64,000 bases of DNA. Origin: Chthonomonadaceae bacterium (GTDB lineage: Bacteria; Armatimonadota; Fimbriimonadia; Fimbriimonadales; Fimbriimonadaceae). The stretch spans positions 2,480,001-2,544,000 of the forward strand of contig CP054189.1 in NCBI GenBank assembly GCA_015709495.1, in the 5' to 3' direction. Below, piece after piece: positions 1-64,000 of this stretch. The position numbers and the translations under genes were made by a program. Within the stretch, counting starts at the first letter, position 1. Each line of letters opens with the position of its first letter. The notes below the pieces were generated by a model. The model worked only from the letters and a program-made list of their open reading frames with translations, was not told the DNA's origin and searched no databases.

Positions 1-569
1 GGGGTTCGTACCCTTCCCCACCGCGCGAGCAGCGACTCGTACTCCGCTTGCGAGATGTCGAACGAGCCCATCGACTCCAGATGCGGGTTGGGGATCTGGG
101 CGTCGAACACCTGGAACCCCTGGGAGCGGCAGAGGTGAACGGCCTCGACCAATGCGACCTTGGAAGCATTGGATTCCGCGTGAAACATCGATTCCGCCGA
201 GAAAACAGAGCCGATGGCGAGGCCGAAGAGGCCCCCGACGAGCCGCTCCCCCTGGTAGACCTCGACCGAGTGCGCCCAGCCTTCGACATGCGCTTGCATG
301 TAGGCCCGGATCAATTCCTCCGTGATCCAGTTGTCGGCCTCCCTCAGACACCCTCGCACCACGTCTTCGAACCTACGGTCGGCCGTAACCTCGAACGCCC
401 CGCGACGGAGCACCGCCTTGAGAGTCCTCGAGACCCGCGCGCCTTCGATTGGAAAAAGAGCCCTGCGGTCGGGTTTGTACCAGTTCAACTCACCCGCCGC
501 ATCGCCCATGACGAACGCTCCGCAGAGATAGCCGTACCGCAATTCCCAGGTCGTGAGTTCGGATCGCAT
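1..569 (-). CDS. aat: Leucyl/phenylalanyl-tRNA--protein transferase, 3' end cut by window edge
   Basis: Aat moves Leu or Phe from its tRNA onto N-terminal Arg/Lys of proteins, feeding the N-end rule (ClpS/ClpAP) pathway. Reading from ATG 569 leftward gives about 189 residues with no stop before the edge. It shows the family core NWITEELIRAY, HSVEVYQGERLVGGLFGLAIG, the ESMFH segment with NASKVAL, and the late FDAQIPNPHLESMG motif. Family length is about 200-240 residues, so little is missing. The start lies 6 bases after the stop of the upstream methyltransferase, so the two are probably co-transcribed. Family assignment rests on these motifs and is secure; the C-terminus is not visible. Confidence 0.9.
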   Translation of the reverse strand, partial: MRSELTTWELRYGYLCGAFVMGDAAGELNWYKPDRRALFPIEGARVSRTLKAVLRRGAFEVTADRRFEDVVRGCLREADNWITEELIRAYMQAHVEGWAHSVEVYQGERLVGGLFGLAIGSVFSAESMFHAESNASKVALVEAVHLCRSQGFQVFDAQIPNPHLESMGSFDISQAEYESLLARWGRVRT

Positions 570-575
570 CTTGAC

Positions 576-1292
576 TTAGAACGAACCGCGCTCCCAAAGC
601 ATCGCATGGAACAGCGGCGCGATCGAGAGGTCCGCCATACCGGGGTCGGCCTCAAGCGCTGCGGGGGTGGGGACCGGTTCGACGTATTCCCTCAACAGAA
701 ACCCGCTCCGAAGGAACGCGCCGAAGAACCGCTCCAGCGTCCGATGGTGCTGCATCACGGTGATTCCGCGCCACGACTGGATCCCGCCGGGATACGCGAA
801 GTAGCGGTGAACGGGCCAATGGAGTTTCCTCCCCTCGGAGTCCTTCACCCAACCCGAAGAACAGGTGGAGATCGGAGTCACGTTGCTCACGACGCATCGT
901 CCTCCCGGACGCAACACCCTCGCAATCTCGGCAACCGCTACCTCGAAGCCTTCGATGTCGACGAACGTGACGTAAGAAACGACTTGGTCGAACGCGCCGT
1001 TGGAAAACGGAAGGCGCTCGCCGCGAGACCGGGCTAGGCGGCTGAGGCCCTTTTCTTTCGCTGAGGCAAGCAAGGCCCGGACGGGGTCGATACCCACAAC
1101 GCTTGCCCCGAGTTCGGCGAGCATCTTACCGAATCGCCCCTCACCGCAGCCGACATCGAGGATCACTGCCCTGTTCACGTCGCCACAAAGCCTCAGCATG
1201 ACCTCGTCGAGCAGGTGCGTTCGGTTTGTGTCGCCCTCTTCGACGAACTTCTGCCAGGCGTCCGCGGACTCGATCCAACCTCCCTCTTTCAT
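576..1292 (-). CDS. Class I SAM-dependent methyltransferase
   Basis: A 238-residue protein with the Methyltransf_11 pattern. Motif I ILDVGCGEGRFGKML lies near residues 43-57, an acidic residue after strand 2 (VVGID) follows, then a motif II-like FDQVVSYVTFVDIE and the post-motif VLRPGGRCVVSNV. The second half resembles small-molecule methyltransferases of the UbiE/BioC type; the substrate cannot be read from sequence. ATG 1292 is divergent from the DinB-like gene with only 48 bases between the starts, so both promoters must lie there. It sits directly upstream of aat and probably heads that transcript. Confidence 0.85.
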   Translation of the reverse strand: MKEGGWIESADAWQKFVEEGDTNRTHLLDEVMLRLCGDVNRAVILDVGCGEGRFGKMLAELGASVVGIDPVRALLASAKEKGLSRLARSRGERLPFSNGAFDQVVSYVTFVDIEGFEVAVAEIARVLRPGGRCVVSNVTPISTCSSGWVKDSEGRKLHWPVHRYFAYPGGIQSWRGITVMQHHRTLERFFGAFLRSGFLLREYVEPVPTPAALEADPGMADLSIAPLFHAMLWERGSF

Positions 1293-1340
1293 GAAGAAGA
1301 TTTAACCGGATACCGGCTCCAGATCGCTCATAATCTGGGC

Positions 1341-1766
1341 ATGACCGACGCAACTTTCCGAGCCACGATGGAGAGCCCCGGACACAAGCTCCGAGCCGCT
1401 TTCGAGGGTTTTCCCGACGCCGGACTCGACGCTCAACTATCGCCCCAATCGATGACGCCCCGCCAGATCGCGGAGCACCTGTGCGACTGCTACCTCGCCT
1501 TTGAGGACGCTCTCCAGGGGAAGAAACACGACTGGGGAGCCTACACGGCCAAGGGCAGCACTTCCGAGGAGCTTCTCCAAGAGATGATGTCGCTCCGTGG
1601 GGCGGCCGTCGAGAAGGCCCTCGCCGCGACCGAGGTGAAGCACAAGCTCGAAGCGCTCGAGTACATCTCCCTGCATGACGAGTACCACATCGGCCAGCTC
1701 TGCCTGCTTCGCCTGGAAGCCGATCCGGAGTGGAAGTTCGACAGCATCTATGCCCATCTGATGTAG
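1341..1766 (+). CDS. DinB-like metal-dependent four-helix protein
   Basis: A 141-residue protein of the DinB/YfiT-like superfamily. The pattern is a His in EHLCD near residue 43 and the late HDEYHIGQL motif whose two histidines complete the usual three-His metal site. Members often act as thiol transferases or have no known role; DinB here is the Bacillus damage-inducible family, not DNA polymerase IV. The frame is open further upstream to 1215, but the conserved fold begins at ATG 1341, just after a CATAAT at 1329-1334 that could be a -10 box for a leaderless message. It sits upstream of rpsB with its own stop and no overlap. Confidence 0.75.
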   Translation: MTDATFRATMESPGHKLRAAFEGFPDAGLDAQLSPQSMTPRQIAEHLCDCYLAFEDALQGKKHDWGAYTAKGSTSEELLQEMMSLRGAAVEKALAATEVKHKLEALEYISLHDEYHIGQLCLLRLEADPEWKFDSIYAHLM

Positions 1767-1784
1767 ATTCAAACGGCACCGAGG

Positions 1785-1790
1785 TATACT
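1785..1790 (+). promoter_or_regulatory. Possible -10 box for the rpsB operon
   Basis: TATACT matches a sigma-70 -10 element in the only intergenic space before the ribosomal operon. No convincing -35 box is present at the right distance. It would leave a leader of about 90 bases before the rpsB start, long enough for the autoregulatory leader known for rpsB-tsf in other bacteria, though no specific S2-binding fold was recognised. Confidence 0.35.
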
Positions 1791-1886
1791 CGGCGCTCAA
1801 ATCACACGGTCGTCGCTCCGCCGCAGGTGGCCCCATGGGCTAAGGCGAGGCTCAAGCGCGACCGGCGGAACAACCTGGAGGAAAAC

Positions 1887-2816
1887 TTGGCGCAACTCAG
1901 CATGAAAGAACTGCTGGAGTCGGGTGTGCATTTCGGCCACCAGACCCGGCGGTGGAACCCCAAGATGAAGCGATACATCTATGGGGCTCGCAACGGAATC
2001 TATATCGTCGATCTTCATCAGACGATCAAGCTCTTCGAAGACGCGCTCGAATTCGTCAAAAGCATCGTCGAAGACAACGGCACGATCCTTTTCGTCGGAA
2101 CGAAAAAACAGGCTCAGTCTGCGGTCAAAGAAGCCGCGCAGCGCAGCGGCCAGTACTGGGTCAACGAGCGGTGGCTCGGCGGGATGCTCACGAACTGGAA
2201 GACCATTCAGCTTCGCGTCCAGCGGCTGAAGGAGCTCGACCGGATGGAGGAGGACGGCTACTTGGCCCGACTCCCCAAAAAGGAGATGCTCAAGCGGCGG
2301 GAAGAGCGAGACAAGCTGAACCGGTATCTCGAAGGCATCCGCGACATGGATCGCATGCCCTCATGCCTTGTCGTCATCGACGTCAACAAAGAGGCGATCG
2401 CCATCCACGAGGCTCGAAAGCTCGACATCCCCATCGTCGCCATCGTCGACACGAACTGTGACCCCGACGTCGTCGACTACGTGATCCCCGGCAACGACGA
2501 CGCCATTCGAGCGATTCGGCTCGTTGCCGGAAAGATCGCTGAAGCCATCCTTGAGGCGAAGGCGATCGACGAAGGACTCACCGAAGGGACCTTGACCCCA
2601 GAGGGCGAGGCCGTCGATGAGGCAATCGTGTTCGGTGACGTAGAAGAGGAGTTGCTCCGAGCGTTCTCGGGCGATTCCGGAGGCGCGAGTTCGGCGCAGG
2701 CCCAGCCGGCAGGCGAAGTCGCCGTTGCCGAAGCTGCCCCTGAGCCAGTGCCAGCCGAAGCCGCCGAGGAAGAGGCCGGGAGCGATCTGGACGACTTGGA
2801 CGAGGAAAGTATCTGA
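1887..2816 (+). CDS. rpsB: 30S ribosomal protein S2
   Basis: S2 binds late on the small subunit near the head-platform junction and is needed with S1 for translation initiation. The N-terminus [19 protein letters not shown], the FVGTKKQA segment, [14 protein letters not shown] and the later VDTNCDPD block are diagnostic. I chose TTG 1887 over the longer frame opening at 1827: a CTGGAGG Shine-Dalgarno at 1875-1881 sits correctly before it and the product then starts like other S2 proteins. ATG 1902 is the alternative. The 309-residue product is longer than E. coli S2 because of an Ala/Glu/Asp-rich tail of about 60 residues. It is the first gene of rpsB-tsf-pyrH-frr-uppS. Confidence 0.97.
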
Positions 2817-3659
2817 ATGGAAATCAGTGCAGAGTTAGTAAAGAGGCTTCGCAGCGAAACGGACGCCCCGCTGATGGAGTGTAAGGCCGCGCTTCAGGAA
2901 GCGAAGGGCGACTTCGAGCGGGCTAAGGCCGTCTTGCGAGAAAAAGGAAAGGCTGCAGCTGCGAAGCGGTCGGACCGGTCGACTTCGGCGGGCCTTGTCG
3001 TCGTCGCCTTGTCGGACGACCAGAAGCAGGCAGGGGCGGTGGTTCTCGAAAGTGAAACCGACTTCGTGGCCAAGAACGACGACTTCGTCGCGCTCGCCGA
3101 GCAACTGGCCAAGGCGTTTCTTGCGTCGGACCCCGGTTCCGACCCCAATGCGGTTGCTGTCGACGGAAAGACAGCGGGCGCGTGGGTTGAAGAGGCCATC
3201 GGAAAGATCCGCGAGAACATCCGGATCGGCGACGCGGTTCGGTTCTCCGCCGACTCGCCCGTTTCGGTATACGTCCACCACGACAAAACGAAGGCAGCTT
3301 TGGTTGGGATGAAGGGTGACAACCCGGCGCTTCAGGAGATCGGGCGCAAGATTGCCATCCAATGCGTTGCGTTCCCGCCTGACGTGATCCGACGCGCCGA
3401 CTTGTCCCAAGAGATGCTCGACCGCGAGATCGAAACCGAAACGCAGCGGGCCCTGAACGAAGGCAAGCCCGAGAACATCGCTCGAAACATCGCCCAAGGC
3501 CGAGTCAATAAGGAGTATGTGAAGCGGGTTGTGCTGCTGGAACAGGACTTCTACGCCGACGCGTCGAAAACCGTGAGCACGTACCTTGCCGAACACGCAA
3601 AAGAGGGAGGCTCCGCCGAAGTGGTGGCCTTCCGATACCTCGCCGTCGGCAAGACGTAG
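2817..3659 (+). CDS. tsf: Elongation factor Ts
   Basis: EF-Ts is the guanine-nucleotide exchange factor for EF-Tu. The 280-residue product opens with the UBA-like domain (VKRLRSETDAPLMECKAALQEA, residues 8-29), then the dimerisation/core part with ETDFVAKNDDF near residue 80 that contacts EF-Tu. Its ATG follows the rpsB stop with no spacer (TGAATG), so translation is probably coupled. Gene order and spacing are those conserved across bacteria. Nothing unusual is seen. Confidence 0.97.
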   Translation: MEISAELVKRLRSETDAPLMECKAALQEAKGDFERAKAVLREKGKAAAAKRSDRSTSAGLVVVALSDDQKQAGAVVLESETDFVAKNDDFVALAEQLAKAFLASDPGSDPNAVAVDGKTAGAWVEEAIGKIRENIRIGDAVRFSADSPVSVYVHHDKTKAALVGMKGDNPALQEIGRKIAIQCVAFPPDVIRRADLSQEMLDREIETETQRALNEGKPENIARNIAQGRVNKEYVKRVVLLEQDFYADASKTVSTYLAEHAKEGGSAEVVAFRYLAVGKT

Positions 3660-3665
3660 GCCAGA

Positions 3666-4391
3666 ATGCAACGACGTCAGGAACTTCGGCGAGTGCTCAT
3701 CAAACTTTCCGGCGAGGCGCTCGCCGGTGGTGTCGGCTTTGGCTTGGACCCTGACACCCTCAAGTACATCGCCTGCGAAATCGCCGAAGTCCACGCGCTC
3801 GGCGTTCAGGTGGCGATCGTCGTTGGCGGGGGCAACTTCGTCCGCGGTGAGGCTTTCGCAGGAAGCGGCTCTGTCGATCGCACAGCCGGCGACCAGATGG
3901 GGATGCTTGCGACGATCATCAACGCGCTAGCCTTGCAATCCGCGATTGAGGCGAGCGGGGTCCCCACACGGGTTCAGAGCGCGATCAACGTTTCCGAGGT
4001 GTGCGAGCCCTTCATTCGGAGGCGCGCGATGCGGCATCTCGAACGGGGCCGGGTCGTGGTGTTTGCCGCGGGAACAGGAAACCCCTACTTCACGACCGAC
4101 ACTGCGGCGGTCCTTCGGGCGCTCGAAGTCGAGGCGGATTGTCTCCTCAAAGCGACCAAGGTGGACGGAGTCTACAACAAGGACCCCAAAAAGAACTCCG
4201 ATGCGGTTCGCTTCGAAGAATTAAGCTTCAGCGATGCCATCGACGCTCGTCTGGCTGTGATGGATCAAACGGCGTTCACGATGTGCAGGGAACACAATCT
4301 CTCGGTAATCGTATTAGACTTTCATCAGAAGGGCGCCTTGGCGCGCGCTGCGCGAGGCGAAACCGTCGGAACACTGGTAGGAGCGGATTGA
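3666..4391 (+). CDS. pyrH: Uridylate kinase (UMP kinase)
   Basis: PyrH phosphorylates UMP to UDP as a hexamer of the amino-acid-kinase fold and is regulated by GTP and UTP in many bacteria. The 241-residue protein has the phosphate-binding LIKLSGEAL near the N-terminus, VGGGNFVRG, the DQMGMLATIINALAL helix, and the GTGNPYFTTDTAA nucleotide loop, with TKVDGVYNKDPKK later. It lies 6 bases after tsf and 1 base before frr. All family motifs are intact. Confidence 0.97.
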   Translation: MQRRQELRRVLIKLSGEALAGGVGFGLDPDTLKYIACEIAEVHALGVQVAIVVGGGNFVRGEAFAGSGSVDRTAGDQMGMLATIINALALQSAIEASGVPTRVQSAINVSEVCEPFIRRRAMRHLERGRVVVFAAGTGNPYFTTDTAAVLRALEVEADCLLKATKVDGVYNKDPKKNSDAVRFEELSFSDAIDARLAVMDQTAFTMCREHNLSVIVLDFHQKGALARAARGETVGTLVGAD

Positions 4392-4392
4392 C

Positions 4393-4953
4393 ATGAGCGT
4401 AAACGAGATTCTCAAGGATGCTGACCACCGGATGGATCAGTCGATCGAGTCGATGAAGCACGATTTTCAGAGCATTCGAACAGGACGCGCCAATCCCTTG
4501 GTTCTCGAAAGGGTCAAAGTGGACTACTACGGCGTCGAATGCCCGATCAATCAGGTCGCCAACGTGACCGTCCCTGAACCCAGACAGTTGATGGTCACGC
4601 CGTTCGAGCGCAACATGCTCGGCCCGATCGAGAAGGCTATTCAAAAGAGCGACCTTGGCATCAATCCCCTCAACGATGGGCAATGCCTGCGACTCAACTT
4701 CCCCCAGATGACCGAGGATCGGCGCAAAGAGATGGTAAGGCAAGTCAACGCTCGCGCGGAGCAAGCCTGTGTCGCCATCCGCAACGTCCGCCGCGATGCC
4801 ATCGAGCACCTCAAGGCCCTTGAGAAGTCGAAGGAACTCAGCGAAGACGAACTCAAGCGCCACGAACATAAAGTCCAGGAAATGACCGACAAGCACATCG
4901 CCAACGTCCACGAGCTTCAAAAGCGCAAGGACGAAGAGCTTATGGAGGTCTGA
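4393..4953 (+). CDS. frr: Ribosome recycling factor
   Basis: RRF acts with EF-G to split post-termination ribosomes. The 186-residue length is exactly typical. Conserved elements are SIESMKHDFQSIRTGRANP at the start of helix 1, the domain II hinge (YYGVECPINQVANV), and the FPQMTEDRRKEMVR stretch. GGAG at 4379-4382 provides a ribosome-binding site. It sits between pyrH and uppS in the usual order. Confidence 0.97.
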   Translation: MSVNEILKDADHRMDQSIESMKHDFQSIRTGRANPLVLERVKVDYYGVECPINQVANVTVPEPRQLMVTPFERNMLGPIEKAIQKSDLGINPLNDGQCLRLNFPQMTEDRRKEMVRQVNARAEQACVAIRNVRRDAIEHLKALEKSKELSEDELKRHEHKVQEMTDKHIANVHELQKRKDEELMEV

Positions 4954-4958
4954 GGCCC

Positions 4959-5744
4959 TTGGCCCAATCCACCGCTTCCGGTGGCGCGTCCCGGTTCGAT
5001 TCGGAACCCCTCAGGCTGGCCGCCGAAATGGGGCTGGACCTCGAACGCCTGCCTGTCCATGTGGCGGTCATCATGGACGGCAACGGGCGCTGGGCGCAAA
5101 AGCGCGGCCTTGAACGGCTTCTGGGGCATCGCGAGGGCTACCGAGTTTTGCGGCGAGTGTTGCTCGATTGCAGCGAACTAGGCATCGAGTTTCTCACGGT
5201 CTACGCGTTCTCGGCTGAGAACTGGAGGCGCCCTGAGAGCGAGGTTTCCGGGCTGTTCTCCCTCATCGAACGGGCAGCGAGAGACGAGCTACGGGTCATG
5301 CACCAGAACCGCGTTCGCATTCGCGTTGCCGGCGACCTCCAGGCCCTCCCCAAAGGGCTGCAAGATGCGCTCCGAGAGGGCATCGAGACCACGCGCGAAA
5401 ACGCAGGGATCACGTTCACGCTGGCGCTGAACTACGGGGGACGCGCAGAGATCGTCGAGGCGATCCGAAAGATCGTCCGGGCCGGAAGTCCGCCCGAGGA
5501 CGTGACCGAGGAACTCGTCGGCGCGAGCCTCTACAACCCCGACATCCCCGATCCGGACCTCATCATCCGAACCGCCGGAGAACGCAGGTGGAGCAACTTC
5601 CTCCTTTGGCAGGCCGCGTATTCGGAGCTGTTCGTTTGTCCCGAACCCTGGCCCGAATTCTCGACCCGGAGCCTCGTTACCGCGCTCTGTGATTTTCAGA
5701 ATCGTGAGCGAAAATTTGGCGGGTTGGAACCCAGTTCCGAGTAG
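4959..5744 (+). CDS. uppS: Isoprenyl transferase (undecaprenyl diphosphate synthase family)
   Basis: UppS makes the long-chain cis-prenyl diphosphate that carries peptidoglycan and other glycan precursors. The catalytic motif VAVIMDGNGRWAQKRG holds the essential Asp near residue 40. TVYAFSAENWRRP, LNYGGRAEI and the C-terminal DLIIRTAGERRWSNFLLWQAAYSEL motifs follow. TTG 4959 has a GGAGG a few bases upstream; ATG 5028 just before the conserved core is a possible alternative. In many bacteria cdsA, dxr and rseP follow, but here the next gene is an unrelated secreted protein. Confidence 0.95.
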   Translation: MAQSTASGGASRFDSEPLRLAAEMGLDLERLPVHVAVIMDGNGRWAQKRGLERLLGHREGYRVLRRVLLDCSELGIEFLTVYAFSAENWRRPESEVSGLFSLIERAARDELRVMHQNRVRIRVAGDLQALPKGLQDALREGIETTRENAGITFTLALNYGGRAEIVEAIRKIVRAGSPPEDVTEELVGASLYNPDIPDPDLIIRTAGERRWSNFLLWQAAYSELFVCPEPWPEFSTRSLVTALCDFQNRERKFGGLEPSSE

Positions 5745-5811
5745 CCCGGCACTCACCCTCGCAGAATTGCGGGACGGAACAATCGCTCCCTCATCCGAGT
5801 CGAAATGCCTG

Positions 5812-5817
5812 TACAAT
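5812..5817 (+). promoter_or_regulatory. Possible -10 box for the secreted-protein gene
   Basis: TACAAT lies 20 bases before the chosen GTG start at 5838, followed by a strong GGAGG at 5824-5828. No good -35 match is visible 16-18 bases upstream, so the call depends on the -10 match and its position in the short gap after uppS. Confidence 0.4.
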
Positions 5818-5837
5818 CCATTTGGAGGCGACACACG

Positions 5838-7136
5838 GTGAACTTATCCGCGCGCATTTTGGCGATTCTCTCCTTAGTCTTCGTCGGCGCTCTGTCGATG
5901 GCCCAACGCAACATCTTCGAGCCGCCGCCCGAGCGCTCCTATGGGGTCTTCGAACTGGCTTACGGGAAGGTTCGGATGCCGAACGGCAAGTACCGAGACG
6001 TGTCCGGGCTGAAGATTCCTTATCAGATCGAGCGCATCTATCCGGGCACGAAGGGCACATCGGGACGAGCGCGCCACCCCGAGGCAGCCACCGCCTATCG
6101 GAACGATAACGGCGATCCCACTTACTACGTTTCTGGCTTGGCGATGCCGAGCGCGCTCGACGACGTGACGCTTACCAGCGCCGGCCAAGGTCAGCCGTGG
6201 ACTCAAGTGACCGTCGGCATCATGAACACGTCGATGGACCGTATCCTCCTGAGGTGGATCGCGTACGATCGCTACGTTTCCGGCCTTGGGGCGGGAGTGA
6301 GCGCGTTTTACGATGTGATCGCCGACTGGGGCGGCTTTACGGTCAACCAACTGGGCCAGAATATCTTTCCCAGCACTGGAACCTGGAAAATCACCTTCGA
6401 CTTTTCGATCGTGGGCATCGTGGTGCCGGATGGAGAATGCTACTTTGCAGCTCAATTCCGTGAGCCTTTCGGAGTGCCGGACGGCCCCTTCCGCAACGAC
6501 TTCTTCCCCGTTTTCAGCGGCGGTGGCGTGAGCGTGGGAATCAGCGACGACCTGTTCTGGTACGACTGGGACCCCGAACCCAACGGCGTATATGAGGAGA
6601 CCGAGGTCGATTACTTCAACGGTCCGCCCAACGAGGCCAATTTCTTGCTGCAGATCGACACCGGGGGCACGACGACCGAGCTCTTCCCCTTCAGCTATAC
6701 GATCTTCGCCGGACGGTACGTCTCAGGCTCGTTCGTCGACCTATGGTTCAGCGACAACTCCTACTTGGTCGTCGATGCCTTCAACGAAGACGAAAGGCCG
6801 TACCCAATCAGCGTCATGTTCGACTCCCAATCGCCGACCGCGACGCCCCTCAGTCTGACCTTCAAACTGGAGTCTGCGACCATTGCCGACGGGTATGAAG
6901 TGGTCATTATGCTGTTCAACTACCAAGACAACAGGTTCGACGTGGTGCAGCGTACCGGCACTTCGAGCGTCGACCGCGAGATTTCCGTAACGATCGGGAG
7001 CAACCCTGCGAAGTACGTTCATCCGAGTTCGCGGGCCGTTCGCGCTCTCGTGCAATATCGAGAGTCGGCGGTCGAGCTTGCTCAACTCTGGTGGACCAAG
7101 ATCGACAGGGCCACCTGGCTGATCACGCGACCCTAA
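5838..7136 (+). CDS. Secreted protein of unknown function
   Basis: A 432-residue protein with an N-terminal signal peptide (hydrophobic run ILAILSLVFVGALSMA, cleavage expected near AQ). The mature part is rich in aromatic and acidic residues and looks beta-rich, with several WIAYDRY/FYDVIADWGGF-like stretches. No enzymatic motif or known domain was recognised. GTG 5838 is preferred to the upstream ATG at 5805 because GGAGG at 5824-5828 is well spaced and the signal peptide then begins cleanly. It is alone on the plus strand and followed by a hairpin terminator at 7161-7189. Confidence 0.75.
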   Translation: MNLSARILAILSLVFVGALSMAQRNIFEPPPERSYGVFELAYGKVRMPNGKYRDVSGLKIPYQIERIYPGTKGTSGRARHPEAATAYRNDNGDPTYYVSGLAMPSALDDVTLTSAGQGQPWTQVTVGIMNTSMDRILLRWIAYDRYVSGLGAGVSAFYDVIADWGGFTVNQLGQNIFPSTGTWKITFDFSIVGIVVPDGECYFAAQFREPFGVPDGPFRNDFFPVFSGGGVSVGISDDLFWYDWDPEPNGVYEETEVDYFNGPPNEANFLLQIDTGGTTTELFPFSYTIFAGRYVSGSFVDLWFSDNSYLVVDAFNEDERPYPISVMFDSQSPTATPLSLTFKLESATIADGYEVVIMLFNYQDNRFDVVQRTGTSSVDREISVTIGSNPAKYVHPSSRAVRALVQYRESAVELAQLWWTKIDRATWLITRP

Positions 7137-7160
7137 CACCACCCTTCCTTAGTACAACAT

Positions 7161-7189
7161 CCGGGGGTTGCCGACTTGGCAGCCCCTGG
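7161..7189. terminator. Hairpin terminator between convergent genes
   Basis: A 12-bp stem (7161-7172 with 7178-7189, two G-U pairs) closes a 5-base loop and is followed by GTGTTT on the plus strand. It lies between the plus-strand secreted-protein gene and the minus-strand TPR gene, where a shared bidirectional terminator would be expected. The T-tract is short, so termination strength is uncertain. Confidence 0.6.
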
Positions 7190-7205
7190 GTGTTTCGTGC
7201 TGAAA

Positions 7206-7643
7206 CTACTCGTCGCTCGTTACTTCGATGTTCCAGTAGATCGGCTTGGTCGAAAGTTGCCAGGAGTCCGTGATCTTCTCGGGCGTCAGCCTTTCCATCG
7301 CCTTCACAAATCGGCCGATCCGCACGCTGCTCGGCTTCTCCTTGAGGGCCGCCCGCGCCGCTTCCAGAGCCTCCTCATACCGTCCCAAACGATCCAGGCA
7401 CTTCGCCAACGAGAACGCCGCCTGCCAAAAGTGCGGGTCGAGTTCAAGAGCTTTGCGAAACTGCTCCGCGCCTTGGGTTTCGTCGCCCAAGTGGCAATGG
7501 CAGGTTCCCAGTACGGCGTTTGCAGCCGCGTGGGTCGGGTACTTCGCCACGAGCTCCTTAGCCTCGGCCAGGGCGTCCTCCCACTTCCCCGCTCGTATCA
7601 ATCGCTCGACATGCTCGATCATCTCGCCTTCTCTAAGATACAT
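7206..7643 (-). CDS. Small tetratricopeptide-repeat protein
   Basis: A 145-residue, mostly alpha-helical protein with about three TPR units: WEDALAEAKELVAKYPTHAAANAVLG, DETQGAEQFRKALELDPHFWQAAFSLA and GRYEEALEAARAALKEKP. TPRs mediate protein-protein contacts; no partner can be named. The open frame continues upstream through the tRNA-Arg gene in antisense, which cannot be real. ATG 7643 and ATG 7622 are the realistic starts. The second has a better-placed AGAAGG, so the protein may be 7 residues shorter. It has no signal peptide. Confidence 0.8.
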   Translation of the reverse strand: MYLREGEMIEHVERLIRAGKWEDALAEAKELVAKYPTHAAANAVLGTCHCHLGDETQGAEQFRKALELDPHFWQAAFSLAKCLDRLGRYEEALEAARAALKEKPSSVRIGRFVKAMERLTPEKITDSWQLSTKPIYWNIEVTSDE

Positions 7644-7690
7644 GAGAACGGTCCTGAAGGACTCCCGTTCGGCTCGAATCTGGGCCGCGA

Positions 7691-7711
7691 CTGGTATAAT
7701 TCCATTCCCGC
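7691..7711 (+). promoter_or_regulatory. tRNA-Arg(GCG) promoter -10 block
   Basis: A perfect TATAAT at 7695-7700 lies 12 bases before the mature tRNA 5' end. The 21-base block up to the tRNA matches the block before the second tRNA-Arg gene (39914-39934) at 19 positions. No strong -35 is visible. Confidence 0.65.
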
Positions 7712-7787
7712 GCGCTCGTAGCTCAGTGGATAGAGCATCAGGTTGCGGACCTGGAGGTCGGAGGTTCGAGTCCTCTCGAGCGCGCCA
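7712..7787 (+). tRNA. tRNA-Arg, anticodon GCG
   Basis: A 76-base cloverleaf with encoded CCA. The acceptor stem GCGCTCG (7712-7718) pairs with CGAGCGC (7777-7783), the D-stem is GCTC/GAGC, the anticodon stem is TCAGG/CCTGG with loop TTGCGGA, and the T-arm carries TTCGAGT. The anticodon GCG reads CGC and CGU arginine codons. Flanking bases extend the acceptor pairing slightly. Long open frames on the opposite strand here are artefacts of the tRNA sequence. Confidence 0.97.
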
Positions 7788-7805
7788 ATTCCCCGCTTGT
7801 CCATA

Positions 7806-7844
7806 CCGGACACATAGGTTCCAGATCGTTCCGGACACATGGGT
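7806..7844. repeat. Pair of 14-bp direct repeats
   Basis: CCGGACACATAGGT at 7806-7819 and CCGGACACATGGGT at 7831-7844 differ at one base and start 25 bases apart. They begin 18 bases after the tRNA 3' end. Such repeats can be binding sites at the end of a transposon; no matching transposase was found here. Confidence 0.5.
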
Positions 7845-7942
7845 GTCCCTGCCGGCGACAAAGGCGTCGACCCGAGGCTGAGTAACCCGACTTGGCCTGA
7901 GGGCAGACACAGGGCCGGTTCCGATTTCCCCCTCGCCTCGCC

Positions 7943-7972
7943 GGGGGAGAGGGGGACCAAGGGGGTGAGGGG
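7943..7972 (+). repeat. G-quadruplex-forming guanine tracts
   Basis: Four runs of five, five, five and four guanines separated by loops of 3, 5 and 3 bases (AGA, ACCAA, TGA). This fits the intramolecular G-quadruplex pattern well. It lies in the non-coding stretch between tRNA-Arg and the IS element. Confidence 0.6.
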
Positions 7973-8179
7973 TTCATTGGCTTGGGCATCGGCGAGAAGA
8001 TGTCGCCCATTCAGGGCTCGATCCTGAGGGAACGGGCATCTTTCCAGGCCTTCGGCCTTCGCTATAGTCTTTTCGACCCTTTGGGCCTCAGCGCGGCCTG
8101 TAGGTTCGGCTGAGGGAATTTGGGTACCGGGTGAGTCAAGGCCCTTACTTACGGGCCCACCCAAGGCGTCCGACCCAGC

Positions 8180-8188
8180 CTCTCAGCC
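8180..8188. repeat. Left 9-bp target-site duplication of the IS
   Basis: CTCTCAGCC here matches 9491-9499 exactly, flanking the IS256-family element. Confidence 0.7.
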
Positions 8189-9490
8189 GGTCGTGTCCCA
8201 GGACGTGGTGTAGTGGGCGCCATCCGCCTGTTCCATGATATCACCATCCGCTTGCTCTTGCGAGCAGCGCGTCGTTTTTCGTGCTCGGCAGCCCGAGGCT
8301 CTCCTTGGGAGCCTGCCGCCGGGAGACTTGCCATTCGTCGTGCTGCTCCATGAGGATCGCTCCCACCAGCCGCACCACCCCGGATTCGTTCGGGAATATC
8401 TGCACCACGTCCGCGCGGCGCTTCACCTCCCGGTTGAGCCGCTCCAGCCCGTTGGTCGAGGCCAGTTGCGGCCACAAACCCGGCGGATGCGCCCGGTGCG
8501 CCAGCACGTCCTCCATCGCCTCCCGCATGAGCCGAACCGCCTCCGGAAAGGTCTCCTCCAGATGCGCGGCGACCTCCAGCCACTTGGCCTTGGTGGTCTC
8601 TATATCGGCCTGAGCCAGAGCCGTGCGGATCAGGCAGGCCACCATCTCCTTGCGCCCTTTGGGAACCCGCGCCAGCACATTGCGCATGAAGTGCACCCGG
8701 CAGCGCTGCCACTGGCAGCCCATGCAGCGCTCGATCGCTTTCTTGAGCCCCGAGTGGGAGTCTGAGACCACCAGCCTCGTCCCCCGAAGGCCCCGGTCGA
8801 GGACCGAGCGCAGGAACTCCGTCCAGAACTCCTCCGTCTCGGCGTGCCCGACGCGCATCCCCAAAACCTCGCGGCGCCCCTCTTCGTTCAGTCCGATCGC
8901 CACCACCGCCGCCTTCGACACGATCCGAGAGCCGTCGCGAACCTTCACGTAGGTAGCGTCCAGCCAGAGGTAAGGGAAGCTCCCCTCGAGCGGACGCTCC
9001 AGGAACTCCCGAACCCGCCCCTCGACCTCCAGGCAAAGGCGAGAGACCTCGCTCTTGGAGATCCCGGAGCCTCCCAGAGCCTGCACCAGATCGTCCACCG
9101 CCCGGGTGGAAACCCCTTGCAGGTACGCTTCCTGAATTACGCTCACGAGAGCCTTCTCCACGCCCCGGCGAGGCTCAAGAAAGCTCGGGAAGTAGCTGCC
9201 CGTGCGGAGCTTGGGAATCCGGAGTTCTACGTCTCCCACGCGCGTCTTCCAACTGCGGTCGCGGTACCCGTTTCTCCAGGTCTTCCGGTCTGAAGCCTCC
9301 CTTTGAGCCTCCACCTCGAGTTCCATCAGCTCCGAAAGTGCGTCTTTGACCAACTCTCGAAGCATGTCCCTAACTTCCGCGCCCTCCAAGAGCGCTATGC
9401 TATTGTTTGCCATTCTCGTCCTCCGTTGACTTCTCACAAAGCAACCGGACGGAATGGCGCCTCTTTCTACACCACGAGCCGGGACACTAA
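8189..9490 (-). mobile_element. IS256-family insertion sequence, apparently intact
   Basis: A single full-length mutator-type transposase lies between imperfect terminal inverted repeats. The left repeat runs from 8193 and the right repeat inward from 9487; both begin GTGTCCC and share the core CGTGGTGTAG and the inner block GGCGCCAT. The 9-base sequence CTCTCAGCC occurs at 8180-8188 and again at 9491-9499, which fits the 8-9 bp target duplication of this family. The clear inverted-repeat match starts 4 and 3 bases inside those direct repeats, so the exact ends are uncertain by a few bases. Size is about 1.3 kb. It interrupts no recognisable gene. Confidence 0.88.
8241..9413 (-). CDS. IS256-family (mutator-type) transposase
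   Basis: A 390-residue DDE transposase that catalyses cut-and-copy movement of its element. Catalytic residues are visible as D152 ([13 protein letters not shown]), D218 ([13 protein letters not shown]) and E324 ([13 protein letters not shown]). The C/H-rich [13 protein letters not shown] block lies between the second Asp and the Glu, as is typical. Length matches the family and no frameshift is seen, so it may be active. The frame is open upstream to 9599, beyond the inverted repeat, but ATG 9413 ([11 protein letters not shown]) gives the standard N-terminus. No second copy occurs in the window. Confidence 0.95.
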
Positions 9491-9499
9491 CTCTCAGCC
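9491..9499. repeat. Right 9-bp target-site duplication of the IS
   Basis: CTCTCAGCC here is an exact copy of 8180-8188. Confidence 0.7.
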
Positions 9500-9665
9500 C
9501 GTAGGAGGGTCGGCCAGGTTCCCTAACAAACGGCCCGAACCCTCCGCCTGTCAGAGCCACCCCAATCTGGGACTCTATTTGGGCTACCCGCTGAGGCAAC
9601 TCAGCCAGAGCACGTTGAGTTCCTCAAGGAGCGCTGAGCCATCCTCCGGAATGTGCCTGAGATCC

Positions 9666-10109
9666 TTACGGTTGCTCTTCGATCGGGATCCAGTGGTATG
9701 TCGGAGGGTCGATTCCCCCAGGTAAGCCCTGAAGAATGAAGCTCTGACCTGTGAAGCTGTTGTACAGAACGGGCCATTCTCGCCGCTCGATTCCTGGATA
9801 GACCCCCGCAACGAGAGTCCATGGAGTTCCGCCCATCTCGTTGCCGGAAGGACCGCCAGGAATGGGAACCCAAGGTCTTCGCGAGCCGTCAAAATCCACC
9901 CAAAAGGACCACGCCTGACCGCTCGCCCGATCGACTCGCAGCATTTCGACGATCTTCCCCGGAAACTCATTCTGATCGGCCTTCAGTTTGACCACTTGAA
10001 TTCTGCCGCTTACCGGTACGACAGCATCGCCAGCGCGCCCATTGGTCGTAAGGAGCATCGCCGCAAGGCAAAGCGCTCCAAGAGCCACAATTGCGTGAAC
10101 TGTCTTCAT
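9666..10109 (-). CDS. Small secreted protein of unknown function
   Basis: A 147-residue protein with a clear signal peptide (VHAIVALGALCLAAMLLTTNGRAG, cleavage expected near the Ala-Gly). The mature region has a beta-rich look, starting VPVSGRIQVVKLKADQ and ending with a proline-rich TYHWIPIEEQP. No family was recognised. ATG 10109 is chosen because a near-consensus promoter ends 9 bases upstream and the signal peptide starts there; the longer open frame to 10409 crosses repeats. It lies just beyond the IS and has its own promoter. Confidence 0.7.
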   Translation of the reverse strand: MKTVHAIVALGALCLAAMLLTTNGRAGDAVVPVSGRIQVVKLKADQNEFPGKIVEMLRVDRASGQAWSFWVDFDGSRRPWVPIPGGPSGNEMGGTPWTLVAGVYPGIERREWPVLYNSFTGQSFILQGLPGGIDPPTYHWIPIEEQP

Positions 10110-10118
10110 AACGAACGC

Positions 10119-10147
10119 ACTATATGGCGTTCGTCTGTTTCTGTCAA
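10119..10147 (-). promoter_or_regulatory. Near-consensus sigma-70 promoter, probably leaderless transcript
   Basis: Reading the minus strand, TTGACA (10147-10142), a 17-base spacer, then TATAGT (10124-10119). Only 9 bases separate the -10 box from the ATG at 10109. With a start site about 7 bases downstream the mRNA would have almost no leader, and no Shine-Dalgarno is present. Confidence 0.85.
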
Positions 10148-10161
10148 GCGACGCAGAATGA

Positions 10162-10184
10162 CTGGTCCCCCAAAAACTGACCAG
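10162..10184. repeat. Mini-hairpin repeat, copy 1
   Basis: CTGGTC and GACCAG arms enclose an 11-base loop. A second copy with the same arms and the same CTGGTCCCC start lies at 10256-10277. Confidence 0.5.
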
Positions 10185-10255
10185 CCTCGAGTTTGACTTT
10201 TTTCGTCTGGAATCAAGGAGACACCCTGAGCAGAGGAAGACGTTACGGCGAGTGT

Positions 10256-10277
10256 CTGGTCCCCATTTCTCGACCAG
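10256..10277. repeat. Mini-hairpin repeat, copy 2
   Basis: CTGGTC and GACCAG arms enclose a 10-base loop; related to 10162-10184. Confidence 0.5.
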
Positions 10278-10420
10278 GTCACGGGGACGCATTCCGGCAA
10301 GCTCATGGACCGCAGAACCGGCGGGGCGGCAACGGTGAGCGCTTCGTCGCTTCACCCTCGTGACATCTTCCTCCACCGTCTCGAACGGGGCTTGGGAGGA
10401 ATCTGCCACGGGCTTAGGCT

Positions 10421-10446
10421 ATAGACATGTCGCTCCTACGGAGCTT
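10421..10446. repeat. Dispersed REP-like repeat, copy 1
   Basis: The element runs from ATAGACATG into CGCTCCTACGGAGCT and contains an AGCTCC/GGAGCT-type palindromic end. A close copy lies 47 bases downstream. Two copies this near each other in non-coding DNA suggest a short mobile repeat family. Confidence 0.6.
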
Positions 10447-10467
10447 GGGTTTGCCTGACGATCGGCG

Positions 10468-10494
10468 ATAGAGACATGCCGCTCCTACGGAGCT
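10468..10494. repeat. Dispersed REP-like repeat, copy 2
   Basis: This copy has GAGACATGCC where copy 1 has GACATGTC, then the same GCTCCTACGGAGCT ending. Confidence 0.6.
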
Positions 10495-10613
10495 ACGGAG
10501 GAAGCTGTTATGGGTAGTGGCTCGGGTCGACCTGCTTCCGGCCCGGCTACCCACGGAAGTGCCCGGTGAGTCCGGGGCTTCAACCCCAGGGACAGCCCGA
10601 AAGAAACCCCATC

Positions 10614-10634
10614 TATTGCAATCTTTGTGCAATA
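10614..10634. promoter_or_regulatory. Fur/Zur-like palindromic operator before the MerC gene
   Basis: A perfect inverted repeat, TATTGCA-N7-TGCAATA, 21 bases in all, ends 9 bases before the MerC-like start. Size, symmetry and the TTGCA core resemble boxes of Fur-superfamily metal regulators. Position over the expected promoter or leader suggests repression. Which metal and which regulator cannot be told from here. Confidence 0.5.
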
Positions 10635-10643
10635 ATCATCGGA

Positions 10644-11105
10644 ATGGAGACCGCCGCGAGAACGACCCGCCTCAGCCGATGGGCAACGCTTCTGGGACTG
10701 CTTTGCGCCGTGCATTGCGCGCTGTCCGCCGTGGCCGTCGCACTCTTGGGAGCCCTCCAGATTCGAGGGTTCGACAACCCGTGGATCGAGGCGATTCTGC
10801 TCGCTGCTATGGTCTTGCTGGCGGGCGTTTCTCTCCGCCACGGCATCTCCCACCACAAGTCGCCTTGGCCGGCCGCGATGTTCGTTGGTGGGATCGTCCT
10901 GCTACTCGCCGCCCACTACGCCGATATCGGCCCCTGGACCGAGGCTCTGTTGGCTCTCTTGGGCGCGGCTGGCATCGTAGGTTCGAACGTCGCCAACATG
11001 CGCCTCCAACGCAATGGACAGGGCTGCGGTTGCTCCCACTGCTCCCCGCTGACGGCAACGCCCTCCGAACCGGGAGGCTCTTCTACGTCAGCGACATCGG
11101 CATGA
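10644..11105 (+). CDS. MerC-family membrane protein
   Basis: A 153-residue integral membrane protein with about four hydrophobic helices. It opens with the MerC-type LLGLLCAVHCALS motif (Cys and His in helix 1) and ends in a Cys/His tail, GQGCGCSHC. MerC proteins move mercuric ions in mer operons, but MerC-domain proteins also occur alone in other metal contexts. No merA, merT, merP or merR is nearby. The upstream palindrome suggests metal control, perhaps zinc, so mercury transport should not be assumed. ATG 10644 is used because the earlier frame runs through repeats. Its 3' end overlaps dnaN by 23 bases in convergent orientation. Confidence 0.75.
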   Translation: METAARTTRLSRWATLLGLLCAVHCALSAVAVALLGALQIRGFDNPWIEAILLAAMVLLAGVSLRHGISHHKSPWPAAMFVGGIVLLLAAHYADIGPWTEALLALLGAAGIVGSNVANMRLQRNGQGCGCSHCSPLTATPSEPGGSSTSATSA

Positions 11106-12192
11106 TCACGCAGAAGTAGTCATCGCCGTCTTCTGCCGGCCGGATCACGCCAGGACGCGTGCTCTCCGTCAGTTCGAATCGAATCCCCGGGCCCTTGATT
11201 TGCTGGATGCAATCCAAGACGTATCGACCGTTGAATGCAACCTCGATCTGCCCATTGTCCGCAATCATCGGGATCTCTTCCTTGGCTTCGCCGAGTTCTT
11301 CGCTCTTTGCAGTCAGGACCAAGGAATCGCCCGAACCTGAGAACTTGACCCGGTTCGCCGACTCCGAAGCGATAATCATGGCACGCTTGAGGGAGTCGAT
11401 GAGCTGATCCCGCTCGACTTGCCACGTCCGGCTGAACTCGGAAGGCACGACGCGCTCCCAATTCGGGTAGGCCCCCGAGAGCATCTGGGCGACGACTCTC
11501 GCGCCGCCAGCCTCGACCCCCAACCTTCCCATCCCAAACCGTATCGTCACGTCATCATCGGCCCCCACGGGCAGGCTGCGAATGGCCCGAAGCGCTCGGT
11601 CGGGAATTACCACAGAAAGCGACGAGCCCATCCCTTCTTGAGCGATCGTGCGCACCGCAAGTCGGTGGGTGTCGGTGGCGACAAGCTTCAGCGTCGCCCC
11701 ATCATAGGAGACTTGTACGCCGGTGAGGATGGCCCGGTGTGGGTCGGTCGTCACGGCATACAGCACCGAATCCAGCGCGTCTTGCAGTTGCGAGAACTTC
11801 AGGGTGAGCTCGCCTTCGCCCCCAAAGTCGGGAGGCTCCGGGAAGTCCTGGGGATCGCTGGAGAGGACCTTATATTCGGCGCTCCCCTGCTGGACTCGCA
11901 TCCCGTCCTCGACGAGCAATTCCAGAGCCACTTGCCCCGAGGGCATCGCGCTGACCAGGCTCGTGATGAACTTCGCGTCGACGAGCACGCCGCCGCTCTC
12001 GATCACCTCACAAGCCAGGTCTCGCTCGACCCACATCTCCCCATCGCATCCCAACACCGTAATCAGGCCCGATTCAGCGCCCAGGCGCAGGCTCTTCAGC
12101 GCGAACTTCGGTGAGTTGGAACGCGAGGCGGTGCTGGCCAGTTGCAGAGCTTCGGCCAGTTCTTCCTTTTGACATTCGACCTTGAGTGACAT
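11083..12192 (-). CDS. dnaN: DNA polymerase III beta subunit (sliding clamp)
   Basis: The ring-shaped clamp that tethers polymerase III and repair factors to DNA. The 369-residue product has the three-domain pattern: MSLKVECQKEELAEALQLAS at the start, TDTHRLAVR near residue 175, SGAYPNWERVVP near 244, and the C-terminal VIMPMSLT that corresponds to the usual MPMRL end. dnaN normally sits beside dnaA at the origin. Here it is last behind an ECF sigma factor and a small acidic protein, with only 4 bases between that protein's stop and the dnaN ATG. Whether another dnaN exists elsewhere in the genome is unknown. Confidence 0.95.
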   Translation of the reverse strand: MSLKVECQKEELAEALQLASTASRSNSPKFALKSLRLGAESGLITVLGCDGEMWVERDLACEVIESGGVLVDAKFITSLVSAMPSGQVALELLVEDGMRVQQGSAEYKVLSSDPQDFPEPPDFGGEGELTLKFSQLQDALDSVLYAVTTDPHRAILTGVQVSYDGATLKLVATDTHRLAVRTIAQEGMGSSLSVVIPDRALRAIRSLPVGADDDVTIRFGMGRLGVEAGGARVVAQMLSGAYPNWERVVPSEFSRTWQVERDQLIDSLKRAMIIASESANRVKFSGSGDSLVLTAKSEELGEAKEEIPMIADNGQIEVAFNGRYVLDCIQQIKGPGIRFELTESTRPGVIRPAEDGDDYFCVIMPMSLT

Positions 12193-12196
12193 ACGA

Positions 12197-12484
12197 TTAA
12201 CCCTGAATCGGCAGCCTGTATTGCATGTGACCTGGGGAGTGTTCCTCGGACTGGAGTTGAACTCCTCGCGCCATCAGCTTCATCAGGATGCGCTGATTCG
12301 ATTCTTCTGTGAATTCTGGTTGAGGGGACGACCGAAGCAGGTGGACAAGTTCGCGGAGCGACTTCATTTCGAAGGCAAGCTGGGGGTCGGACTCCGCCGC
12401 CTTTTCCAGCGCCGACTCCAAGTCCTCCGGCAGCTCGCAACCTGCATAAAGATCGACTAACTTCTGATAGAACTCTTCGCTCAT
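12197..12484 (-). CDS. Small acidic protein, probable soluble anti-sigma partner
   Basis: A 95-residue protein with no membrane helix and no zinc-binding HxxxCxxC motif. The segment LPEDLESALEKAAESDPQLAFEMKSLRELVHLLRSSP resembles the N-terminal helix bundle of anti-sigma factors such as the one encoded at 32773-33972 (ADPQLQKEVEQLR). Its ATG overlaps the sigma stop by 4 bases (ATGA), which implies translational coupling and a fixed ratio. An anti-sigma role is inference from position and this weak likeness. It directly precedes dnaN. Confidence 0.6.
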   Translation of the reverse strand: MSEEFYQKLVDLYAGCELPEDLESALEKAAESDPQLAFEMKSLRELVHLLRSSPQPEFTEESNQRILMKLMARGVQLQSEEHSPGHMQYRLPIQG

Positions 12485-13026
12485 TTCAGTTTCTCCATCG
12501 TCCCACCTAATTTGTCTCTCAAGGCTTTTCGTCCTCGGTAGAGCCGCGACTTGAGGGCCGGGACGCTTATTTTGAGGACATCCGCCGCCTCTCGCGCCGG
12601 CATGTCTTCCAAGTCACAGAGCACCAAGGGGTCACGGTACTCGATCGGCAAATCTCGAAGTGCCTGTTGAACCGTGATCCTCAGAGTGGCTCGATCCTCA
12701 GAGCCTGAATCTTGCGCGTCGACAGGGAGTTCGATGAGCTTATGCTGCCGAAGCCTGTCGATGCAGAGGTTGCGAGCGATCCGGAATATCCATGTGCGAA
12801 AGGCGCCGTCGGCGCGCAGTTCACTGGACCTCCGCAAGACCCGAAAGAAGGTCTCCTGGGTCGCATCCTCGGCATCCGCTTTGTTTCCAAGAAGCCGAAA
12901 GGTATACCTATAGATTCTCTCGTTGTACATTTCGTACAAACGACTGAACGCCATGGGGTCCCCATCGGCGAGCGCGTTGAGCCAACGCTTCTCGGATTGC
13001 GAATCGCGTAACGTGTCATCAGGCAT
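12481..13026 (-). CDS. ECF RNA polymerase sigma factor
   Basis: A 181-residue sigma-70 family protein with only regions 2 and 4. Region 2 is YEMYNERIYRYTFRLLGNKADAEDATQETF (residues about 32-61) with the FRTWIFRIARNLCIDRLR helix. Region 4 has LRDLPIEYRDPLVLCDLEDM and the helix-turn-helix AADVLKISVPALKSRLYRGRKAL. It recruits polymerase to an unknown regulon. It is first in a coupled set with the 95-residue protein and dnaN. A 120-base gap separates it from the lipoprotein gene upstream, enough for its own promoter, but no clear ECF-type promoter was seen. Confidence 0.93.
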   Translation of the reverse strand: MPDDTLRDSQSEKRWLNALADGDPMAFSRLYEMYNERIYRYTFRLLGNKADAEDATQETFFRVLRRSSELRADGAFRTWIFRIARNLCIDRLRQHKLIELPVDAQDSGSEDRATLRITVQQALRDLPIEYRDPLVLCDLEDMPAREAADVLKISVPALKSRLYRGRKALRDKLGGTMEKLK

Positions 13027-13146
13027 AGGAAAGACGATGTTGGAGCACCAACAGATGCGCCGCGCCGTAGTTTACATGAATCCTAGCTGAATTGCGGGCC
13101 CAAGTCCAGAGTCGCCCGAGGAATTCTCCCGATTCGTCGAGGCAAC

Positions 13147-13881
13147 TTACTTCGGCGCGATCTCGACGAAGACGATTTGGGGCGCCAGAGCCCCTGTGCC
13201 ATTTTCGATCCCGGTCACGAACACCGCGTAGATCTTCCCCGCTCCAAGGGTGACGTTGACGGTCGCGTAGACGTGCTCGCTCTCGTTCCTTCGGGCTTCG
13301 AAGTCGTGGGTACCCGCATCCACGTCGAGAGTCTTGCTCGAAGCGAATGCGATGTTCTCGACCTTGAACTGGGGATTATCGCCCGGATTCTGAAAATCGA
13401 TGGCCGGGGTTTGGAATCCCGTTTCTCGTGCGAAGGCGTGGAAAATGATGAGCCGCGCGACGTTGCCGTTCACGGCATTGCGGTTGATTTCTGTCAATAC
13501 GAGCCGAAGCCGCTTCTCCGCCTCCGTCCCAAAGTTCACCAATCCGATGGAGGACACCAAATAGTGCTTGTCCCGGTTGAGGTTGACGAAGATGGCGTCG
13601 TGGTTGTTCTGCGTGCCCGCATCGAAGACCCCAATGTCGTAGGGTCCCGATTCGATCGATTTGAACCCGGCCGTCGAGGAAAGAAACGCCAACGCAGCCC
13701 CCTCAAGGTCTTCGTCCAAGAAGAAGTCCAAGGGTCCGCTATCCGGCGAGGCGTTGAAGAAGCGGATCGTGGGGTCAGGAGCCGCCTGCGACGAACCTCC
13801 CGGGCACCCCGAAAGTACCAATCCGATAGCCGACAAACAAAGAACGGCTGCCGCCGTCCGCATCACACTCAACGTGCTCAT
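13147..13881 (-). CDS. DUF4397-like lipoprotein
   Basis: A 244-residue protein with a lipoprotein signal: hydrophobic stretch then LSGC with Cys near residue 26, so it should be lipid-anchored. The mature part begins with IRFFNASPDSGPLDFFLDE, the start typical of DUF4397, and carries a second similar module beginning IIFHAFA. The function is unknown; the fold is thought to be beta-rich. ATG 13881 has AGAGG before it and gives a proper signal peptide; the longer frame to 13926 does not. It starts 7 bases after the McsA-like gene ends, so the two are likely co-transcribed. Confidence 0.8.
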   Translation of the reverse strand: MSTLSVMRTAAAVLCLSAIGLVLSGCPGGSSQAAPDPTIRFFNASPDSGPLDFFLDEDLEGAALAFLSSTAGFKSIESGPYDIGVFDAGTQNNHDAIFVNLNRDKHYLVSSIGLVNFGTEAEKRLRLVLTEINRNAVNGNVARLIIFHAFARETGFQTPAIDFQNPGDNPQFKVENIAFASSKTLDVDAGTHDFEARRNESEHVYATVNVTLGAGKIYAVFVTGIENGTGALAPQIVFVEIAPK

Positions 13882-13888
13882 TAGCCTC

Positions 13889-14209
13889 TTACGATACCAG
13901 TTCTGAACCTGCAACATGAGCCGCATTTTGTTTCAGACGATCGAACGAATCTAGCACCGGAGCGTCGAGGGCCTCATAACAGAGCGGGCACCCTAAGTGC
14001 GCCGTTCGGTCCAAGTCCTCGACGGTCCATCCGCAATGCGGGCATCGCGTTCGTCTAGCCCTGGGACGAGGAAAACACTCGAAAAGTTGCGAAACCTGGC
14101 GTAGGTTCCAGCCAAGCGAAGCGCAACGAAGGCACAAACGGTGGGTGACCCCATCGCTTTTCAGAGTCAAAGTCGACTCGGCCCCGCAGCCTTCGCAAGG
14201 AGGGTTCAA
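13889..14209 (-). CDS. McsA-like zinc-finger protein lacking the UVR domain
   Basis: A 106-residue protein with four CxxC-type pairs: CEGC (residue 5), CLRC, CPHCGW and CPLCYEA. The pattern RCPHCGWTVEDLDRTAHLGCPLCYEAL closely follows the second zinc module of McsA (YacH), the activator of arginine kinase McsB and regulator of CtsR. McsA has a C-terminal UVR helix pair, which is absent, and no mcsB, clpC or ctsR is adjacent. It overlaps ilvE by 4 bases (ATGA) upstream and is followed closely by the lipoprotein gene. Its role outside the Mcs system is unknown. Confidence 0.7.
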   Translation of the reverse strand: MNPPCEGCGAESTLTLKSDGVTHRLCLRCASLGWNLRQVSQLFECFPRPRARRTRCPHCGWTVEDLDRTAHLGCPLCYEALDAPVLDSFDRLKQNAAHVAGSELVS

Positions 14210-15078
14210 AATGCCGTACCGGTCTCAGTCGCCTTACGGAAGCGCCGCATCAGTTCAAGCGTGACTTCGCCAGGGCGGCCGCAACCGATCTTGTTCCCGT
14301 CGAGCGAGATCATCGGGATCACTTCGGTGGCGGTCCCCGTAAAGAACCCCTCATCGGCGGCATAGAAGTCAAACGGGGTCAACAGCTCCTCCCGCACCTC
14401 GATCCCCGCCTCTTGAGCGAGGCCGATCACGGTGTCCCGAGTGATCCCCTTGAGTATCCCTGAAGCCGGATGGGGCGTCCGCACCACCCCCTTTTGAACA
14501 AGGAACACGTTGTTGCCTGTGCCTTCGGCGACATAGCCCTGGTGATTCAGCATCAGGCCGTCTCCGGCCCCGATCCGATTGGCGTACTGCTTTGCGAGGA
14601 TGTTCGAGGCATACCGCCCGATACACTTGAGCCTTGGGTCGAGGCTGTCGGGAGGGATCACCCGAATCGGCGAAGTCATGACGGTCAACCCCGTTTCAAA
14701 AAGCTCCGGAGGGTAGAGGTTGAGAGTGGACACCATCACCATGACGTTCGGCTCCGGCGGGATGCTCTTGGGGTCGAGACCCAAGCCGGTGCCGCGAGTG
14801 ACGTTGAGCCGGATGTACCCGTCCTCCATGTCGGCTTGCTTGCAGACATCGAGGATGGTCGACCTCAACTCCTTGACGGACACCTTCATGGAATAGCCCA
14901 TGTAGGAGGTTCCGTGGTAGAGGCGTTCCAAGTGCTCGTCGAGCTTGAAGACCTTGCGCTTATAGAACCTGATTCCTTCGAAGAGCCCGTCTCCGTAGAG
15001 GTGGGCGTGGTCCGCGGCGCTTACCCTTGCAGATTCCAGCGGCTGAACAGCGCCGTTCAGCCAAACGAGCTTAGGCAT
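14206..15078 (-). CDS. ilvE: Branched-chain amino acid aminotransferase-like class IV PLP enzyme
   Basis: Transfers an amino group between glutamate and branched-chain 2-oxo acids, the last step of Val/Leu/Ile synthesis, with PLP. The 290-residue product has the family's start (VWLNGAVQPLESARVSAADHAHLYGDGLFEGIRFY), the Lys-bearing RLKCIGRYASNILAK segment for the Schiff base, LNHQGYVAEGTGNNVFLV and the phosphate-binding FFTGTATEVIPM. Class IV also contains D-amino acid aminotransferase and aminodeoxychorismate lyase; the GDGLFEGIR motif and GTATEVIP favour IlvE. ilvC and leuB lie elsewhere in this window in separate units. Confidence 0.88.
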   Translation of the reverse strand: MPKLVWLNGAVQPLESARVSAADHAHLYGDGLFEGIRFYKRKVFKLDEHLERLYHGTSYMGYSMKVSVKELRSTILDVCKQADMEDGYIRLNVTRGTGLGLDPKSIPPEPNVMVMVSTLNLYPPELFETGLTVMTSPIRVIPPDSLDPRLKCIGRYASNILAKQYANRIGAGDGLMLNHQGYVAEGTGNNVFLVQKGVVRTPHPASGILKGITRDTVIGLAQEAGIEVREELLTPFDFYAADEGFFTGTATEVIPMISLDGNKIGCGRPGEVTLELMRRFRKATETGTAF

Positions 15079-15189
15079 GGAAGCATATTACCAAACGGCG
15101 GCTGGGCCATGTGACAGGTTCGTGCGATCCTAATCGGACGTCAGGGCGTCATAATAGTAACGAGCGCGCCGCGTCATGGAGGACGGTTT

Positions 15190-16620
15190 GTGGCGAGCTC
15201 CCAGAACGAACTTGAACTGAACTGCGAACCAAGGATGAAGCGAATTGCTTGGATTACGATAGCGCTCGGCGCGATCGGAGGAGGGCTAGCCTACTTCCAC
15301 TTCGCGCACGTTCCCACTTACCCATCCGGCTCTGTGGTGGGGGATGTCGCTGTGGGGGAACTCACGCCGACTCAGGCAGAGGGCGCTCTTCGCAGCAGGT
15401 GGCTTGAGATCTCCAACAAGGAGCCCACTGCACGCCTGGCTGGGATTCCGGGAAGGACCTTGCAGGCTAGGATCGGCGACCTCGGGATCGAACCCGACTT
15501 TGGGGCAACTCTAGCGCAACTCCAAACCGAGGGCCTCTTCCAGACGTGGTACAGGAAGCTGTTCACTCCCAAATCGAAAGGAGCGCTGCCTTGGGTGTGG
15601 CGACTCGATTCGGCAAAGGCCTCTGCGGTATCGGAAAGGGTCCGTGAGGTTCTGGGCCCGCGCAGCCCAGCCAAGGCGTTTTGGGTCGAGGGCAAGGTCG
15701 AACTCACGCATGAGGTGCCTGACGCCGAAGTCGATTTCGATTCGTGGCTGGCGAGTCTGAACGCAGGTGAGACCTTCTTGGACGAGCCCGTTCTGCCCTT
15801 GCGAACCGGGGCCTTCCATGTTCCTCCGACCGAACTTTCCAAGATCCAAGAGGTGATTGCCGAGTTCGCCACGACCTTCCCTGCCGGCGAACGGTCCCGA
15901 AACACGAACATCCGAATTGCCTCGGAGAAGATCGACGGCGTGGTGTTGATGCCCGGCGAGGAGTTCAGCTTCAACGACTCTGTGGGGCGCCGAACGATCG
16001 AGAACGGGTTCAAGCTTGCGGGCGTGTACCGGAGCGGGCGGCACGACGTTGGGATCGGAGGCGGGATATGCCAAGTAAGCGGAACGCTCTACAACGCCGC
16101 CGTGCTTTCCAACCTCGAAGTCGTCCAAAGGGCCAATCACTCGATGCCGGTTCCCTATTTGTCCGTCGGGCGTGACGCGACCGTCGATTACGGCAAGATC
16201 GATCTTCGATTCCGAAACAACTACGACTTCCCGATTGCGATCAGCAGCACGTTTCAGCCCGGCAAGCTGACGTTTCGAGTTCTCGGCCAGAAGGATCCGT
16301 CGCTCGAAGTAAAGATCGTAACGGCGGGACATCAAAGCTGGGACCGAGGCGTGAAGTATGTACCCGACCCTGCAGTTCCGGCGGGCACGGAGCGGGTGGT
16401 CGAAAAGGGCAGCCGAGGGCATAGTGTCACCACGTACCGCGACGTGTACCGTAACGGCGCTCGAGTCTCGCGAACCGTCTTGAACAGCAGCCGGTACTCG
16501 GGCGGGGTGAAGATCATTGCCAAGAATCCGGCCGATCTGGGCGCCCCGGCGAGCTCGACCGAAACCGAATCCGAGCCAGCCAACGACGCGGCGATTAGCG
16601 GCGGAGTTCAATCAGACTGA
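15190..16620 (+). CDS. VanW-family protein with G5-like C-terminal domain
   Basis: A 476-residue protein with one N-terminal membrane anchor (IAWITIALGAIGGGLAYFHFA). It then has a region like the putative peptidoglycan-binding module found with VanW (SGSVVGDVAVGELTPTQAEGALR), the VanW domain at about 220-370 (LMPGEEFSFNDSVGRRT, GGGICQVSGTLYNAAVLSNLEVVQR), and a G5-like module (about 375-450). The role of VanW is unknown; it is an accessory gene in some vancomycin clusters and is linked to cell wall. GTG 15190 is chosen for GGAGG at 15178-15182; ATG 15235 is the alternative. The last 26 bases overlap the convergent membrane-protein gene. Confidence 0.88.
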   Translation: MASSQNELELNCEPRMKRIAWITIALGAIGGGLAYFHFAHVPTYPSGSVVGDVAVGELTPTQAEGALRSRWLEISNKEPTARLAGIPGRTLQARIGDLGIEPDFGATLAQLQTEGLFQTWYRKLFTPKSKGALPWVWRLDSAKASAVSERVREVLGPRSPAKAFWVEGKVELTHEVPDAEVDFDSWLASLNAGETFLDEPVLPLRTGAFHVPPTELSKIQEVIAEFATTFPAGERSRNTNIRIASEKIDGVVLMPGEEFSFNDSVGRRTIENGFKLAGVYRSGRHDVGIGGGICQVSGTLYNAAVLSNLEVVQRANHSMPVPYLSVGRDATVDYGKIDLRFRNNYDFPIAISSTFQPGKLTFRVLGQKDPSLEVKIVTAGHQSWDRGVKYVPDPAVPAGTERVVEKGSRGHSVTTYRDVYRNGARVSRTVLNSSRYSGGVKIIAKNPADLGAPASSTETESEPANDAAISGGVQSD

Positions 16621-18454
16621 ACTGCGGACCGTCAACCAGTACCGTCCCCAGACTCCGCACGTCCGCGTATCGAGGGAATCCCAAGGCATAGAGGTCTTCA
16701 AAGGCCTCCGGCACCGGCGCGACCACATGCGTAGCTCCGATTTCGTCGATCAGGGCCTGCCGTTCGGCTTCGGACTCTGAGGGTGAGAAGAACCGGACCG
16801 CCCGCGCCCTCCGATCGAGATAGTGGGGCGTCTCGCTCCAGTGGCCGGCGTAGGTGAAGGCGCCCGCGAGTCCGCTGAGAAACGGGTTGAGGTCGGGGAG
16901 GAACGGGGTGTTGTATCGGTCGGGCACGAGGTAGCCGTCCGCGTCGATGCCTGGGTGCGGCACTCCGGGAATCGCAATCACCACCTTCCGTCCCGGGATT
17001 TCCTGGAGGACGTCGAGGATCGACTTCACGTTGGAACTGAGGTAAAGCTGTTGTACGGTCGTGCGCGAGACGTCGGTTCGGACGTAAAGAAGCTCCCTCC
17101 GCAGCCAAAGTGCGCTGCTCGCGCAAACCACAACGATCGCAAGAGCGCCCAAGATGTTGCGAACGCCCTTATCTCGATTTCGGGCCCACGCATAGAATCC
17201 CACCGCCGCAAGGGCAGCCCAAGGCAACGCCAAGCCCATCGAAAGCTTCCTTTGGAAGAGGACCGGCAAGTACGGCAGGGTGAGTCCCACCACCGCCCAC
17301 GAAGCGAAGAGCGCGCGCCACGGACACTTCGAACCCAATACCGCTACCAACCCAAGCGCCAAGGCAAAGACCAGGGACCACGTGAGCCAGCCCATCCAGT
17401 AGCCTCCGCTAGAAGGAGTCGCAAGCGCGAATAGTACGAGGGCGCCGGCGCCGAGCACGCCCAGAGCGATGCCACGCTCTCGCGAGGTTGCCTCTAAATG
17501 ACGCAATCCTACGATCCCCAAGGCGATCAGCGGCAAGAGGCCAAGGACGACAAGTCGAAAGCTCGGAGAAAACGTGTCGGTCGCCGCGCGAGCTTGAAAC
17601 ACGGGGTCGTTTTGCCAGACGTAGACGAACCAACCGGCTGCCGGGACCGCCCCCAATCCGATCACGCCGACCCTGAGGGCCCATGCGCCATGAAGCGTCC
17701 CTGCCCGAAGCGAAGCCAGCGCTAGCCCGACCAACGTTGCGAGCACAATGACCACGTCGTAGCTGTGGATGTTCATGAGCGTCAGCATCGCCACCGCGCC
17801 GACCGCCACGGGTTTCCAACTGTCCTTGGCAAGTACGGCGGACTCAAACACCAGCAGAATCAGGCACAAGCTGGCCGTGAAAAGGCTGTTCGTGAGCATC
17901 GAAGGAAACAGAAACGCCTCGGGCTGCCAAACATCCACGGGCAACCCGCCGCCTGAAATCGCCGCGAGCCAGTCGGAGGACGGGCGCGTGATCGCTTCGC
18001 CGAAGTCATGCCAGACCGAGAAGCCGATCCCAGCGCCAAAAGCCACCAGGCACAAAGCCATTTTGAGGAAGTAAGGTTCGGTCTCCATCCGGCGCAAGAC
18101 GCGATACAGGAGCATCACCAGCGCAAACGAAAGCAGAAACCTCGCGGCCGCGGCCGCAGCCGGGATGCCAATTGCCTTGGCGACCAGCCCCAACAACCAG
18201 AAATAGAGGTGAAGGGTGAGACCAGGCTGAGGGTCGATTGCGAAACGGTTATCGAAAAGGAAATTGCCGTCCATCGCCTGGCGCATCCAAGCGGAGTACA
18301 CCATGTGGTCGTCGGTCGCGAACGGGAAACCGTGAAAGGACGCCCCAGCGGGGGCGCTCAGGACGCCGACACCATACGGCAGGACCGAGAGCAGGCCGGC
18401 GCCAAGGGCAAGCGTCAGCGCGAACCTTCTGGCGGGGACGCGCGATTCAGGCAT
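16595..18454 (-). CDS. Large multi-pass membrane protein, possible GT-C glycosyltransferase
   Basis: A 619-residue protein with roughly a dozen hydrophobic helices and a soluble C-terminal portion of about 180 residues. The first extracytoplasmic loop, HGFPFATDDHMVYSAWMRQA, has paired acidic residues as in GT-C polyprenyl-phosphate glycosyltransferases, and the C-terminal domain (YLVPDRYNTPFLPDLNPFLSG, GATHVVAPVPEAFEDLY) resembles the tail of some of these proteins. No specific family could be fixed, so the enzymatic role is a suggestion. It follows a lipoprotein gene by 27 bases and its 3' end overlaps the VanW-G5 gene. Confidence 0.7.
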   Translation of the reverse strand: MPESRVPARRFALTLALGAGLLSVLPYGVGVLSAPAGASFHGFPFATDDHMVYSAWMRQAMDGNFLFDNRFAIDPQPGLTLHLYFWLLGLVAKAIGIPAAAAAARFLLSFALVMLLYRVLRRMETEPYFLKMALCLVAFGAGIGFSVWHDFGEAITRPSSDWLAAISGGGLPVDVWQPEAFLFPSMLTNSLFTASLCLILLVFESAVLAKDSWKPVAVGAVAMLTLMNIHSYDVVIVLATLVGLALASLRAGTLHGAWALRVGVIGLGAVPAAGWFVYVWQNDPVFQARAATDTFSPSFRLVVLGLLPLIALGIVGLRHLEATSRERGIALGVLGAGALVLFALATPSSGGYWMGWLTWSLVFALALGLVAVLGSKCPWRALFASWAVVGLTLPYLPVLFQRKLSMGLALPWAALAAVGFYAWARNRDKGVRNILGALAIVVVCASSALWLRRELLYVRTDVSRTTVQQLYLSSNVKSILDVLQEIPGRKVVIAIPGVPHPGIDADGYLVPDRYNTPFLPDLNPFLSGLAGAFTYAGHWSETPHYLDRRARAVRFFSPSESEAERQALIDEIGATHVVAPVPEAFEDLYALGFPRYADVRSLGTVLVDGPQFSLIELRR

Positions 18455-18481
18455 TTCGAAGAAGGGAGGCGACGCAGGGTT

Positions 18482-18925
18482 CTACTCGGGTACCGGGCGC
18501 CCCATGCTGGCGTAAATGTCTTCGATCGTCTTGATCCACTCCTTCGCTTCCTGGTTCGCCGGGTCTACCTTGAGCACCGTCCTGTAAACTCGCAGAGCCT
18601 CGGGGTACTTCTCCTTTGCGGGAATTTCGTCCGCGTACATTGTGGCTTCGGCATACTTAAGGCTCGCCGCGATGTACGCCTTTTGGACGCCCTCGTCCGC
18701 AGGCTTTTCGGCGAGGTCCTTGTCAGCCTGCGTCCACGCCCCCTTCAGCGCCGCGACATCGGCCTTCGGCGCGTCGGACTTTGGCGCCTCAGAGCCTGAA
18801 GACGCAGGCGCTTGGACGTCGGGCGCAGGCGCGGGCTCCTGACCCGCTTCTGCAAGTTCCTTCGTCGGGGGAGAGCACCCAATCGCAAGGCAAGCGACAA
18901 TGGCAAAGATCACGACAGATCGCAT
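18482..18925 (-). CDS. Small lipoprotein with TPR-like C-terminus
   Basis: A 147-residue protein starting MRSVVIFAIVACLAIGCSPP, a lipoprotein signal with Cys at residue 17. A Pro/Ala/Ser linker follows, then a helical region ending EKYPEALRVYRTVLKVDPANQEAKEWIKTIEDIY, which reads as one TPR-like unit. It is probably anchored in the envelope as an adaptor. ATG 18925 begins the signal peptide; the longer open frame has no signal. It lies between the oxidoreductase and the membrane-protein genes on the same strand with gaps of 40 and 27 bases. Confidence 0.75.
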   Translation of the reverse strand: MRSVVIFAIVACLAIGCSPPTKELAEAGQEPAPAPDVQAPASSGSEAPKSDAPKADVAALKGAWTQADKDLAEKPADEGVQKAYIAASLKYAEATMYADEIPAKEKYPEALRVYRTVLKVDPANQEAKEWIKTIEDIYASMGRPVPE

Positions 18926-18965
18926 GGACACTATGATATCTGCTTTTCTGGCAGAAGTCCCATCG

Positions 18966-19982
18966 TCACCGAAATCTCGAAGGCTGAATGACCTCCCCGC
19001 AGCGAGCGGATTCGAGCGAGGCAAAAGCGATCGCAAGAGCAGCCCATCCTTCTTCGGGCGCGACCGGGACCTCATGCCCCCCCTTCACCGCATCGAGAAA
19101 CGACGAAAGTTGCACGAAGTAAGGGTCGTCCTGGGGTGAGAGGGGCGCTTCGGGTCCGGTTCGAATCGGCGCAGCCGACCGAGGGTCCGTCGATGAACCC
19201 GTCGCCGCGGTGGCGACGGCCGTCCTCAGCGAGGGCGAGTTGCGGCTATCGTGTTCGATCATCCCTTGGCTGCCGCAAACTTCGAAGGTCACTCGAAAGC
19301 CCGCAGGGTCCATCCAGGTGGATTCTACGTGGCCGATCGCACCGGATTCGAACTTGAGCAGCGTCAGCGCGTAGTCGGGTCCGGTTCCCTTTTGCGCTCC
19401 GACGGAACGCGAATATACGCTCTCGACCTCCCCAAGGGTCCAGCGGAGCCAGTCGAAATCATGAACCGCAAGGTCGAGCAATACGCCTCCGGACCTGGCA
19501 TGGTCCATGAACCACTCGCGGGATCCCTTTGGCGCGACTCCCCCTCGCCGAACCCGAGCGACGGCCGGATCGCCCAAATCGCCGCGCTTGACGATCCCGT
19601 GAGCCTTGGCAAACTCCGGGAAGAACCGAACCACCTGTCCCGGCATGAGGGGGACCCCCGCGTCACGAGCCGCCCCCACGAGTTCCCTGCCCTCTTCCAG
19701 GGTGCGAGTGAGGGGCTTTTCCATGAAGACGGCCTTGCGGGAGCAGATCGCCCTCAGCCCAAATTCGAGATGGAGGTCGGTGGGCAGGCATACGTCGACC
19801 ACGTCAGACGCCGCGATGAGGTCGTCTTCGGAGGCCATCGCCTTCGCTCCCCACCGCTGCGAAAACTGTCCCGCCTTCTCGGGGTCCGACTCAAAAAACG
19901 AAACCTCGACGTCCGGCATGAGCTTGTACTTCGAAGCGTGGACGTTACCCATCCCCCCTGCGCCGAGAATCCCCACTCGCAT
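18966..19982 (-). CDS. Gfo/Idh/MocA-family NAD(P)-dependent oxidoreductase
   Basis: A 338-residue protein with an N-terminal Rossmann fold (VGILGAGGMGNVHASKY) and the EKPLTRTLEEG motif near residue 93, the conserved Lys-Pro of the family. The C-terminal alpha/beta domain has GGVLLDLAVHDFDWLRW with the catalytic-type Asp/His. Family members oxidise or epimerise sugars and inositols; the exact substrate cannot be inferred. The next genes on this strand encode a lipoprotein and a possible glycosyltransferase, so a role in surface glycans is conceivable. Confidence 0.88.
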   Translation of the reverse strand: MRVGILGAGGMGNVHASKYKLMPDVEVSFFESDPEKAGQFSQRWGAKAMASEDDLIAASDVVDVCLPTDLHLEFGLRAICSRKAVFMEKPLTRTLEEGRELVGAARDAGVPLMPGQVVRFFPEFAKAHGIVKRGDLGDPAVARVRRGGVAPKGSREWFMDHARSGGVLLDLAVHDFDWLRWTLGEVESVYSRSVGAQKGTGPDYALTLLKFESGAIGHVESTWMDPAGFRVTFEVCGSQGMIEHDSRNSPSLRTAVATAATGSSTDPRSAAPIRTGPEAPLSPQDDPYFVQLSSFLDAVKGGHEVPVAPEEGWAALAIAFASLESARCGEVIQPSRFR

Positions 19983-20039
19983 GGCGCAAGCTTATCTCAG
20001 CACGCGCAGGCGACGCGGCGTTTGGCGCACAATCAAACC

Positions 20040-20399
20040 ATGATTTGGGTCTTGGGGTTCGCGATCGGCGCGGCGGCAGGCGTTTTGAGCGGTCTGTTTG
20101 GGATCGGAGGAGGGGTTCTGATCGTCCCCGGACTGATCTACCTGCTGGGGTTCGGGCAAGCCAAAGCCCAGGGGACTTCCCTCGCCGCACTCGTACTGCC
20201 CGTTGGCCTGCTCGGGCTCATCAACTACTACAAACATGGCCAGGCCGATGTCAAGTTGGGGCTCCTGGTCGCAGTCGGTCTTTTTGGTGGCGCCTATGTG
20301 GGTTCGAAGTTCGCCCTCAACATGGACGAAAGCCTTTTGCGAAGGTCGTTCGCGGTGCTGCTCGTGCTCGTCGCCCTCCAGCTCTTTTTCAAGAAGTGA
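20040..20399 (+). CDS. Half-size TauE/SafE-family membrane permease
   Basis: A 119-residue membrane protein beginning FAIGAAAGVLSGLFGIGGGVLIVPGLIYL, the signature of TauE/SafE (DUF81) sulfite/organosulfur exporters. It has about four helices, half the usual eight-helix protein of 240-300 residues. The fold is an inverted duplication, so a half-size protein would have to dimerise. ATG 20040 matches the conserved start; the long frame extending to 19251 is the antisense of the oxidoreductase gene. It ends 3 bases before the stop of the convergent VanW gene. Confidence 0.85.
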   Translation: MIWVLGFAIGAAAGVLSGLFGIGGGVLIVPGLIYLLGFGQAKAQGTSLAALVLPVGLLGLINYYKHGQADVKLGLLVAVGLFGGAYVGSKFALNMDESLLRRSFAVLLVLVALQLFFKK

Positions 20400-20402
20400 G
20401 AG

Positions 20403-21149
20403 CTACCGACCCTTCGTTTCCAGAATCCGGTGGAACGGAGGATAGCTATCGACGGAAACGAGCTCTTGGCGGCCGTCGATGGTCCGGTAGGTCATGACCT
20501 CATACCCCGGCTTCCCCGAGTTGCGAACGCGGTTCACCGGGCCGCTTCCCTCGATCTTGTATTCACGGGGAGAGACGAACCGAACGATCTCGCTGCTCAG
20601 CAGGACCTTGCGATCGACTTTCTTCGGGCCGATGAGCGAGACCACAAGGCCGCTCCGCTTCATTTCGGCCCGAATCGAGACTCGGAAATCGTAAGGGTTC
20701 TTCAGCTTCAGGTCAATCCCCCCGAACGCCACTGCCGCATCTCTGCCTGGCGGGCAATACCCGGGCGCAAAGCGATGCCGAGAACGCTCGACCACCTCAA
20801 AACCCCCGAGAAGCGCCGCGTTGTAGAGAGTCGTCGAGGTTTGGCACACACCGCCTCCCCAATCGTCGACCAACGCCCCATTGAAGCTCACCGGCGCCTT
20901 CACGTATCCCATGTCTCTCGACCATCCGCCGACGGTCTTGTTGAAGGAGAACTCTCCGTGAGGGTCGATCACTGCGCCGTTGAGAGCCTCGACGGAAAGC
21001 CGCGCGTTGTGCCGCTGCGAGATCGTGCGCCCTTCGAGCGGAGTCTCAAACCGCGCTAGGACGTGGCTTTCCGGGTCTTCGTTGGCTGCGACCAGCGCGC
21101 CGACGCCCACCACAATACCGACGAGCAAGAGCACACCCAGGAGTCTCAT
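20403..21149 (-). CDS. VanW-family protein, short form
   Basis: A 248-residue protein with an N-terminal anchor (LLGVLLLVGIVVGVGALVA) and a VanW domain: DPHGEFSFNKTVGG, GGGVCQTSTTLYNAALLGGFEVVERSRH and the GRDAAVAFGGIDLKLKNPYDF end. It has no G5-like module, unlike the relative at 15190-16620. Its ATG overlaps the stop of the alpha-2-macroglobulin gene by 4 bases, so the two are translated together. The pairing suggests both act on the cell wall or outer envelope. Confidence 0.88.
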   Translation of the reverse strand: MRLLGVLLLVGIVVGVGALVAANEDPESHVLARFETPLEGRTISQRHNARLSVEALNGAVIDPHGEFSFNKTVGGWSRDMGYVKAPVSFNGALVDDWGGGVCQTSTTLYNAALLGGFEVVERSRHRFAPGYCPPGRDAAVAFGGIDLKLKNPYDFRVSIRAEMKRSGLVVSLIGPKKVDRKVLLSSEIVRFVSPREYKIEGSGPVNRVRNSGKPGYEVMTYRTIDGRQELVSVDSYPPFHRILETKGR

Positions 21150-24100
21150 TCCGGCCTTACCTCCAAGGTCGCCGCCGAAGTCGACGAACGAACGTTCGGC
21201 TCGTACATATTGAAGAGCACCGCCGGCAGAGCGCTCGCTTTCCCGGGGTTTTCGGCACGCAACGTAAACTGGAAACTTCGCTCCCGGCTCGCCATCGACT
21301 TGAGGAAGAACACGATCTTGTCGTCAAACACGACGTGCTTGCTCCAGGGGTAGTACCACTCTTCGTAGATTCCGATTTCCTCGCGCTCCATGATGCGGAA
21401 GTTGCTCGGGATGGGCGCTTCGACCATCACAAACTGCCTCGCTGTGTCGCTCGTCACGTCGATCAAGCACCGGATCAGGTCCCCGCGCTTGACGGACGTA
21501 ACGTCGGCCTTCGAGGGAACCAGACGGAGCGTCCCGTCCTCCATCCGCGCAACTTCGAGCTTGGCGAACCGGCGTGAGATTTTCAGGCCCGGGTCCGTGG
21601 TGGATGGCGGAAGCGTATCCCCCCCAACGTACTGCGTCAGCTTTGCGGAGAAGAAGCCCGCGCCCGGCGTCTCCTTCTTGAACTCGATTCGGTTGTCGCC
21701 TTGGATGAGGTCCTTCAGGGGGACTCGGATTCTGAGATTCGGGTCGGCAGGGCTCGAAGCCGCAAGATCGAGGACTCGCACTTCCTTCCCGTTGATCGAC
21801 ACCGTCAAGGCGCCTTGCAGGCCGACTCCGCCCGTTCCTCGCAGATATTGGCAAAGCGCGACCACGATGTACGCCGTATCCCTGGTGCTGGCCCAGGTCG
21901 AACCCCGCCGTTGGATCATCAGGTAATGAACAACCTTGGGAATCTCGGGGTCGGTCGGCCGAATCGTCGCCAGGGCGAGTAGGCATCGCGCCGTAGTCTC
22001 GAAGCCCCAATACTCCTCCTCCCACGACACGAGGTTCTCTCCTCGCTGCGCCGCCGCCAGCATCTTGCCCAGAGCCGCGTCCCGCTTCGATGTGAACTCG
22101 GACCCCAAGGCATGATAGGCGAGCGAGACGTTCGCAAGTTCGAGGGGCGTGAGTTGTTCGAGCCCAAGCGCGAACAGTACAGACTGAGCCCTTTCCCTCT
22201 GCCCATACAGCGCCAACACGTAGGCTGTATAGGACCTCTTCTTGCGGTCATATTGAACGAACGCGGAGTCCGGGCCTGAAGACCACGGCTGACTTGCCTT
22301 CTCTGAAAGCCACTTCACGGCGGGGCCGGGATCGAGGTTCTCTGAGGGGTAGCCGGCCTTCTTAGCCAAATCGAGCCCTTCGAGCACAAGCGCCGTCATG
22401 AACTCGTCGGGATCGCCGTATTCCCACCAGCCCCATGCGGCGTTGTAGATTCGCATTTTACGAAGTCGCGAATATCCTTCGGCGACCATCGAAGGGATTT
22501 CTGCCTGCCGGCGGATGGGTGGGAGCGAGAGCTTTTTGAGCGTGTCAGCGACAACGACCGTGGGCAAAAACCGGCTCATCGTCTGTTCGACGCAACCGTA
22601 CGGAAAGCCGATAAGTTCGTCGAGCGACTGGACGACCGCGCTTCCGACCGTCGGAGAAAGCTCGATTTCGAGGGCCCCGGCCGAAGGATCCGCCCCGGGG
22701 CGCACCGAGAACACTTCCGAGGAAGTCCCCTCCATCAGCCCCGATTTCCACTGGACCACCGCCCGCCCATAAACTCGGATCGGGACCGACTTTTGCATTC
22801 CGTCGCTTTCCGAGCCTGTCCACGCCTTCGCCACGAAAGTGGCCGTGCCAGCATCGGGGAATTCAGCGCTCCATTCGAGGGAAACCGTCGCCCCGGCTTT
22901 GACGTGGACCGCGCGTCTCTTTTCGCCACGAATCGTAGCGCCGGCCGCCTCCAACTCCACTTGGACCGAAGTATCGACCGCGGAATCGTTGGTCACCATC
23001 GCAAGGAGCCTCTGCGTATCGCGCTGTACGTAATACGCCCGCGTGAGGACCCTGAGCATGAGCGGCTTGGAAGCTCGGACCTTGAACGTCGAACTGCCCA
23101 CCTGAGTCGACGCCGTGATTGCGGTCGCGGTGGCGCGCCACGTCGTGAGGTTATCGGGCAGGATGAAGGAAATCTGCGCCCGCCCGCTCGAATCGGTCAC
23201 GACCGAAGGCGCCCAGAACGCCGTGTCTTCGAACTTCGATCGAATCTGAATGTCCGAGGGCGCCTTGTCCCCGCCATCCAGGTAGAGGTCCGCAAACGAG
23301 TAGTCCGTAGAGACAGAGTTGTACCTCTTGGGATAAAAGGTGCCTACCACGTTGGTTCGATCTGGTGCAAGGGCGTAGATCGCTTCATCGACCACGCCGA
23401 AGGCGACTTCGGCGGAGACGGGCCGCCCGGATTCGTCGCGCGTCGAGACTTCGTAGGTCGCGCGGTCTCCGGGTCGATACGTCGATTTGTCGGCTTCAAT
23501 CTCCACTTGAAGACGGTTGACCCCAAGGTCGACGCCGAGCCTCCTGGAGGACTCCATGTACTTCCGATCTCGAACGTAACTGACCGAAACAAATGCGTTA
23601 GGAAGGCATTCCTTCGTGACCGGAATCTCGACCCGCGTAACGCCAGACCGCAACTCGACCACGCGGCTCGAATACACGCGGTCGGCTTCGACGGTTACCC
23701 AAGCGAACCCGCCGGGCAGGTCGGTTTGAATCACCGCGACCGCTTTCTCCCCGATACTGTACTGCTTCTTGTCGAGCGTCAACCGAACCCCCGTCGCCCG
23801 GCGATCGATCCAATCTCCTGCGCCATCGTACGCATACACGTAGGTCGATGCCAGGATCTCGTTGTTTTTCGAGTCGAGGGTCGCCGCCCGAACGCGGATG
23901 TATCCCCCTCGCCGGGCTTGAAAGCTCGCCCGAGCGGACCCGTCCTCTCCCGTTGTGACGACGTTCGAGTCGATTTCCTCGAAAACCTCGCCTGTACGGG
24001 TGTAGTTGGAATACGCCGCGGTCAGCCGCACCCGCCGCCCCGCCAGAGGCTCATACGTCTTGTGCGCGAACGCCCGGACCTCGAACTCGATCGGCTTACC

Positions 24101-25885
24101 GACATCGGCCACCCAGCGATCCGACGTAACGTCGAGCCCGAACTCCCCGCGAGCGACCACGACCGACCCTTCGCCGTCAAAGTACTTGTCGCCGTCGGTA
24201 ACGCTCACATACGCCGTGAACTTGCTGTCAGTGTCGTCGACCCAAGCGTCATCGAAGCGACTGTCGAAGTCGATCAGAGCCTCGCCGCGCTCGTTGGTGG
24301 TCGCAACGTACTCGCCGACCCATTCGCCACCGTAATACCCTTCGCCACCGTACATCTCCTCGTATTCGAGGTAATCCTCTTCGTCTTCAGCGGACACAAA
24401 CCCCCACTGGGGGCTTCGAGAGACGTTGGCCACGACCTTCGCCCCCACGACCGGCGCGCCGAAATAGTATTCCGCCTTGACCACAAACCGAACTCGTTCG
24501 CCTCGGACGAAACTCGGTTTGGAGGGCGTGACGGTGATCGAGTATTCGGGCTTGCGATAGGCCGCTATCGTCACCGGGAAAACGTCCTCGAACTCGCCGT
24601 AATTGACTTCGACGAGGTATTGCCCAGGAGGAGCTTCGCCGTTGACCGAGAACTCGCCGCCGAAGCTGCCGAAGGTGTTGAGCGCGATCTCCTCCGATTG
24701 AATGGGAACGCGCTCGGGGTCGAGAATGCGTACGAGGACCCGGCCGCTCGGCGGGGCGGCGTAGCTCACGCCTTCGAGAGCGCGGAGCGTGCCCCTGAAC
24801 TGAATCCTGTCGCCTGGACGATAAATGGGGCGGTCCGTTTGAAGAAAGAGCCGGTATTGCTCGTCGCTGCCCCCGTACGAGTAAATATCGATGAAGGCGT
24901 CCGAGCCGTCAAAGCTGGCACGTACAAGGCGGTCGTTTCGCGAATCTCCCGAGTTCGAGCTAAGCAGTCCTTCGGAACTCGTGGTTCCCAGCGACAGCGG
25001 CTTGCCATTCTTCCCCGCCTCGATCAATGCGCCCGAGATCGGCTTCCCGGTAGCAAGGTCAGTTACGAAGATCGATAGCTGACTCGAAGCCGTTTTCGTC
25101 ACGAGGGCGATTTGCGAGACGGAAATCCATGTGCCGGCTTCGAGCCCCTTGGCTTGGACTTCCACCCAGTAAAGGCCCTTGGGGAGATCGGGAAGCGCAA
25201 AGGGCTGGCGGAACACGCCCTCTGCGTCGCGATCGGTAGCCGTGCGGACGAATCTTTGCACTTCCCGGCCCATCGTGGACGGCGCCTTCCTCGCGCGCCA
25301 CGAGGACGGCGAGATAGACGACAGCCCCGAGTAGAGCGATTTGGCAGCAAACAGCTTGTCGGGGTCGATGCGATAGATCAGGAATTCGATTTGGTCGGTA
25401 TCGATGAACCCATGAACGTCCACCGACGCCTTTGCTCCAGGCAGAAACACGTGCTGCCCGAGGTAAGCATCTAGGAACGGTGGGTTCGGCTGAAGCTCGA
25501 ACACCTGTTCCTCCGCTCGGCCCTCCTCGATAGCGATGGTCTGATTTAGGGAGTGCGCTTTGGCGCTGGTGCGAGTCTGGTAGAAGCCTGCGCGGACGTG
25601 CGAGAAGTTCACGCGGCCCGTGGCGTCGGTCGTCCGCACGTAGGACTGGGGCCGATCCTCAGGAGGCATGAGCTCCAACTCTTCCCATCCAGGGCTTTCG
25701 ACCGGCTCCAGATAGACGGCGACGTTGGGAAGCGGCCTGCCGTTTTCGGCCATGACGAGTTGGGCCGAGAAGCTGCCCATCGGCACCTCGTAGGTGATCC
25801 CTTGGCCCAGCAGAAAGACACCGAGGGTCGCGCCCACGATGAGGCTGGCTACACTGCCCTGTGCGATCCATTTCCCGATTTTCAT
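21146..25885 (-). CDS. Bacterial alpha-2-macroglobulin with thioester motif
   Basis: A 1579-residue protein with one N-terminal hydrophobic segment serving as anchor or signal. MG/Ig-like domains follow (for example FLQTDRPIYRPGDRIQFRG), then the bait-type region, the VVDEAIYAL and FWAPSVVTDSSGRAQISF A2M core blocks, the thioester motif GCVEQ with Cys at residue 1098, and an alpha-toroid TED domain. Such proteins trap proteases covalently after bait cleavage and guard the periplasm. The classic partner is PBP1C (pbpC); here the partners are a membrane protein (ATGA overlap upstream) and VanW (ATGA overlap downstream). No lipobox is seen, unlike E. coli YfhM. Confidence 0.93.
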   Translation of the reverse strand: MKIGKWIAQGSVASLIVGATLGVFLLGQGITYEVPMGSFSAQLVMAENGRPLPNVAVYLEPVESPGWEELELMPPEDRPQSYVRTTDATGRVNFSHVRAGFYQTRTSAKAHSLNQTIAIEEGRAEEQVFELQPNPPFLDAYLGQHVFLPGAKASVDVHGFIDTDQIEFLIYRIDPDKLFAAKSLYSGLSSISPSSWRARKAPSTMGREVQRFVRTATDRDAEGVFRQPFALPDLPKGLYWVEVQAKGLEAGTWISVSQIALVTKTASSQLSIFVTDLATGKPISGALIEAGKNGKPLSLGTTSSEGLLSSNSGDSRNDRLVRASFDGSDAFIDIYSYGGSDEQYRLFLQTDRPIYRPGDRIQFRGTLRALEGVSYAAPPSGRVLVRILDPERVPIQSEEIALNTFGSFGGEFSVNGEAPPGQYLVEVNYGEFEDVFPVTIAAYRKPEYSITVTPSKPSFVRGERVRFVVKAEYYFGAPVVGAKVVANVSRSPQWGFVSAEDEEDYLEYEEMYGGEGYYGGEWVGEYVATTNERGEALIDFDSRFDDAWVDDTDSKFTAYVSVTDGDKYFDGEGSVVVARGEFGLDVTSDRWVADVGKPIEFEVRAFAHKTYEPLAGRRVRLTAAYSNYTRTGEVFEEIDSNVVTTGEDGSARASFQARRGGYIRVRAATLDSKNNEILASTYVYAYDGAGDWIDRRATGVRLTLDKKQYSIGEKAVAVIQTDLPGGFAWVTVEADRVYSSRVVELRSGVTRVEIPVTKECLPNAFVSVSYVRDRKYMESSRRLGVDLGVNRLQVEIEADKSTYRPGDRATYEVSTRDESGRPVSAEVAFGVVDEAIYALAPDRTNVVGTFYPKRYNSVSTDYSFADLYLDGGDKAPSDIQIRSKFEDTAFWAPSVVTDSSGRAQISFILPDNLTTWRATATAITASTQVGSSTFKVRASKPLMLRVLTRAYYVQRDTQRLLAMVTNDSAVDTSVQVELEAAGATIRGEKRRAVHVKAGATVSLEWSAEFPDAGTATFVAKAWTGSESDGMQKSVPIRVYGRAVVQWKSGLMEGTSSEVFSVRPGADPSAGALEIELSPTVGSAVVQSLDELIGFPYGCVEQTMSRFLPTVVVADTLKKLSLPPIRRQAEIPSMVAEGYSRLRKMRIYNAAWGWWEYGDPDEFMTALVLEGLDLAKKAGYPSENLDPGPAVKWLSEKASQPWSSGPDSAFVQYDRKKRSYTAYVLALYGQRERAQSVLFALGLEQLTPLELANVSLAYHALGSEFTSKRDAALGKMLAAAQRGENLVSWEEEYWGFETTARCLLALATIRPTDPEIPKVVHYLMIQRRGSTWASTRDTAYIVVALCQYLRGTGGVGLQGALTVSINGKEVRVLDLAASSPADPNLRIRVPLKDLIQGDNRIEFKKETPGAGFFSAKLTQYVGGDTLPPSTTDPGLKISRRFAKLEVARMEDGTLRLVPSKADVTSVKRGDLIRCLIDVTSDTARQFVMVEAPIPSNFRIMEREEIGIYEEWYYPWSKHVVFDDKIVFFLKSMASRERSFQFTLRAENPGKASALPAVLFNMYEPNVRSSTSAATLEVRPE

Positions 25886-27330
25886 TGTGCTACCTGTTCA
25901 CCGACCGAATCCCCGGCTCGGCGCGACACGATCGCAAGCAGGATCGCGAGCGCCGCCACCACCGGACCGAGGACATAAAGGGCGCGGGCCTTTTCATCGC
26001 GCGAGAGTTCGAGAATGGGCGAAATCCAACCGTAAGAAGCGGTCATTCCGAGGCCCAAACCCAGCGGCCAAGCGATTGCCAGCCCCGTGCCGCGCGCGTT
26101 GACACCCGCAAGCGCCCCGCCAAGACCCATCCCCGCAAGCATTCCGACATAACCCTTCGCCGCCAGGGTCGAGGCTGAGACGATCACCGCGCCGGCCAGC
26201 AGTCCGACCCACAGGAAGGCTCCGGCGCCGCTGGCAAAGCCTCTCCGGCCCTTCTCCTTGTACCATTCGAGCGCAAGGACGATCAGCATCGCTCCTGCGA
26301 GGATCCCGATGAGAGAGTAGTGTTGCCCGATGTCGAGCGCGCGAGAAGCCGCAAGGTGATTCTCTCGGAACACCCGGTAGGCGACGATTCCCGCTACGGG
26401 CGCGAGAGTGCTCAACGCTCGCGGGTGGCGGTAGGCGAGCAGCACGCACGCCCCGACGGCCAAACCCAGCGCAACGCCGTATCCGCGCAGAATCCCGAAA
26501 GCCAAGGTCGCGCCCGCCACCCATAGGATCGTGGACAACCAATACCCCAGAGAGCTTTCCGATTCAGAACGAGGCACAACCCATAAGCTTGCCAGCGCTA
26601 AAGCCACGCCGCCCAAGCCGACGACCGCGAACTGCTCGACGAGCAAGTACTTCATGCCCAGGAGCACGAATCCACCCGCGAAGAAAGCGACAAACGCAAG
26701 GCCCCGGATCCAGTCGGGCAGCCGCTCGCCGAGCTTCTTGCCGGGTAGCGCCCATACGATCAGCGCCGCATACGAGGCCGATACGCCGACGATCGCCCCC
26801 GAATGGGAGGGGTTTCCACCGAAGCCGATCCTGCCGAGAACTTCCAGCGGGACGAGCACGCAAGAGGCGGCCGCGGCACGGATCGCCCAAGGGCTCGCGA
26901 GCATCCAGCCGCCCGCCACAGCCCCCATGCAATACCCCAGTTGAAGGTTGAGCAAGGTGGGCGGTTTCGCAAGAGCGAGGAGCGCGACCGCAGCCGCGCC
27001 GAACGCGATCGGCGCAGCCTTAGCATGGGCCGACTGGCCGGGGGTTCGCCCCAAAACCGCCACAAGTAGTGAAGCGGCAAGGCCGAGCAGAAGTCCATGA
27101 ACCGCCGCGCCCGCGTACGCCAACGAGCCGCCCCAAGTGAGGTGGGCCGCATAAGCCGACGCTCCGAGCGCCACGCTGCCCACGATGCCAGGGACCAACG
27201 AGCTTGCGGCGGGCTTTTGCTCTTCTTCAACCGTGCTCTCGCGCAAGAGCCATGCTGCGAGCGCCCCTCCTAAACCGACCCAAGGCAATGCTTCCGTGAC
27301 CACCCTATTTCCCCCTCGACTCTGGGCCAT
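25882..27330 (-). CDS. Multi-pass membrane protein of unknown function
   Basis: A 482-residue, very hydrophobic protein, rich in Ala/Gly/Leu, with about 14 predicted helices and short loops. No transporter or enzyme motif was found. It is the first gene of a coupled set: its TGA overlaps the alpha-2-macroglobulin ATG by 4 bases. ATG 27330 is the only start considered; a GTG about nine codons later is possible. The promoter must lie in the 107 bases shared with divergent ilvC. Confidence 0.75.
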   Translation of the reverse strand: MAQSRGGNRVVTEALPWVGLGGALAAWLLRESTVEEEQKPAASSLVPGIVGSVALGASAYAAHLTWGGSLAYAGAAVHGLLLGLAASLLVAVLGRTPGQSAHAKAAPIAFGAAAVALLALAKPPTLLNLQLGYCMGAVAGGWMLASPWAIRAAAASCVLVPLEVLGRIGFGGNPSHSGAIVGVSASYAALIVWALPGKKLGERLPDWIRGLAFVAFFAGGFVLLGMKYLLVEQFAVVGLGGVALALASLWVVPRSESESSLGYWLSTILWVAGATLAFGILRGYGVALGLAVGACVLLAYRHPRALSTLAPVAGIVAYRVFRENHLAASRALDIGQHYSLIGILAGAMLIVLALEWYKEKGRRGFASGAGAFLWVGLLAGAVIVSASTLAAKGYVGMLAGMGLGGALAGVNARGTGLAIAWPLGLGLGMTASYGWISPILELSRDEKARALYVLGPVVAALAILLAIVSRRAGDSVGEQVAQ

Positions 27331-27437
27331 CGAGCCCGTACACTAAGGACGCTTTACGGGCTCCCCAATGACGAACATTTCGCAAGGGAGTTCTGATTCC
27401 TGCAAGGCGAAGGCGTTTCGTGTGAGAATGGGGCCAA

Positions 27438-28439
27438 ATGGCGGTCTATTTCGACCCAGACGCGATCGATTCGAGCCTGATCCTAGGGAGCGGGGTCTTG
27501 ATGATCGGGTACGGGAATCAGGGCCGAGCCCAGGCCCTCAACCTTCGGGACAGCGGCGTCAGGGTGAGCGTCGGTCTTTATCCCGGCAGCAAGTCGTGGT
27601 CCAAGGCCGTCGCCGACGGGTTCGAGCCCGTCATTGCCGCCGAGGCCGTTTCTGAGCACGACTTCCTCGTTCTCTGCACGCCCGACATGAAGATGGAGTC
27701 CGTGTACCGCGAGGCCGTAGCTCCCCACCTCCGGCCCGGTGCTGCGCTGTGCTTCTCGCACGGGTTCAACATTCGCTACGGACTGATCGTCCCGCCGCCG
27801 GAAGTCGATGTCGTGATGGTCTCCCCCAAGGGAGCGGGGTATGGGGTCAGGGGTCGCTACGAGGCGGGGTCGGGCGTGCCCGGTTTGATCGCCGTTCATC
27901 AAGACGCGACGGGGCAAGCCCTGAATCGAGCGCTCTCCTATGCATGGGGGATCGGATGCGCCCGATCGGTTCTCCTCGAAACGACCTTTGCCGAGGAGAC
28001 GGAATCGGACCTTTTTGGCGAGCAGGCCGTGCTATGCGGGGGAATTCCTGACCTCATCCGGATGGGTTACGAAACTCTCGTCGAAGCGGGCGTCCAGCCT
28101 GAGATCGCCTACTTCGAGTGCCTTCATGAGACCAAGCTCATCGTGGACCTCATCGTCGAGCGGGGACTGGCGGGGATGAGGTCGGCGATCAGCGACACGG
28201 CGCAATGGGGCGGGCTCACGGCCGGGCCTAAGGTCGTGACCCCGGAGACCCGGCAAGTCATGCGAAGGCTGCTGGCCGAGATTCGCGACGGCTCGTTCGC
28301 CGAGCGATGGGTTCAAGAGCGAGACGCCGGGTACCCCGAGCTCAACGCCCTAAAGCGAGAAGAAGCGGCGACTCCAGTGGAAGAAGTGGGCAGAGCGCTC
28401 CGGGACGAAATGCGGGAAGCCGAAGGCGGGGCGCCCTAA
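27438..28439 (+). CDS. ilvC: Ketol-acid reductoisomerase
   Basis: Converts acetolactate or acetohydroxybutyrate to dihydroxy acids in Val/Leu/Ile synthesis using NAD(P)H and magnesium. The 333-residue class I product has the cofactor motif GYGNQGRAQALNLRDSG, the loop SVGLYPGSKSW, the SPKGAGYGVRGRYEAGSGVPGLIAV block, and the metal-binding ETTFAEETESDLFGEQAVLCGG and ECLHETKLIVDLI segments. The first motif has Asn and Arg-Gln where Ser and His-Ala are common. It stands apart from ilvBN; its last 4 bases overlap the trmFO stop in convergent orientation. Confidence 0.95.
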   Translation: MAVYFDPDAIDSSLILGSGVLMIGYGNQGRAQALNLRDSGVRVSVGLYPGSKSWSKAVADGFEPVIAAEAVSEHDFLVLCTPDMKMESVYREAVAPHLRPGAALCFSHGFNIRYGLIVPPPEVDVVMVSPKGAGYGVRGRYEAGSGVPGLIAVHQDATGQALNRALSYAWGIGCARSVLLETTFAEETESDLFGEQAVLCGGIPDLIRMGYETLVEAGVQPEIAYFECLHETKLIVDLIVERGLAGMRSAISDTAQWGGLTAGPKVVTPETRQVMRRLLAEIRDGSFAERWVQERDAGYPELNALKREEAATPVEEVGRALRDEMREAEGGAP

Positions 28440-29848
28440 CCCTCCCCACCGCTTGGACGGCCGCCATCCGAGACCGCTTCTCTCCACTCCGTAAAGCTCT
28501 CTCTGGCGGCCCTAAGCATCGCTTCGCGCCTCCGTCCCTTGTCTCGGTGGGTTCCAAGCGGCTCGGGGAAAAGTCCCCAGTTGATGTTCATCGGAGCGAA
28601 TTCGCGGTCGGTAGGGTCCTGCAAGTGAGTCAACAGCGAACCGAGCGCGGTCGGCCTCGGTGGCAACGGAAACGGGATTCCCGCGACCTCAGCCTCCGCC
28701 GCCATCCCCGCGAGGATCCCCATGGCCGCGCTCTCGATGTAGCCTTCGACGCCAGTCAGTTGTCCCGCGAGTCGAATTCGCCCGTCCGATTTCAGGCGCA
28801 GATCGGGCGTCAGCACCTTCGGCGCCTCGACATAGGTATTGCGATGGATCACGCCGTATCGCACGAACTCCGCCGACTCAAGCCCTGGAACCAAACGAAA
28901 CACTCGCCTCTGTTCTCCCCAACGGAGCCTGGTTTGGCAAGCGACAAGGGAGTACAGCGTTCGCTGCTCGTTCTCAGGGCGGAGTTGCAGCACGGCGAAC
29001 GGCCTTCGGCCGGTCCTGGGATCGCGCAACCCGACGGGCTTGAAGTTGCCGAAGGCCAGCGACATCTCTCCCTTTTCCGCGATCGCTTCGATCGGCATAC
29101 AACCCGCGAAGTACTTGATCTTCTCCTCCAGCCCGCCATGGGCTTCGCCGCCTGAGGAGTCCCGCTTGCCTCCGGCTTCAAACGCATGAGGGGTCACCCG
29201 TTCGGCCGCAACAAGCTCTCGCACGAAGGCGCGGTAATCGTCTTCAGAAAACGGGCAGTTGAAGTAGTCATCGCCCCCCTTGTCGTACCTACTTTGCGCG
29301 AAGACGACGCTTCGGTCGATGCTGGCGGCCTCTACGGTCGGGCTTACCGCATCGTAGAAGTAAAGGTGCTCGCGCCCCGAAGCTGTCGCCAGCCACTCGG
29401 AGAGCGGCCCTGTCGTCAACGGCCCCGTGGCAAGAATGAGCGCCCCAGACGAAGCAAGGGTTGGGATCTCGCCAGGCTCCAAGGTCCTGCGCTCGATTTC
29501 AATGTTCGGGTGACTTTCGATCTCCTCGGTGATCCTCTGCCCGAACCTCCCACGATCGACGCAAAGCGCCTGGCCTCCCGGCACCTCGCAGGTCCGAGCA
29601 ACCTGGAGCACGAGCGAGCCGAGTTCGCTCATCTCCGACTTAAGTTGTCCAGCGGGCGAGTCCGGCAGCTTGGACTTGAAGCTGTTGGAGCAGACGAGTT
29701 CGGCGAGCCATCCGGTCTCGTGGGCGGGCGTGGTCTCCTGGGGGCGCATTTCGATCAGGCGCACCCTTAGCCCCCGAGCCGCCGCTGCCCAAGCGGCCTC
29801 GACTCCCGCAAAGCCCCCGCCGACGACGGTGATGGGAGGGTTAGACAA
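28436..29848 (-). CDS. trmFO: Folate/FAD-dependent tRNA (uracil-54-C5) methyltransferase
   Basis: TrmFO makes ribothymidine at tRNA position 54 using methylene-tetrahydrofolate and FADH2, the alternative to SAM-dependent TrmA. The 470-residue product begins with the FAD loop [19 protein letters not shown]. It has the diagnostic [11 protein letters not shown] block, FDAVSPTVE-like [30 protein letters not shown] and [10 protein letters not shown] near the C-terminus. It follows leuB with an 8-base overlap. Confidence 0.95.
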
Positions 29849-30911
29849 TGGCGTTCAAGACCGCATCACCCATTTCAGAGGTGGAAACGAGCTTCGTTCC
29901 CTCGACGAAGATGTCGGCGGTCCGCAGTCCTTGTTCGAGGGCCGACTCGACGGCGCGGTCGATCCTCGCCGCTCCTTCCCCTTCGCCAAAGCTGTACCTC
30001 AGCATCATCGCTGCGCTCAGTATGGCGGCGAGCGGGTTGGCGCGCCCCTGACCTGCGATATCGGGCGCGGAGCCATGGACCGGCTCATACATTCCAAAGA
30101 CCTTCCCGTTCTTGGCGTCGCTCAGCGAGGCGCTGGGAAGCAGCCCCAGCGACCCCGTGATCATCGAAGCCTCATCCGAGAGGATGTCGCCAAACATGTT
30201 CTCCGTCAGGATCACGTCGAACTGGCGCGGGTCTCGGATGAGCTGCATCGCGCAGTTGTCGATGAGCATGTGCGAAACCTTGACATCCGAGTTCTCGGCG
30301 GCCATTCGCGTCACGGTCTCGCGCCAAAGGCGGCTCGTTTCGAGCACGTTCGCCTTGTCCACGCTTACGATCTCCTTCCTGCGGGCGCGCGCGATCTCGA
30401 AGGCTCGTGCGGCGATCCTCTCCACCTCGTGCTGGGAATACACTGCGGTGTCGACGGCCACTCGGCCCTCGTCCCGGCGTTCCCGTGGCGTCCCGAAATA
30501 GATGCCTCCCGTCAGCTCGCGCACCACGACCAAGTCGATCAGTCCCCGATCGCCCTTGAGCGGGCTTGCGGAAAGCAGCGGGCCCAAGGTTTTCGCGGGT
30601 CGAACGTTTGCGTAAAGGTTGAGTTCGCGGCGCAAAGGAAGCAACGCCCCAACTTCCGGGCGAAGGCTCACAGGCTCGATGGCATCCCACCTGGGCCCGC
30701 CGACCGCTCCGAGAAGCACGGCGTCGGCGTTCCTGCACAGGTCGAGCGTCGCTTCGGGCAGCGGGCGTCCGCAGTCGTCATACGCCGCCCCGCCCACCAG
30801 CGCCGATTCAAATTCCATGTCGCTGCTGACTCGCCGAAGCACCTTCACCGCTTCAGCAATCACTTCGGGGCCGATGCCATCCCCAGCAAGGACAGCGACT
30901 TTGTGACTCAT
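29841..30911 (-). CDS. leuB: 3-isopropylmalate dehydrogenase
   Basis: Oxidises and decarboxylates 3-isopropylmalate in leucine synthesis with NAD. The N-terminal [19 protein letters not shown], the substrate-binding [13 protein letters not shown] and the metal/cofactor block [25 protein letters not shown] are all present. The C-terminal [20 protein letters not shown] gives the NAD-type specificity region. The frame opens at a TTG 13 codons earlier, but the conserved protein begins at the ATG near 30911. leuA, leuC and leuD are not in the window. It shares 8 bases with trmFO downstream. Confidence 0.95.
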
Positions 30912-31020
30912 GCGAGGAATTATGCCGAATTGCAGTCGATGAGGTCGCAAAGGGCTATGCGAGAGCGCTCTCAGCCGTTACAATGAGGGGGCTTCGACTC
31001 TTCGGTTTTTGGGCGCTGAA

Positions 31021-31719
31021 ATGAGACTGATTGGGCTGGGCACGCGCGTGGTTTGCTTTGCGCTCGACGAGGCGAGGGTCGCCAAGTTCGTCCTGACCCC
31101 TCAGGAAACCGTCAGCCAGTACCGACGGCTCGGAATCGACTTAGGGAGAGTCGCATGGTCGCCCTGCCCCGGAGACGTTCTCGAGTCGGCGCGTATCCTT
31201 CGCCGCCGGAGTCTTGCTTCCGTCCAGATGGCCTATCTTCGACACACCGACTTCTTCAGGCTCCTCGAAGTCCATCTCGAAGACCCATGCGATTCCGAGC
31301 CACCGTTCGCTTCTGATTCCTTGGAGTCTGCGCAGACTCTGCCGTTGGCAGGCCGCCCGTGGTTTCTCCAGAGTCGGGCGCTGACTGTGCAAAACGCGCT
31401 GATCGGAGCGAATCGCGAGCGGCAGCAAGAGATCCTCGACCTCGTGCTCGACTGCATCGCGGCCCTCGGGGAGCGGGGGATTCAGGACAAGACCTACAAC
31501 TTCCTCGACAATTTCGGGCTCTGCGACGGGAGCGTCTTCCCTCTCGACGTGGGCGAATTGGAGTTCAGCGATCAGTCAGAAGCAGGCCTCTGCGTCGATC
31601 GAATCTTGGCGAGCGATTCCGTTCGCACTCTCAAGTCGTGCGCCCCTTGGCTGAGCGACTACTTCGCTGCAGGGCTGGCTTCGCTGGAGGCGAAAAGAGT
31701 TACTCCCCGAGGACCTTGA
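31021..31719 (+). CDS. Hypothetical protein with protein-kinase-like features
   Basis: A 232-residue soluble protein. The start [25 protein letters not shown] is reminiscent of a kinase N-lobe: glycine-rich turn, then VAKF as a Lys strand. Later [27 protein letters not shown] resembles a catalytic-loop Asp/Asn followed by a DxG metal motif. The likeness is by eye and weak. A TACAAT lies at 30979-30984. An in-frame TTG at 31009 is the alternative start. Its 3' end overlaps the convergent yjbQ gene by 20 bases. Confidence 0.6.
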
Positions 31720-32110
31720 GGACCACCCGCTTGCGGCGTTGCCCATCAAACTCCGCATAAAACACCTGCTGCCACGGCCCCAAATCGAGCCTCCCCTTGG
31801 TGATGGGCAGGACGACCTGGTGGTGCAGGATCAGGTTCTTAAGGTGGGCTTCGCCGTTGTCTTCCCCGGTAGCGTGGTGGCGGTAGTCCTTCTTGGGGGC
31901 GAGCCCTTGGAGCCACTCCTTGATGTCCTCGATCAATCCATACTCAAGGTCGTTGACATAGACCGCGGCCGTAATGTGCATCGCGCTCACGAGGACAAAC
32001 CCCTCTTGCACCCCGCTCGAACTGACCGCTTGCTCGACCTGGCCGGTGATGCAAACGAATTCTTCTCGCTGGCGGGTCTCAAACCACAAGTATTCCGTAT
32101 GCGATTTCAT
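31700..32110 (-). CDS. yjbQ: YjbQ/UPF0047 family protein
   Basis: A 136-residue protein with the complete UPF0047 pattern: a middle [20 protein letters not shown], then [28 protein letters not shown] and the C-terminal [27 protein letters not shown]. coli YjbQ shows weak thiamine phosphate synthase activity; the true role is unsettled. The His/Asn/Glu cluster is the presumed metal or phosphate site. It stands alone, divergent from the downstream ECF sigma gene. Confidence 0.9.
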
Positions 32111-32242
32111 GCCCGGCAGGTTATCCTACTCACAAGGACCGAATCGCTCAATCTGGACTCATCTCAAGCATCTCCGGATTCTGGTCGAAACGGATTGAAC
32201 AGTCTTCGGCAGTCGAGACACTCAACGAATGGACAACCGATA

Positions 32243-32776
32243 ATGGATGCTGATCTGCAGCAAGCCCTAAGCGGAAACCGCGAAGCAATGGCGCGAATCG
32301 TCGACGAGCATTACGACTCGGTGTTTCGGTTTTGCGTCCGCCGGATCGGGACCGACGGGGCGGCGGACGCCGCGCAAGAGACGTTCGTAACGGCGCAACA
32401 GCGGATCCGTGGTTTCCGGGGCCATTCGAGTCTGAGGACTTGGCTCCTGGGCATCGCGCTCAACCACTGTCGGAATCTGTCCAGGAAGTTGGGACCGCAA
32501 ATGGCGCGCTTTCATCCCTTCGAGGACGAAACAGGAGACCCATCGAGCGTCGATCCGACCCAGGTCATGATCGAACGCGAGACTCTGCGGAGCGCCTTCG
32601 AGAAGCTGAGCGAAGACCACAAGGAGGTCGTCCTGCTCCACGAAGTCGAAGGACTAACCTACGACGAGGCAGCACACGTGCTTGGAGTCCCCGCCGGCAC
32701 CGTAAAGTCGCGCCTGCATCACGCCTTTCAGAACCTTCGCGCCAGCCTTTGCGACCCGCAGGAGGCCAACTCATGA
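32243..32776 (+). CDS. ECF RNA polymerase sigma factor (second)
   Basis: A 177-residue sigma factor with region 2 (VDEHYDSVFRFCVRRIGTDGAADAAQETFVTAQQRIRGFRG, then SLRTWLLGIALNHCRNLSRKLG) and region 4 (FEKLSEDHKEVVLLHEVEGLTYDEAAHVLGVPAGTVKSRLHHAFQNLR). ATG 32243 starts the homology; the open frame back to 31739 is antisense to yjbQ. Its TGA overlaps the next gene's ATG by 4 bases, the usual sigma/anti-sigma coupling. The regulon is not evident. Confidence 0.93.
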   Translation: MDADLQQALSGNREAMARIVDEHYDSVFRFCVRRIGTDGAADAAQETFVTAQQRIRGFRGHSSLRTWLLGIALNHCRNLSRKLGPQMARFHPFEDETGDPSSVDPTQVMIERETLRSAFEKLSEDHKEVVLLHEVEGLTYDEAAHVLGVPAGTVKSRLHHAFQNLRASLCDPQEANS

Positions 32777-33972
32777 GCCTACGTGACGACTTGAAAGCCT
32801 ACATCGACGGCGAACTCAGCGCGGATCGCGCGGAAGAGGTGCGACGGGCCATCGACGCGGACCCCCAACTTCAAAAGGAGGTTGAACAATTGAGATTCCT
32901 TGGTCTTGAGATTCGAAGGCTCGCAGCGGAACCGGCGGTAAACGGCCGTGAAGCGGCCCTTGCTGCAGTTCGCCGAAGTTCGCGCCCTTGGTGGCATCCC
33001 TTCAGCCCCGCGGGACGGTTCGCCTATGCTGGGGCGTTGCTCGTCTTGCTCCTGGGCTTTGCGCTCATGCAGCGCCCCCTACGCAGTCAGTTCTTGGCTG
33101 CCACGGTCGCCTCCGAGAGCGCTTTCATGGATGCCGGCGCCGAAAGCGCGAAGATGGAGTCGGGGGGAATGGCCGGCAGGATGCCTGCTGAAGCTCCGGC
33201 GGACCAGGCGCCTGCAGCCAACACTCCGTATTCAAAGGGCCTCGTGTCCGGAAAGAGTCGTTCGGGAGCTGGGACTAGCTCGGCGACCCCCCCCGAACTC
33301 CCCGATTTGGAGCGGCGTGTGATCCAGACGGGCTCGCTTTCGCTGCGTGTAGAGAACCTGCAAGCCGCGCTGGAACAGGCGGAAGCGATCGCCAATGCCC
33401 TCGGCGGGTATGTCGAAAACCAGAACGACAGCGGTTCGCAAACGCAGTTGCCCCGAGGCAATATGACGCTGCGCGTGAAGTCCGTTCACTTCAGCGACGC
33501 CATGAACCAGCTTCGAGCGCTCGGGGAGAAACTCAGCGAGAGTACGAACCGTGAGGACATCACTCGGCAATACGCCGACATCGAAGGCCGATTGCGGGCG
33601 CTTCGGGCCGAAGAAGAGAGCTACGTGACGATGCTCCGCGCCGCCAAGAAGGTCGGCGAACTGCTGGAGATCAAAGAGCGCCTCGGATACGTTCGGCAAG
33701 AACTGGAGAGCTTCGAGTCGCAGCGCCGGGCGCTCGCCAACCTCTCGACCCTCTCGACGATCTCGCTTTCGATGGAGCAGCGAGTCAAGCCGGGGCAACC
33801 TGAAAAAGGGGAAGGCTGGGCAGAAGACACTTGGTCGTCGGCCCTCAACGCGCTGACTTCCGCGGGCCGTTTCCTCGGCAGACTCGTGATCTTCGTCTTC
33901 GTGTTCGCGCCAATCTGGCTTCCTCCCGTGCTGCTTTTCTGGTGGCTCGCCAAGAGAGCCAAGGCCGCCTGA
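32773..33972 (+). CDS. Membrane anti-sigma factor fused to DUF4349
   Basis: A 399-residue protein. Residues 1-60 form a zinc-less anti-sigma-like helical domain (LKAYIDGELSADRAEEVRRAIDADPQLQKEVEQL). A membrane helix follows near 80-97 (GALLVLLLGFALM). An Ala/Pro/Gly linker leads to a DUF4349 region at about 175-345 with a long coiled coil (QYADIEGRLRALRAEEESYVTMLRAAKKVGELLEIKERL). A second membrane helix near the C-terminus ends KRAKAA. The layout suggests envelope sensing linked to sigma release. The fusion of the two parts in one chain is the notable point. Confidence 0.85.
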   Translation: MSLRDDLKAYIDGELSADRAEEVRRAIDADPQLQKEVEQLRFLGLEIRRLAAEPAVNGREAALAAVRRSSRPWWHPFSPAGRFAYAGALLVLLLGFALMQRPLRSQFLAATVASESAFMDAGAESAKMESGGMAGRMPAEAPADQAPAANTPYSKGLVSGKSRSGAGTSSATPPELPDLERRVIQTGSLSLRVENLQAALEQAEAIANALGGYVENQNDSGSQTQLPRGNMTLRVKSVHFSDAMNQLRALGEKLSESTNREDITRQYADIEGRLRALRAEEESYVTMLRAAKKVGELLEIKERLGYVRQELESFESQRRALANLSTLSTISLSMEQRVKPGQPEKGEGWAEDTWSSALNALTSAGRFLGRLVIFVFVFAPIWLPPVLLFWWLAKRAKAA

Positions 33973-33975
33973 TAG

Positions 33976-34584
33976 CTACCCCTTCATGCCGATGGGTTGG
34001 ACGAGGGCTTGAATGCGGCCAAACGCAGAGACTACGCCGGGATCGAACTGGGTCCCGGCGCATCGCTGCAGTTCGGCCAGAGCCTCCTCGGGCATCCGCA
34101 ATTCCCGAAACGGCGAGGCCATCGTCATCACGTCGAAGGCTTCAGCGACTCCGATGATCCTCGAACCTAAAGGGATCTCGTCGCCCTGGAGGCCATCGGG
34201 GTAGCCGCCTCCGTCCCAATGCTCGTGGTGATGGCGTACCATGAGAGCCGCTTCCGCAAGCCACTCGATCCCTTCGAGCACGCGAATGGACAGCTCTGCA
34301 TGGAGCCTCAGCGCGACGATATCCTCGTCGGAGAGCCCGCCGGGTTTGACGAGTAGGTCCCGGTCGACAGCCACCTTGCCAATGTCGTGGAGCGCGGCGG
34401 CTCGCCGGATGTCCAGAAGTTCGGCTTCAGATACGCCCAATTCGTGCGCGGTGGCGACTGAATAGACGGCAACGCGCTCCGCGTGGTCGGCCTCTCCAGG
34501 ACAGTGGAGTTCGAGCGTTCGTTGCAAGGCTCGAATCAACTCGTTTTGCTGAATCCTCAGCGCGTCGGTTTCGTTCACTCCCAT
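33976..34584 (-). CDS. HD-GYP domain phosphohydrolase
   Basis: A 202-residue, single-domain protein. It has the HD pair in AALHDIGKVAVDRDLL, the RLHAELS histidine, HHHEHWDGGGYPDGL (the GYP signature) and GSRIIGVAEAFDVM. HD-GYP enzymes hydrolyse cyclic di-GMP to GMP, or cGAMP in some cases. There is no receiver or sensor domain. Its start overlaps selA's stop by 10 bases, so it is likely translated with selA, an odd partnership. A GGDEF protein at 46455-48230 is the only other cyclic di-GMP gene seen here. Confidence 0.88.
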   Translation of the reverse strand: MGVNETDALRIQQNELIRALQRTLELHCPGEADHAERVAVYSVATAHELGVSEAELLDIRRAAALHDIGKVAVDRDLLVKPGGLSDEDIVALRLHAELSIRVLEGIEWLAEAALMVRHHHEHWDGGGYPDGLQGDEIPLGSRIIGVAEAFDVMTMASPFRELRMPEEALAELQRCAGTQFDPGVVSAFGRIQALVQPIGMKG

Positions 34585-35942
34585 TCCTCCTTCGACTTCA
34601 GGACGCCTACAGCGGCCTCAACTTCCTCCGGCTCCAAGGTTCTTGGGTCGATCCACACTCGACCGCGTTCAATTCGGGTCAAAACCGAAGGTTCGCCTTG
34701 CCGTAGGCTCGTGGCAAGAGCGATCGGATCCCGGCTTGCCAAGCCTACGCGAACCGTCGCCACGCCTTCCCCTTCTCCGCAGCCGCCTCCGATTTCGGTG
34801 ATTCCTTCCTCGATGGCCGTTTCGACCCCTGCGGCGGACGCGATTCTCTCGGCGTACCCCCGGACGGTCTCCAGACTCCTCGCGAGGTAGGCGAGCGTAG
34901 GGAGTTCCAGGCTCCTTCCGGTCCAGTAGAGTCTGAGGGTCTCCGAGAGAGCTACGACGGTGAGCTTGTCGACCCGCGAGGCCCTTGCGGAGGGGTGCCT
35001 TGCGATCCGGTCGATGAGGGTCCCATCGCCGACCAGAAGCCCCGCTTGAGGACCCCCGAGCAGCTTGTCTCCGCTGAACGTAACGATGTGGGCGCCCGCT
35101 GCAAGGGCATCCTGCACTCGGTACCACTTCGGCGCTCCGAACTGAGAAGTATCGACCAGGCACCCGCTGCCGACGTCTTCGAGGAACACGATTCCCCGGC
35201 TCCGCGCGAGTTCGGCGAGTTCCTGGCTCGAAGGCGACTCGACAAAGCCAGTCATCTTGAAATTGGATCTGTGGCATCTTACGATTACGGCGGTCTCGGG
35301 GTTCATCGCCCTTTCGTAATCTGCCAGCCGCGTCTTGTTCGTACACCCGACTTCGACCAGGCGACACCCGCTCGCCTCGATCACTTCGGGCATACGGAAC
35401 GAACCTCCGATTTCGACCATCTCCCCCCGCGAGAGAAGCACTTCCTTCCCGGAGCCAAGAGCAGAGAGCGCGCAGTAGACCGCCGCAGCGCAGTTGTTGA
35501 CAACGAAGGAAGATTCGCCCCCGACCACCTTAGAGATCATCTCGCGCATCACCTCTTGACGGTCGCCCCGCGAGCCGGTGGTGAGATCGACTTCCAGCGC
35601 CAGATGACCCTCTGCGGCCCCGGCCAGGGCCTTCGCAACGGAAGGAGCGAGCCTGGCCCTTCCGAGGCCCGTGTGCAAGATCACCCCGGAGGCATTGAGT
35701 ACGGTACGGACTCGCGGACCCGTCAGCCGCTCCGCATGAGCCCGGGCCGCCCTTTCCACTTCCTCACGTGAAGGCGACGGTCCCTGAGACGCGGCTCGAC
35801 GATAATCATCGATCGCCCGTCGCGCGGCTTCCGTGCGTACAGCCTCAGGGAATGCCGCCAAGAGTTCGCTCCGCTTGACGGAATCGACTTGAGGGGGTCG
35901 TCTCGATGCGTCCAAATGTCCTCCCAGGGTCTCGTTGCTCAA
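34575..35942 (-). CDS. selA: L-seryl-tRNA(Sec) selenium transferase
   Basis: SelA is a PLP enzyme that converts Ser-tRNA(Sec) to Sec-tRNA(Sec) with selenophosphate. The 455-residue protein has the N-terminal RTVLNASGVILHTGLGRA, the NNCAAAVYCALSAL region, CTNKTRLADYERA, and the PLP lysine in FSGDKLLGGPQAG. The start used is TTG 35942 with no obvious Shine-Dalgarno, so the N-terminus is approximate. selB, selD and the Sec tRNA are not in the window. It is coupled to the downstream HD-GYP gene. Confidence 0.92.
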   Translation of the reverse strand: MSNETLGGHLDASRRPPQVDSVKRSELLAAFPEAVRTEAARRAIDDYRRAASQGPSPSREEVERAARAHAERLTGPRVRTVLNASGVILHTGLGRARLAPSVAKALAGAAEGHLALEVDLTTGSRGDRQEVMREMISKVVGGESSFVVNNCAAAVYCALSALGSGKEVLLSRGEMVEIGGSFRMPEVIEASGCRLVEVGCTNKTRLADYERAMNPETAVIVRCHRSNFKMTGFVESPSSQELAELARSRGIVFLEDVGSGCLVDTSQFGAPKWYRVQDALAAGAHIVTFSGDKLLGGPQAGLLVGDGTLIDRIARHPSARASRVDKLTVVALSETLRLYWTGRSLELPTLAYLARSLETVRGYAERIASAAGVETAIEEGITEIGGGCGEGEGVATVRVGLASRDPIALATSLRQGEPSVLTRIERGRVWIDPRTLEPEEVEAAVGVLKSKEEWE

Positions 35943-35967
35943 TTTCGCTTCAATGCGCCAGATAAGA

Positions 35968-36645
35968 ATGTATCATGTTTCCGTGCATACATCGCCGCCG
36001 CCCTTTACACCGCCCGCACCGGCTCAGCCTAAAAAGAGCCGCACCGGGTTGATTATCGGCATCACGATCATCGCCGTTGTCGGCGGTTGTGTGCTGATGG
36101 TCGGCCTGATGGCCTACATGTTCACCGGATTCTGGGGCAAGATGACGCCGTCGATCGGGTGCGCGATCGCCTTTGAAGGCGCGCGAGATGCCCTTCTCGA
36201 GTACGCCGCTGAGCATGACGGCGCCCTCCCCAACGCCGAATCGTGGCAAGACGACATCCGGGAGTTGATGAGAAGGCGTCTGAAAGAGGAAGCGGACGTC
36301 CCGTTCGACCTGAAGATCATGGACCCGGACGGAGATTGGGGCTGCTTCAAGGACGATGGAAAGAGCATGACCGGAATGGCCTTCAATTCGGCCCTTTCCG
36401 GCAAGAAGCTGGCGGAGATTTCCGAGCCTGCGACGATCTACTTGGTGTTCGAGATCGAAAGCCCGCGCCCCAACGCTCACGAAGAGTATAAGGCGCGCGA
36501 CAACGCGACTTCGCCCAAATTCATGGGCACGCCTCGGGGATGGATCAAGGTGCCGGTCAAAGGCGAGGGCGATTTCGGCGCTCTAAGCGAAAACGAGGGC
36601 CCTTTCCGAAACTCCCGACAGCAGCAGGATTTGGGCTCAGAATGA
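35968..36645 (+). CDS. Membrane-anchored hypothetical protein
   Basis: A protein of about 225 residues. A Pro-rich cytoplasmic N-terminus (SPPPFTPPAPAQPKKSR) precedes one strong membrane helix (GLIIGITIIAVVGGCVLMVGLMAYMF). The exported part begins FEGARDALLEYAAEHDGALPNAESWQDDI, a pattern common in DUF1559- or pilin-like secreted domains of bacteria. No family was assigned. The start is uncertain: ATG 35953, ATG 35968 or GTG 35983 are all in frame, and TATCAT just after 35970 could be a -10 box favouring the GTG. Confidence 0.65.
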   Translation: MYHVSVHTSPPPFTPPAPAQPKKSRTGLIIGITIIAVVGGCVLMVGLMAYMFTGFWGKMTPSIGCAIAFEGARDALLEYAAEHDGALPNAESWQDDIRELMRRRLKEEADVPFDLKIMDPDGDWGCFKDDGKSMTGMAFNSALSGKKLAEISEPATIYLVFEIESPRPNAHEEYKARDNATSPKFMGTPRGWIKVPVKGEGDFGALSENEGPFRNSRQQQDLGSE

Positions 36646-36711
36646 ACCGTCGAGAGCAGGATGCGTCCCTGCTTGCGTATACTAGAGTGCGACGGTAAGG
36701 AACCCTCCGAT

Positions 36712-36942
36712 ATGACTCACACCTTCACATTGGCATTTCTGCAGGGCCAGGAACTGTGGATCGTCTTGCTCGTCATCCTCGTTCTCTTCGGCGGCAAGAA
36801 GATTCCTGAACTGATGCGGGGCGTCGGCAAAGGGGTTGGCGAACTGCAAAAGGGCCTGGACGAAGGCAAACGCTCGGTCGACTACTCCGCGAAGTCCGAA
36901 CCCGCGGACCCAGCTTCAAAGACCGACGACGACTCCAAGTAG
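36712..36942 (+). CDS. tatA: Twin-arginine translocase subunit TatA
   Basis: A 76-residue protein with the TatA layout: short membrane helix (LWIVLLVILVLFG), the FGGKKIPELMRGVGKG hinge and amphipathic helix, then a polar acidic tail. TatA oligomers form the channel for folded proteins. A TATACT at 36678-36683 may be the -10 box. tatC is not nearby; instead the gene is followed 6 bases later by a hypothetical and then the PqqD/FtsX/ABC genes. The window has at least one Tat substrate, the molybdenum hydroxylase large subunit. Confidence 0.93.
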   Translation: MTHTFTLAFLQGQELWIVLLVILVLFGGKKIPELMRGVGKGVGELQKGLDEGKRSVDYSAKSEPADPASKTDDDSK

Positions 36943-36948
36943 CCGCGC

Positions 36949-37767
36949 GTGGCCGCCGACGAGCGCCGCGAGGTCTTTGGCTGGCAGGGATTTCGGTTTG
37001 ACCACCCGGCGGACTGGGCGCCAGTCGTGTTGATCGGCACCGCCAAATCGGGCCGCGTTAGGTTCGACGCCAAAGACTCGCTTTCGATCCAAGTGCGCTG
37101 GAAAGCCTCCCCTCACCCCCCGGATGGCGAATCCGCACTTCGCGCCTACCTCAAAAACCTTCACCGCGATGCCGCCCGCGCGAGAACGCCCTTCTCGAGC
37201 AACGTGCAGCAGGACGGCGCGGCATGGCGCTACTCATGGTCATCGAAGTTGCACGCCCTCGGAATCTACTGGTTTGCCCCCGAACTGAAGCGGACGTTCC
37301 TCGTTGAAGCCGTGGGAACCTCGAAGAACCCACCGAAGAAGGCCCTCGAAGCCGCTTGGGAGCGCTTCGAATTGAGCCCAGGCGACGCTTGGTTGTGGTC
37401 CCTCTACGGACTCGCCTTGAAGCTCCCGGCCGGGTTTCAGCTTGTGCAGCCTACTCTTCGGGCGGGCCGCACAACCCTCGAGTTCCGAGCCCGTGGCGCA
37501 AGGCTCGTCGCTGAGCGTTGGGGGTTTGGCCGTCAACTGGTGGAAAAACACGGACTGGCGGAGTGGGCCGCTTCCCTCCACAGGCTCCCACAGGGCTCCG
37601 GAACCACCGACGGCCCAAGGTTCCATTGGAAGGGGGAGAGAAGGATCGGGTGGTTCCCTTCCCGAACCGTACTCGTGCGCTATGATGAGGAGCGGAACCA
37701 CCTTACGTCGGTGGTTTGCGACTTTCGCAGCAAGGATTTGGAGCCGCAATGGGATTGGTTCGCCTGA
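36949..37767 (+). CDS. Hypothetical cytoplasmic protein upstream of the PqqD gene
   Basis: A 272-residue protein from GTG 36949, with no signal peptide or membrane helix. It has an internal two-part look: WQGFRFDHPADWAPVVL and later ALKLPAGFQLVQPTLRAGRTTLEFR each start a beta-rich segment of about 130 residues. No known family was recognised. It overlaps the PqqD-like gene by 19 bases, so the two are likely translated together and may act together. Trp content is high. Confidence 0.7.
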   Translation: MAADERREVFGWQGFRFDHPADWAPVVLIGTAKSGRVRFDAKDSLSIQVRWKASPHPPDGESALRAYLKNLHRDAARARTPFSSNVQQDGAAWRYSWSSKLHALGIYWFAPELKRTFLVEAVGTSKNPPKKALEAAWERFELSPGDAWLWSLYGLALKLPAGFQLVQPTLRAGRTTLEFRARGARLVAERWGFGRQLVEKHGLAEWAASLHRLPQGSGTTDGPRFHWKGERRIGWFPSRTVLVRYDEERNHLTSVVCDFRSKDLEPQWDWFA

Positions 37768-38147
37768 TCGGAAGCTTTTTGGGGGACCGCAGGGGCCCTT
37801 CGATCGAGGAATTGAGAAAGTCGGTACCGCTTCGGTCTGCCCACGCCTCAGAACGCGATTGCGAAAACGGCGGCGTCGAACTCGCCCTTCCCCTCGACCA
37901 GTTCCGAGCCTACCGTTGGGTTCCTCGGGGGCTGTCGCCTCAAGGCGAGAAGAGGTTCGAGCTCGAGTCCGTGGGCGCTACCGTTTGGCGTCTGTGCGAC
38001 GGGCGGCACACGTTCGACGCGATCGCACGGCAGCTTGTCTCGAAGTTCGGAATGAACCGGCTCGAAGCGGAGGCCTCATTGGCAGCGTTCTTACAGATGT
38101 TGGGCAAGCGCGGGCTTGTGGAATTGAAAGTCAAGAAGAAGCAATGA
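37749..38147 (+). CDS. PqqD-like peptide-recognition (RRE) domain protein
   Basis: A 132-residue protein. The C-terminal half carries the PqqD winged-helix pattern: WVPRGLSPQGEKRFELESVGATVWRLCDGRHTFDAIARQLVSKFG, then ASLAAFLQMLGKRGLVEL. The N-terminal 45 residues are extra. PqqD domains bind leader peptides of ribosomally made, modified peptides, but stand-alone copies also occur with unknown roles. The ATG overlaps the preceding gene and the stop overlaps the FtsX gene by 4 bases. No radical SAM enzyme or peptide precursor was found beside it. Confidence 0.8.
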   Translation: MGLVRLIGSFLGDRRGPSIEELRKSVPLRSAHASERDCENGGVELALPLDQFRAYRWVPRGLSPQGEKRFELESVGATVWRLCDGRHTFDAIARQLVSKFGMNRLEAEASLAAFLQMLGKRGLVELKVKKKQ

Positions 38148-38725
38148 AACCCACGCAGCGACGAGTTTCCTCAGATTGGAGCATCGCATGGCGTCAAGCG
38201 TTCGCCAGCCTTCGCGTGCGGCTCCTCAGGCAAACGCTCACAACCCTTGGCATCGGCGCGGGTTCGGCATACCTCGCGGCGGCGCTCGTTATTCGATCGG
38301 TCGAAGTCGCCAAGCCGACAGTGGACGCCGTCACGTTGGCTCGGGTCGATTGGCAAGCTGCAGCGGCGGCCGCGCTGTGCTTGTTGGGCGTTTCGAACTC
38401 CATGTTCATCGCCGTAACGGAGAGGTTCCGCGAGATCGGGACCTTCAAGTGCTTGGGCGCGACGGACGGCTTCATCGTGGCGGTGTTCTTTTTTGAGGGA
38501 CTCTTCATGGGGCTGTTGGGGTCCGTCGTCGGGGCAACCCTGGGCGCAGGGGGTTCGGCCTTCGTTTTGAGTTGGGGCGGCTCCGAACTAATGGCGAGTT
38601 GGGTGCTGTCTGCGGTCGCGTTGGGTTCGACCGCGGGCACGGGATTGACGCTGATCGCTGCTCTCACCCCGGCAATCGTGGCCGCTCGAATGCCCGCGGT
38701 AGCTGCGTTGAGGACGGAGATTTGA
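38144..38725 (+). CDS. Miniature FtsX-type ABC permease
   Basis: A 193-residue protein with four membrane helices in the MacB/LolC/FtsX arrangement: helix 1 near 30-50, then ALCLLGVSNSMFIAVTERFREIGTFKCLGAT, the FFEGLFMGLLGSVVG helix and a last helix ending [12 protein letters not shown]. The ERFREIGTFKCLGA and AALR motifs are those that contact the ATPase. The extracytoplasmic domain of about 200 residues between helices 1 and 2 is missing and replaced by a short loop. Overlaps: ATGA with PqqD upstream and TTGA with the ATPase downstream. Confidence 0.85.
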   Translation: MKPTQRRVSSDWSIAWRQAFASLRVRLLRQTLTTLGIGAGSAYLAAALVIRSVEVAKPTVDAVTLARVDWQAAAAAALCLLGVSNSMFIAVTERFREIGTFKCLGATDGFIVAVFFFEGLFMGLLGSVVGATLGAGGSAFVLSWGGSELMASWVLSAVALGSTAGTGLTLIAALTPAIVAARMPAVAALRTEI

Positions 38726-39459
38726 CCTCGAGCGCCATCGTACGGACGCTCGATCTCGTTCGCACCTATGGCGAGGGGTCGACGGCCGTTCATGCGGTGA
38801 ACGGCATCTCGTGTCAGGTCGAGGCGGGCCAGTACGTCTCGATCATGGGACCCTCAGGTTCGGGCAAGAGCACGCTTTTCAATCTAATCGGCGGTCTCGA
38901 CAAACCCACCAGCGGGAGCGTGTTCATCAACTCGATGGACATCGCACAGCTCGACGCCCGCGAACTCGCGTTCTTGCGTTGCCATACCATCGGCTATGTC
39001 TTCCAGACTTTCAACCTGATCGCCGTTCGCACCGCCCTCGAAAACGTCGTCCTGCCGATGCTGTTCGCGGGAACGCAATCGGAAGAGGCTGAGGAACGCG
39101 GGATGGATTTGTTGGGGTTGGTCGGTCTCGATGAGAGGTTCAACCACCGTCCTAACGAGCTTTCGGGCGGGCAGCAGCAACGGGTCGCCATCGCGCGCGC
39201 GCTCGCCAACAGCCCTTCGATCGTCCTTGCCGACGAACCCACCGGGAACCTCGACCTCAGCACAGGGCAAGAGATAATCACTCTGTTGAAGAAGCTCAAT
39301 CAGGAGCAGGGGGTCACGGTCATCTCAGCGACGCACGATCTCAAGATGATCGACGTATCCGACCGGGTGTTCCACATCAGGGACGGCCAACTGCAACTCG
39401 TTGAGTCGCGCGAGGAGATTCAGCTCACGATCGGCTCGCTGGGCCGAACCGACGAGTAG
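38722..39459 (+). CDS. ABC transporter ATPase, LolD/MacB type
   Basis: A 245-residue ATPase with Walker [11 protein letters not shown]-loop YVFQTFNLI, signature LSGGQQQR, Walker [12 protein letters not shown] and the switch His in ISATHD. It is closest to the LolD/MacB/FtsE subclass that works with FtsX permeases. TTG 38722 overlaps the permease stop and has GGAG just upstream; the frame is open further back but only in antisense-like sequence. It ends the operon, 9 bases before the stop of the convergent small gene. Confidence 0.93.
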
Positions 39460-39468
39460 TTCTTAGCC

Positions 39469-39786
39469 CTACCGAACGTAATGGATTTTCGGCTGATCCA
39501 TCCGGTCGAGAAGCATCAGCGCGACGACGGGAAACGGCCGCGCCTTTGCCACCTCGCGGGCTTCGTCGAACGTGAGTTCCACGACGGTCATCCCGCTGAG
39601 ATCGATCCATTCGGTGAACCGAATCGCCGCCGCTTCGCTGCTAAAGCAGGCAAGGCCGTGGATGCCCAGATGGCAATAGCATCCGTACTTGCCCGAAGCG
39701 CTGTGATAAGACACATAGACGACGTCCGGGAACTCGCTGTCCAATCCAAGGATCGGTTTCGATAGGGTTTCGACCATAGCGGACAT
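39469..39786 (-). CDS. Small hypothetical protein
   Basis: A 105-residue protein without signal or membrane helix. It has a central YVSYHSASGKYGCYCHLGIHGLACFSSEAAAIRFTEW with three Cys and three His that could bind metal, then VVELTFDEAREVAKARPFPVVALMLLD. The second half reads like a small alpha/beta domain as in cyanobacterial DUF3110-type proteins, but the match is weak. Starts at 39786 or 39777 (MVETL) are possible. It is isolated between the ABC operon and tRNA-Arg. Confidence 0.55.
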   Translation of the reverse strand: MSAMVETLSKPILGLDSEFPDVVYVSYHSASGKYGCYCHLGIHGLACFSSEAAAIRFTEWIDLSGMTVVELTFDEAREVAKARPFPVVALMLLDRMDQPKIHYVR

Positions 39787-39913
39787 TCTTGAGTTTCGGC
39801 AGGGCGAAGGGTCATTTGTAGACCCTTTGCTTTCTCGTTGTCAGTCATACCCGAACCTGGACGGAATCGCAACTGGTGGTCCTACAGGATCGGGCGCCCT
39901 AGGCGAGGGGAGT

Positions 39914-39934
39914 CTGGTAGAATTCCATGCCCGC
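39914..39934 (+). promoter_or_regulatory. tRNA-Arg(UCG) promoter -10 block
   Basis: TAGAAT at 39918-39923 lies 11 bases before the tRNA. The 21-base block matches the one before tRNA-Arg(GCG) at 19 positions. No clear -35 was found. Confidence 0.6.
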
Positions 39935-40010
39935 GCGGGCGTAGCTCAACGGATAGAGCATCAGTCTTCGGAACTGAGGGTTGGGGGTTCGAGTCCCTCC
40001 GCCCGCGCCA
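39935..40010 (+). tRNA. tRNA-Arg, anticodon UCG
   Basis: A 76-base cloverleaf with encoded CCA. The acceptor GCGGGCG (39935-39941) pairs with CGCCCGC (40000-40006), the D-stem is GCTC/GAGC, the anticodon stem is TCAGT/ACTGA with loop CTTCGGA, and the T-loop is TTCGAGT. The anticodon TCG reads CGA. It resembles the first tRNA-Arg in the D-arm, variable loop and leader, so the two probably arose by duplication. Confidence 0.96.
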
Positions 40011-40181
40011 GAGTTCTTTCCCAACTTCACTTTTTCAGGTTCCTTTGAAGCTATTGAGGCTCGGATTCCGTCCCTTCATGTATCCGCGACTGCGCTTCTC
40101 AGGTATTTTTGCCAGAATAGTAAGGTCGCGCGCGTCTGAGCTTGGATGCTTGGGCGCGACAAAGGAACCGAGGTGAACGAT

Positions 40182-41396
40182 ATGCGTTGTTATTCGGCCA
40201 AATGGATTGGGGTCTTGGCCTCTTTGGGAGTCGCTTGCCCCTTCGTCGAAGGAGCTTCCATGGCGGACGTGGTGTCCGCAGTGGGTTCGGCGAGGGCTGC
40301 GGTCGAGAAGGAAGCGAGCGCGGAGCCTCCTACGCGCCTCTCCGTCAATTCCAAGCAAGACGAAGACCCGATGTTCAAGAATTGGGAGTCCAGCGGCACG
40401 CTCGATTTCTATTATCAATACAACGACAATGAGTCCTACCGAGGGCACAGCGTCAACGGCCGCCTGTTCGACTCGCGGAACCAAGAACTCCAGCACATGG
40501 CGTTCCTTCTGCACCTGAACATGGTCCCGACGCCGAAGAACCCGTTTGGGTTGAACTTCACGATTTGGAGCGGCGACGCCGCAGACAAGCATTTCGGGTT
40601 CGATTCGTCGAACGGAAAGCTGGCCAAGCATTTGCTCGAAGCGTTCATCACCTTCCCCACGGGCGGAGGCACGATCGACCTTGGCAAGTTCAAAGGTTTC
40701 TTGGGATATGAGGACACCGAGAACTTCAACAACGACAATTACAGCCGCGGCCTCCTCTTCACGATGGCCCAGCCAAGACACATGACCGGAATCCGCGGAA
40801 CGATTCCGCTCAACGACAGAATCGAGCTCACGGCGTTCGTGGTCAACGGTTGGAACGAAACCGACGACCCCAATGGAAGCAAGACTTTTGGCGGCGTTTT
40901 CAACGTCGATTGGAGCGAGCGGACGAAAGCCAAGCTGGCTTTGATCACTGGGCGTGAAGGCGGAACCTCTACGAACAACTCCGGGAGCTACAGCGGGCTT
41001 GGATTCGGGTCTGCCGGAAGCACACAGGTCGATTCTGCGATCTTCAACCTGCGCCATCAGGTCGACGACCGCACATCGCTTGGGTTCGAGGCACAGGGCC
41101 TAAGGGCGAAAACCCCGAACAAGGCCGACGCTTTTGGCGGGGGCGTGTACCTGAAGCATCAGTTCAACGATCAGGTCACATTGGCCTTTCGAGGAGAAAC
41201 CGTCGAAGTCGAGGTACCCGGTGACAAGGTTACGATCGATTCGCTGACCGGCACGATCGACTACCTGTGGGGCGCCAAAAACGTCGTTCGATTCGAAGCT
41301 CGGCACGATAGCTCGAACAAGGCGATGTTCTTGAGCAAGGGCCCGAAGGAGAAGACCCAAACGACGTTTACCGTTGCCTTTGGGTTCCGGTTCTGA
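40182..41396 (+). CDS. Outer-membrane beta-barrel porin-like protein
   Basis: A 404-residue protein with a signal peptide (WIGVLASLGVACPFVEGA). The mature part has a Gly/Asn/Asp/aromatic-rich alternation typical of a transmembrane barrel and ends TFTVAFGFRF with the terminal Phe recognised by the BAM complex. Segments such as LAKHLLEAFITFPTGGGTIDLGKFKGFLGYEDTENFNNDNYSRGLLF recall the BBP2/OmpL-like porins of diderms. ATG 40182 follows GAGGTGA. It is monocistronic, with a large hairpin downstream. It is direct evidence for an outer membrane. Confidence 0.85.
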   Translation: MRCYSAKWIGVLASLGVACPFVEGASMADVVSAVGSARAAVEKEASAEPPTRLSVNSKQDEDPMFKNWESSGTLDFYYQYNDNESYRGHSVNGRLFDSRNQELQHMAFLLHLNMVPTPKNPFGLNFTIWSGDAADKHFGFDSSNGKLAKHLLEAFITFPTGGGTIDLGKFKGFLGYEDTENFNNDNYSRGLLFTMAQPRHMTGIRGTIPLNDRIELTAFVVNGWNETDDPNGSKTFGGVFNVDWSERTKAKLALITGREGGTSTNNSGSYSGLGFGSAGSTQVDSAIFNLRHQVDDRTSLGFEAQGLRAKTPNKADAFGGGVYLKHQFNDQVTLAFRGETVEVEVPGDKVTIDSLTGTIDYLWGAKNVVRFEARHDSSNKAMFLSKGPKEKTQTTFTVAFGFRF

Positions 41397-41416
41397 CGAT
41401 CCGCAGGGTCCATTTC

Positions 41417-41469
41417 GGCCTGGGAACCTGGCGTTGAGGGAAGGTTCTTTTTCGCCAAGGTCCCAGGCC
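41417..41469 (+). terminator. Long hairpin after the porin gene
   Basis: The arms 41417-41433 and 41453-41469 pair over 9 bp, skip three mismatched positions, then pair over 5 bp more around a loop of about 19 bases. TTT follows, and another TTTT lies about 10 bases further. It starts 20 bases past the porin stop, so it is probably the terminator; a structured small RNA is the alternative. Confidence 0.6.
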
Positions 41470-41498
41470 TTTCTACGGCCTTTTCGAATCGAATCGAA

Positions 41499-41518
41499 GC
41501 CTGCGTAATTACGCAGGC
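41499..41518. repeat. 20-bp perfect palindrome before the M48 gene
   Basis: GCCTGCGTAA and its reverse complement meet with no spacer. It lies between the long hairpin and the M48 start. As a tail-to-tail palindrome it is suited to a dimeric DNA-binding protein; the following CTTCGTCC is a poor T-tract for a terminator. Confidence 0.6.
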
Positions 41519-41580
41519 CTTCGTCCGTCTTCTTGAGAGGTGGCTGCTTACCATGGGGCTGTCATCCAAGGGAGAAAGCA

Positions 41581-43374
41581 ATGATCAAACGACTCGGGTT
41601 GCGCCTTGCAACCCTCATCCTGTTGGCGACTTCAGCGGTTGGGGCGCTGGGCGCGGAGTTCACCCTCGACGACCTCAAGAAGATGGTCCGCGAGATTGAG
41701 GCGATCGCTCCGAAGAACGAGGCCTACCAATATCCGATCGACGTGGCGTTTGAGGAGGACGACGAAGTCAACGCCTACGCCAGCGCGATCTTCGAGGAAG
41801 GCAAGAAGCCGCAGGCCATTCTAAGGGTCCACACTGGGCTGGTCAAGTTCTGTGACGGAGACGCGCGGATCATCCGAGCCGTGGTCGCCCACGAAGTGGC
41901 GCACCTCGCAAATGGACACGTCAAGCCTTCCGAACCTGCCGCGAGAGACCTCGCCAAGCTGTGGACGCGCGTTCAAGAAACGGAAGCCGACCTAAGTGGC
42001 GCCTCGTATTTGGAGAGGCTTGGCCATGCGAACAAGGACATGGTCGACATGCTCCTGAAACTCGAAACCTTGCGCGGCCGCCTAGGGAGCTGGCTCGGCA
42101 GATTGACCGGGACGCACCCCGACCCTAAGGCTCGCGCGGCGCGAATCTCTACCGAGCCTGCGGTCCTGGAGTCGTTCGTTCAATTCGACGTCGCGCTGAC
42201 TTATATGGAGGCTCGGATGTTTGGCATCGCGAGCCGCCTGTTCGATTCGGCGGCAACCCGATATCCGATGCTCAGCGCGGCCTACGTCAATTCGGCGCAG
42301 GCTTCGCTGATGAACTACTACGATAACCTGCCCGTGCCCGTCAAAGAGAACTGGTTTCGGCCAGATTTCGGCCCGCTCCTGACCGACATTCCGCTTTCGG
42401 AAGCCCGCGACCCAGAGATTCGCGACTCCGATCGAAGGCGATACGCTGAGGCCCTGCTTAAGCTTCAGGTGGCCGCCGAAAAGGCGTCCGGCAACCCCCG
42501 TGTTGCCGAGTTGATGGCTCTCGCGCAAGTGCTCGAACCCGATGGCAAGAAGGACGTGCTCCAAGCTGGAATCGCGGCATTGCGTAAGCTGACGGGCGCC
42601 GCGACCGACACTTGGGACCTCCTTCGTCACGCGGTCAATCTAGGTCTCGGGCTCGATCGGGTGGGCGACGTTCAAGGGGCGTACGACGCGATGATCGGCG
42701 CGCAGAAGAAATCCGAGTATTTCAACCCTGCAATCGCGGAGAACCTCGGTCGGATCAGCGTGAAGGGAGCGTCGAAAGAGACGGACGCTCTGACCGCCGA
42801 CGTGCTTGCCATGTGGCTCGCGGAAACGCCCTCATCGAACGTCAATTGGAGCGCCGTCAAGAAGAACTACGAGACCGTTTGCGGAAGGTTGGGCGTCGAA
42901 CCCAAGAAGGTTGAGCCCAAGCCGTCCTACCTCTGCAAGCCTTTGACGGTAACCCTCGGCGACAAAACGTTGGGGCTCCTCGACCCAGTCCAAGAGATCG
43001 TAGATGGGCTCGGCCCGGCGGACCTGCGTATCTCGTTCGATTCGCGGTATCCCGACCTTACCGAGATGAGGTGGCGAGGCGGCGACTTCTCGATCTTCAC
43101 CGAGAGCGGGCGAGTCATGCGCCTGACCACTTATGTGGCCGGGAGCTCCGTCTCCCTTCGTCCGGTCAACACAACCGACTCCCGGGAATTCCTGCTGACG
43201 GTTGGAATGAGCGAGGACGACTTCGCCAAGGTGCTCAACCTGAAGGGCGCGAAAGAGAAAGACCTCGCCAAAGGGGGCAAGGTTGAGACCTGGATGTACT
43301 TCAGCGGACTCAACCTCGGCGTAATGTTCGAAGACGGGAAGCTGAAAGGGATCACGATCACGCCCGCTTACTAG
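41581..43374 (+). CDS. Secreted M48-family zinc metalloprotease with long C-terminal extension
   Basis: A 597-residue protein with a signal peptide (LGLRLATLILLATSAVGALG). It has a peptidase M48 domain: the zinc motif HEVAH at residues 104-108 and the third-ligand segment ETEAD at about 133-137. M48 proteins of the BepA/LoiP type act in the periplasm on outer-membrane assembly. Here the catalytic part covers only about 200 residues; the next 400 have TPR-like helical stretches then a beta-rich end (ADLRISFDSRYPDLTEMRW). GGGAG lies before ATG 41581. The last 4 bases overlap the convergent caspase gene. Confidence 0.88.
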   Translation: MIKRLGLRLATLILLATSAVGALGAEFTLDDLKKMVREIEAIAPKNEAYQYPIDVAFEEDDEVNAYASAIFEEGKKPQAILRVHTGLVKFCDGDARIIRAVVAHEVAHLANGHVKPSEPAARDLAKLWTRVQETEADLSGASYLERLGHANKDMVDMLLKLETLRGRLGSWLGRLTGTHPDPKARAARISTEPAVLESFVQFDVALTYMEARMFGIASRLFDSAATRYPMLSAAYVNSAQASLMNYYDNLPVPVKENWFRPDFGPLLTDIPLSEARDPEIRDSDRRRYAEALLKLQVAAEKASGNPRVAELMALAQVLEPDGKKDVLQAGIAALRKLTGAATDTWDLLRHAVNLGLGLDRVGDVQGAYDAMIGAQKKSEYFNPAIAENLGRISVKGASKETDALTADVLAMWLAETPSSNVNWSAVKKNYETVCGRLGVEPKKVEPKPSYLCKPLTVTLGDKTLGLLDPVQEIVDGLGPADLRISFDSRYPDLTEMRWRGGDFSIFTESGRVMRLTTYVAGSSVSLRPVNTTDSREFLLTVGMSEDDFAKVLNLKGAKEKDLAKGGKVETWMYFSGLNLGVMFEDGKLKGITITPAY

Positions 43375-46300
43375 GGGGGCGGCAGTCTAACCGGACGCGG
43401 GAGGTCTTGGCCGCCCGCGTCCTTTTTTTGCGGGCCGGAGGCGCCGATATTGGGCCGGGCAATCCAGGTCTTGCGAACTTGCTGCTTGTCGAACGCCATG
43501 AAAACCACGCCCATACTCTCCAGGCGTTCGACCTTGCCGTACCTGTCCGGCGGAGGTACCTTGGCATAAATCTTGTGCTCCGAGCCGTCCCACGTTCCAA
43601 CCGCAACCAAGTTGCCGTGGTCGTCAACCGTTCCGGAAAATTCGAGGGCCTTGCCTTCCTCGATCCCCAAACGACCCTTTGCCGACCCATCGGCCGAAAC
43701 CGTCCACTCGACCGTCGTCACTCGCGGCTCCATTTGATCGCCCACACAGATCGCGGGGAGCGACTTTGAGCCGACGTAGATCGCAACGTCGGGCTTGAGC
43801 CCATAGTGAAACCTAGCGAAGAGCGGATTGCCCGGATGAGCTAGGCCAGCCTCGTAGGCGAGGGTGTCGCATGCGTCGCTGTCGCCTGCGGCTTTGACCT
43901 CCTCGAACAGAACCCCGACCGCGAAGGCATGAATCGGAAGCCAGTTCGAATTGCGCTGGGTGCGCGACTCCTCGAGCAGCGGCAACGACTTGTCGAATTC
44001 TCCAAGCGCGTGCCATGCGATCCCTGCAAAGGCTCGCTGGGCAGGGTCCTTGAACTCGGGATCGAGCAGCTTCCGCGCTTCGTCCTTATCACCCACAATC
44101 GCCTCCAGCAACGCGCGCGTGGCCCGTGCGTGGTCCTTGAGCGGATGCGAGGGTTCGACAAGCTTCTTGACGAGGTCGTAAGCCTCTTGGAACTTGCCTG
44201 CCGTCGCCCAGGTCATGGCGAGAAACCACTGAGAATCGACCCGATCGCTTGCGACGAACTTGTCCGAATGAGCGATTCGCTCTACTTCCTCTGAGTCTCC
44301 GACCCCGATGCAAATCATCATGTAGATCGACAGCAACCCGGACGACATCTTGCCTTGCCGTTCCAAGGGCGTCAGATGCTCGCGAGCTAAAAAGTACAGT
44401 TGAAGGTTGCGCTCGTTGCTGAGTCCGATCGTCACGAGGCGCTCCCATAGTTCGGCGTCCAGCCCGAACTTGGGAACGTATTCGATCATGAGGTTGAAGA
44501 ACGTCGTTTGGAGTTGAGCGTAGGCCATCCCATCGATCGCTCCCGCCTCAAACGTCTCCTGTAGCATCTCGTCGACGATAGTGAAGGCCATCGTGACGAA
44601 GTCCACTTCGCTCTCGGCATACTTCTCGGTTGGCCGGATGAGGTCCATGCCCTTCTCCATGCCGTTCTTCACGGATTCGGCGATCATCTTGGCGAGCCAA
44701 GCCTTCCAGGAGTAAGGGTGCGCTTCCGATGCCGCCTTGACCTCGTCGGCGATTAGGGCGACTCTCATGCCCGCTATGCGAAGACCGGCGATGATTTCGT
44801 TCGGCGCAGGGCTTTCCTTCATCGCCTCCCGCACGAACCTGATCATCTCGTCGAAGCGGTCGTTGTCTTTGTGGAACCGCGCCTTCGCCAAGAGCCAAAA
44901 CGCTCGGTGCTCGCCGACAGAGTCCGTTTCCGCAAACAGCTTTTCTAGGTCGTCGAACCTCTTCAAGGACCCAAGCACGATGTACTCGCCGATCTGAAAC
45001 AGGTAGTCCTCGATGATGCCGGGCGGCAGTTGTCGGCCCTTTCGGTACCATTCGACGGCTTCGTCGTTCTGGCCCGCAAGGACGTGGGACTCCGCTTTTA
45101 CGTAAGCGTATAAGCGCCCCTGAGGATCGGTCGATTCGAGAATCCTTGTGGCGTAAAGCTGCTGCGTGTCGCTTTCAGCGTTGTTCTTGACCAGCACCCA
45201 GATCAGCATCGCCGCGCCATCCGACGAGTCCGTCTCCCAAAGGGCGTCGATGGCCTTCAGCCTGTCTTCCACAAGGACGGTCTTTGAGCCATTGCTGCAC
45301 ACCGCGAGCGCGCGGATGTATTCGGATTCGCTTTCCTTGGCCAGTTTCTCGAGGATTCGCACGGACTCCGAGAGCCGGTCCGTGAGGTCGAGGGCGATCC
45401 CCAGCGTGTACCGCGAGTGATCGGTCATCTCGCCGATCTGGTCGAGCGTTTTGAGGGCTTCGACGGTGGTCAGGTACTCCTCGGCCTGGAAGAGTGCCTC
45501 GGCATATCTCGCCAGAGCCGCTTCGAATTGAGCCTGCTCGAGTTTCTGAGCTTCGTCGAGAAATGCCGCGAGACCCGATTCCCCCGATTGGGGCAGGTAG
45601 GCGGCGAGCAGCACGTCTTGGGTCTTCTCCGACCAAATCGCGGGCTCTTGCGCGTCTTCTCCGAAGTCCCTTTGGGTGAACTCAAAGACACTCTTGCGCA
45701 CGTCCTCTGCGACTGCTGAAGCCCACAGGGCGCCCGAAACAGGGTTTCGAAGCTCGGTCTTTTCGAACGACTCAAGCAGGAAGTGGGCGAAGACCCCCTG
45801 ACGGAACGTGCGGTTCTCATAGGAGCGCTTTCCGGGCGCGCACCCCAGCAGCACGGCGATGTTGGCTTTCTTGCCCAGTTCCTGCAATTCTTCGCCGAAT
45901 GCGTTCTCTTCCCCACCTCGGCACGCGTCGGAGATCACGAGTACGTTCTTCAACCCTGCTCGAACGAACCTCTCGATGATGGACTTCACGGGGATTCCGA
46001 CCTTCTCAGCGTCCGCTTTGGTGGCGTTGATGGGCAGGAGGTAGTCGCCGCTGGGAAGCCCCACGCCATGACCCGAGAAGAAGAACACGAACAGGTCGGA
46101 GCGGTCGAGTTTCGGGTCGGCAAGGAGCCCATCGAGTTCCCGGCTTACATTCTCGTGAGTGACGCCACCCCCGCCAGGCTCGTCTGTGAGGAGCCTCACG
46201 GTTCCCGGCTCGAAATCGAACTTCTCCAGGAGCGCCTTGTGGACGGCCCTTGCATCGCCCGCGGCGTATCTAAGCTGGCCGTATTCTTGGTAGTTCTGCG

Positions 46301-46415
46301 CCCCGATCACGAGCGCCCACCTCTTGGAAGCCACAAACGGCTTCTCTTGCGCGAAGAGGGTGGCGAACCCAAGCAAGAGCAGCAAGGGGCCGCAGAGGAG
46401 AGTCCGGAGTCGCAT
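43371..46415 (-). CDS. Secreted caspase-domain (C14) protein with helical repeats
   Basis: A 1014-residue protein with a signal peptide (TLLCGPLLLLLGFATLFAQ). The N-terminal caspase fold holds the catalytic His in FFFSGHGVGLP (residue 116) and Cys in VISDACRGGEE (residue 165). About 600 residues of TPR-like helices follow, then a C-terminal beta-rich domain (VTTVEWTVSADGSAKGRLGIEEGKALEFSGTVDDHGN). Bacterial caspase homologues cut after Arg or Asp and are often in regulated death or processing pathways. ATG 46415 with GAGGGA upstream is preferred to TTG 46424. The 3' end runs through the M48 terminator in antisense. Confidence 0.9.
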   Translation of the reverse strand: MRLRTLLCGPLLLLLGFATLFAQEKPFVASKRWALVIGAQNYQEYGQLRYAAGDARAVHKALLEKFDFEPGTVRLLTDEPGGGGVTHENVSRELDGLLADPKLDRSDLFVFFFSGHGVGLPSGDYLLPINATKADAEKVGIPVKSIIERFVRAGLKNVLVISDACRGGEENAFGEELQELGKKANIAVLLGCAPGKRSYENRTFRQGVFAHFLLESFEKTELRNPVSGALWASAVAEDVRKSVFEFTQRDFGEDAQEPAIWSEKTQDVLLAAYLPQSGESGLAAFLDEAQKLEQAQFEAALARYAEALFQAEEYLTTVEALKTLDQIGEMTDHSRYTLGIALDLTDRLSESVRILEKLAKESESEYIRALAVCSNGSKTVLVEDRLKAIDALWETDSSDGAAMLIWVLVKNNAESDTQQLYATRILESTDPQGRLYAYVKAESHVLAGQNDEAVEWYRKGRQLPPGIIEDYLFQIGEYIVLGSLKRFDDLEKLFAETDSVGEHRAFWLLAKARFHKDNDRFDEMIRFVREAMKESPAPNEIIAGLRIAGMRVALIADEVKAASEAHPYSWKAWLAKMIAESVKNGMEKGMDLIRPTEKYAESEVDFVTMAFTIVDEMLQETFEAGAIDGMAYAQLQTTFFNLMIEYVPKFGLDAELWERLVTIGLSNERNLQLYFLAREHLTPLERQGKMSSGLLSIYMMICIGVGDSEEVERIAHSDKFVASDRVDSQWFLAMTWATAGKFQEAYDLVKKLVEPSHPLKDHARATRALLEAIVGDKDEARKLLDPEFKDPAQRAFAGIAWHALGEFDKSLPLLEESRTQRNSNWLPIHAFAVGVLFEEVKAAGDSDACDTLAYEAGLAHPGNPLFARFHYGLKPDVAIYVGSKSLPAICVGDQMEPRVTTVEWTVSADGSAKGRLGIEEGKALEFSGTVDDHGNLVAVGTWDGSEHKIYAKVPPPDRYGKVERLESMGVVFMAFDKQQVRKTWIARPNIGASGPQKKDAGGQDLPRPVRLPPP
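43393..43429 (+). terminator. Strong intrinsic terminator of the M48 gene
   Basis: A perfect 9-bp stem, GGACGCGGG (43393-43401) with CCCGCGTCC (43414-43422), a 12-base loop and seven T (43423-43429). It begins 19 bases after the M48 stop. It lies inside the antisense caspase coding sequence near its 3' end. Confidence 0.92.
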
Positions 46416-46454
46416 ATCCCTCAATATGACGCGCTGCGCGCACGCAGAGAAACG

Positions 46455-48230
46455 CTACGCCGCTTTTCTCCTGCGATCGACTCGAATTCCGTTGAGCCCA
46501 GCGCTGTGGACGAAGCAGTTCTTACCCTTCGACTTTGCGGCATAGAGGGCGTTGTCGGCTTCCTCGATCAGCGCCTTGCCCTCGACCTGCCGAGGAGAGG
46601 TGGTCGAGATTCCGATGCTCAGCGTCACGTTGGCTTTCGGCCATTTGGCCTCATTCATCGCTTCCAGAATGCGCTCGGCGACTTCGCCAGCCCTCCTTTC
46701 GTCTGCGCCGAGAAGGACCAGGGCAAACTCCTCTCCGCCGTACCTGGCGACGCAGTCCGTGGGCCCCGCGCACGACTCCAGCACGCGCGAAACCCTGCTG
46801 AGAACTTCATCGCCCGCCGGGTGCCCGAAGGTGTCGTTATAGCGCTTGAAGTCATCCACATCGATCATCAAGAGGCTCAACCTATGGCCTTCCGCATTGC
46901 ACCGCTCGACCTCGCGGGCGAGGCGGTTCTGGAACGCCCTGTGGTTCATGAGCCCGGTGAGGCCGTCGGTTTTCGCAAGCGCTTTCAGCCGAGCGTTGGC
47001 TTGCTGAAGTTGGACTTGGTTATCCTTCAAGAGCCGGTTCATGCTCTCGATGTGCTGCATCTGACTCCGAATGCGGTTGTCGGCTTCGATCGACTCGGTG
47101 ATATCGGAGAAGCTGACGACGGCCGCAACGATCTCTCCCCCTTCGGCTACGGCTAGGGGACTGGAGTTGAGCGACAGCCATCGTCGGGCTCCAGACCTCA
47201 GCGGAACGGAGAGGACCGCGTCCTTGACTACCTCGCCTTTCCGTAGCGAACGTATTACGGGGAACTCATTGACGGACACCGGGTTCCCGTCCCAGTCCGT
47301 CACGTCCCATGGGTGTGCGTAAAGGGACGTGCCCACGATATCGCTTACTTCGAGTTGCAGGAGCTTTGCGCCACACGGGTTGCACGTTTGGATTCTTGCT
47401 TCTGAGTCAACAACCATCACTCCTTCGAACAGGGCGTTCATGGCAGTTCGGAAGCGGCCCTCACTCAACGCCAGGTCGATTTCGACGGACTTTCGCTCGG
47501 TGATGTCGATGCTGGCGCAGACCGCGCCGCACACATCGTCCTCCGGACCCGTGATGGGAATCACGCTCGTAAGAGTAAAGCGTCGAGACCCGTCTTCGTG
47601 CAGTACGACGAACTCCCGGTCGTTCACCTCATGCCCCTCAAAGGCCTGATCGAACATCTCGCGCCAGCGATCCGCGCCGCTTTCCAGTTCGACCACGGAG
47701 TCTACAGGCTGAAGATACGCCTCCAAGGTGCTCTTGCCCAGCACTTCGGCGCACTTACGGTTCCACTCATAGACGCAACCCGAACGATCCACCGTGAAGC
47801 AGGCGACAGGCAACCCCTCGAAGAGGTCCTCGAACCGCTTGGCGGCGAGCCGGTAAAGCTCAGACGTGTTCTCGAGGTCCGAGGTGCGCTCGTTGAGGGC
47901 TTCGTTGCTCACCTGCAACTCGTGAGTTCTCTCGTCGACCCTTGACCGAAGCAGGGCCCGATCGCGGACAAGGTCGCGCTGGGAGGACCCGAGTTTGGCG
48001 AAGACGAGGGCCATGATCCCCGGTGCTAGATCTGCGATGTAGTGCGAGGGGTTCTTGAAGTGGATGAACTGAATCGAACTAAACGTGAATGGAAGCCCAA
48101 GATTGGCGATATCGACCACCCACGCGAGCAGCGGACAGCAGGCGCCAAAGACCGCGCCTAGAAAAGTGTAGACAAAGACCGAATGCGCGACGATCTCGCG
48201 CTTGCGGACATTTCGAACTTGAGAATCCAT
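46455..48230 (-). CDS. Membrane PAS-PAS-GGDEF diguanylate cyclase
   Basis: A 591-residue protein. An N-terminal part has one clear membrane helix (SVFVYTFLGAVFGACCPLLAWVV) and a second hydrophobic segment. A coiled coil follows, then PAS 1 (FEDLFEGLPVACFTVDRSGCVYEWNRK), PAS 2 (FRTAMNALFEGVMVVDSEARIQTCN), another coiled coil and the GGDEF domain with the active-site variant GGEEF at residues 498-502. The product would be cyclic di-GMP. The inhibitory I-site RxxD expected at 489-492 reads GPTD, so feedback inhibition should be absent. A GGGGAGG Shine-Dalgarno lies before ATG 48230 and can pair with an upstream segment. Confidence 0.93.
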   Translation of the reverse strand: MDSQVRNVRKREIVAHSVFVYTFLGAVFGACCPLLAWVVDIANLGLPFTFSSIQFIHFKNPSHYIADLAPGIMALVFAKLGSSQRDLVRDRALLRSRVDERTHELQVSNEALNERTSDLENTSELYRLAAKRFEDLFEGLPVACFTVDRSGCVYEWNRKCAEVLGKSTLEAYLQPVDSVVELESGADRWREMFDQAFEGHEVNDREFVVLHEDGSRRFTLTSVIPITGPEDDVCGAVCASIDITERKSVEIDLALSEGRFRTAMNALFEGVMVVDSEARIQTCNPCGAKLLQLEVSDIVGTSLYAHPWDVTDWDGNPVSVNEFPVIRSLRKGEVVKDAVLSVPLRSGARRWLSLNSSPLAVAEGGEIVAAVVSFSDITESIEADNRIRSQMQHIESMNRLLKDNQVQLQQANARLKALAKTDGLTGLMNHRAFQNRLAREVERCNAEGHRLSLLMIDVDDFKRYNDTFGHPAGDEVLSRVSRVLESCAGPTDCVARYGGEEFALVLLGADERRAGEVAERILEAMNEAKWPKANVTLSIGISTTSPRQVEGKALIEEADNALYAAKSKGKNCFVHSAGLNGIRVDRRRKAA

Positions 48231-48232
48231 CC

Positions 48233-48274
48233 AGCCCTCCCCGGCTCAAAGGGATTGTCGGCTTTCGGGAGGCT
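48233..48274 (-). promoter_or_regulatory. Hairpin that could sequester the GGDEF gene's Shine-Dalgarno
   Basis: On the minus strand AGCCTCCC (48274-48267) can pair with the GGGGAGGGCT (48242-48233) that contains the ribosome-binding site, with one bulged G. The loop is about 24 bases. This would block initiation at ATG 48230 when formed. Confidence 0.45.
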
Positions 48275-48302
48275 CGGATGCAGTACTTTCGGTAGGTGTC
48301 AT

Positions 48303-48342
48303 GCCATCTCCGGCAGGAATACCTGCTGTGCCTTGGAGATGC
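48303..48342. promoter_or_regulatory. Nested stem-loop in the GGDEF leader
   Basis: An outer stem (GCCATCTCC with GGAGATGC, about 8 bp with one bulge) encloses an inner 5-bp stem GCAGG/CCTGC with a 4-base loop (48313-48326). It lies upstream of the GGDEF gene and could be part of a structured leader; no known riboswitch class was recognised. Confidence 0.4.
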
Positions 48343-48353
48343 GCAACGCAGAA

Positions 48354-48382
48354 GGGCCTGGCTGCCCTACGACGCCAGGCCC
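48354..48382 (-). terminator. Hairpin after the PEP-CTERM gene
   Basis: A perfect 9-bp stem, GGGCCTGGC with GCCAGGCCC, around an 11-base loop, 27 bases past the PEP-CTERM stop. Only a weak T-rich tail (TTCTGCGTT on the minus strand) follows, so it is either a terminator or a processing/stability hairpin. Confidence 0.55.
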
Positions 48383-48409
48383 AAACGGATTGCGTTTCCT
48401 TGGACGAGC

Positions 48410-49012
48410 TTAGCTGCTCTTTCGTCGGCGAATCAGAGCGACAGCGCCGAGTCCGAGCGCTGCCATCGAGGCCGGCTCAGGAACCACGTTAACGCGGAAC
48501 GCGCCCGAATCAGCAGTCGAGGGCGCCCCGCCGCTGACCGACATGAGCCGGGTGTCACCCTGATCGTTGAAGTTCCAGGCCCCCCACGTGTCGCCAGAAG
48601 TGGGCTTGACTTCGACCCAGTATTTCGTGCCCGAACTGAGGACGATCGACGGGAAACCGTTGATCACCATGATCGGCGCGCCACCGCTTCCGAATGAGCC
48701 AGCGGTCACTCCCGACCACGTGGTAATCCCTCCTCCGGGAACGTCGCCCCCGTCCATGAGCAAGGAAATCGAATAGTCGTTCGTGCCCGCAACGTGCCCG
48801 AAGGCGACCTCGATGCTCTCGAGCGAGCCCGATGCCCCCGACACGAACTGGTGCGAGATGTATTGCGATCCATGCGATCCGCTGAGCAGCGACCAGCCGG
48901 AGCCGGTGTTGTATGAATCCCCGGCTCCAAAGTTGCTAAAGGCAACGATGGCCTGGGAAGACGCCACCACGCAGGTGGCGGCAAGAAAACTGAACAAACG
49001 AAGAGTTCTCAT
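48410..49012 (-). CDS. PEP-CTERM sorting-domain exported protein
   Basis: A 200-residue protein with an N-terminal signal peptide (LRLFSFLAATCVVASSQA). The C-terminal tripartite tail is VPEPASMAALGLGAVALIRRRKSS: the PEP motif, a hydrophobic helix and a basic end. Such tails are processed by exosortase, usually in bacteria with exopolysaccharide. The middle is a beta-rich domain (SGSLESIEVAFGHVAGTNDYSISLLMDGGDVPGG) like secreted choice-of-anchor proteins. AAGGAG precedes ATG 49012, and a TACAAT lies about 75 bases upstream. No exosortase gene is in the window. Confidence 0.9.
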   Translation of the reverse strand: MRTLRLFSFLAATCVVASSQAIVAFSNFGAGDSYNTGSGWSLLSGSHGSQYISHQFVSGASGSLESIEVAFGHVAGTNDYSISLLMDGGDVPGGGITTWSGVTAGSFGSGGAPIMVINGFPSIVLSSGTKYWVEVKPTSGDTWGAWNFNDQGDTRLMSVSGGAPSTADSGAFRVNVVPEPASMAALGLGAVALIRRRKSS

Positions 49013-49179
49013 AGATTCTGATTCTCCTTTGCAATCGACATCGCGAGTAGCACCAAGCGCCAACGCGGTCTTGCAGAAACCATTGTATCACCTCTTGGGA
49101 CGTTCGAATTACCAGGTTTTTGGGCGTTTCCGACGTAGCTTCTGGGTTTCTGTTCTTGCCGAGCCCGACGCCGTAGGCC

Positions 49180-49773
49180 TCAAGGCGCTTCAGCGTCCGG
49201 CCAGTCCGAGGACTCGTCGAAGTCGGAGAGTTCGGCAGGTTCCACAGTAACGATGCCGGATCGCTCTCGTTTGGACTCGATAATGCTCCTCGCGCCTTGG
49301 TCCCCAGAAAGAGCCGTCAAGTCCGCAAAAAGCTCCCGAGAGAAGAGGGTGGGCGGGCGCGGCGAATCTACCGAGCCGCAATGGACGACGCAAAGTCCCC
49401 CTTGTCGCCATCGGGCGAGGACTGTATCGATGGTGCTCGATTGGATTCGAGGCATATCACCCAACAGAATCACCACCGCATCGGCCCGTTCGCGAACACG
49501 TTCGACGCCGGCCGACAGAGAGCTTCCCATTCCTTGGGCGTACTTCGGATTCAGAACGAATTCGATTTCCAGCCCCTCGAGCGCTTTCTGGACTGCGTCG
49601 GATTCGTGCCCCACGACGGCAAGCAGCGAATCGAGTTGCGAGCCGAGCGCGGTCTTCGCGATGCGGCGAATAAGAGGCTCACCGCCCCATTCCCGCAAGA
49701 GCTTGTTGCCGCCCCGCATTCGGCGCGATTCGCCCGCAGCCAACAGGAGGCCAACGACGACGCCCGCACTCAC
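49180..49773 (-). CDS. MocA-like molybdenum cofactor nucleotidyltransferase
   Basis: A 197-residue protein of the MobA-like NTP transferase fold: LLLAAGESRRMRGGNKLL (nucleotide loop), LNPKYAQGMGSSLSAGV and ILLGDMPRI (metal Asp). MocA attaches CMP to molybdopterin, giving the MCD cofactor used by hydroxylases such as the one encoded upstream. GTG 49773 overlaps the xdhC stop by 4 bases (GTGA); the longer frame to 50058 is antisense-like sequence inside xdhC. It is last in the iorA-iorB-xdhC-mocA cluster. Confidence 0.85.
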   Translation of the reverse strand: MSAGVVVGLLLAAGESRRMRGGNKLLREWGGEPLIRRIAKTALGSQLDSLLAVVGHESDAVQKALEGLEIEFVLNPKYAQGMGSSLSAGVERVRERADAVVILLGDMPRIQSSTIDTVLARWRQGGLCVVHCGSVDSPRPPTLFSRELFADLTALSGDQGARSIIESKRERSGIVTVEPAELSDFDESSDWPDAEAP

Positions 49774-50744
49774 GGCGATGCCTTCCGACGAACCGAAACG
49801 ATCTCGGCAAGGATGCTCAGCGCGATCTCTGCCGGGCTTTTCGCCCCGATGTCGAGCCCAACCGGACCGTAAATGCGGCCGATTTCGCTCTCCGTAAGCC
49901 CCAGGCTTCGGAGCCTCTCCCGTCTCTCGTCCTGCGTCTTCCGGCTCCCTAACGCGCCGACATAGCGCACCTTTGAGGGCAAGAGCGCCTCGAGCGCGGG
50001 GTCGTCGATCTTGGGGTCGTGGGCGAGAACGACCGCGAAGTCGTTTGCAGTCAAGCACAGTTCGCAGAGGGCCTCGTGGGGAGGCCGGGTCGACGTATGA
50101 TCGGGAGCCCTTGGGGATGTCGACGGCTCCGCGAACCTTGAGCGAGGATCGACCAGTAGGACTTCGAAACCTACTTCGCGCGCCATCGGGATCAAGTGCC
50201 GAGCGATCTGCCCTCCACCCACGATAATCAACCGCTCAGGCGCGGGATACTGAATACGGACTCCCGAAACCTGAAAGGCAACGCTGGGTTCAGCAAGCCC
50301 CGCGCTGCCTTCGTCATCCGAGTCGCTCTCGACCGTCCATTCCGCGGCCCCCGCTTCGCCGCACAAGACCAGTTGAAAGGGCAGCCTGTCCGAGAGCGCT
50401 CTGGACAGCAGCGAACTCTGGTCCGGCGAGGACGAGAACGGTGCTACCTGAATTCGGACCCGCCCCCCGCACGTCAACCCGGCCTTCCAGAGCTGGCCAG
50501 GTTCAAACCCTTCGTAGACGAGTTCCCTCGAATGGCCCTTCGTGAGGCATTGAACGGCCTCGTGGACGACCTCGGACTCCACGCAGCCACCGCTCACCGA
50601 ACCAAGAAACGCGCCCGACTCCCGAACCGCCATTGCAGAACCGATGGGGCGCGGCGAGGAGCCCCACGTCTCCACCACGACGCAAAGAGCGAACTTCGCG
50701 CCCTCAGCGCTCCACTCTTGCAGCCCGGCCCCGAGGTCCCGCAT
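49770..50744 (-). CDS. xdhC: XdhC/CoxI-family molybdenum cofactor insertion protein
   Basis: A 324-residue chaperone that binds sulfurated molybdenum cofactor and delivers it to hydroxylases. The N-terminal CoxI part reads FALCVVVETWGSSPRPIGSAMAVRESG and GSVSGGCVES. The C-terminal Rossmann domain has RLIIVGGGQIARHLIPMA and VRYVGALGSRKTQDERRERL. ATG 50744 marks the conserved start; the frame back to 51080 overlaps the hydroxylase. The gap to the large-subunit stop is 14 bases. Confidence 0.92.
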   Translation of the reverse strand: MRDLGAGLQEWSAEGAKFALCVVVETWGSSPRPIGSAMAVRESGAFLGSVSGGCVESEVVHEAVQCLTKGHSRELVYEGFEPGQLWKAGLTCGGRVRIQVAPFSSSPDQSSLLSRALSDRLPFQLVLCGEAGAAEWTVESDSDDEGSAGLAEPSVAFQVSGVRIQYPAPERLIIVGGGQIARHLIPMAREVGFEVLLVDPRSRFAEPSTSPRAPDHTSTRPPHEALCELCLTANDFAVVLAHDPKIDDPALEALLPSKVRYVGALGSRKTQDERRERLRSLGLTESEIGRIYGPVGLDIGAKSPAEIALSILAEIVSVRRKASP

Positions 50745-50758
50745 CGCTGGGCAAGCCG

Positions 50759-52822
50759 CTATTGCCGGTGCGGCAAGATTCGGATTCGCTTGCCCGCCGC
50801 CTTGAAGACAGCGTTGGCGACCGAAGGGGCAGCCGCGGGATAACCCGGCTCCCCCACTCCGCCAATGCCCTCGGCGTCTGGCACGGCCAACACGTCGACC
50901 GGGAACCCTTCCGCTAAGCTGCACCAGCCGAAGTCGAAGAAGTTCGTCTCCTTGACCCCTCCTCTTTCGAGGGTGTTGCCAGCGTGGAACAGGCAAGAGA
51001 CCCCGTCGACCGTGGCGCCCTGAACTTGGGCTTCGATCCCTAGCGGGTTGACCGCGACACCGCAATCCATGACCGCCCACACCTTTTCAACCTTGATCTT
51101 GCCGCTCGCGGTCGTTGAGACTTCGGCGATTTGCGTGCAGTGCGAGCCAAAGCCCGAGTAGCAAGCAACGCCCATGCCTCTACCTCGTTCGAGCCGACGT
51201 CCCCAACTGGATCTCTCGGCGCATAGCTCCAAGGTTCTTCGTAGGCGAGGGTTTCGAAGGGTTTGGAGGCGAAGCTCCACGGGGTCCTTGCCCCCCAGCA
51301 CCGCGAGTTCATCGAAGAAGCTCTCGATGACGTAGCCAAGAAACGTGGCGTCAACCGATCGCCAAGCTCCTGTGGGGACCCCCGCTGAAACGCCGACCCG
51401 CTGTTGATAGGACGCATCGATCGCGTAAGGTATCCCAGCGTTCGACCATCCGCCCTGTCCCCTTCCGCCGCCCCCAGGTACGGCGAGGTTGTGCGCCCAG
51501 AACACCGGCTTTCCGGAGGCGTCGACTCCTCCAGTCATGCGGTGGTAGGTAGCGGGTCGGTAGTTGTCGTGTCGCATGTCGTCGTCGCGGGTCCAGAGGA
51601 TTTGTACCGGTTCGTTGGTCTGCCGCGAAATCTGGACCGCCTCCATCACTGCCTCGGCGCTCAGCCTTCGGCCAAACCCGCCCCCAGCGAGCGTCACGTG
51701 GAAAGTGACGTTTTCAAGGGGGATCGACAGGCTCCTCGCTGCCTGTTCCCTGGCCCTGTCCGGTATCTGCGTGGGCGCCCAGATCTCGCATCGGTCCCGA
51801 GAAACGTGCGCCACGGCGTTTTGAGGCTCCATCGTCAGGTGCGAAAGGTAGGGGAGCTCGTAGTCGGCCGTAACTGTCTTTGCTACGGTTGCCGGAGCGG
51901 CCGGAGGGCTCGTCATGGCTTCGCGGAACCGAGTCCGCAGCGTCTCGCTATCGAGCCCGCCGCTCGAAGGTTCTTGTGCCTTCAGAGCTTCCCTTCCTTT
52001 GAGCGCCGACCAGGTGTCTTTGGCCACAACGGCGACATTGGGGCCGACCTCGAACACATGAGTTACGCCGGGAACGGCGCGGGCAGCACCTGCGTCATAG
52101 CTCGCAAACCGCCCCCCAAACGCCCGGGGTCTCGCCATCACGGCCACCTTCGCCCCTTCAGGTCGAGCGTCGATGCCATAGACGGCCTTGCCCGTTACGA
52201 CGTCTGCGTTATCGATTCTCTTGGTCGGCCTGCCGATGAATCGAAACTCCGAGGGCGACTTGAGGCGAACCTCGGAAGGCGCGGGCGCCGACAGCTTGGC
52301 CGCCTCCGCAGCCAACTCGCCGTAGCCGAACGTTTGGCCGTTCGAGCCGTGCCGCACCGACCCGTTTTCCGCAACGCACTGATCGGCAGACACTCCAAAC
52401 CGATTCGCGGCCGCCATCTTGAGCATCAAGCACGCGACCGCTCCAGCTTGGCGGAGCGGAGTGTAGAGGCTTCGAACGCTTCCCGAACCACCCACGCCCT
52501 GCGAGCCGTATTTCTGGCCGTCTCCCGGCGCCTGCGCGATTCGGACGTTCTTCCAATCGACGTTCAACTCCTCCGCTACCAGCATCGCCAGCGAAGTTCG
52601 CACGCCTTGGCCGATCTCGGGTTTGGGAATCGTGATCGTGACGATTCCGGATTCGTCGATCTGAACGAAAACGTTGGGGCTGAACTTAGCGGCCCCGTTC
52701 TTGCTGCCGTTCGCTGCTGTGGCGTTTCGAACCGGCATCATACAGCCGATCACCAGTCCTGTGCCGACACCGCCCGCCACCTTGAGAAATCCCCTCCGGG
52801 TCATGTCCAATCGATTGCTCAT
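50759..52822 (-). CDS. Tat-exported molybdenum hydroxylase large subunit (IorB-like)
   Basis: A 687-residue catalytic subunit like isoquinoline 1-oxidoreductase beta or other periplasmic aldehyde/N-heterocycle dehydrogenases. It begins MSNRLDMTRRGFLKVAGG, a twin-arginine signal. Cofactor-binding blocks follow (IGQGVRTSLAMLVAEELNV, GGGFGRRLSAEAVMEA, GAWRSVDATFLGYVIESFFDE). The catalytic Glu is in GGVGEPGYPAAAP near the C-terminus. The substrate is unknown. The 2Fe-2S subunit is encoded 4 bases upstream without its own signal, so it is probably exported as a complex. Confidence 0.88.
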   Translation of the reverse strand: MSNRLDMTRRGFLKVAGGVGTGLVIGCMMPVRNATAANGSKNGAAKFSPNVFVQIDESGIVTITIPKPEIGQGVRTSLAMLVAEELNVDWKNVRIAQAPGDGQKYGSQGVGGSGSVRSLYTPLRQAGAVACLMLKMAAANRFGVSADQCVAENGSVRHGSNGQTFGYGELAAEAAKLSAPAPSEVRLKSPSEFRFIGRPTKRIDNADVVTGKAVYGIDARPEGAKVAVMARPRAFGGRFASYDAGAARAVPGVTHVFEVGPNVAVVAKDTWSALKGREALKAQEPSSGGLDSETLRTRFREAMTSPPAAPATVAKTVTADYELPYLSHLTMEPQNAVAHVSRDRCEIWAPTQIPDRAREQAARSLSIPLENVTFHVTLAGGGFGRRLSAEAVMEAVQISRQTNEPVQILWTRDDDMRHDNYRPATYHRMTGGVDASGKPVFWAHNLAVPGGGGRGQGGWSNAGIPYAIDASYQQRVGVSAGVPTGAWRSVDATFLGYVIESFFDELAVLGGKDPVELRLQTLRNPRLRRTLELCAERSSWGRRLERGRGMGVACYSGFGSHCTQIAEVSTTASGKIKVEKVWAVMDCGVAVNPLGIEAQVQGATVDGVSCLFHAGNTLERGGVKETNFFDFGWCSLAEGFPVDVLAVPDAEGIGGVGEPGYPAAAPSVANAVFKAAGKRIRILPHRQ

Positions 52823-52826
52823 TCCG

Positions 52827-53285
52827 TCACTTCTCCTTGGCCGCTCGATGAATGGCTCGTCGCATTCGTTCATAAGTCCCGCAACGACAGATGTTGCCGC
52901 CCATCTGTGCGTCGATGTCCTGGTCGGTAGGCGAGGGTTTTTTCGAGAGCAGCGCGACCGCGCTCAGGATGTGCCCCGCTTGGCAGTAGCCGCATTGCGG
53001 AACGTCCTCCTCCATCCAGGCCCTTTGCACGGGATGCATGCCGTCGGAGGAGAGCCCCTCCAGCGTCACGATCTTCTGATCCTTGATTTCAGAGACCGGA
53101 ACGACGCAGGAGCGTAGCGCCTCGCCGTCGACCAGAACCGTGCAAGCCGCGCACATTCCGACGCCGCAGGAGTACTTGGGGCTCTTTACGGCGACATGAT
53201 CCCGCAACGCCCACAAGAGGGGCATTTCGGGATCGACGTCGATCTCGTGAGACCGCCCGTTTACGTTGAGTTTGAATTTGGCCAT
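52827..53285 (-). CDS. 2Fe-2S subunit of the molybdenum hydroxylase (IorA-like)
   Basis: A 152-residue protein with two 2Fe-2S clusters: the plant-ferredoxin type CGVGMCAACTVLVDGEALRSC and the C-terminal CGYCQAG with GGNICRCGTY. It passes electrons from the molybdenum centre to an acceptor that is not encoded nearby. The CGVGMCAAC variant has Met and Ala where Gln and Gly are common. ATG 53285 with AAGGGGAAG upstream is chosen; the frame to 53384 has no support. It has no signal peptide. Confidence 0.92.
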   Translation of the reverse strand: MAKFKLNVNGRSHEIDVDPEMPLLWALRDHVAVKSPKYSCGVGMCAACTVLVDGEALRSCVVPVSEIKDQKIVTLEGLSSDGMHPVQRAWMEEDVPQCGYCQAGHILSAVALLSKKPSPTDQDIDAQMGGNICRCGTYERMRRAIHRAAKEK

Positions 53286-53374
53286 AGGACTTCCCCTTCC
53301 GCTCGCTCTATACATTCTATGAGAAATTCGCGCCGGATGTCGCCAAATGTTCCGCAGTTTGGCGGGCAACTCCC

Positions 53375-53911
53375 TCAGGGCCATGCAATGAGGCCAACTC
53401 GACTCGCAAGAGACTCGTACGGGAAACCTCGCGGGTCAGTCTTGCGTTTCGGGGACACGGCGAAGTGGGTCGTGAGGTACCGGAGCGCTCTGTGTTTGTC
53501 CTTGAGGAGCCGCAACAAGGGCTCGATCGCCTCCTCCTGCTCTGCGGTGTATGGATCGACTCCGTCGTTGCGGTTGACGAACGCGATTCCGATGCTGTAG
53601 GCGTTCACGCTCGTTTTGGCGAGAAAGCGGGCCTGCGCGTCCTGGCGCGGATCGACTCCCCTTGACTTCTCCTTGGGGCCATAGGAGTTGCCTGCGTGGA
53701 ACGCCTTGCGCGATGTCGGAGCGGCTTCCACGATCGTGCCGTCTTTGTCGATCAGAAAGTGGTAGCTCAGGCCTCGACTGCGTAGCGTCGCGATCGCGCC
53801 GGAAAGAGACGACCCCGCTGTCGCGTGGAGAACCACGAGGTCGACCCGTGTTCTTGGGGGCCGCGATCCCGACTTCAGGCTCTCTTCGAGCTTCACGATT
53901 CTTGGGTTCAT
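53375..53911 (-). CDS. N-acetylmuramoyl-L-alanine amidase (Amidase_2 family)
   Basis: A 178-residue zinc amidase domain that cuts the bond between muramic acid and the stem peptide. Zinc ligands are visible in LVVLHATAGSS (His), LTTHFAVSP (His) and KTDPRGF (Asp). YHFLIDKDGTIVEAAP and AFHAGNSYG are typical. There is no signal peptide, so it may act in the cytoplasm on recycled fragments like AmpD, or be phage-like. The frame to 54262 is antisense to the next gene; ATG 53911 starts the domain. Confidence 0.87.
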   Translation of the reverse strand: MNPRIVKLEESLKSGSRPPRTRVDLVVLHATAGSSLSGAIATLRSRGLSYHFLIDKDGTIVEAAPTSRKAFHAGNSYGPKEKSRGVDPRQDAQARFLAKTSVNAYSIGIAFVNRNDGVDPYTAEQEEAIEPLLRLLKDKHRALRYLTTHFAVSPKRKTDPRGFPYESLASRVGLIAWP

Positions 53912-53958
53912 TCGAATACACCTCCAAGAATCCGCTCGAAATGCGGGGGCACGGCAAC

Positions 53959-54720
53959 CTACTTGCGCCGCCTCGACTTCGGTGGGGGCGCGGCCTCGGC
54001 TAGCCCGACCGATTCGAGGAGCGCTTCGACCTCTTGGTGCGTGAGCTTGCGGCACGCCCCCTTGGGCAACCGCCCCAAACGGATCGGCCCAATCGACAGG
54101 CGCCGCAACTCGACCACGAGCGCGCCTACCGCCGCGCACATCGACCGCACTTGACGCTTTCGGCCCTCGTGGATCTCCAGCAGGAACCGAGTTCTCGCGC
54201 CGTCGCCCAGAGTTTCGATGCGCGAAATCTTGGCAGGCGAGGTCCTCCCGCCCTCGATCCACACGCCCTTTTCGAGCCTCACGATCGTAGCGTCCGCTAC
54301 CTTCCCCCGGACGACGACTTCGTACACCTTTGCGAGTTCGTATCGCGGATGCAAGAGGCGATTCGCCAACTCACCATCGTTGGTAAACAGCAGCAGCCCT
54401 TCTGTGTCCTTGTCGAGTCGGCCGACGGGCTTCAGGCCCACGAATCCTTGCGGGGCCAAGTCCATGACCGTTCGTCGGCCGTGCGTATCCGACATCGTGG
54501 AGACGTACCCCTTGGGTTTGTTCAGCGCCAGCACGACCCGGTTTTGAGGCATCGAAAGGCGGGCGCCATCGAACTCCACAACGTCATCCGGCCCCACCCG
54601 GGTCGAAGGTTCGGTGACTCGGTTGCCGTTGACGGAGACTCGCCCTTCCCGAATCGCCTCACTTGCTTTGCGCCTGCTGCATACTCCGCTCGAAGCGATC
54701 CTCCGACTGAGCCACTCCAC
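53959..54720 (-). CDS. rluB: RsuA/RluB-type pseudouridine synthase
   Basis: Converts uridine to pseudouridine in rRNA (RluB acts on 23S position 2605, RsuA on 16S). The 253-residue product has an S4 RNA-binding domain (RRIASSGVCSRRKASEAIREGRVSVNG), LNKPKGYVSTMSD, then the catalytic GRLDKDTEGLLLFTNDGELANRLLHP with the essential Asp and EGRKRQVRSMCAAVG. A basic tail (PPPKSRRRK) ends it. GTG 54720 is the start, 4 bases after the dacF stop. RluB/RsuA cannot be separated with certainty; the context with scpAB and dacF is usual for rluB. Confidence 0.9.
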   Translation of the reverse strand: MEWLSRRIASSGVCSRRKASEAIREGRVSVNGNRVTEPSTRVGPDDVVEFDGARLSMPQNRVVLALNKPKGYVSTMSDTHGRRTVMDLAPQGFVGLKPVGRLDKDTEGLLLFTNDGELANRLLHPRYELAKVYEVVVRGKVADATIVRLEKGVWIEGGRTSPAKISRIETLGDGARTRFLLEIHEGRKRQVRSMCAAVGALVVELRRLSIGPIRLGRLPKGACRKLTHQEVEALLESVGLAEAAPPPKSRRRK

Positions 54721-54724
54721 GGGC

Positions 54725-55921
54725 TCAGCGCCCTCGGAATCCGCGGCTCAGCTTGCGAGCGCGGTTCTTTACGTAAAGGGTGCCCAGTCCCAGCCCGCCA
54801 GCAATCAACGCGAATCCGATGGTTTCGACCGATTGCCCGGCAATGCGAAGCTGTTGCCTCACCTCGCGCGACGCAATCAAAGGCAGCTCCTTGCTCCACC
54901 CCGAGCCGTTGGTGATCTTGACCGTGCCGACAGACTGATCCTTTCCAATCGGCGCATCAATGGTCTGCGGCACACTGGACGCAACGAGATCGGCAAGAGA
55001 AGCCGCTTTGGGTACGGGGGCCTTCACGGATTCCGAATAGACCAGCCCGATCTGCTCTTCAACGCCTCCTTGGACCCTTACGCTTGCCGCGGCATCCCCC
55101 TTCTTCACCACCTCCTGAAGTTCGAAGTTGGCGAAGGCCCATTCGATCATGGCTTGGTGATCGCCATACCAATCCTCACTCCCCAGCACTACGGTCAGAA
55201 ACTGGAGCCCCTCGCGTGTCGCGCTGCCCACAAAGCACTGCCCAGCAGGCCGGGTGAACCCGGTCTTGATCCCCTCGGAAGGCGGATCGCTGCGCAGTGT
55301 CCGGTTCCTGCTGATAAGTACGGTGTCTTCTAAGTTCAGCGTCCGGCTAACTTCGTACTTCGTCGTTCCTGCCGCGACCCGAAACTCATCGCGTTTCCAT
55401 GCCTCCCTCGCGATCCTGATGAGGTCGCGCGCGGTGGTGTAGTGGAGGTCGTCGTGAAGCCCATGAGGGTTGATGAAGTGGGTGTTCGTACATCCCAGCG
55501 CCTTCGCCTTCTCGTTCATCAACTCGGCAAACTTCTCGACGGAACCGGAAACGTGCCGCGCGATCGCATACGCTCCGTCGTTGGCGCTCCGCACCATCAG
55601 GGCGAAGAGCAGATCGTGGGCCGTCACGGCTTCAAAGGGCTTGAGATGCAAGCTCGAACCGGTCACAGTCTCGACGTCTTCCGGTGCGAAGATCACCTCC
55701 GTCGGCCGGGTTCGCTCAAGCAGCAACAGGGCCGTCATGATCTTGGTCGTGCTTGCGGGAAACCTCTTGGCATCTGCGTCCTTTTCAAAGACCGAGATGC
55801 CCGTGCTCGCCTCGACGATGATCGCGCTCTTAGCGCCCAATTCCAAGGGCGGCAGATCGGCGGCAACGTCCATCGCGGAACCTGCGGCCAAAAGGAGGAC
55901 GGTCGATCGGAAATGGGTCAT
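54725..55921 (-). CDS. dacF: D-alanyl-D-alanine carboxypeptidase (PBP5/DacF family)
   Basis: Trims the terminal D-Ala of peptidoglycan pentapeptides, limiting cross-linking. Catalytic motifs: STTK (Ser57, Lys60), SAN (112-114) and KTG (219-221), with NPHGLHDDLHYTTARDL in between. A signal peptide precedes, a PBP5-like beta domain follows, and the C-terminus has one membrane helix (ETIGFALIAGGLGLGTLYV) with a basic end. The length of 398 is typical. It lies between scpB and rluB, an arrangement known in Gram-positive bacteria also. Confidence 0.93.
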   Translation of the reverse strand: MTHFRSTVLLLAAGSAMDVAADLPPLELGAKSAIIVEASTGISVFEKDADAKRFPASTTKIMTALLLLERTRPTEVIFAPEDVETVTGSSLHLKPFEAVTAHDLLFALMVRSANDGAYAIARHVSGSVEKFAELMNEKAKALGCTNTHFINPHGLHDDLHYTTARDLIRIAREAWKRDEFRVAAGTTKYEVSRTLNLEDTVLISRNRTLRSDPPSEGIKTGFTRPAGQCFVGSATREGLQFLTVVLGSEDWYGDHQAMIEWAFANFELQEVVKKGDAAASVRVQGGVEEQIGLVYSESVKAPVPKAASLADLVASSVPQTIDAPIGKDQSVGTVKITNGSGWSKELPLIASREVRQQLRIAGQSVETIGFALIAGGLGLGTLYVKNRARKLSRGFRGR

Positions 55922-55937
55922 GGCTGTCGAGACCGAC

Positions 55938-56504
55938 TTAGCTTACCAAATCGTCCATCGGGAGACGGGCTTCGGCCCCCTCGCCCATGACGACATCCAG
56001 CAGACTTCTTCCGCGCTCGACCGGGGGCAGCTCTTCTAACGAGTCGAGATGGAACTGGTGGAGGAACTCGGCGGTAGTGCCATAAAGGACGGGCCGCCCT
56101 GGCGCGGGCTTTCGCCCGACTTCATGGATCAGCCTTCGGTCGACGAGCGAACGTACGCTGTAATCGCTTTGGACTCCTCGAATTCGGTCGATTTCGCCGA
56201 CGGTGATCGGCTGGCGGTAGGCGACGATCGCCAGAACCTCCAAGAGGCTGCGGCTGAGGCGGTTGCGCTGGGGCCGGAGGAAGTTGGCGATCAGGTCGGT
56301 GAACTCGCGGCGTGTGCAAAGCTGGTACCCGCCGGCGATTCTCACCAACTCGATCGGCCCCTCGCGGTTCAGGTTCCGCTGAAGCACATCGAGCGCTTGC
56401 TCGACCTGTCCTTCGGATGCGCCCAGGGACTGAGCCAATTGCCGAAGGTCTACAGGCTCCGAGGCGACGAACAGCAGGGCATGTACCGAGTCGACGATGT
56501 TCAT
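55938..56504 (-). CDS. scpB: Segregation and condensation protein B
   Basis: A kleisin-interacting winged-helix protein of the SMC complex that compacts and separates chromosomes. The 188-residue product shows VHALLFVASEPVDLRQLAQSLG, then the conserved LSRSLLEVLAIVAYRQPITVGEIDRIRGVQSDYSVRSLVDRRLI. The ATG overlaps the scpA stop by 4 bases, so the subunits are coupled. smc is not in the window. Confidence 0.95.
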   Translation of the reverse strand: MNIVDSVHALLFVASEPVDLRQLAQSLGASEGQVEQALDVLQRNLNREGPIELVRIAGGYQLCTRREFTDLIANFLRPQRNRLSRSLLEVLAIVAYRQPITVGEIDRIRGVQSDYSVRSLVDRRLIHEVGRKPAPGRPVLYGTTAEFLHQFHLDSLEELPPVERGRSLLDVVMGEGAEARLPMDDLVS

Positions 56505-57274
56505 GGCGTCTCTTGCCTCAGCACGCGCGCTCTTCGCAGGGCGAACTTCACGATTCCCTCATCCTCCCGCGCCACTGCTTGCCCCAGCCGCATCAACTCA
56601 AGGAGCGCCAAGAACCACCACACGGCCTCTGACTTAGTGAAGGGTTCCGGCACCAGTTGCGCCAGTGTCCGGGGGGTTTGGCTGAGGGATCGCAGCACGA
56701 CGGCCATTTGCTCGGAAAGCCGGCGGCGAGGGCGGGCCGAGATCTCCAGGGGCTCGGGTGTCGCTCGGCGCAGCAGGTCTTCGAGCGTCGCTGATAGGTG
56801 GTCGATCGTGATCCCTTCGAGTTCGAACGGGATTTCAGCGAGGCCCGCAGCTTCGATGTTCCGAAAGTGCTTCGCCTCCCGTTGCTCCTTGAGCGTCTTC
56901 AGGACTTCGATGGCGTCAGCATAGAGGTGGGCGGTGGCTTCCGGTAGCTCCGCGGGTTCCTCGGACAATGGCTCCTGGTCCTCGTTGGGCAGGAGTCCCC
57001 AAGCCTTGCGTTCGAGCAGGTAGGCCAGCGCGGCAAGGCCCACCATTGCAGGCTCCAATTCGGCTTCGCTGAGTTCAAGCACGTACTGGCAATAGGCCTC
57101 GCAAATCGGGCCGAGCGGGACGCCTTGGATGTCGACTTTTCGTTCGCGGACACTGGCGAAGAGCAATGCCAGCGACCCTTGAAACAGGGAGGTCTCGATG
57201 TCGAAGGGAGCTACGGGCAAGACGCCGGTAGGCGAGAGCGCCTCAGGAAGCCGGGATGCGCGCTTGGACCTCAT
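56501..57274 (-). CDS. scpA: Segregation and condensation protein A (kleisin)
   Basis: The kleisin subunit that bridges the SMC heads. The 257-residue product has the N-terminal FQGSLALLFASVRERKVDIQGVPLGPICEAYCQYV where most ScpA proteins have the FxGPLDLLLxLI motif. The C-terminal winged helix contains PFTKSEAVWWFLALLELMRLGQAV. The N-terminal helix is altered (GSLALLF for GPLDLLL), but partner gene and length support the call. It opens the scpA-scpB-dacF-rluB run. Confidence 0.93.
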   Translation of the reverse strand: MRSKRASRLPEALSPTGVLPVAPFDIETSLFQGSLALLFASVRERKVDIQGVPLGPICEAYCQYVLELSEAELEPAMVGLAALAYLLERKAWGLLPNEDQEPLSEEPAELPEATAHLYADAIEVLKTLKEQREAKHFRNIEAAGLAEIPFELEGITIDHLSATLEDLLRRATPEPLEISARPRRRLSEQMAVVLRSLSQTPRTLAQLVPEPFTKSEAVWWFLALLELMRLGQAVAREDEGIVKFALRRARVLRQETP

Positions 57275-57345
57275 ACGGTGAGGCTACGTTACCCTAAGCC
57301 CACCGGCCGAACTGTGGGCGCACCATGCCGGACGGGAGTCTGTGA

Positions 57346-58041
57346 CTACCAGCGGTAGCTGAAACCAAACCCGTAGCGAACGATCCCTGGTTCACCGGAG
57401 GGTCCCTGTACCGTCCAGTAGTTTGCATCCAGCCAGAAGTCAGGAGCGACCTGGAGCGAGAACCCACCGAACAGCGACGGCTTCGTCCCTTGATCCGAGG
57501 CGGAGTACGAATAAACCCCCGCGCCTACCGTCCAACTGGATTCGTAGCGCCCAAGGGTTCGATCCTTCCCATAAATCCCGAAGAGGGAGTAGTCCTTCTT
57601 CCCCGCGTTTCGGGGGTCGGTACCGCCGAGGACTCCGACTTGGAGGATGAACTTGTCGTCGTTTTTGAGTTGCCACCCGTGCCGCAAGTGAAGCTGCCAG
57701 GCGTTGTCAAGGCCCTTGAACACGATCCAGCCGCCAAACGAGAAGAACTTGTTCGTCGTCCCGGGCGCCCCTACGGGGTGAGTCTGTTCAAACCAGAAGA
57801 GCGAGCCCTCTGTGTCGAGGAAGCTGCCTTGCTTGAACCTGACGTAGGGCTGAACGCCGGCCGCAATGTTGAGCATCCGACGGCCCTCTTCTAGCTGCTT
57901 TCCGATTCGGGGAAGGCTCCCACCGAGCTGCGCCGAAGCTGGGGCCGCAACGACGATCGCGAGTGAAACGGCAGCCAAACTCGCGGGTAGCTTCCTGCCC
58001 GCGTCGGGAACAAAGGCACTTGATCGGGATTTCAGCTTCAT
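57346..58041 (-). CDS. Secreted beta-barrel-like protein
   Basis: A 231-residue protein with a signal peptide (LPASLAAVSLAIVVAAPASA). The mature region has repeated aromatic/Gly-rich strands (SFGGWIVFKGLDNAWQLHLRHGW, SSWTVGAGVYSYSASDQ, APDFWLDANYW) and ends VRYGFGFSYRW, an aromatic C-terminus compatible with outer-membrane insertion. No named family fits. It is 9 bases after the large lipoprotein gene and 71 bases before scpA. Confidence 0.7.
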   Translation of the reverse strand: MKLKSRSSAFVPDAGRKLPASLAAVSLAIVVAAPASAQLGGSLPRIGKQLEEGRRMLNIAAGVQPYVRFKQGSFLDTEGSLFWFEQTHPVGAPGTTNKFFSFGGWIVFKGLDNAWQLHLRHGWQLKNDDKFILQVGVLGGTDPRNAGKKDYSLFGIYGKDRTLGRYESSWTVGAGVYSYSASDQGTKPSLFGGFSLQVAPDFWLDANYWTVQGPSGEPGIVRYGFGFSYRW

Positions 58042-58050
58042 GATTTGAAC

Positions 58051-59769
58051 CTAATTGAGTGTCGTGCTGCGAACCCGGAAGTCGTAGCTCCCTCCGCTGA
58101 CGTCCGCTCCGAAGACTTGGACCGCAAGACTGTCGTTCGCCGCGATCCGATAAGGGATGAATTGTGCCGGCAGGATCAACTCGGCAACCCTGACGCCGGT
58201 CGACCGCCGAAACGCCGTCAGCGTATGAACGCTGTTGACGAACGACAAGGTGAAGAGGAAGTCGTCGGTCGCTGCGATGCCGGTGATTTCACCTGAGACC
58301 GTCGGCTGTACGAGGAACGAGACGGCAGCGAGCGGACTGGACCCTGAAAGATCGCCAGCAACCACGGAACTCGTGAATCCCGAAGTCGCCTGCCCTCCGA
58401 AATAGGCCATTCGATCGTTGGCGACGGCCATCCAGATCGTATTCGCGGTGTAGCCGGCCAGGAGCGCGGACGCATCCCAAGTGGACGCCGTATTCAGGTT
58501 CGTCGTATTGAAGTTCCGAACCTCGCCCGTGGGCTGGTGGAGACCGAAGAGCTCCTCGGTTCCTGAGACATCGATCAACGCGATCGGCCCTTGGAACGCG
58601 CTCGATGTCGCAACGGAAGTGAAGTTGCCGCTGGCCTCGTTGAACCTCTTGATGATCGAGGCGGCGTTCCCTACGCTTCCGCCAGTAATCTCCTTGTCTT
58701 GATCCACGACGTAGGCATCCCCATCTCCCCGGAAAGCAAGCGAGAAAGCCGTCCGCAGGTCATCGGGTGTCGTGTCGGGCGTGGCCAACAGCCCCAGAGA
58801 GCGGTTCGTGTAGAGGAAATCGGGCGGCGGAGCGCCATTCACGTCGGCCCGAGCGCTGGCAATGTAGACGGTGGCGGAGCTATCGGGGTACATCGCTACA
58901 GCCCCAGAGAACCCGCCACCCGCTGCCGTGATGAGGTCGAGCGCGCGGTTCACTGGCGAACCTGACAGCGTCTGGGTTCCGAGCGATGCGCTTGGCGCGC
59001 CCAAGACTCCGAAGCTATTTGAGGTGACGGTCAGGGTTGTGGTGGTTTCGAAGTGCTCGGTACTCTCGCGGTCCGGCTTGAGCGACACCTCGATATCGCC
59101 CCCGGCTGTCGGATCAAGCATGAGAGCCGTCGCCGTCAGACCCGTGGTGGTCGAGCCGACGAGGGCGCCCGATTCCACGAACTGAATGTTCGGCGATAAG
59201 GAACGCCACCGGACGCTGGTGTCCCGAACCATCACGAGGCTGCCGCCGGAGTTGCGGGCGTTGAAGGTCAGAGTACGCGTGTCTCCTGCCGCTACCGCGA
59301 CTCCTCCCCCGACGATCTCAACCGAATCGATCGTGCTGAGAAGCTCGATCTCGAAGTTCGTCGTGTTCCCGCTCGTAATATCGAAGTCGGCGACGACGCC
59401 TGCAACGGCGACCGGGTTGGCGCCCGCGTCGGCGGTCGAGAACGCTTCGGCCGTAGCTCGATAGCGCCCAACAGGAAGGTTGTTGAACGTCACGTTCTCC
59501 GTAGCGGGCGTACCCGGTGTGGGTCGGTTGACCTGGATCGTGTTATCGTAGACCGGCAAGCCGTTGCCCGTGTTGACGGCGACGGAAGTCACGGTCACGT
59601 CGATTCGGTCAGCACCGTCTGGGATGATCCGCCCCAGGTCAGGCCAGGTGATCGAAATCACCGCGCGCCCCTGGGCGCCGCTCCCGAGGTCCGAGAGACC
59701 GGCTCCTCCACACCCCCAGACCAGCGCGAGCACGGCGATCAGACCGAGTAGTTGGTTGATTCTCTTCAT
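58051..59769 (-). CDS. Large lipoprotein with Ig-like and propeller-like parts
   Basis: A 572-residue protein with lipoprotein signal LIAVLALVWGCGG (Cys 20). The first 250 residues are Ig-like beta modules (ITWPDLGRIIPDGADRIDVTVTSVAVN). The rest is rich in Gly/Ser/Thr with short strand motifs such as FAFRGDGDAYVVD-like and VANDRMAYFGGQ, which could be beta-propeller blades. No enzymatic residues were identified. It is the middle gene of a minus-strand trio with the Ig-like lipoprotein upstream and the barrel-like protein downstream. Confidence 0.75.
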   Translation of the reverse strand: MKRINQLLGLIAVLALVWGCGGAGLSDLGSGAQGRAVISITWPDLGRIIPDGADRIDVTVTSVAVNTGNGLPVYDNTIQVNRPTPGTPATENVTFNNLPVGRYRATAEAFSTADAGANPVAVAGVVADFDITSGNTTNFEIELLSTIDSVEIVGGGVAVAAGDTRTLTFNARNSGGSLVMVRDTSVRWRSLSPNIQFVESGALVGSTTTGLTATALMLDPTAGGDIEVSLKPDRESTEHFETTTTLTVTSNSFGVLGAPSASLGTQTLSGSPVNRALDLITAAGGGFSGAVAMYPDSSATVYIASARADVNGAPPPDFLYTNRSLGLLATPDTTPDDLRTAFSLAFRGDGDAYVVDQDKEITGGSVGNAASIIKRFNEASGNFTSVATSSAFQGPIALIDVSGTEELFGLHQPTGEVRNFNTTNLNTASTWDASALLAGYTANTIWMAVANDRMAYFGGQATSGFTSSVVAGDLSGSSPLAAVSFLVQPTVSGEITGIAATDDFLFTLSFVNSVHTLTAFRRSTGVRVAELILPAQFIPYRIAANDSLAVQVFGADVSGGSYDFRVRSTTLN

Positions 59770-59805
59770 GGCATTTTGCTCCGTTCTTGCTCCGCTGGAA
59801 CGCGG

Positions 59806-61752
59806 CTATTTGATGACCCCTCCGCCTGTTCCTGTGCCGTTCGAGACTGTGATCGTCACCATCGCGAACTTCGTGGGGTCGGCGACGCTGCGAGCGATCA
59901 GTACCGCAGAGCCTTGCGAGCCGCCTGAGTCGTACCGGACCAGGTTGCCGATAACCGTGATGGCGCCGACGCCCGATTGCTTGGTCCAGGTCACGCTCGT
60001 GTCGCCGAAGCTCGCGGGGACCGCGGCTACGAACGACCGCCTGGAGTTCGTGGGCATCATGATGTTGAGTGCAGGCGTGTACTTCGAGGGATCGAGCTGG
60101 TCGATCTCCTCGGCCACCGTTACACCGCCCGGAGCGACGATGTAGACCTGCGAGGTTCCGGTCTTGCCGGGGATCGCTGTGCTTGTGGCGGTAACGGTGA
60201 ACGGCCCGCCAGGAGTCGTCGGAGCGGTAAACACACCGCCTCCCGTGATCGAGCCCACTGCGCTCGACCACGTAACGGCGTCGGGCGGATCGGGGAGCGC
60301 ACTGCTCGTAACCGTCGCCGTGAAGGTCAGCTCGCCGCCTATCACAACGGACGCCACGGTCGGCAGAACGTTCACAAAGACCTCGGAAACGGCGACGTTG
60401 AACGACCCCACGGTTCCGGGTAGCCCTGCCGGCGTTGCCTGGACGGTGTATTGTCCTGCCGTCGCGGGCGCGGTGTAAGTCTCGGTATTGGAGTTCGGGT
60501 TGTCAGTAACCGTTCCGTTCGCCGCGCCGCCCACGACCGACCAAGTCCAGTCGGTGGGCTGAGGAACGACCGGCGAACCGGCCCCATCGAGGAGCGTCGC
60601 GGTAAGTTGCAGGGTGCCGCCTGCGGAGATCAGCGAGACGCTACCCGCGGAAGTGATCTGTACGGTCGAATTCTTAACGATGAACCGCAAGGTCTTCGAG
60701 ACAACAGGCAGTCCCGCGCCACCTGACGTTACGGTCGTGTCGAATGAGCCTTGCGTCGCGGGCGCGGTGTAGGTAACCGGCCCCGAGGACGGTGAGCCCG
60801 TGTAGGTGCCCTCACCTGCATTGGCCACGTAAGTGAACGTCACGGTCTCGTTGCTTTCGCTGGTGTTTTCCTTCAGTAGGTCGCCGTTGGAATCCCGCAA
60901 TTCGGCCTGAACCTGAACGGCCTCGCCTTGTTGCAGCGACACGCCCGCGTCGGCTCCGGCCGGTTGCGTGAACTGAATGGTGACGCCGATTAGCGTAACC
61001 CGGAACGTCGAAGACACAACGACTCCGGCGTTGGCGCCTGTTCCCGTGAACGTAGCGGTGATCGTGGCCGTGCGAGTTGCCGGGTTGAACACGTTCGGAG
61101 CCACGTAGACACCTGAAAACGGCGGACTGATCCCTGGCTCCATTGAACCGTTCCCACCAGCCACCGTGAAGGACATCGAACCGTCGGCCAGTCCGAGATC
61201 CGTTCCCGCAGGATTCGCCGGGTCGAACCGCTTTACGGTCGCCTTCAGGAGGACTTTGCGAGTGATCGGCAAACCGTTGCTCAGATCGACCGGAAGTGCG
61301 TCGCTGTAGGGCCGGAAGCTGGCAAGGACTACGGCGATTTCGCTGACGATGATCTCGTATAGGGAGACCACCGACGCATCCTCGGCCCATGTCGCTTGGA
61401 ACCGGAACTTGCCGAATCGGTCGGTGGGCGCCGTCCAAGTGAAGTCGGTCTGCCCGCTCGAAACCGCGATCGACCCGATCTTGACTCCGAGAGGATCGAA
61501 AACCTCGATCCCCTTGGTGCTGTCGAGGTCAGTCTTATTCGTACCCGTAACGAGAATTCGAAACTTGAGTACTTGGCCAGGAAGAATCTGATCGCCCTGA
61601 ATGGGTTGGTCCGTAGCCGGGTCGAGGCGGATGAAGGTAATCAGGATTTCCGGCCGGAATAGCCGACCCGAACTCCCCAACAGGCCACAACCCGTCAAGC
61701 CCGCCATGAGAGCGGCAAGCACCAGCGCAACAAGGATCTGCAGCGTACGCAC
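59806..61752 (-). CDS. Lipoprotein with tandem Ig-like (BIg2-type) repeats
   Basis: A 648-residue protein with a lipoprotein signal ending LTGC. Several repeats of about 90 residues follow, with the hallmark TYTAPATxGxxxVxxT (for example VTYTAPATQGSFDTTVTSGG and ETYTAPATAGQYTVQATPAG) and VTWSSAVGSITGGGVFTAP, typical of bacterial Ig-like group 2 folds. The last repeat (VTWTKQSGVGAITVIGN...AVLIARSVADPTKFAMVTITVS) closely matches a repeat in the neighbouring caspase protein. GTG 61752 is preferred to ATG 61776 because GGGGGGA sits just before it and the signal then starts properly. A strong promoter lies upstream. Confidence 0.8.
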   Translation of the reverse strand: MRTLQILVALVLAALMAGLTGCGLLGSSGRLFRPEILITFIRLDPATDQPIQGDQILPGQVLKFRILVTGTNKTDLDSTKGIEVFDPLGVKIGSIAVSSGQTDFTWTAPTDRFGKFRFQATWAEDASVVSLYEIIVSEIAVVLASFRPYSDALPVDLSNGLPITRKVLLKATVKRFDPANPAGTDLGLADGSMSFTVAGGNGSMEPGISPPFSGVYVAPNVFNPATRTATITATFTGTGANAGVVVSSTFRVTLIGVTIQFTQPAGADAGVSLQQGEAVQVQAELRDSNGDLLKENTSESNETVTFTYVANAGEGTYTGSPSSGPVTYTAPATQGSFDTTVTSGGAGLPVVSKTLRFIVKNSTVQITSAGSVSLISAGGTLQLTATLLDGAGSPVVPQPTDWTWSVVGGAANGTVTDNPNSNTETYTAPATAGQYTVQATPAGLPGTVGSFNVAVSEVFVNVLPTVASVVIGGELTFTATVTSSALPDPPDAVTWSSAVGSITGGGVFTAPTTPGGPFTVTATSTAIPGKTGTSQVYIVAPGGVTVAEEIDQLDPSKYTPALNIMMPTNSRRSFVAAVPASFGDTSVTWTKQSGVGAITVIGNLVRYDSGGSQGSAVLIARSVADPTKFAMVTITVSNGTGTGGGVIK

Positions 61753-61817
61753 GATATCCCCCCGATAAGTCCTCATAAGGCGAGCCTATCCGGCCCACGT
61801 GAAGATCAACTGTCGCG

Positions 61818-61846
61818 ATTCTATCATTGTTGCCGGGGCGTGTCAA
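61818..61846 (-). promoter_or_regulatory. Near-consensus sigma-70 promoter for the lipoprotein trio
   Basis: On the minus strand TTGACA (61846-61841), a 17-base spacer, and TAGAAT (61823-61818). It lies 66 bases before the GTG at 61752, in the gap after the caspase gene, so that gene and the trio are separate transcription units. Confidence 0.85.
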
Positions 61847-61917
61847 GGAGTACTGCTTAGAAACCTCTAGACGAACTCGAAAAAAGTCGAGATCGCCGGA
61901 GCCAGGGCGCAGATCGA

Positions 61918-64000
61918 CTACTTCGCACGAGAAGATTCGAGGACAGAAATCCCCCACTTGTAGGAGACCTCCACACGGAGGGCCCGCGCGAGAACGGTGG
62001 CATACTGGGCCAAAGTGACTCGCTTCGCTTCGGCTTCAAGGAAGTCCATCATCGGCGTTTGCCTCGATTCGGCCTCGATCACTTCGCGAGGCAAGAAGCC
62101 CTTGATGTTGTCTGTCAAGTCATTGAAGACTCTTGCAAGCGTGACGATGGGGCTTCGAGGAACATCGCGCGAGAACGGACGTTTGGATTCAAGCCCTGCT
62201 CCATAACCTGCGATGGACTCCGAGACCATGTACGAGAACACGCCCATCTGGAGGTCCGGGTTCTCGTAGGAAAGCTGGCCCGAGTTGCAGGAGAGGATTT
62301 GCGCGACGCTAAACGAGCCGATTGCCGTCTGCGAACCATTGAGCACGGCAGCATCTTCTTTGGCTGCCCCCCCTGACCTGCAAGCGTCCGCAAACAAGAT
62401 GCGCGATTTGCCGCGAAGAGTTCTCATCTCCTGAAGCACCGTGGTCCAGGGAACGGCCGTCTTCAGGCTGTCTGCTCCACCGATGCCCTCGTTGTAATCG
62501 TAAGGCAGAAACACAAAGACGTTTTGGTTGCCAGCCGTCTTCTCGAGGCTCGGGACGGCCTTTCCGTGACCCGACATGTGTACAACGATCACATCGCTAT
62601 CTGTTGCGCGAGTTCGAAGTTCCACAAAGGCGTTGAGGATATTTTCCCGAGTAGCCTCCTCGTTGGTGAGCTTCGTGACGAACACCTTGTCATAAAGGGA
62701 CCCGCCCTCTTGCGCCTTGAAGACTTCAGCGATCCTCTCGGCGTCACGGTCAGCGAACCTCAGGGTGTCGAACAGAGGTTCCTTATATCGACCCACGCCG
62801 ACGGTCAGCAGGTAGAGGTTCGGGCGCTTTTCAGGCTCGACCACGGGTGTGTCGGCCTTCAGGTCAACGATCAAGCGATCGCCCATGACGTAGGTTCCAG
62901 CCGAACCGATGTGGCGCACCACGAATACGACCTTGTTCTTGCCTTCGAATACCTTGATCGGAACTTCGACCGTCGCTGATTGAAAACCTGTGCGAGGAGC
63001 GCCGGAATACGTTTGAAGGTCTTTGGAACCCTCATCGGGCACCGAAACAACTTCTGGGATTAGCTCCAGCGTATCCAAATGGGCGCTTTCGACTTGGAGG
63101 ACGAACTTGACATCGTGGGTTTTGACGACGGGCAGCTTCGTCTTGGGGTCGATTTCGGGCTGCGGTTCGATCCTGAGCAGTTTGACGGACGGCGGGGGAT
63201 CTTCTACCTGGACCTTCTCAATCTCCTTGATAGGCTCAGGTTTGGCAGGCGGCGGCGGAGGCGGGCTCACCTCGATCCGGATCGTTGCGATCTTTCCTGA
63301 GTATGCGCCGCTCCGAACGACGATTTGCACCTCTCCGGCTTTGTCAGGGGCTTCGAAGTCCGCGCTGTCGCCTCGGGAGCGTAGCGTTCCTCCTCCTTCC
63401 GATTTCGTCCAACTCACATCGCGGCTGCGAAAGTCCGCAGGGACGAAGGCCTGAAACGACACCTTGTCCTTCGTGCGGAGGTGCAAAACGAGCGCGTTGG
63501 CACGTTTGTCTTTCTGGTTAGCCTGCGCTCGCTCGGCGACGAGAATGTCTCCCGATGGAACTGGCTCAGGCGATACCGCGATGGTGACGACCGCCTTGCG
63601 AGAGGGGTCCGCCACGCTCGTCGCTATGAGCACCGCTTCCCCCGGAGTCGGTCCCGCCTGGAATACCACTTTGTCGCCCGAAACCGAGATCGTTCCGACT
63701 CCCGACGACTTCGTCCACTTGACCTCACGCGGCTTGTAGGCCTCAGGGATATACGCAACGAACGTCTTCGTGGAGTTCGTGATGGTCTCGGAGTTGATCG
63801 CCGTACCGCGTTTGCTCACTTCGCGCGCGTACCGCTCGTCCCCCACAAGAATCGGCGGACGAAGTTGTACGGCTCGCCGACGCTCGAACTCCTCGTCGGC
63901 TCGGTTCTTCGCTTCCGAGACGTTGCCTTCGACTCGGGCATCCATCAAGAGGGCCAGGACGTCTGGGCGGTGAAACTCGGCTCGAAAGCTCTCCAGCGCG
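61918..64000 (-). CDS. Caspase-domain protein with Ig-like repeats, 5' end beyond window
   Basis: At least 694 residues; the reading frame is open to the right edge (…FRAEFHRPDVLALLMDAR), so the ATG near 63948 is probably internal. Two Ig-like repeats come first (VKWTKSSGVGTISVSGDKVVF and VSWTKSEGGGTLRSRGDSADF). A Pro-rich spacer, a beta module, then a C-terminal caspase fold follow: catalytic His in VVHMSGHGKAVP (codon 62568-62566) and Cys in LFADACRSGGA (62382-62380). The end has a helical tail. No signal peptide is visible in this part. It differs from the other caspase protein, which has its catalytic domain first. Confidence 0.87.
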   Translation of the reverse strand, partial: ALESFRAEFHRPDVLALLMDARVEGNVSEAKNRADEEFERRRAVQLRPPILVGDERYAREVSKRGTAINSETITNSTKTFVAYIPEAYKPREVKWTKSSGVGTISVSGDKVVFQAGPTPGEAVLIATSVADPSRKAVVTIAVSPEPVPSGDILVAERAQANQKDKRANALVLHLRTKDKVSFQAFVPADFRSRDVSWTKSEGGGTLRSRGDSADFEAPDKAGEVQIVVRSGAYSGKIATIRIEVSPPPPPPAKPEPIKEIEKVQVEDPPPSVKLLRIEPQPEIDPKTKLPVVKTHDVKFVLQVESAHLDTLELIPEVVSVPDEGSKDLQTYSGAPRTGFQSATVEVPIKVFEGKNKVVFVVRHIGSAGTYVMGDRLIVDLKADTPVVEPEKRPNLYLLTVGVGRYKEPLFDTLRFADRDAERIAEVFKAQEGGSLYDKVFVTKLTNEEATRENILNAFVELRTRATDSDVIVVHMSGHGKAVPSLEKTAGNQNVFVFLPYDYNEGIGGADSLKTAVPWTTVLQEMRTLRGKSRILFADACRSGGAAKEDAAVLNGSQTAIGSFSVAQILSCNSGQLSYENPDLQMGVFSYMVSESIAGYGAGLESKRPFSRDVPRSPIVTLARVFNDLTDNIKGFLPREVIEAESRQTPMMDFLEAEAKRVTLAQYATVLARALRVEVSYKWGISVLESSRAK

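Follow-up and report, generated by a model that had tools for sequence, protein, structure and literature searches.

An alpha-2-macroglobulin encoded with a VanW protein and a dedicated membrane protein in Armatimonadota: an apparent counterpart of the YfhM-PBP1C pairing

In E. coli and other bacteria, the type I alpha-2-macroglobulin (A2M) is encoded with the peptidoglycan synthase PBP1C, and a joint function in defence and repair has been proposed for the two proteins (PMC4498604, PMC5764988). The locus of Sinorhizobium meliloti, which was inspected here, is organised in this way, pbpC adjoining the A2M gene. So far, the idea that A2Ms are connected to wall repair rests mainly on this one gene neighbour. 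Other associations exist. In the Mag operon of Pseudomonas aeruginosa, a membrane partner is needed for the stability of the A2M (PMC5764988). In Deinococcota, the A2M gene comes after a gene encoding DUF1175, a family of papain-like proteins that, according to its description, is inactive but binds peptidoglycan (PMC10318531). Three records of Deinococcota plasmids display the order DUF1175, A2M and small hypothetical gene; two of the three show 4-nt overlaps.

The VanW proteins constitute a second family of L,D-transpeptidases. LdtCd4 and LdtCd5 of Clostridioides difficile, which carry a VanW domain, are L,D-transpeptidases, and some other members of the family display no detectable activity (PMC12729407, PMC11986978). 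On this point, the initial annotation of the present locus, which credited VanW with no known activity, is outdated.

The locus belongs to a window of 64 kb (the whole stretch of DNA that was analysed) taken from a complete genome of 2.9 Mb. It includes three genes, given below in their order of transcription together with their junctions and predicted functional codons.

25882..27330, minus strand: polytopic membrane gene, 482 aa, first of the three genes, without Pfam or PDB match
25882..25885, minus strand: A2M/membrane-gene junction, ATGA, 4 nt, A2M start over membrane gene stop
21146..25885, minus strand: type I A2M gene, 1579 aa, no lipobox, membrane segment at the N terminus
22583..22597, minus strand: thioester motif GCVEQ, codons for residues 1097-1101 of A2M
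21146..21149, minus strand: VanW/A2M junction, ATGA, 4 nt, VanW start over A2M stop, with GGAGG upstream within A2M
20403..21149, minus strand: VanW gene, 248 aa, N-terminal helix, VanW domain at residues 45-172, C-terminal G5-like domain at about residues 173-248
20844..20846, minus strand: codon of the predicted catalytic Cys102 of VanW
20775..20777, minus strand: codon of the predicted catalytic His125 of VanW

These data confirm the coordinates and the two 4-nt junctions by which, according to the initial annotation, an A2M bearing GCVEQ overlaps a membrane gene upstream and a VanW gene downstream. The GGAGG site that precedes the VanW start is located in the last codons of the A2M gene. 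As the unit is flanked on one side by the divergent ilvC and on the other side by a plus-strand ORF with its end at 20399, whose sequence looks like that of a TauE/SafE permease, it consists of exactly three genes. The search for promoters and terminators at the unit gave no signal above chance.

The association extends across the phylum. Among 201 genomes of Armatimonadota, relatives of the A2M of the window were found in 156 and VanW proteins in 186. VanW directly adjoins A2M in 29 of the 30 best A2M loci, the remaining one stopping at a contig edge. With the addition of 80 A2M neighbourhoods, 20 of them with wider flanks, the tally reached 61 membrane-A2M-VanW triads, 7 membrane-A2M pairs devoid of VanW and 8 A2M-VanW pairs devoid of a recognised membrane gene; 19 other A2M genes have neither partner and 16 loci are cut by contig ends on one or both sides. 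The 61 complete triads are spread over 20 family-level groups, so that the stable coupling of A2M and VanW claimed initially is phylum-wide and not a peculiarity of one strain. Furthermore, among the membrane-A2M pairs whose flanks are sequenced far enough, 61 of 68 have VanW beside A2M. As the genomes carry about two VanW genes each and yet 76 A2M loci include one, 61 of them together with the membrane gene, this pairing is far above chance. In 55 of the 76 linked loci, the A2M stop and the VanW gene overlap by exactly 4 nt, and a Shine-Dalgarno-like site is present at 37 of these 55 junctions, versus 19% of background positions in A2M. The genes that flank the triads vary between groups. The A2Ms of the triads form a single clade (support 0.98), whose sister group mostly has VanW and no recognised membrane gene. 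The pairwise distances of the three proteins are correlated over 50 triads (Mantel rho 0.54-0.68), part of this correlation being due to common ancestry. Globally, it is nearly certain that the membrane gene, A2M and VanW make up one functional unit. Nevertheless, neither an adjacent VanW nor the thioester is strictly required, as indicated by the 7 membrane-A2M pairs without VanW and by the absence of GCxEQ from 7 of the 70 VanW-linked A2Ms (it is retained in 63).

Other arrangements of A2M genes also occur in the phylum. At five loci, another type of A2M adjoins genes encoding AMMECR1-like and thioredoxin-like (TlpA-type) proteins, without VanW. At eight loci of one genus, a TatC-like gene lies beside A2M in place of VanW.

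The initial annotation had recognised that the membrane gene is present and overlapping, and understated its role. Indeed, a profile search of 28 genomes detected its family in all five genomes carrying the triad, each time at the A2M locus; the 23 genomes without a triad-type A2M gave no match, barring two near E 1e-4. The family, seen solely beside A2M, is a dedicated third member of the A2M-VanW unit. The linked subtype of VanW (scores above 300 bits) has the same distribution (5/5 versus 0/23), the 23 genomes still retaining their other VanW. The searches for the identity of the membrane protein (Pfam with 40 members, PDB profiles and Foldseek) returned nothing usable, the Foldseek query being a poor model built from five sequences (pLDDT 54.8).

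This joint presence and absence bears on the possibility that the unit ensures a housekeeping quality control of the own secreted proteases of the cell or of folding stress, and does not counter an external attack, VanW being co-transcribed only because it responds to the same envelope-stress signal. The hosts, judged by the titles of their records, are mostly free-living environmental bacteria, and 90% of the sampled VanW genomes (an unsystematic figure) have no obvious animal host context, which would fit such a function. However, overlapping start and stop codons, together with co-presence, suggest a matched production of the three proteins that goes beyond shared regulation, and we regard the housekeeping explanation as very unlikely.

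The genome carries one A2M gene and two VanW genes. The second VanW gene (15190-16620, plus strand) encodes a protein whose N-terminal region is long and whose G5 domain is genuine (PF07501, E 5e-11); it is of the VanW type retained by almost all genomes of the phylum. The initial annotation was right about its existence and its G5 domain; its location 5 kb from the A2M unit has no evident meaning, since in the triad-bearing relatives that were checked its counterpart is found on other contigs or far from the unit. Beside it, a 619-aa polytopic protein without Pfam match is encoded at 16595-18454 of the window (minus strand).

Outside the phylum, one genome scan and a plasmid collection were used. 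In the scan, A2M-VanW pairs are confined to records named Armatimonadota, Chthonomonadaceae or Fimbriimonadaceae, and none of the VanW loci of Bacillota has an A2M gene beside it. Of 20 genomes in which the scanned locus has no triad, just three possess any A2M. One of them, submitted under the name Peptococcaceae bacterium SCADC1_2_3, has all three genes of the triad at another place of its assembly (locus L224). The L224 contig has a tetranucleotide profile matching that of another contig of the assembly and includes acetyl-CoA synthase genes, and its A2M nests among Armatimonadota sequences in the A2M tree; this triad results either from a gene transfer or from a mislabelled or mixed genome. 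Directly after VanW and on the same strand, L224 harbours an ORF (164-949, minus strand) whose sequence looks like that of an undecaprenyl-diphosphatase (UppP/BacA).

The A2M of the window displays the MG2, bMG3, A2M_BRD, A2M, TED_complement and bMG10 domains, all above the Pfam cut-offs. It agrees with bacterial type I A2Ms in the two characters considered, i.e. the order of the MG, bait-region and A2M-TED domains and the CxEQ motif (GCVEQ, residue 1097). From these domains and its thioester, the protein is likely to act as a protease trap.

The linked VanW matches PF04294 with an E value of 4e-42 and a score of 143 bits (curated cut-off 27). Its structure model (pLDDT 92.7) comprises an N-terminal helix, the VanW domain, in which Cys102 begins a helix, and a C-terminal domain identified as G5 by both profile and fold comparison. 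According to the latter, the G5 fold is also present in the resuscitation-promoting factor RpfB. Besides G5, the fold searches of the VanW domain (Foldseek, VIA-align) mainly retrieved one type of ribosomal protein chain (Z 5-6), taken as a chance match. The PG4 domain of LdtCd4 and LdtCd5 is absent, only a helix preceding the VanW domain, and PG4 is probably a trait of these two proteins rather than of the whole VanW family. The profile search detected no YkuD transpeptidase in the genome, so that the two VanW proteins are its only known candidate L,D-transpeptidases. A Peptidase_S11 D,D-carboxypeptidase, the sole one of the genome, is encoded at 54725-55921 of the window (minus strand); such an enzyme might provide the tetrapeptides that an L,D-transpeptidase uses as donors.

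Cys102 and His125 are invariant in an alignment of 48 diverse linked VanW sequences, and the protein likely performs a transpeptidase step. Alternatively, it might have no cross-linking activity and serve as an accessory protein, wall-binding or glycopeptide-type, by which A2M is positioned or protected, with G5 as its working part. The lack of detectable activity of some VanW proteins (PMC12729407) counts in favour of such a binder and against a cross-linker; the G5 fold of the linked VanW would agree with it, as would the DUF1175 neighbour of the Deinococcota A2M, described as inactive yet peptidoglycan-binding (PMC10318531). Nevertheless, a mere binder would not need the invariant Cys and His, and we consider this possibility unlikely.

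The gene order, overlaps, conservation and co-presence observed, together with the conserved residues, lead us to favour, with modest confidence, a protease trap anchored in the membrane and coupled to an enzyme making 3-3 peptidoglycan cross-links, in parallel to YfhM-PBP1C; it is from these observations that we infer activity, trapping, contact and repair. The three genes would form one envelope-protection unit. The N-terminal segment would hold A2M at the inner membrane, where the protein would serve as a suicide trap. Once cut in the bait region by a protease, either foreign or misdirected, it would bind this protease through the GCVEQ thioester. VanW would be tethered by its N-terminal helix, its G5 domain probably holding peptidoglycan, and would use Cys102 and His125 to make 3-3 cross-links from tetrapeptides already present in the wall. 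As these tetrapeptides pre-exist, VanW would need no lipid II to strengthen or repair the wall at that same site. For the polytopic protein, we propose a role as dedicated partner in the membrane, which would most likely anchor or stabilise A2M, in the manner of MagB with MagD, and might possibly work as a sensor or transporter; the stabilisation of an A2M by MagB provides a precedent for the proposed role. By analogy with the PBP1C pairing, we hypothesise that the unit functions in wall repair.

Two other readings retain a membrane-bound or wall-bound A2M. In the first one, which seems rather improbable, the unit would be a complement-like damage sensor at the membrane: cleavage of the bait would reshape A2M and thereby switch on VanW, held by the polytopic protein. 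Wall repair would then begin exactly at the site of protease entry. In the second one, VanW would be an L,D-transpeptidase attaching proteins, perhaps A2M itself, to peptidoglycan, the unit displaying a wall-bound trap and not repairing the wall. ErfK-type enzymes attach Braun lipoprotein to peptidoglycan. The conserved Cys and His of VanW are compatible with such an attachment, and protein anchoring is known for L,D-transpeptidases (PMC12729407, PMC12274547). However, A2M has its own membrane segment. Furthermore, a C-terminal Lys or Arg, found in 46 of the 70 A2Ms and considered as an attachment signal, was rejected as such: the ATGA overlap makes the last codon end in A, which can explain the bias, and the A2M of the window ends in Glu. 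We consider attachment quite unlikely.

Like LdtCd4 and LdtCd5, the linked VanW is a membrane-attached protein whose VanW domain has conserved Cys and His residues; the C. difficile enzymes carry PG4 peptidoglycan-binding domains, whereas the linked VanW, a short protein coupled to A2M, has G5 at its C terminus in place of PG4. The unit gives a phylum-wide biological setting to the VanW proteins, for which an activity has been known only since 2024. The Mag operon resembles the triad in that a single operon encodes an A2M (MagD, type II) and its dedicated inner-membrane partner (MagB). However, MagD is devoid of thioester and belongs to a six-gene operon in which no VanW has been described, whereas the thioester is present here and the genes are three. 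Moreover, only one transmembrane helix is predicted for MagB, whereas the protein of the triad is polytopic and points to an uncharacterised family of dedicated membrane proteins.

The closest parallel is the YfhM (ECAM)-PBP1C pair. In both cases, a thioester A2M is encoded with a peptidoglycan cross-linking enzyme (a predicted one here), and both are envelope proteins at the inner membrane. Nevertheless, the partner of YfhM is a class A PBP, with glycosyltransferase and D,D-transpeptidase activities, whereas here it belongs to the unrelated VanW family; YfhM is a lipoprotein, whereas the A2M of the triad has an N-terminal membrane segment and no lipobox; and no polytopic partner accompanies YfhM-PBP1C, whereas a polytopic membrane gene precedes A2M in the triad. 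BiPBP_C, the PBP1C-type C-terminal domain, is absent from the genome and exceeds the cut-off in just 3 of the 201 genomes of the phylum. A single class A PBP of the Transgly family is encoded in the genome, about 0.7 Mb from the A2M unit. No class A PBP gene lies beside A2M at any A2M locus examined in the phylum, and no pbpC-type gene is coupled to an A2M at any of them. As the initial annotation had suggested, VanW occupies the position held by PBP1C in Proteobacteria, and the triad seems to be an independent equivalent of the association known from E. coli. Since an unrelated lineage associates the same trap with a different family that includes cross-linkers, the connection of A2Ms with wall repair gains independent support, and the shared need appears to be cross-linking and not PBP1C itself.

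The trio of Deinococcota offers a third case. There, A2M follows a peptidoglycan-related protein, a small gene comes next and, as in the triad, 4-nt overlaps are found (in two of the three records); however, this trio includes neither VanW nor a polytopic gene, and its peptidoglycan-related member is the papain-like DUF1175, described as inactive. In three lineages, A2M is therefore encoded beside three unrelated peptidoglycan-related proteins, from which we infer a general pattern.
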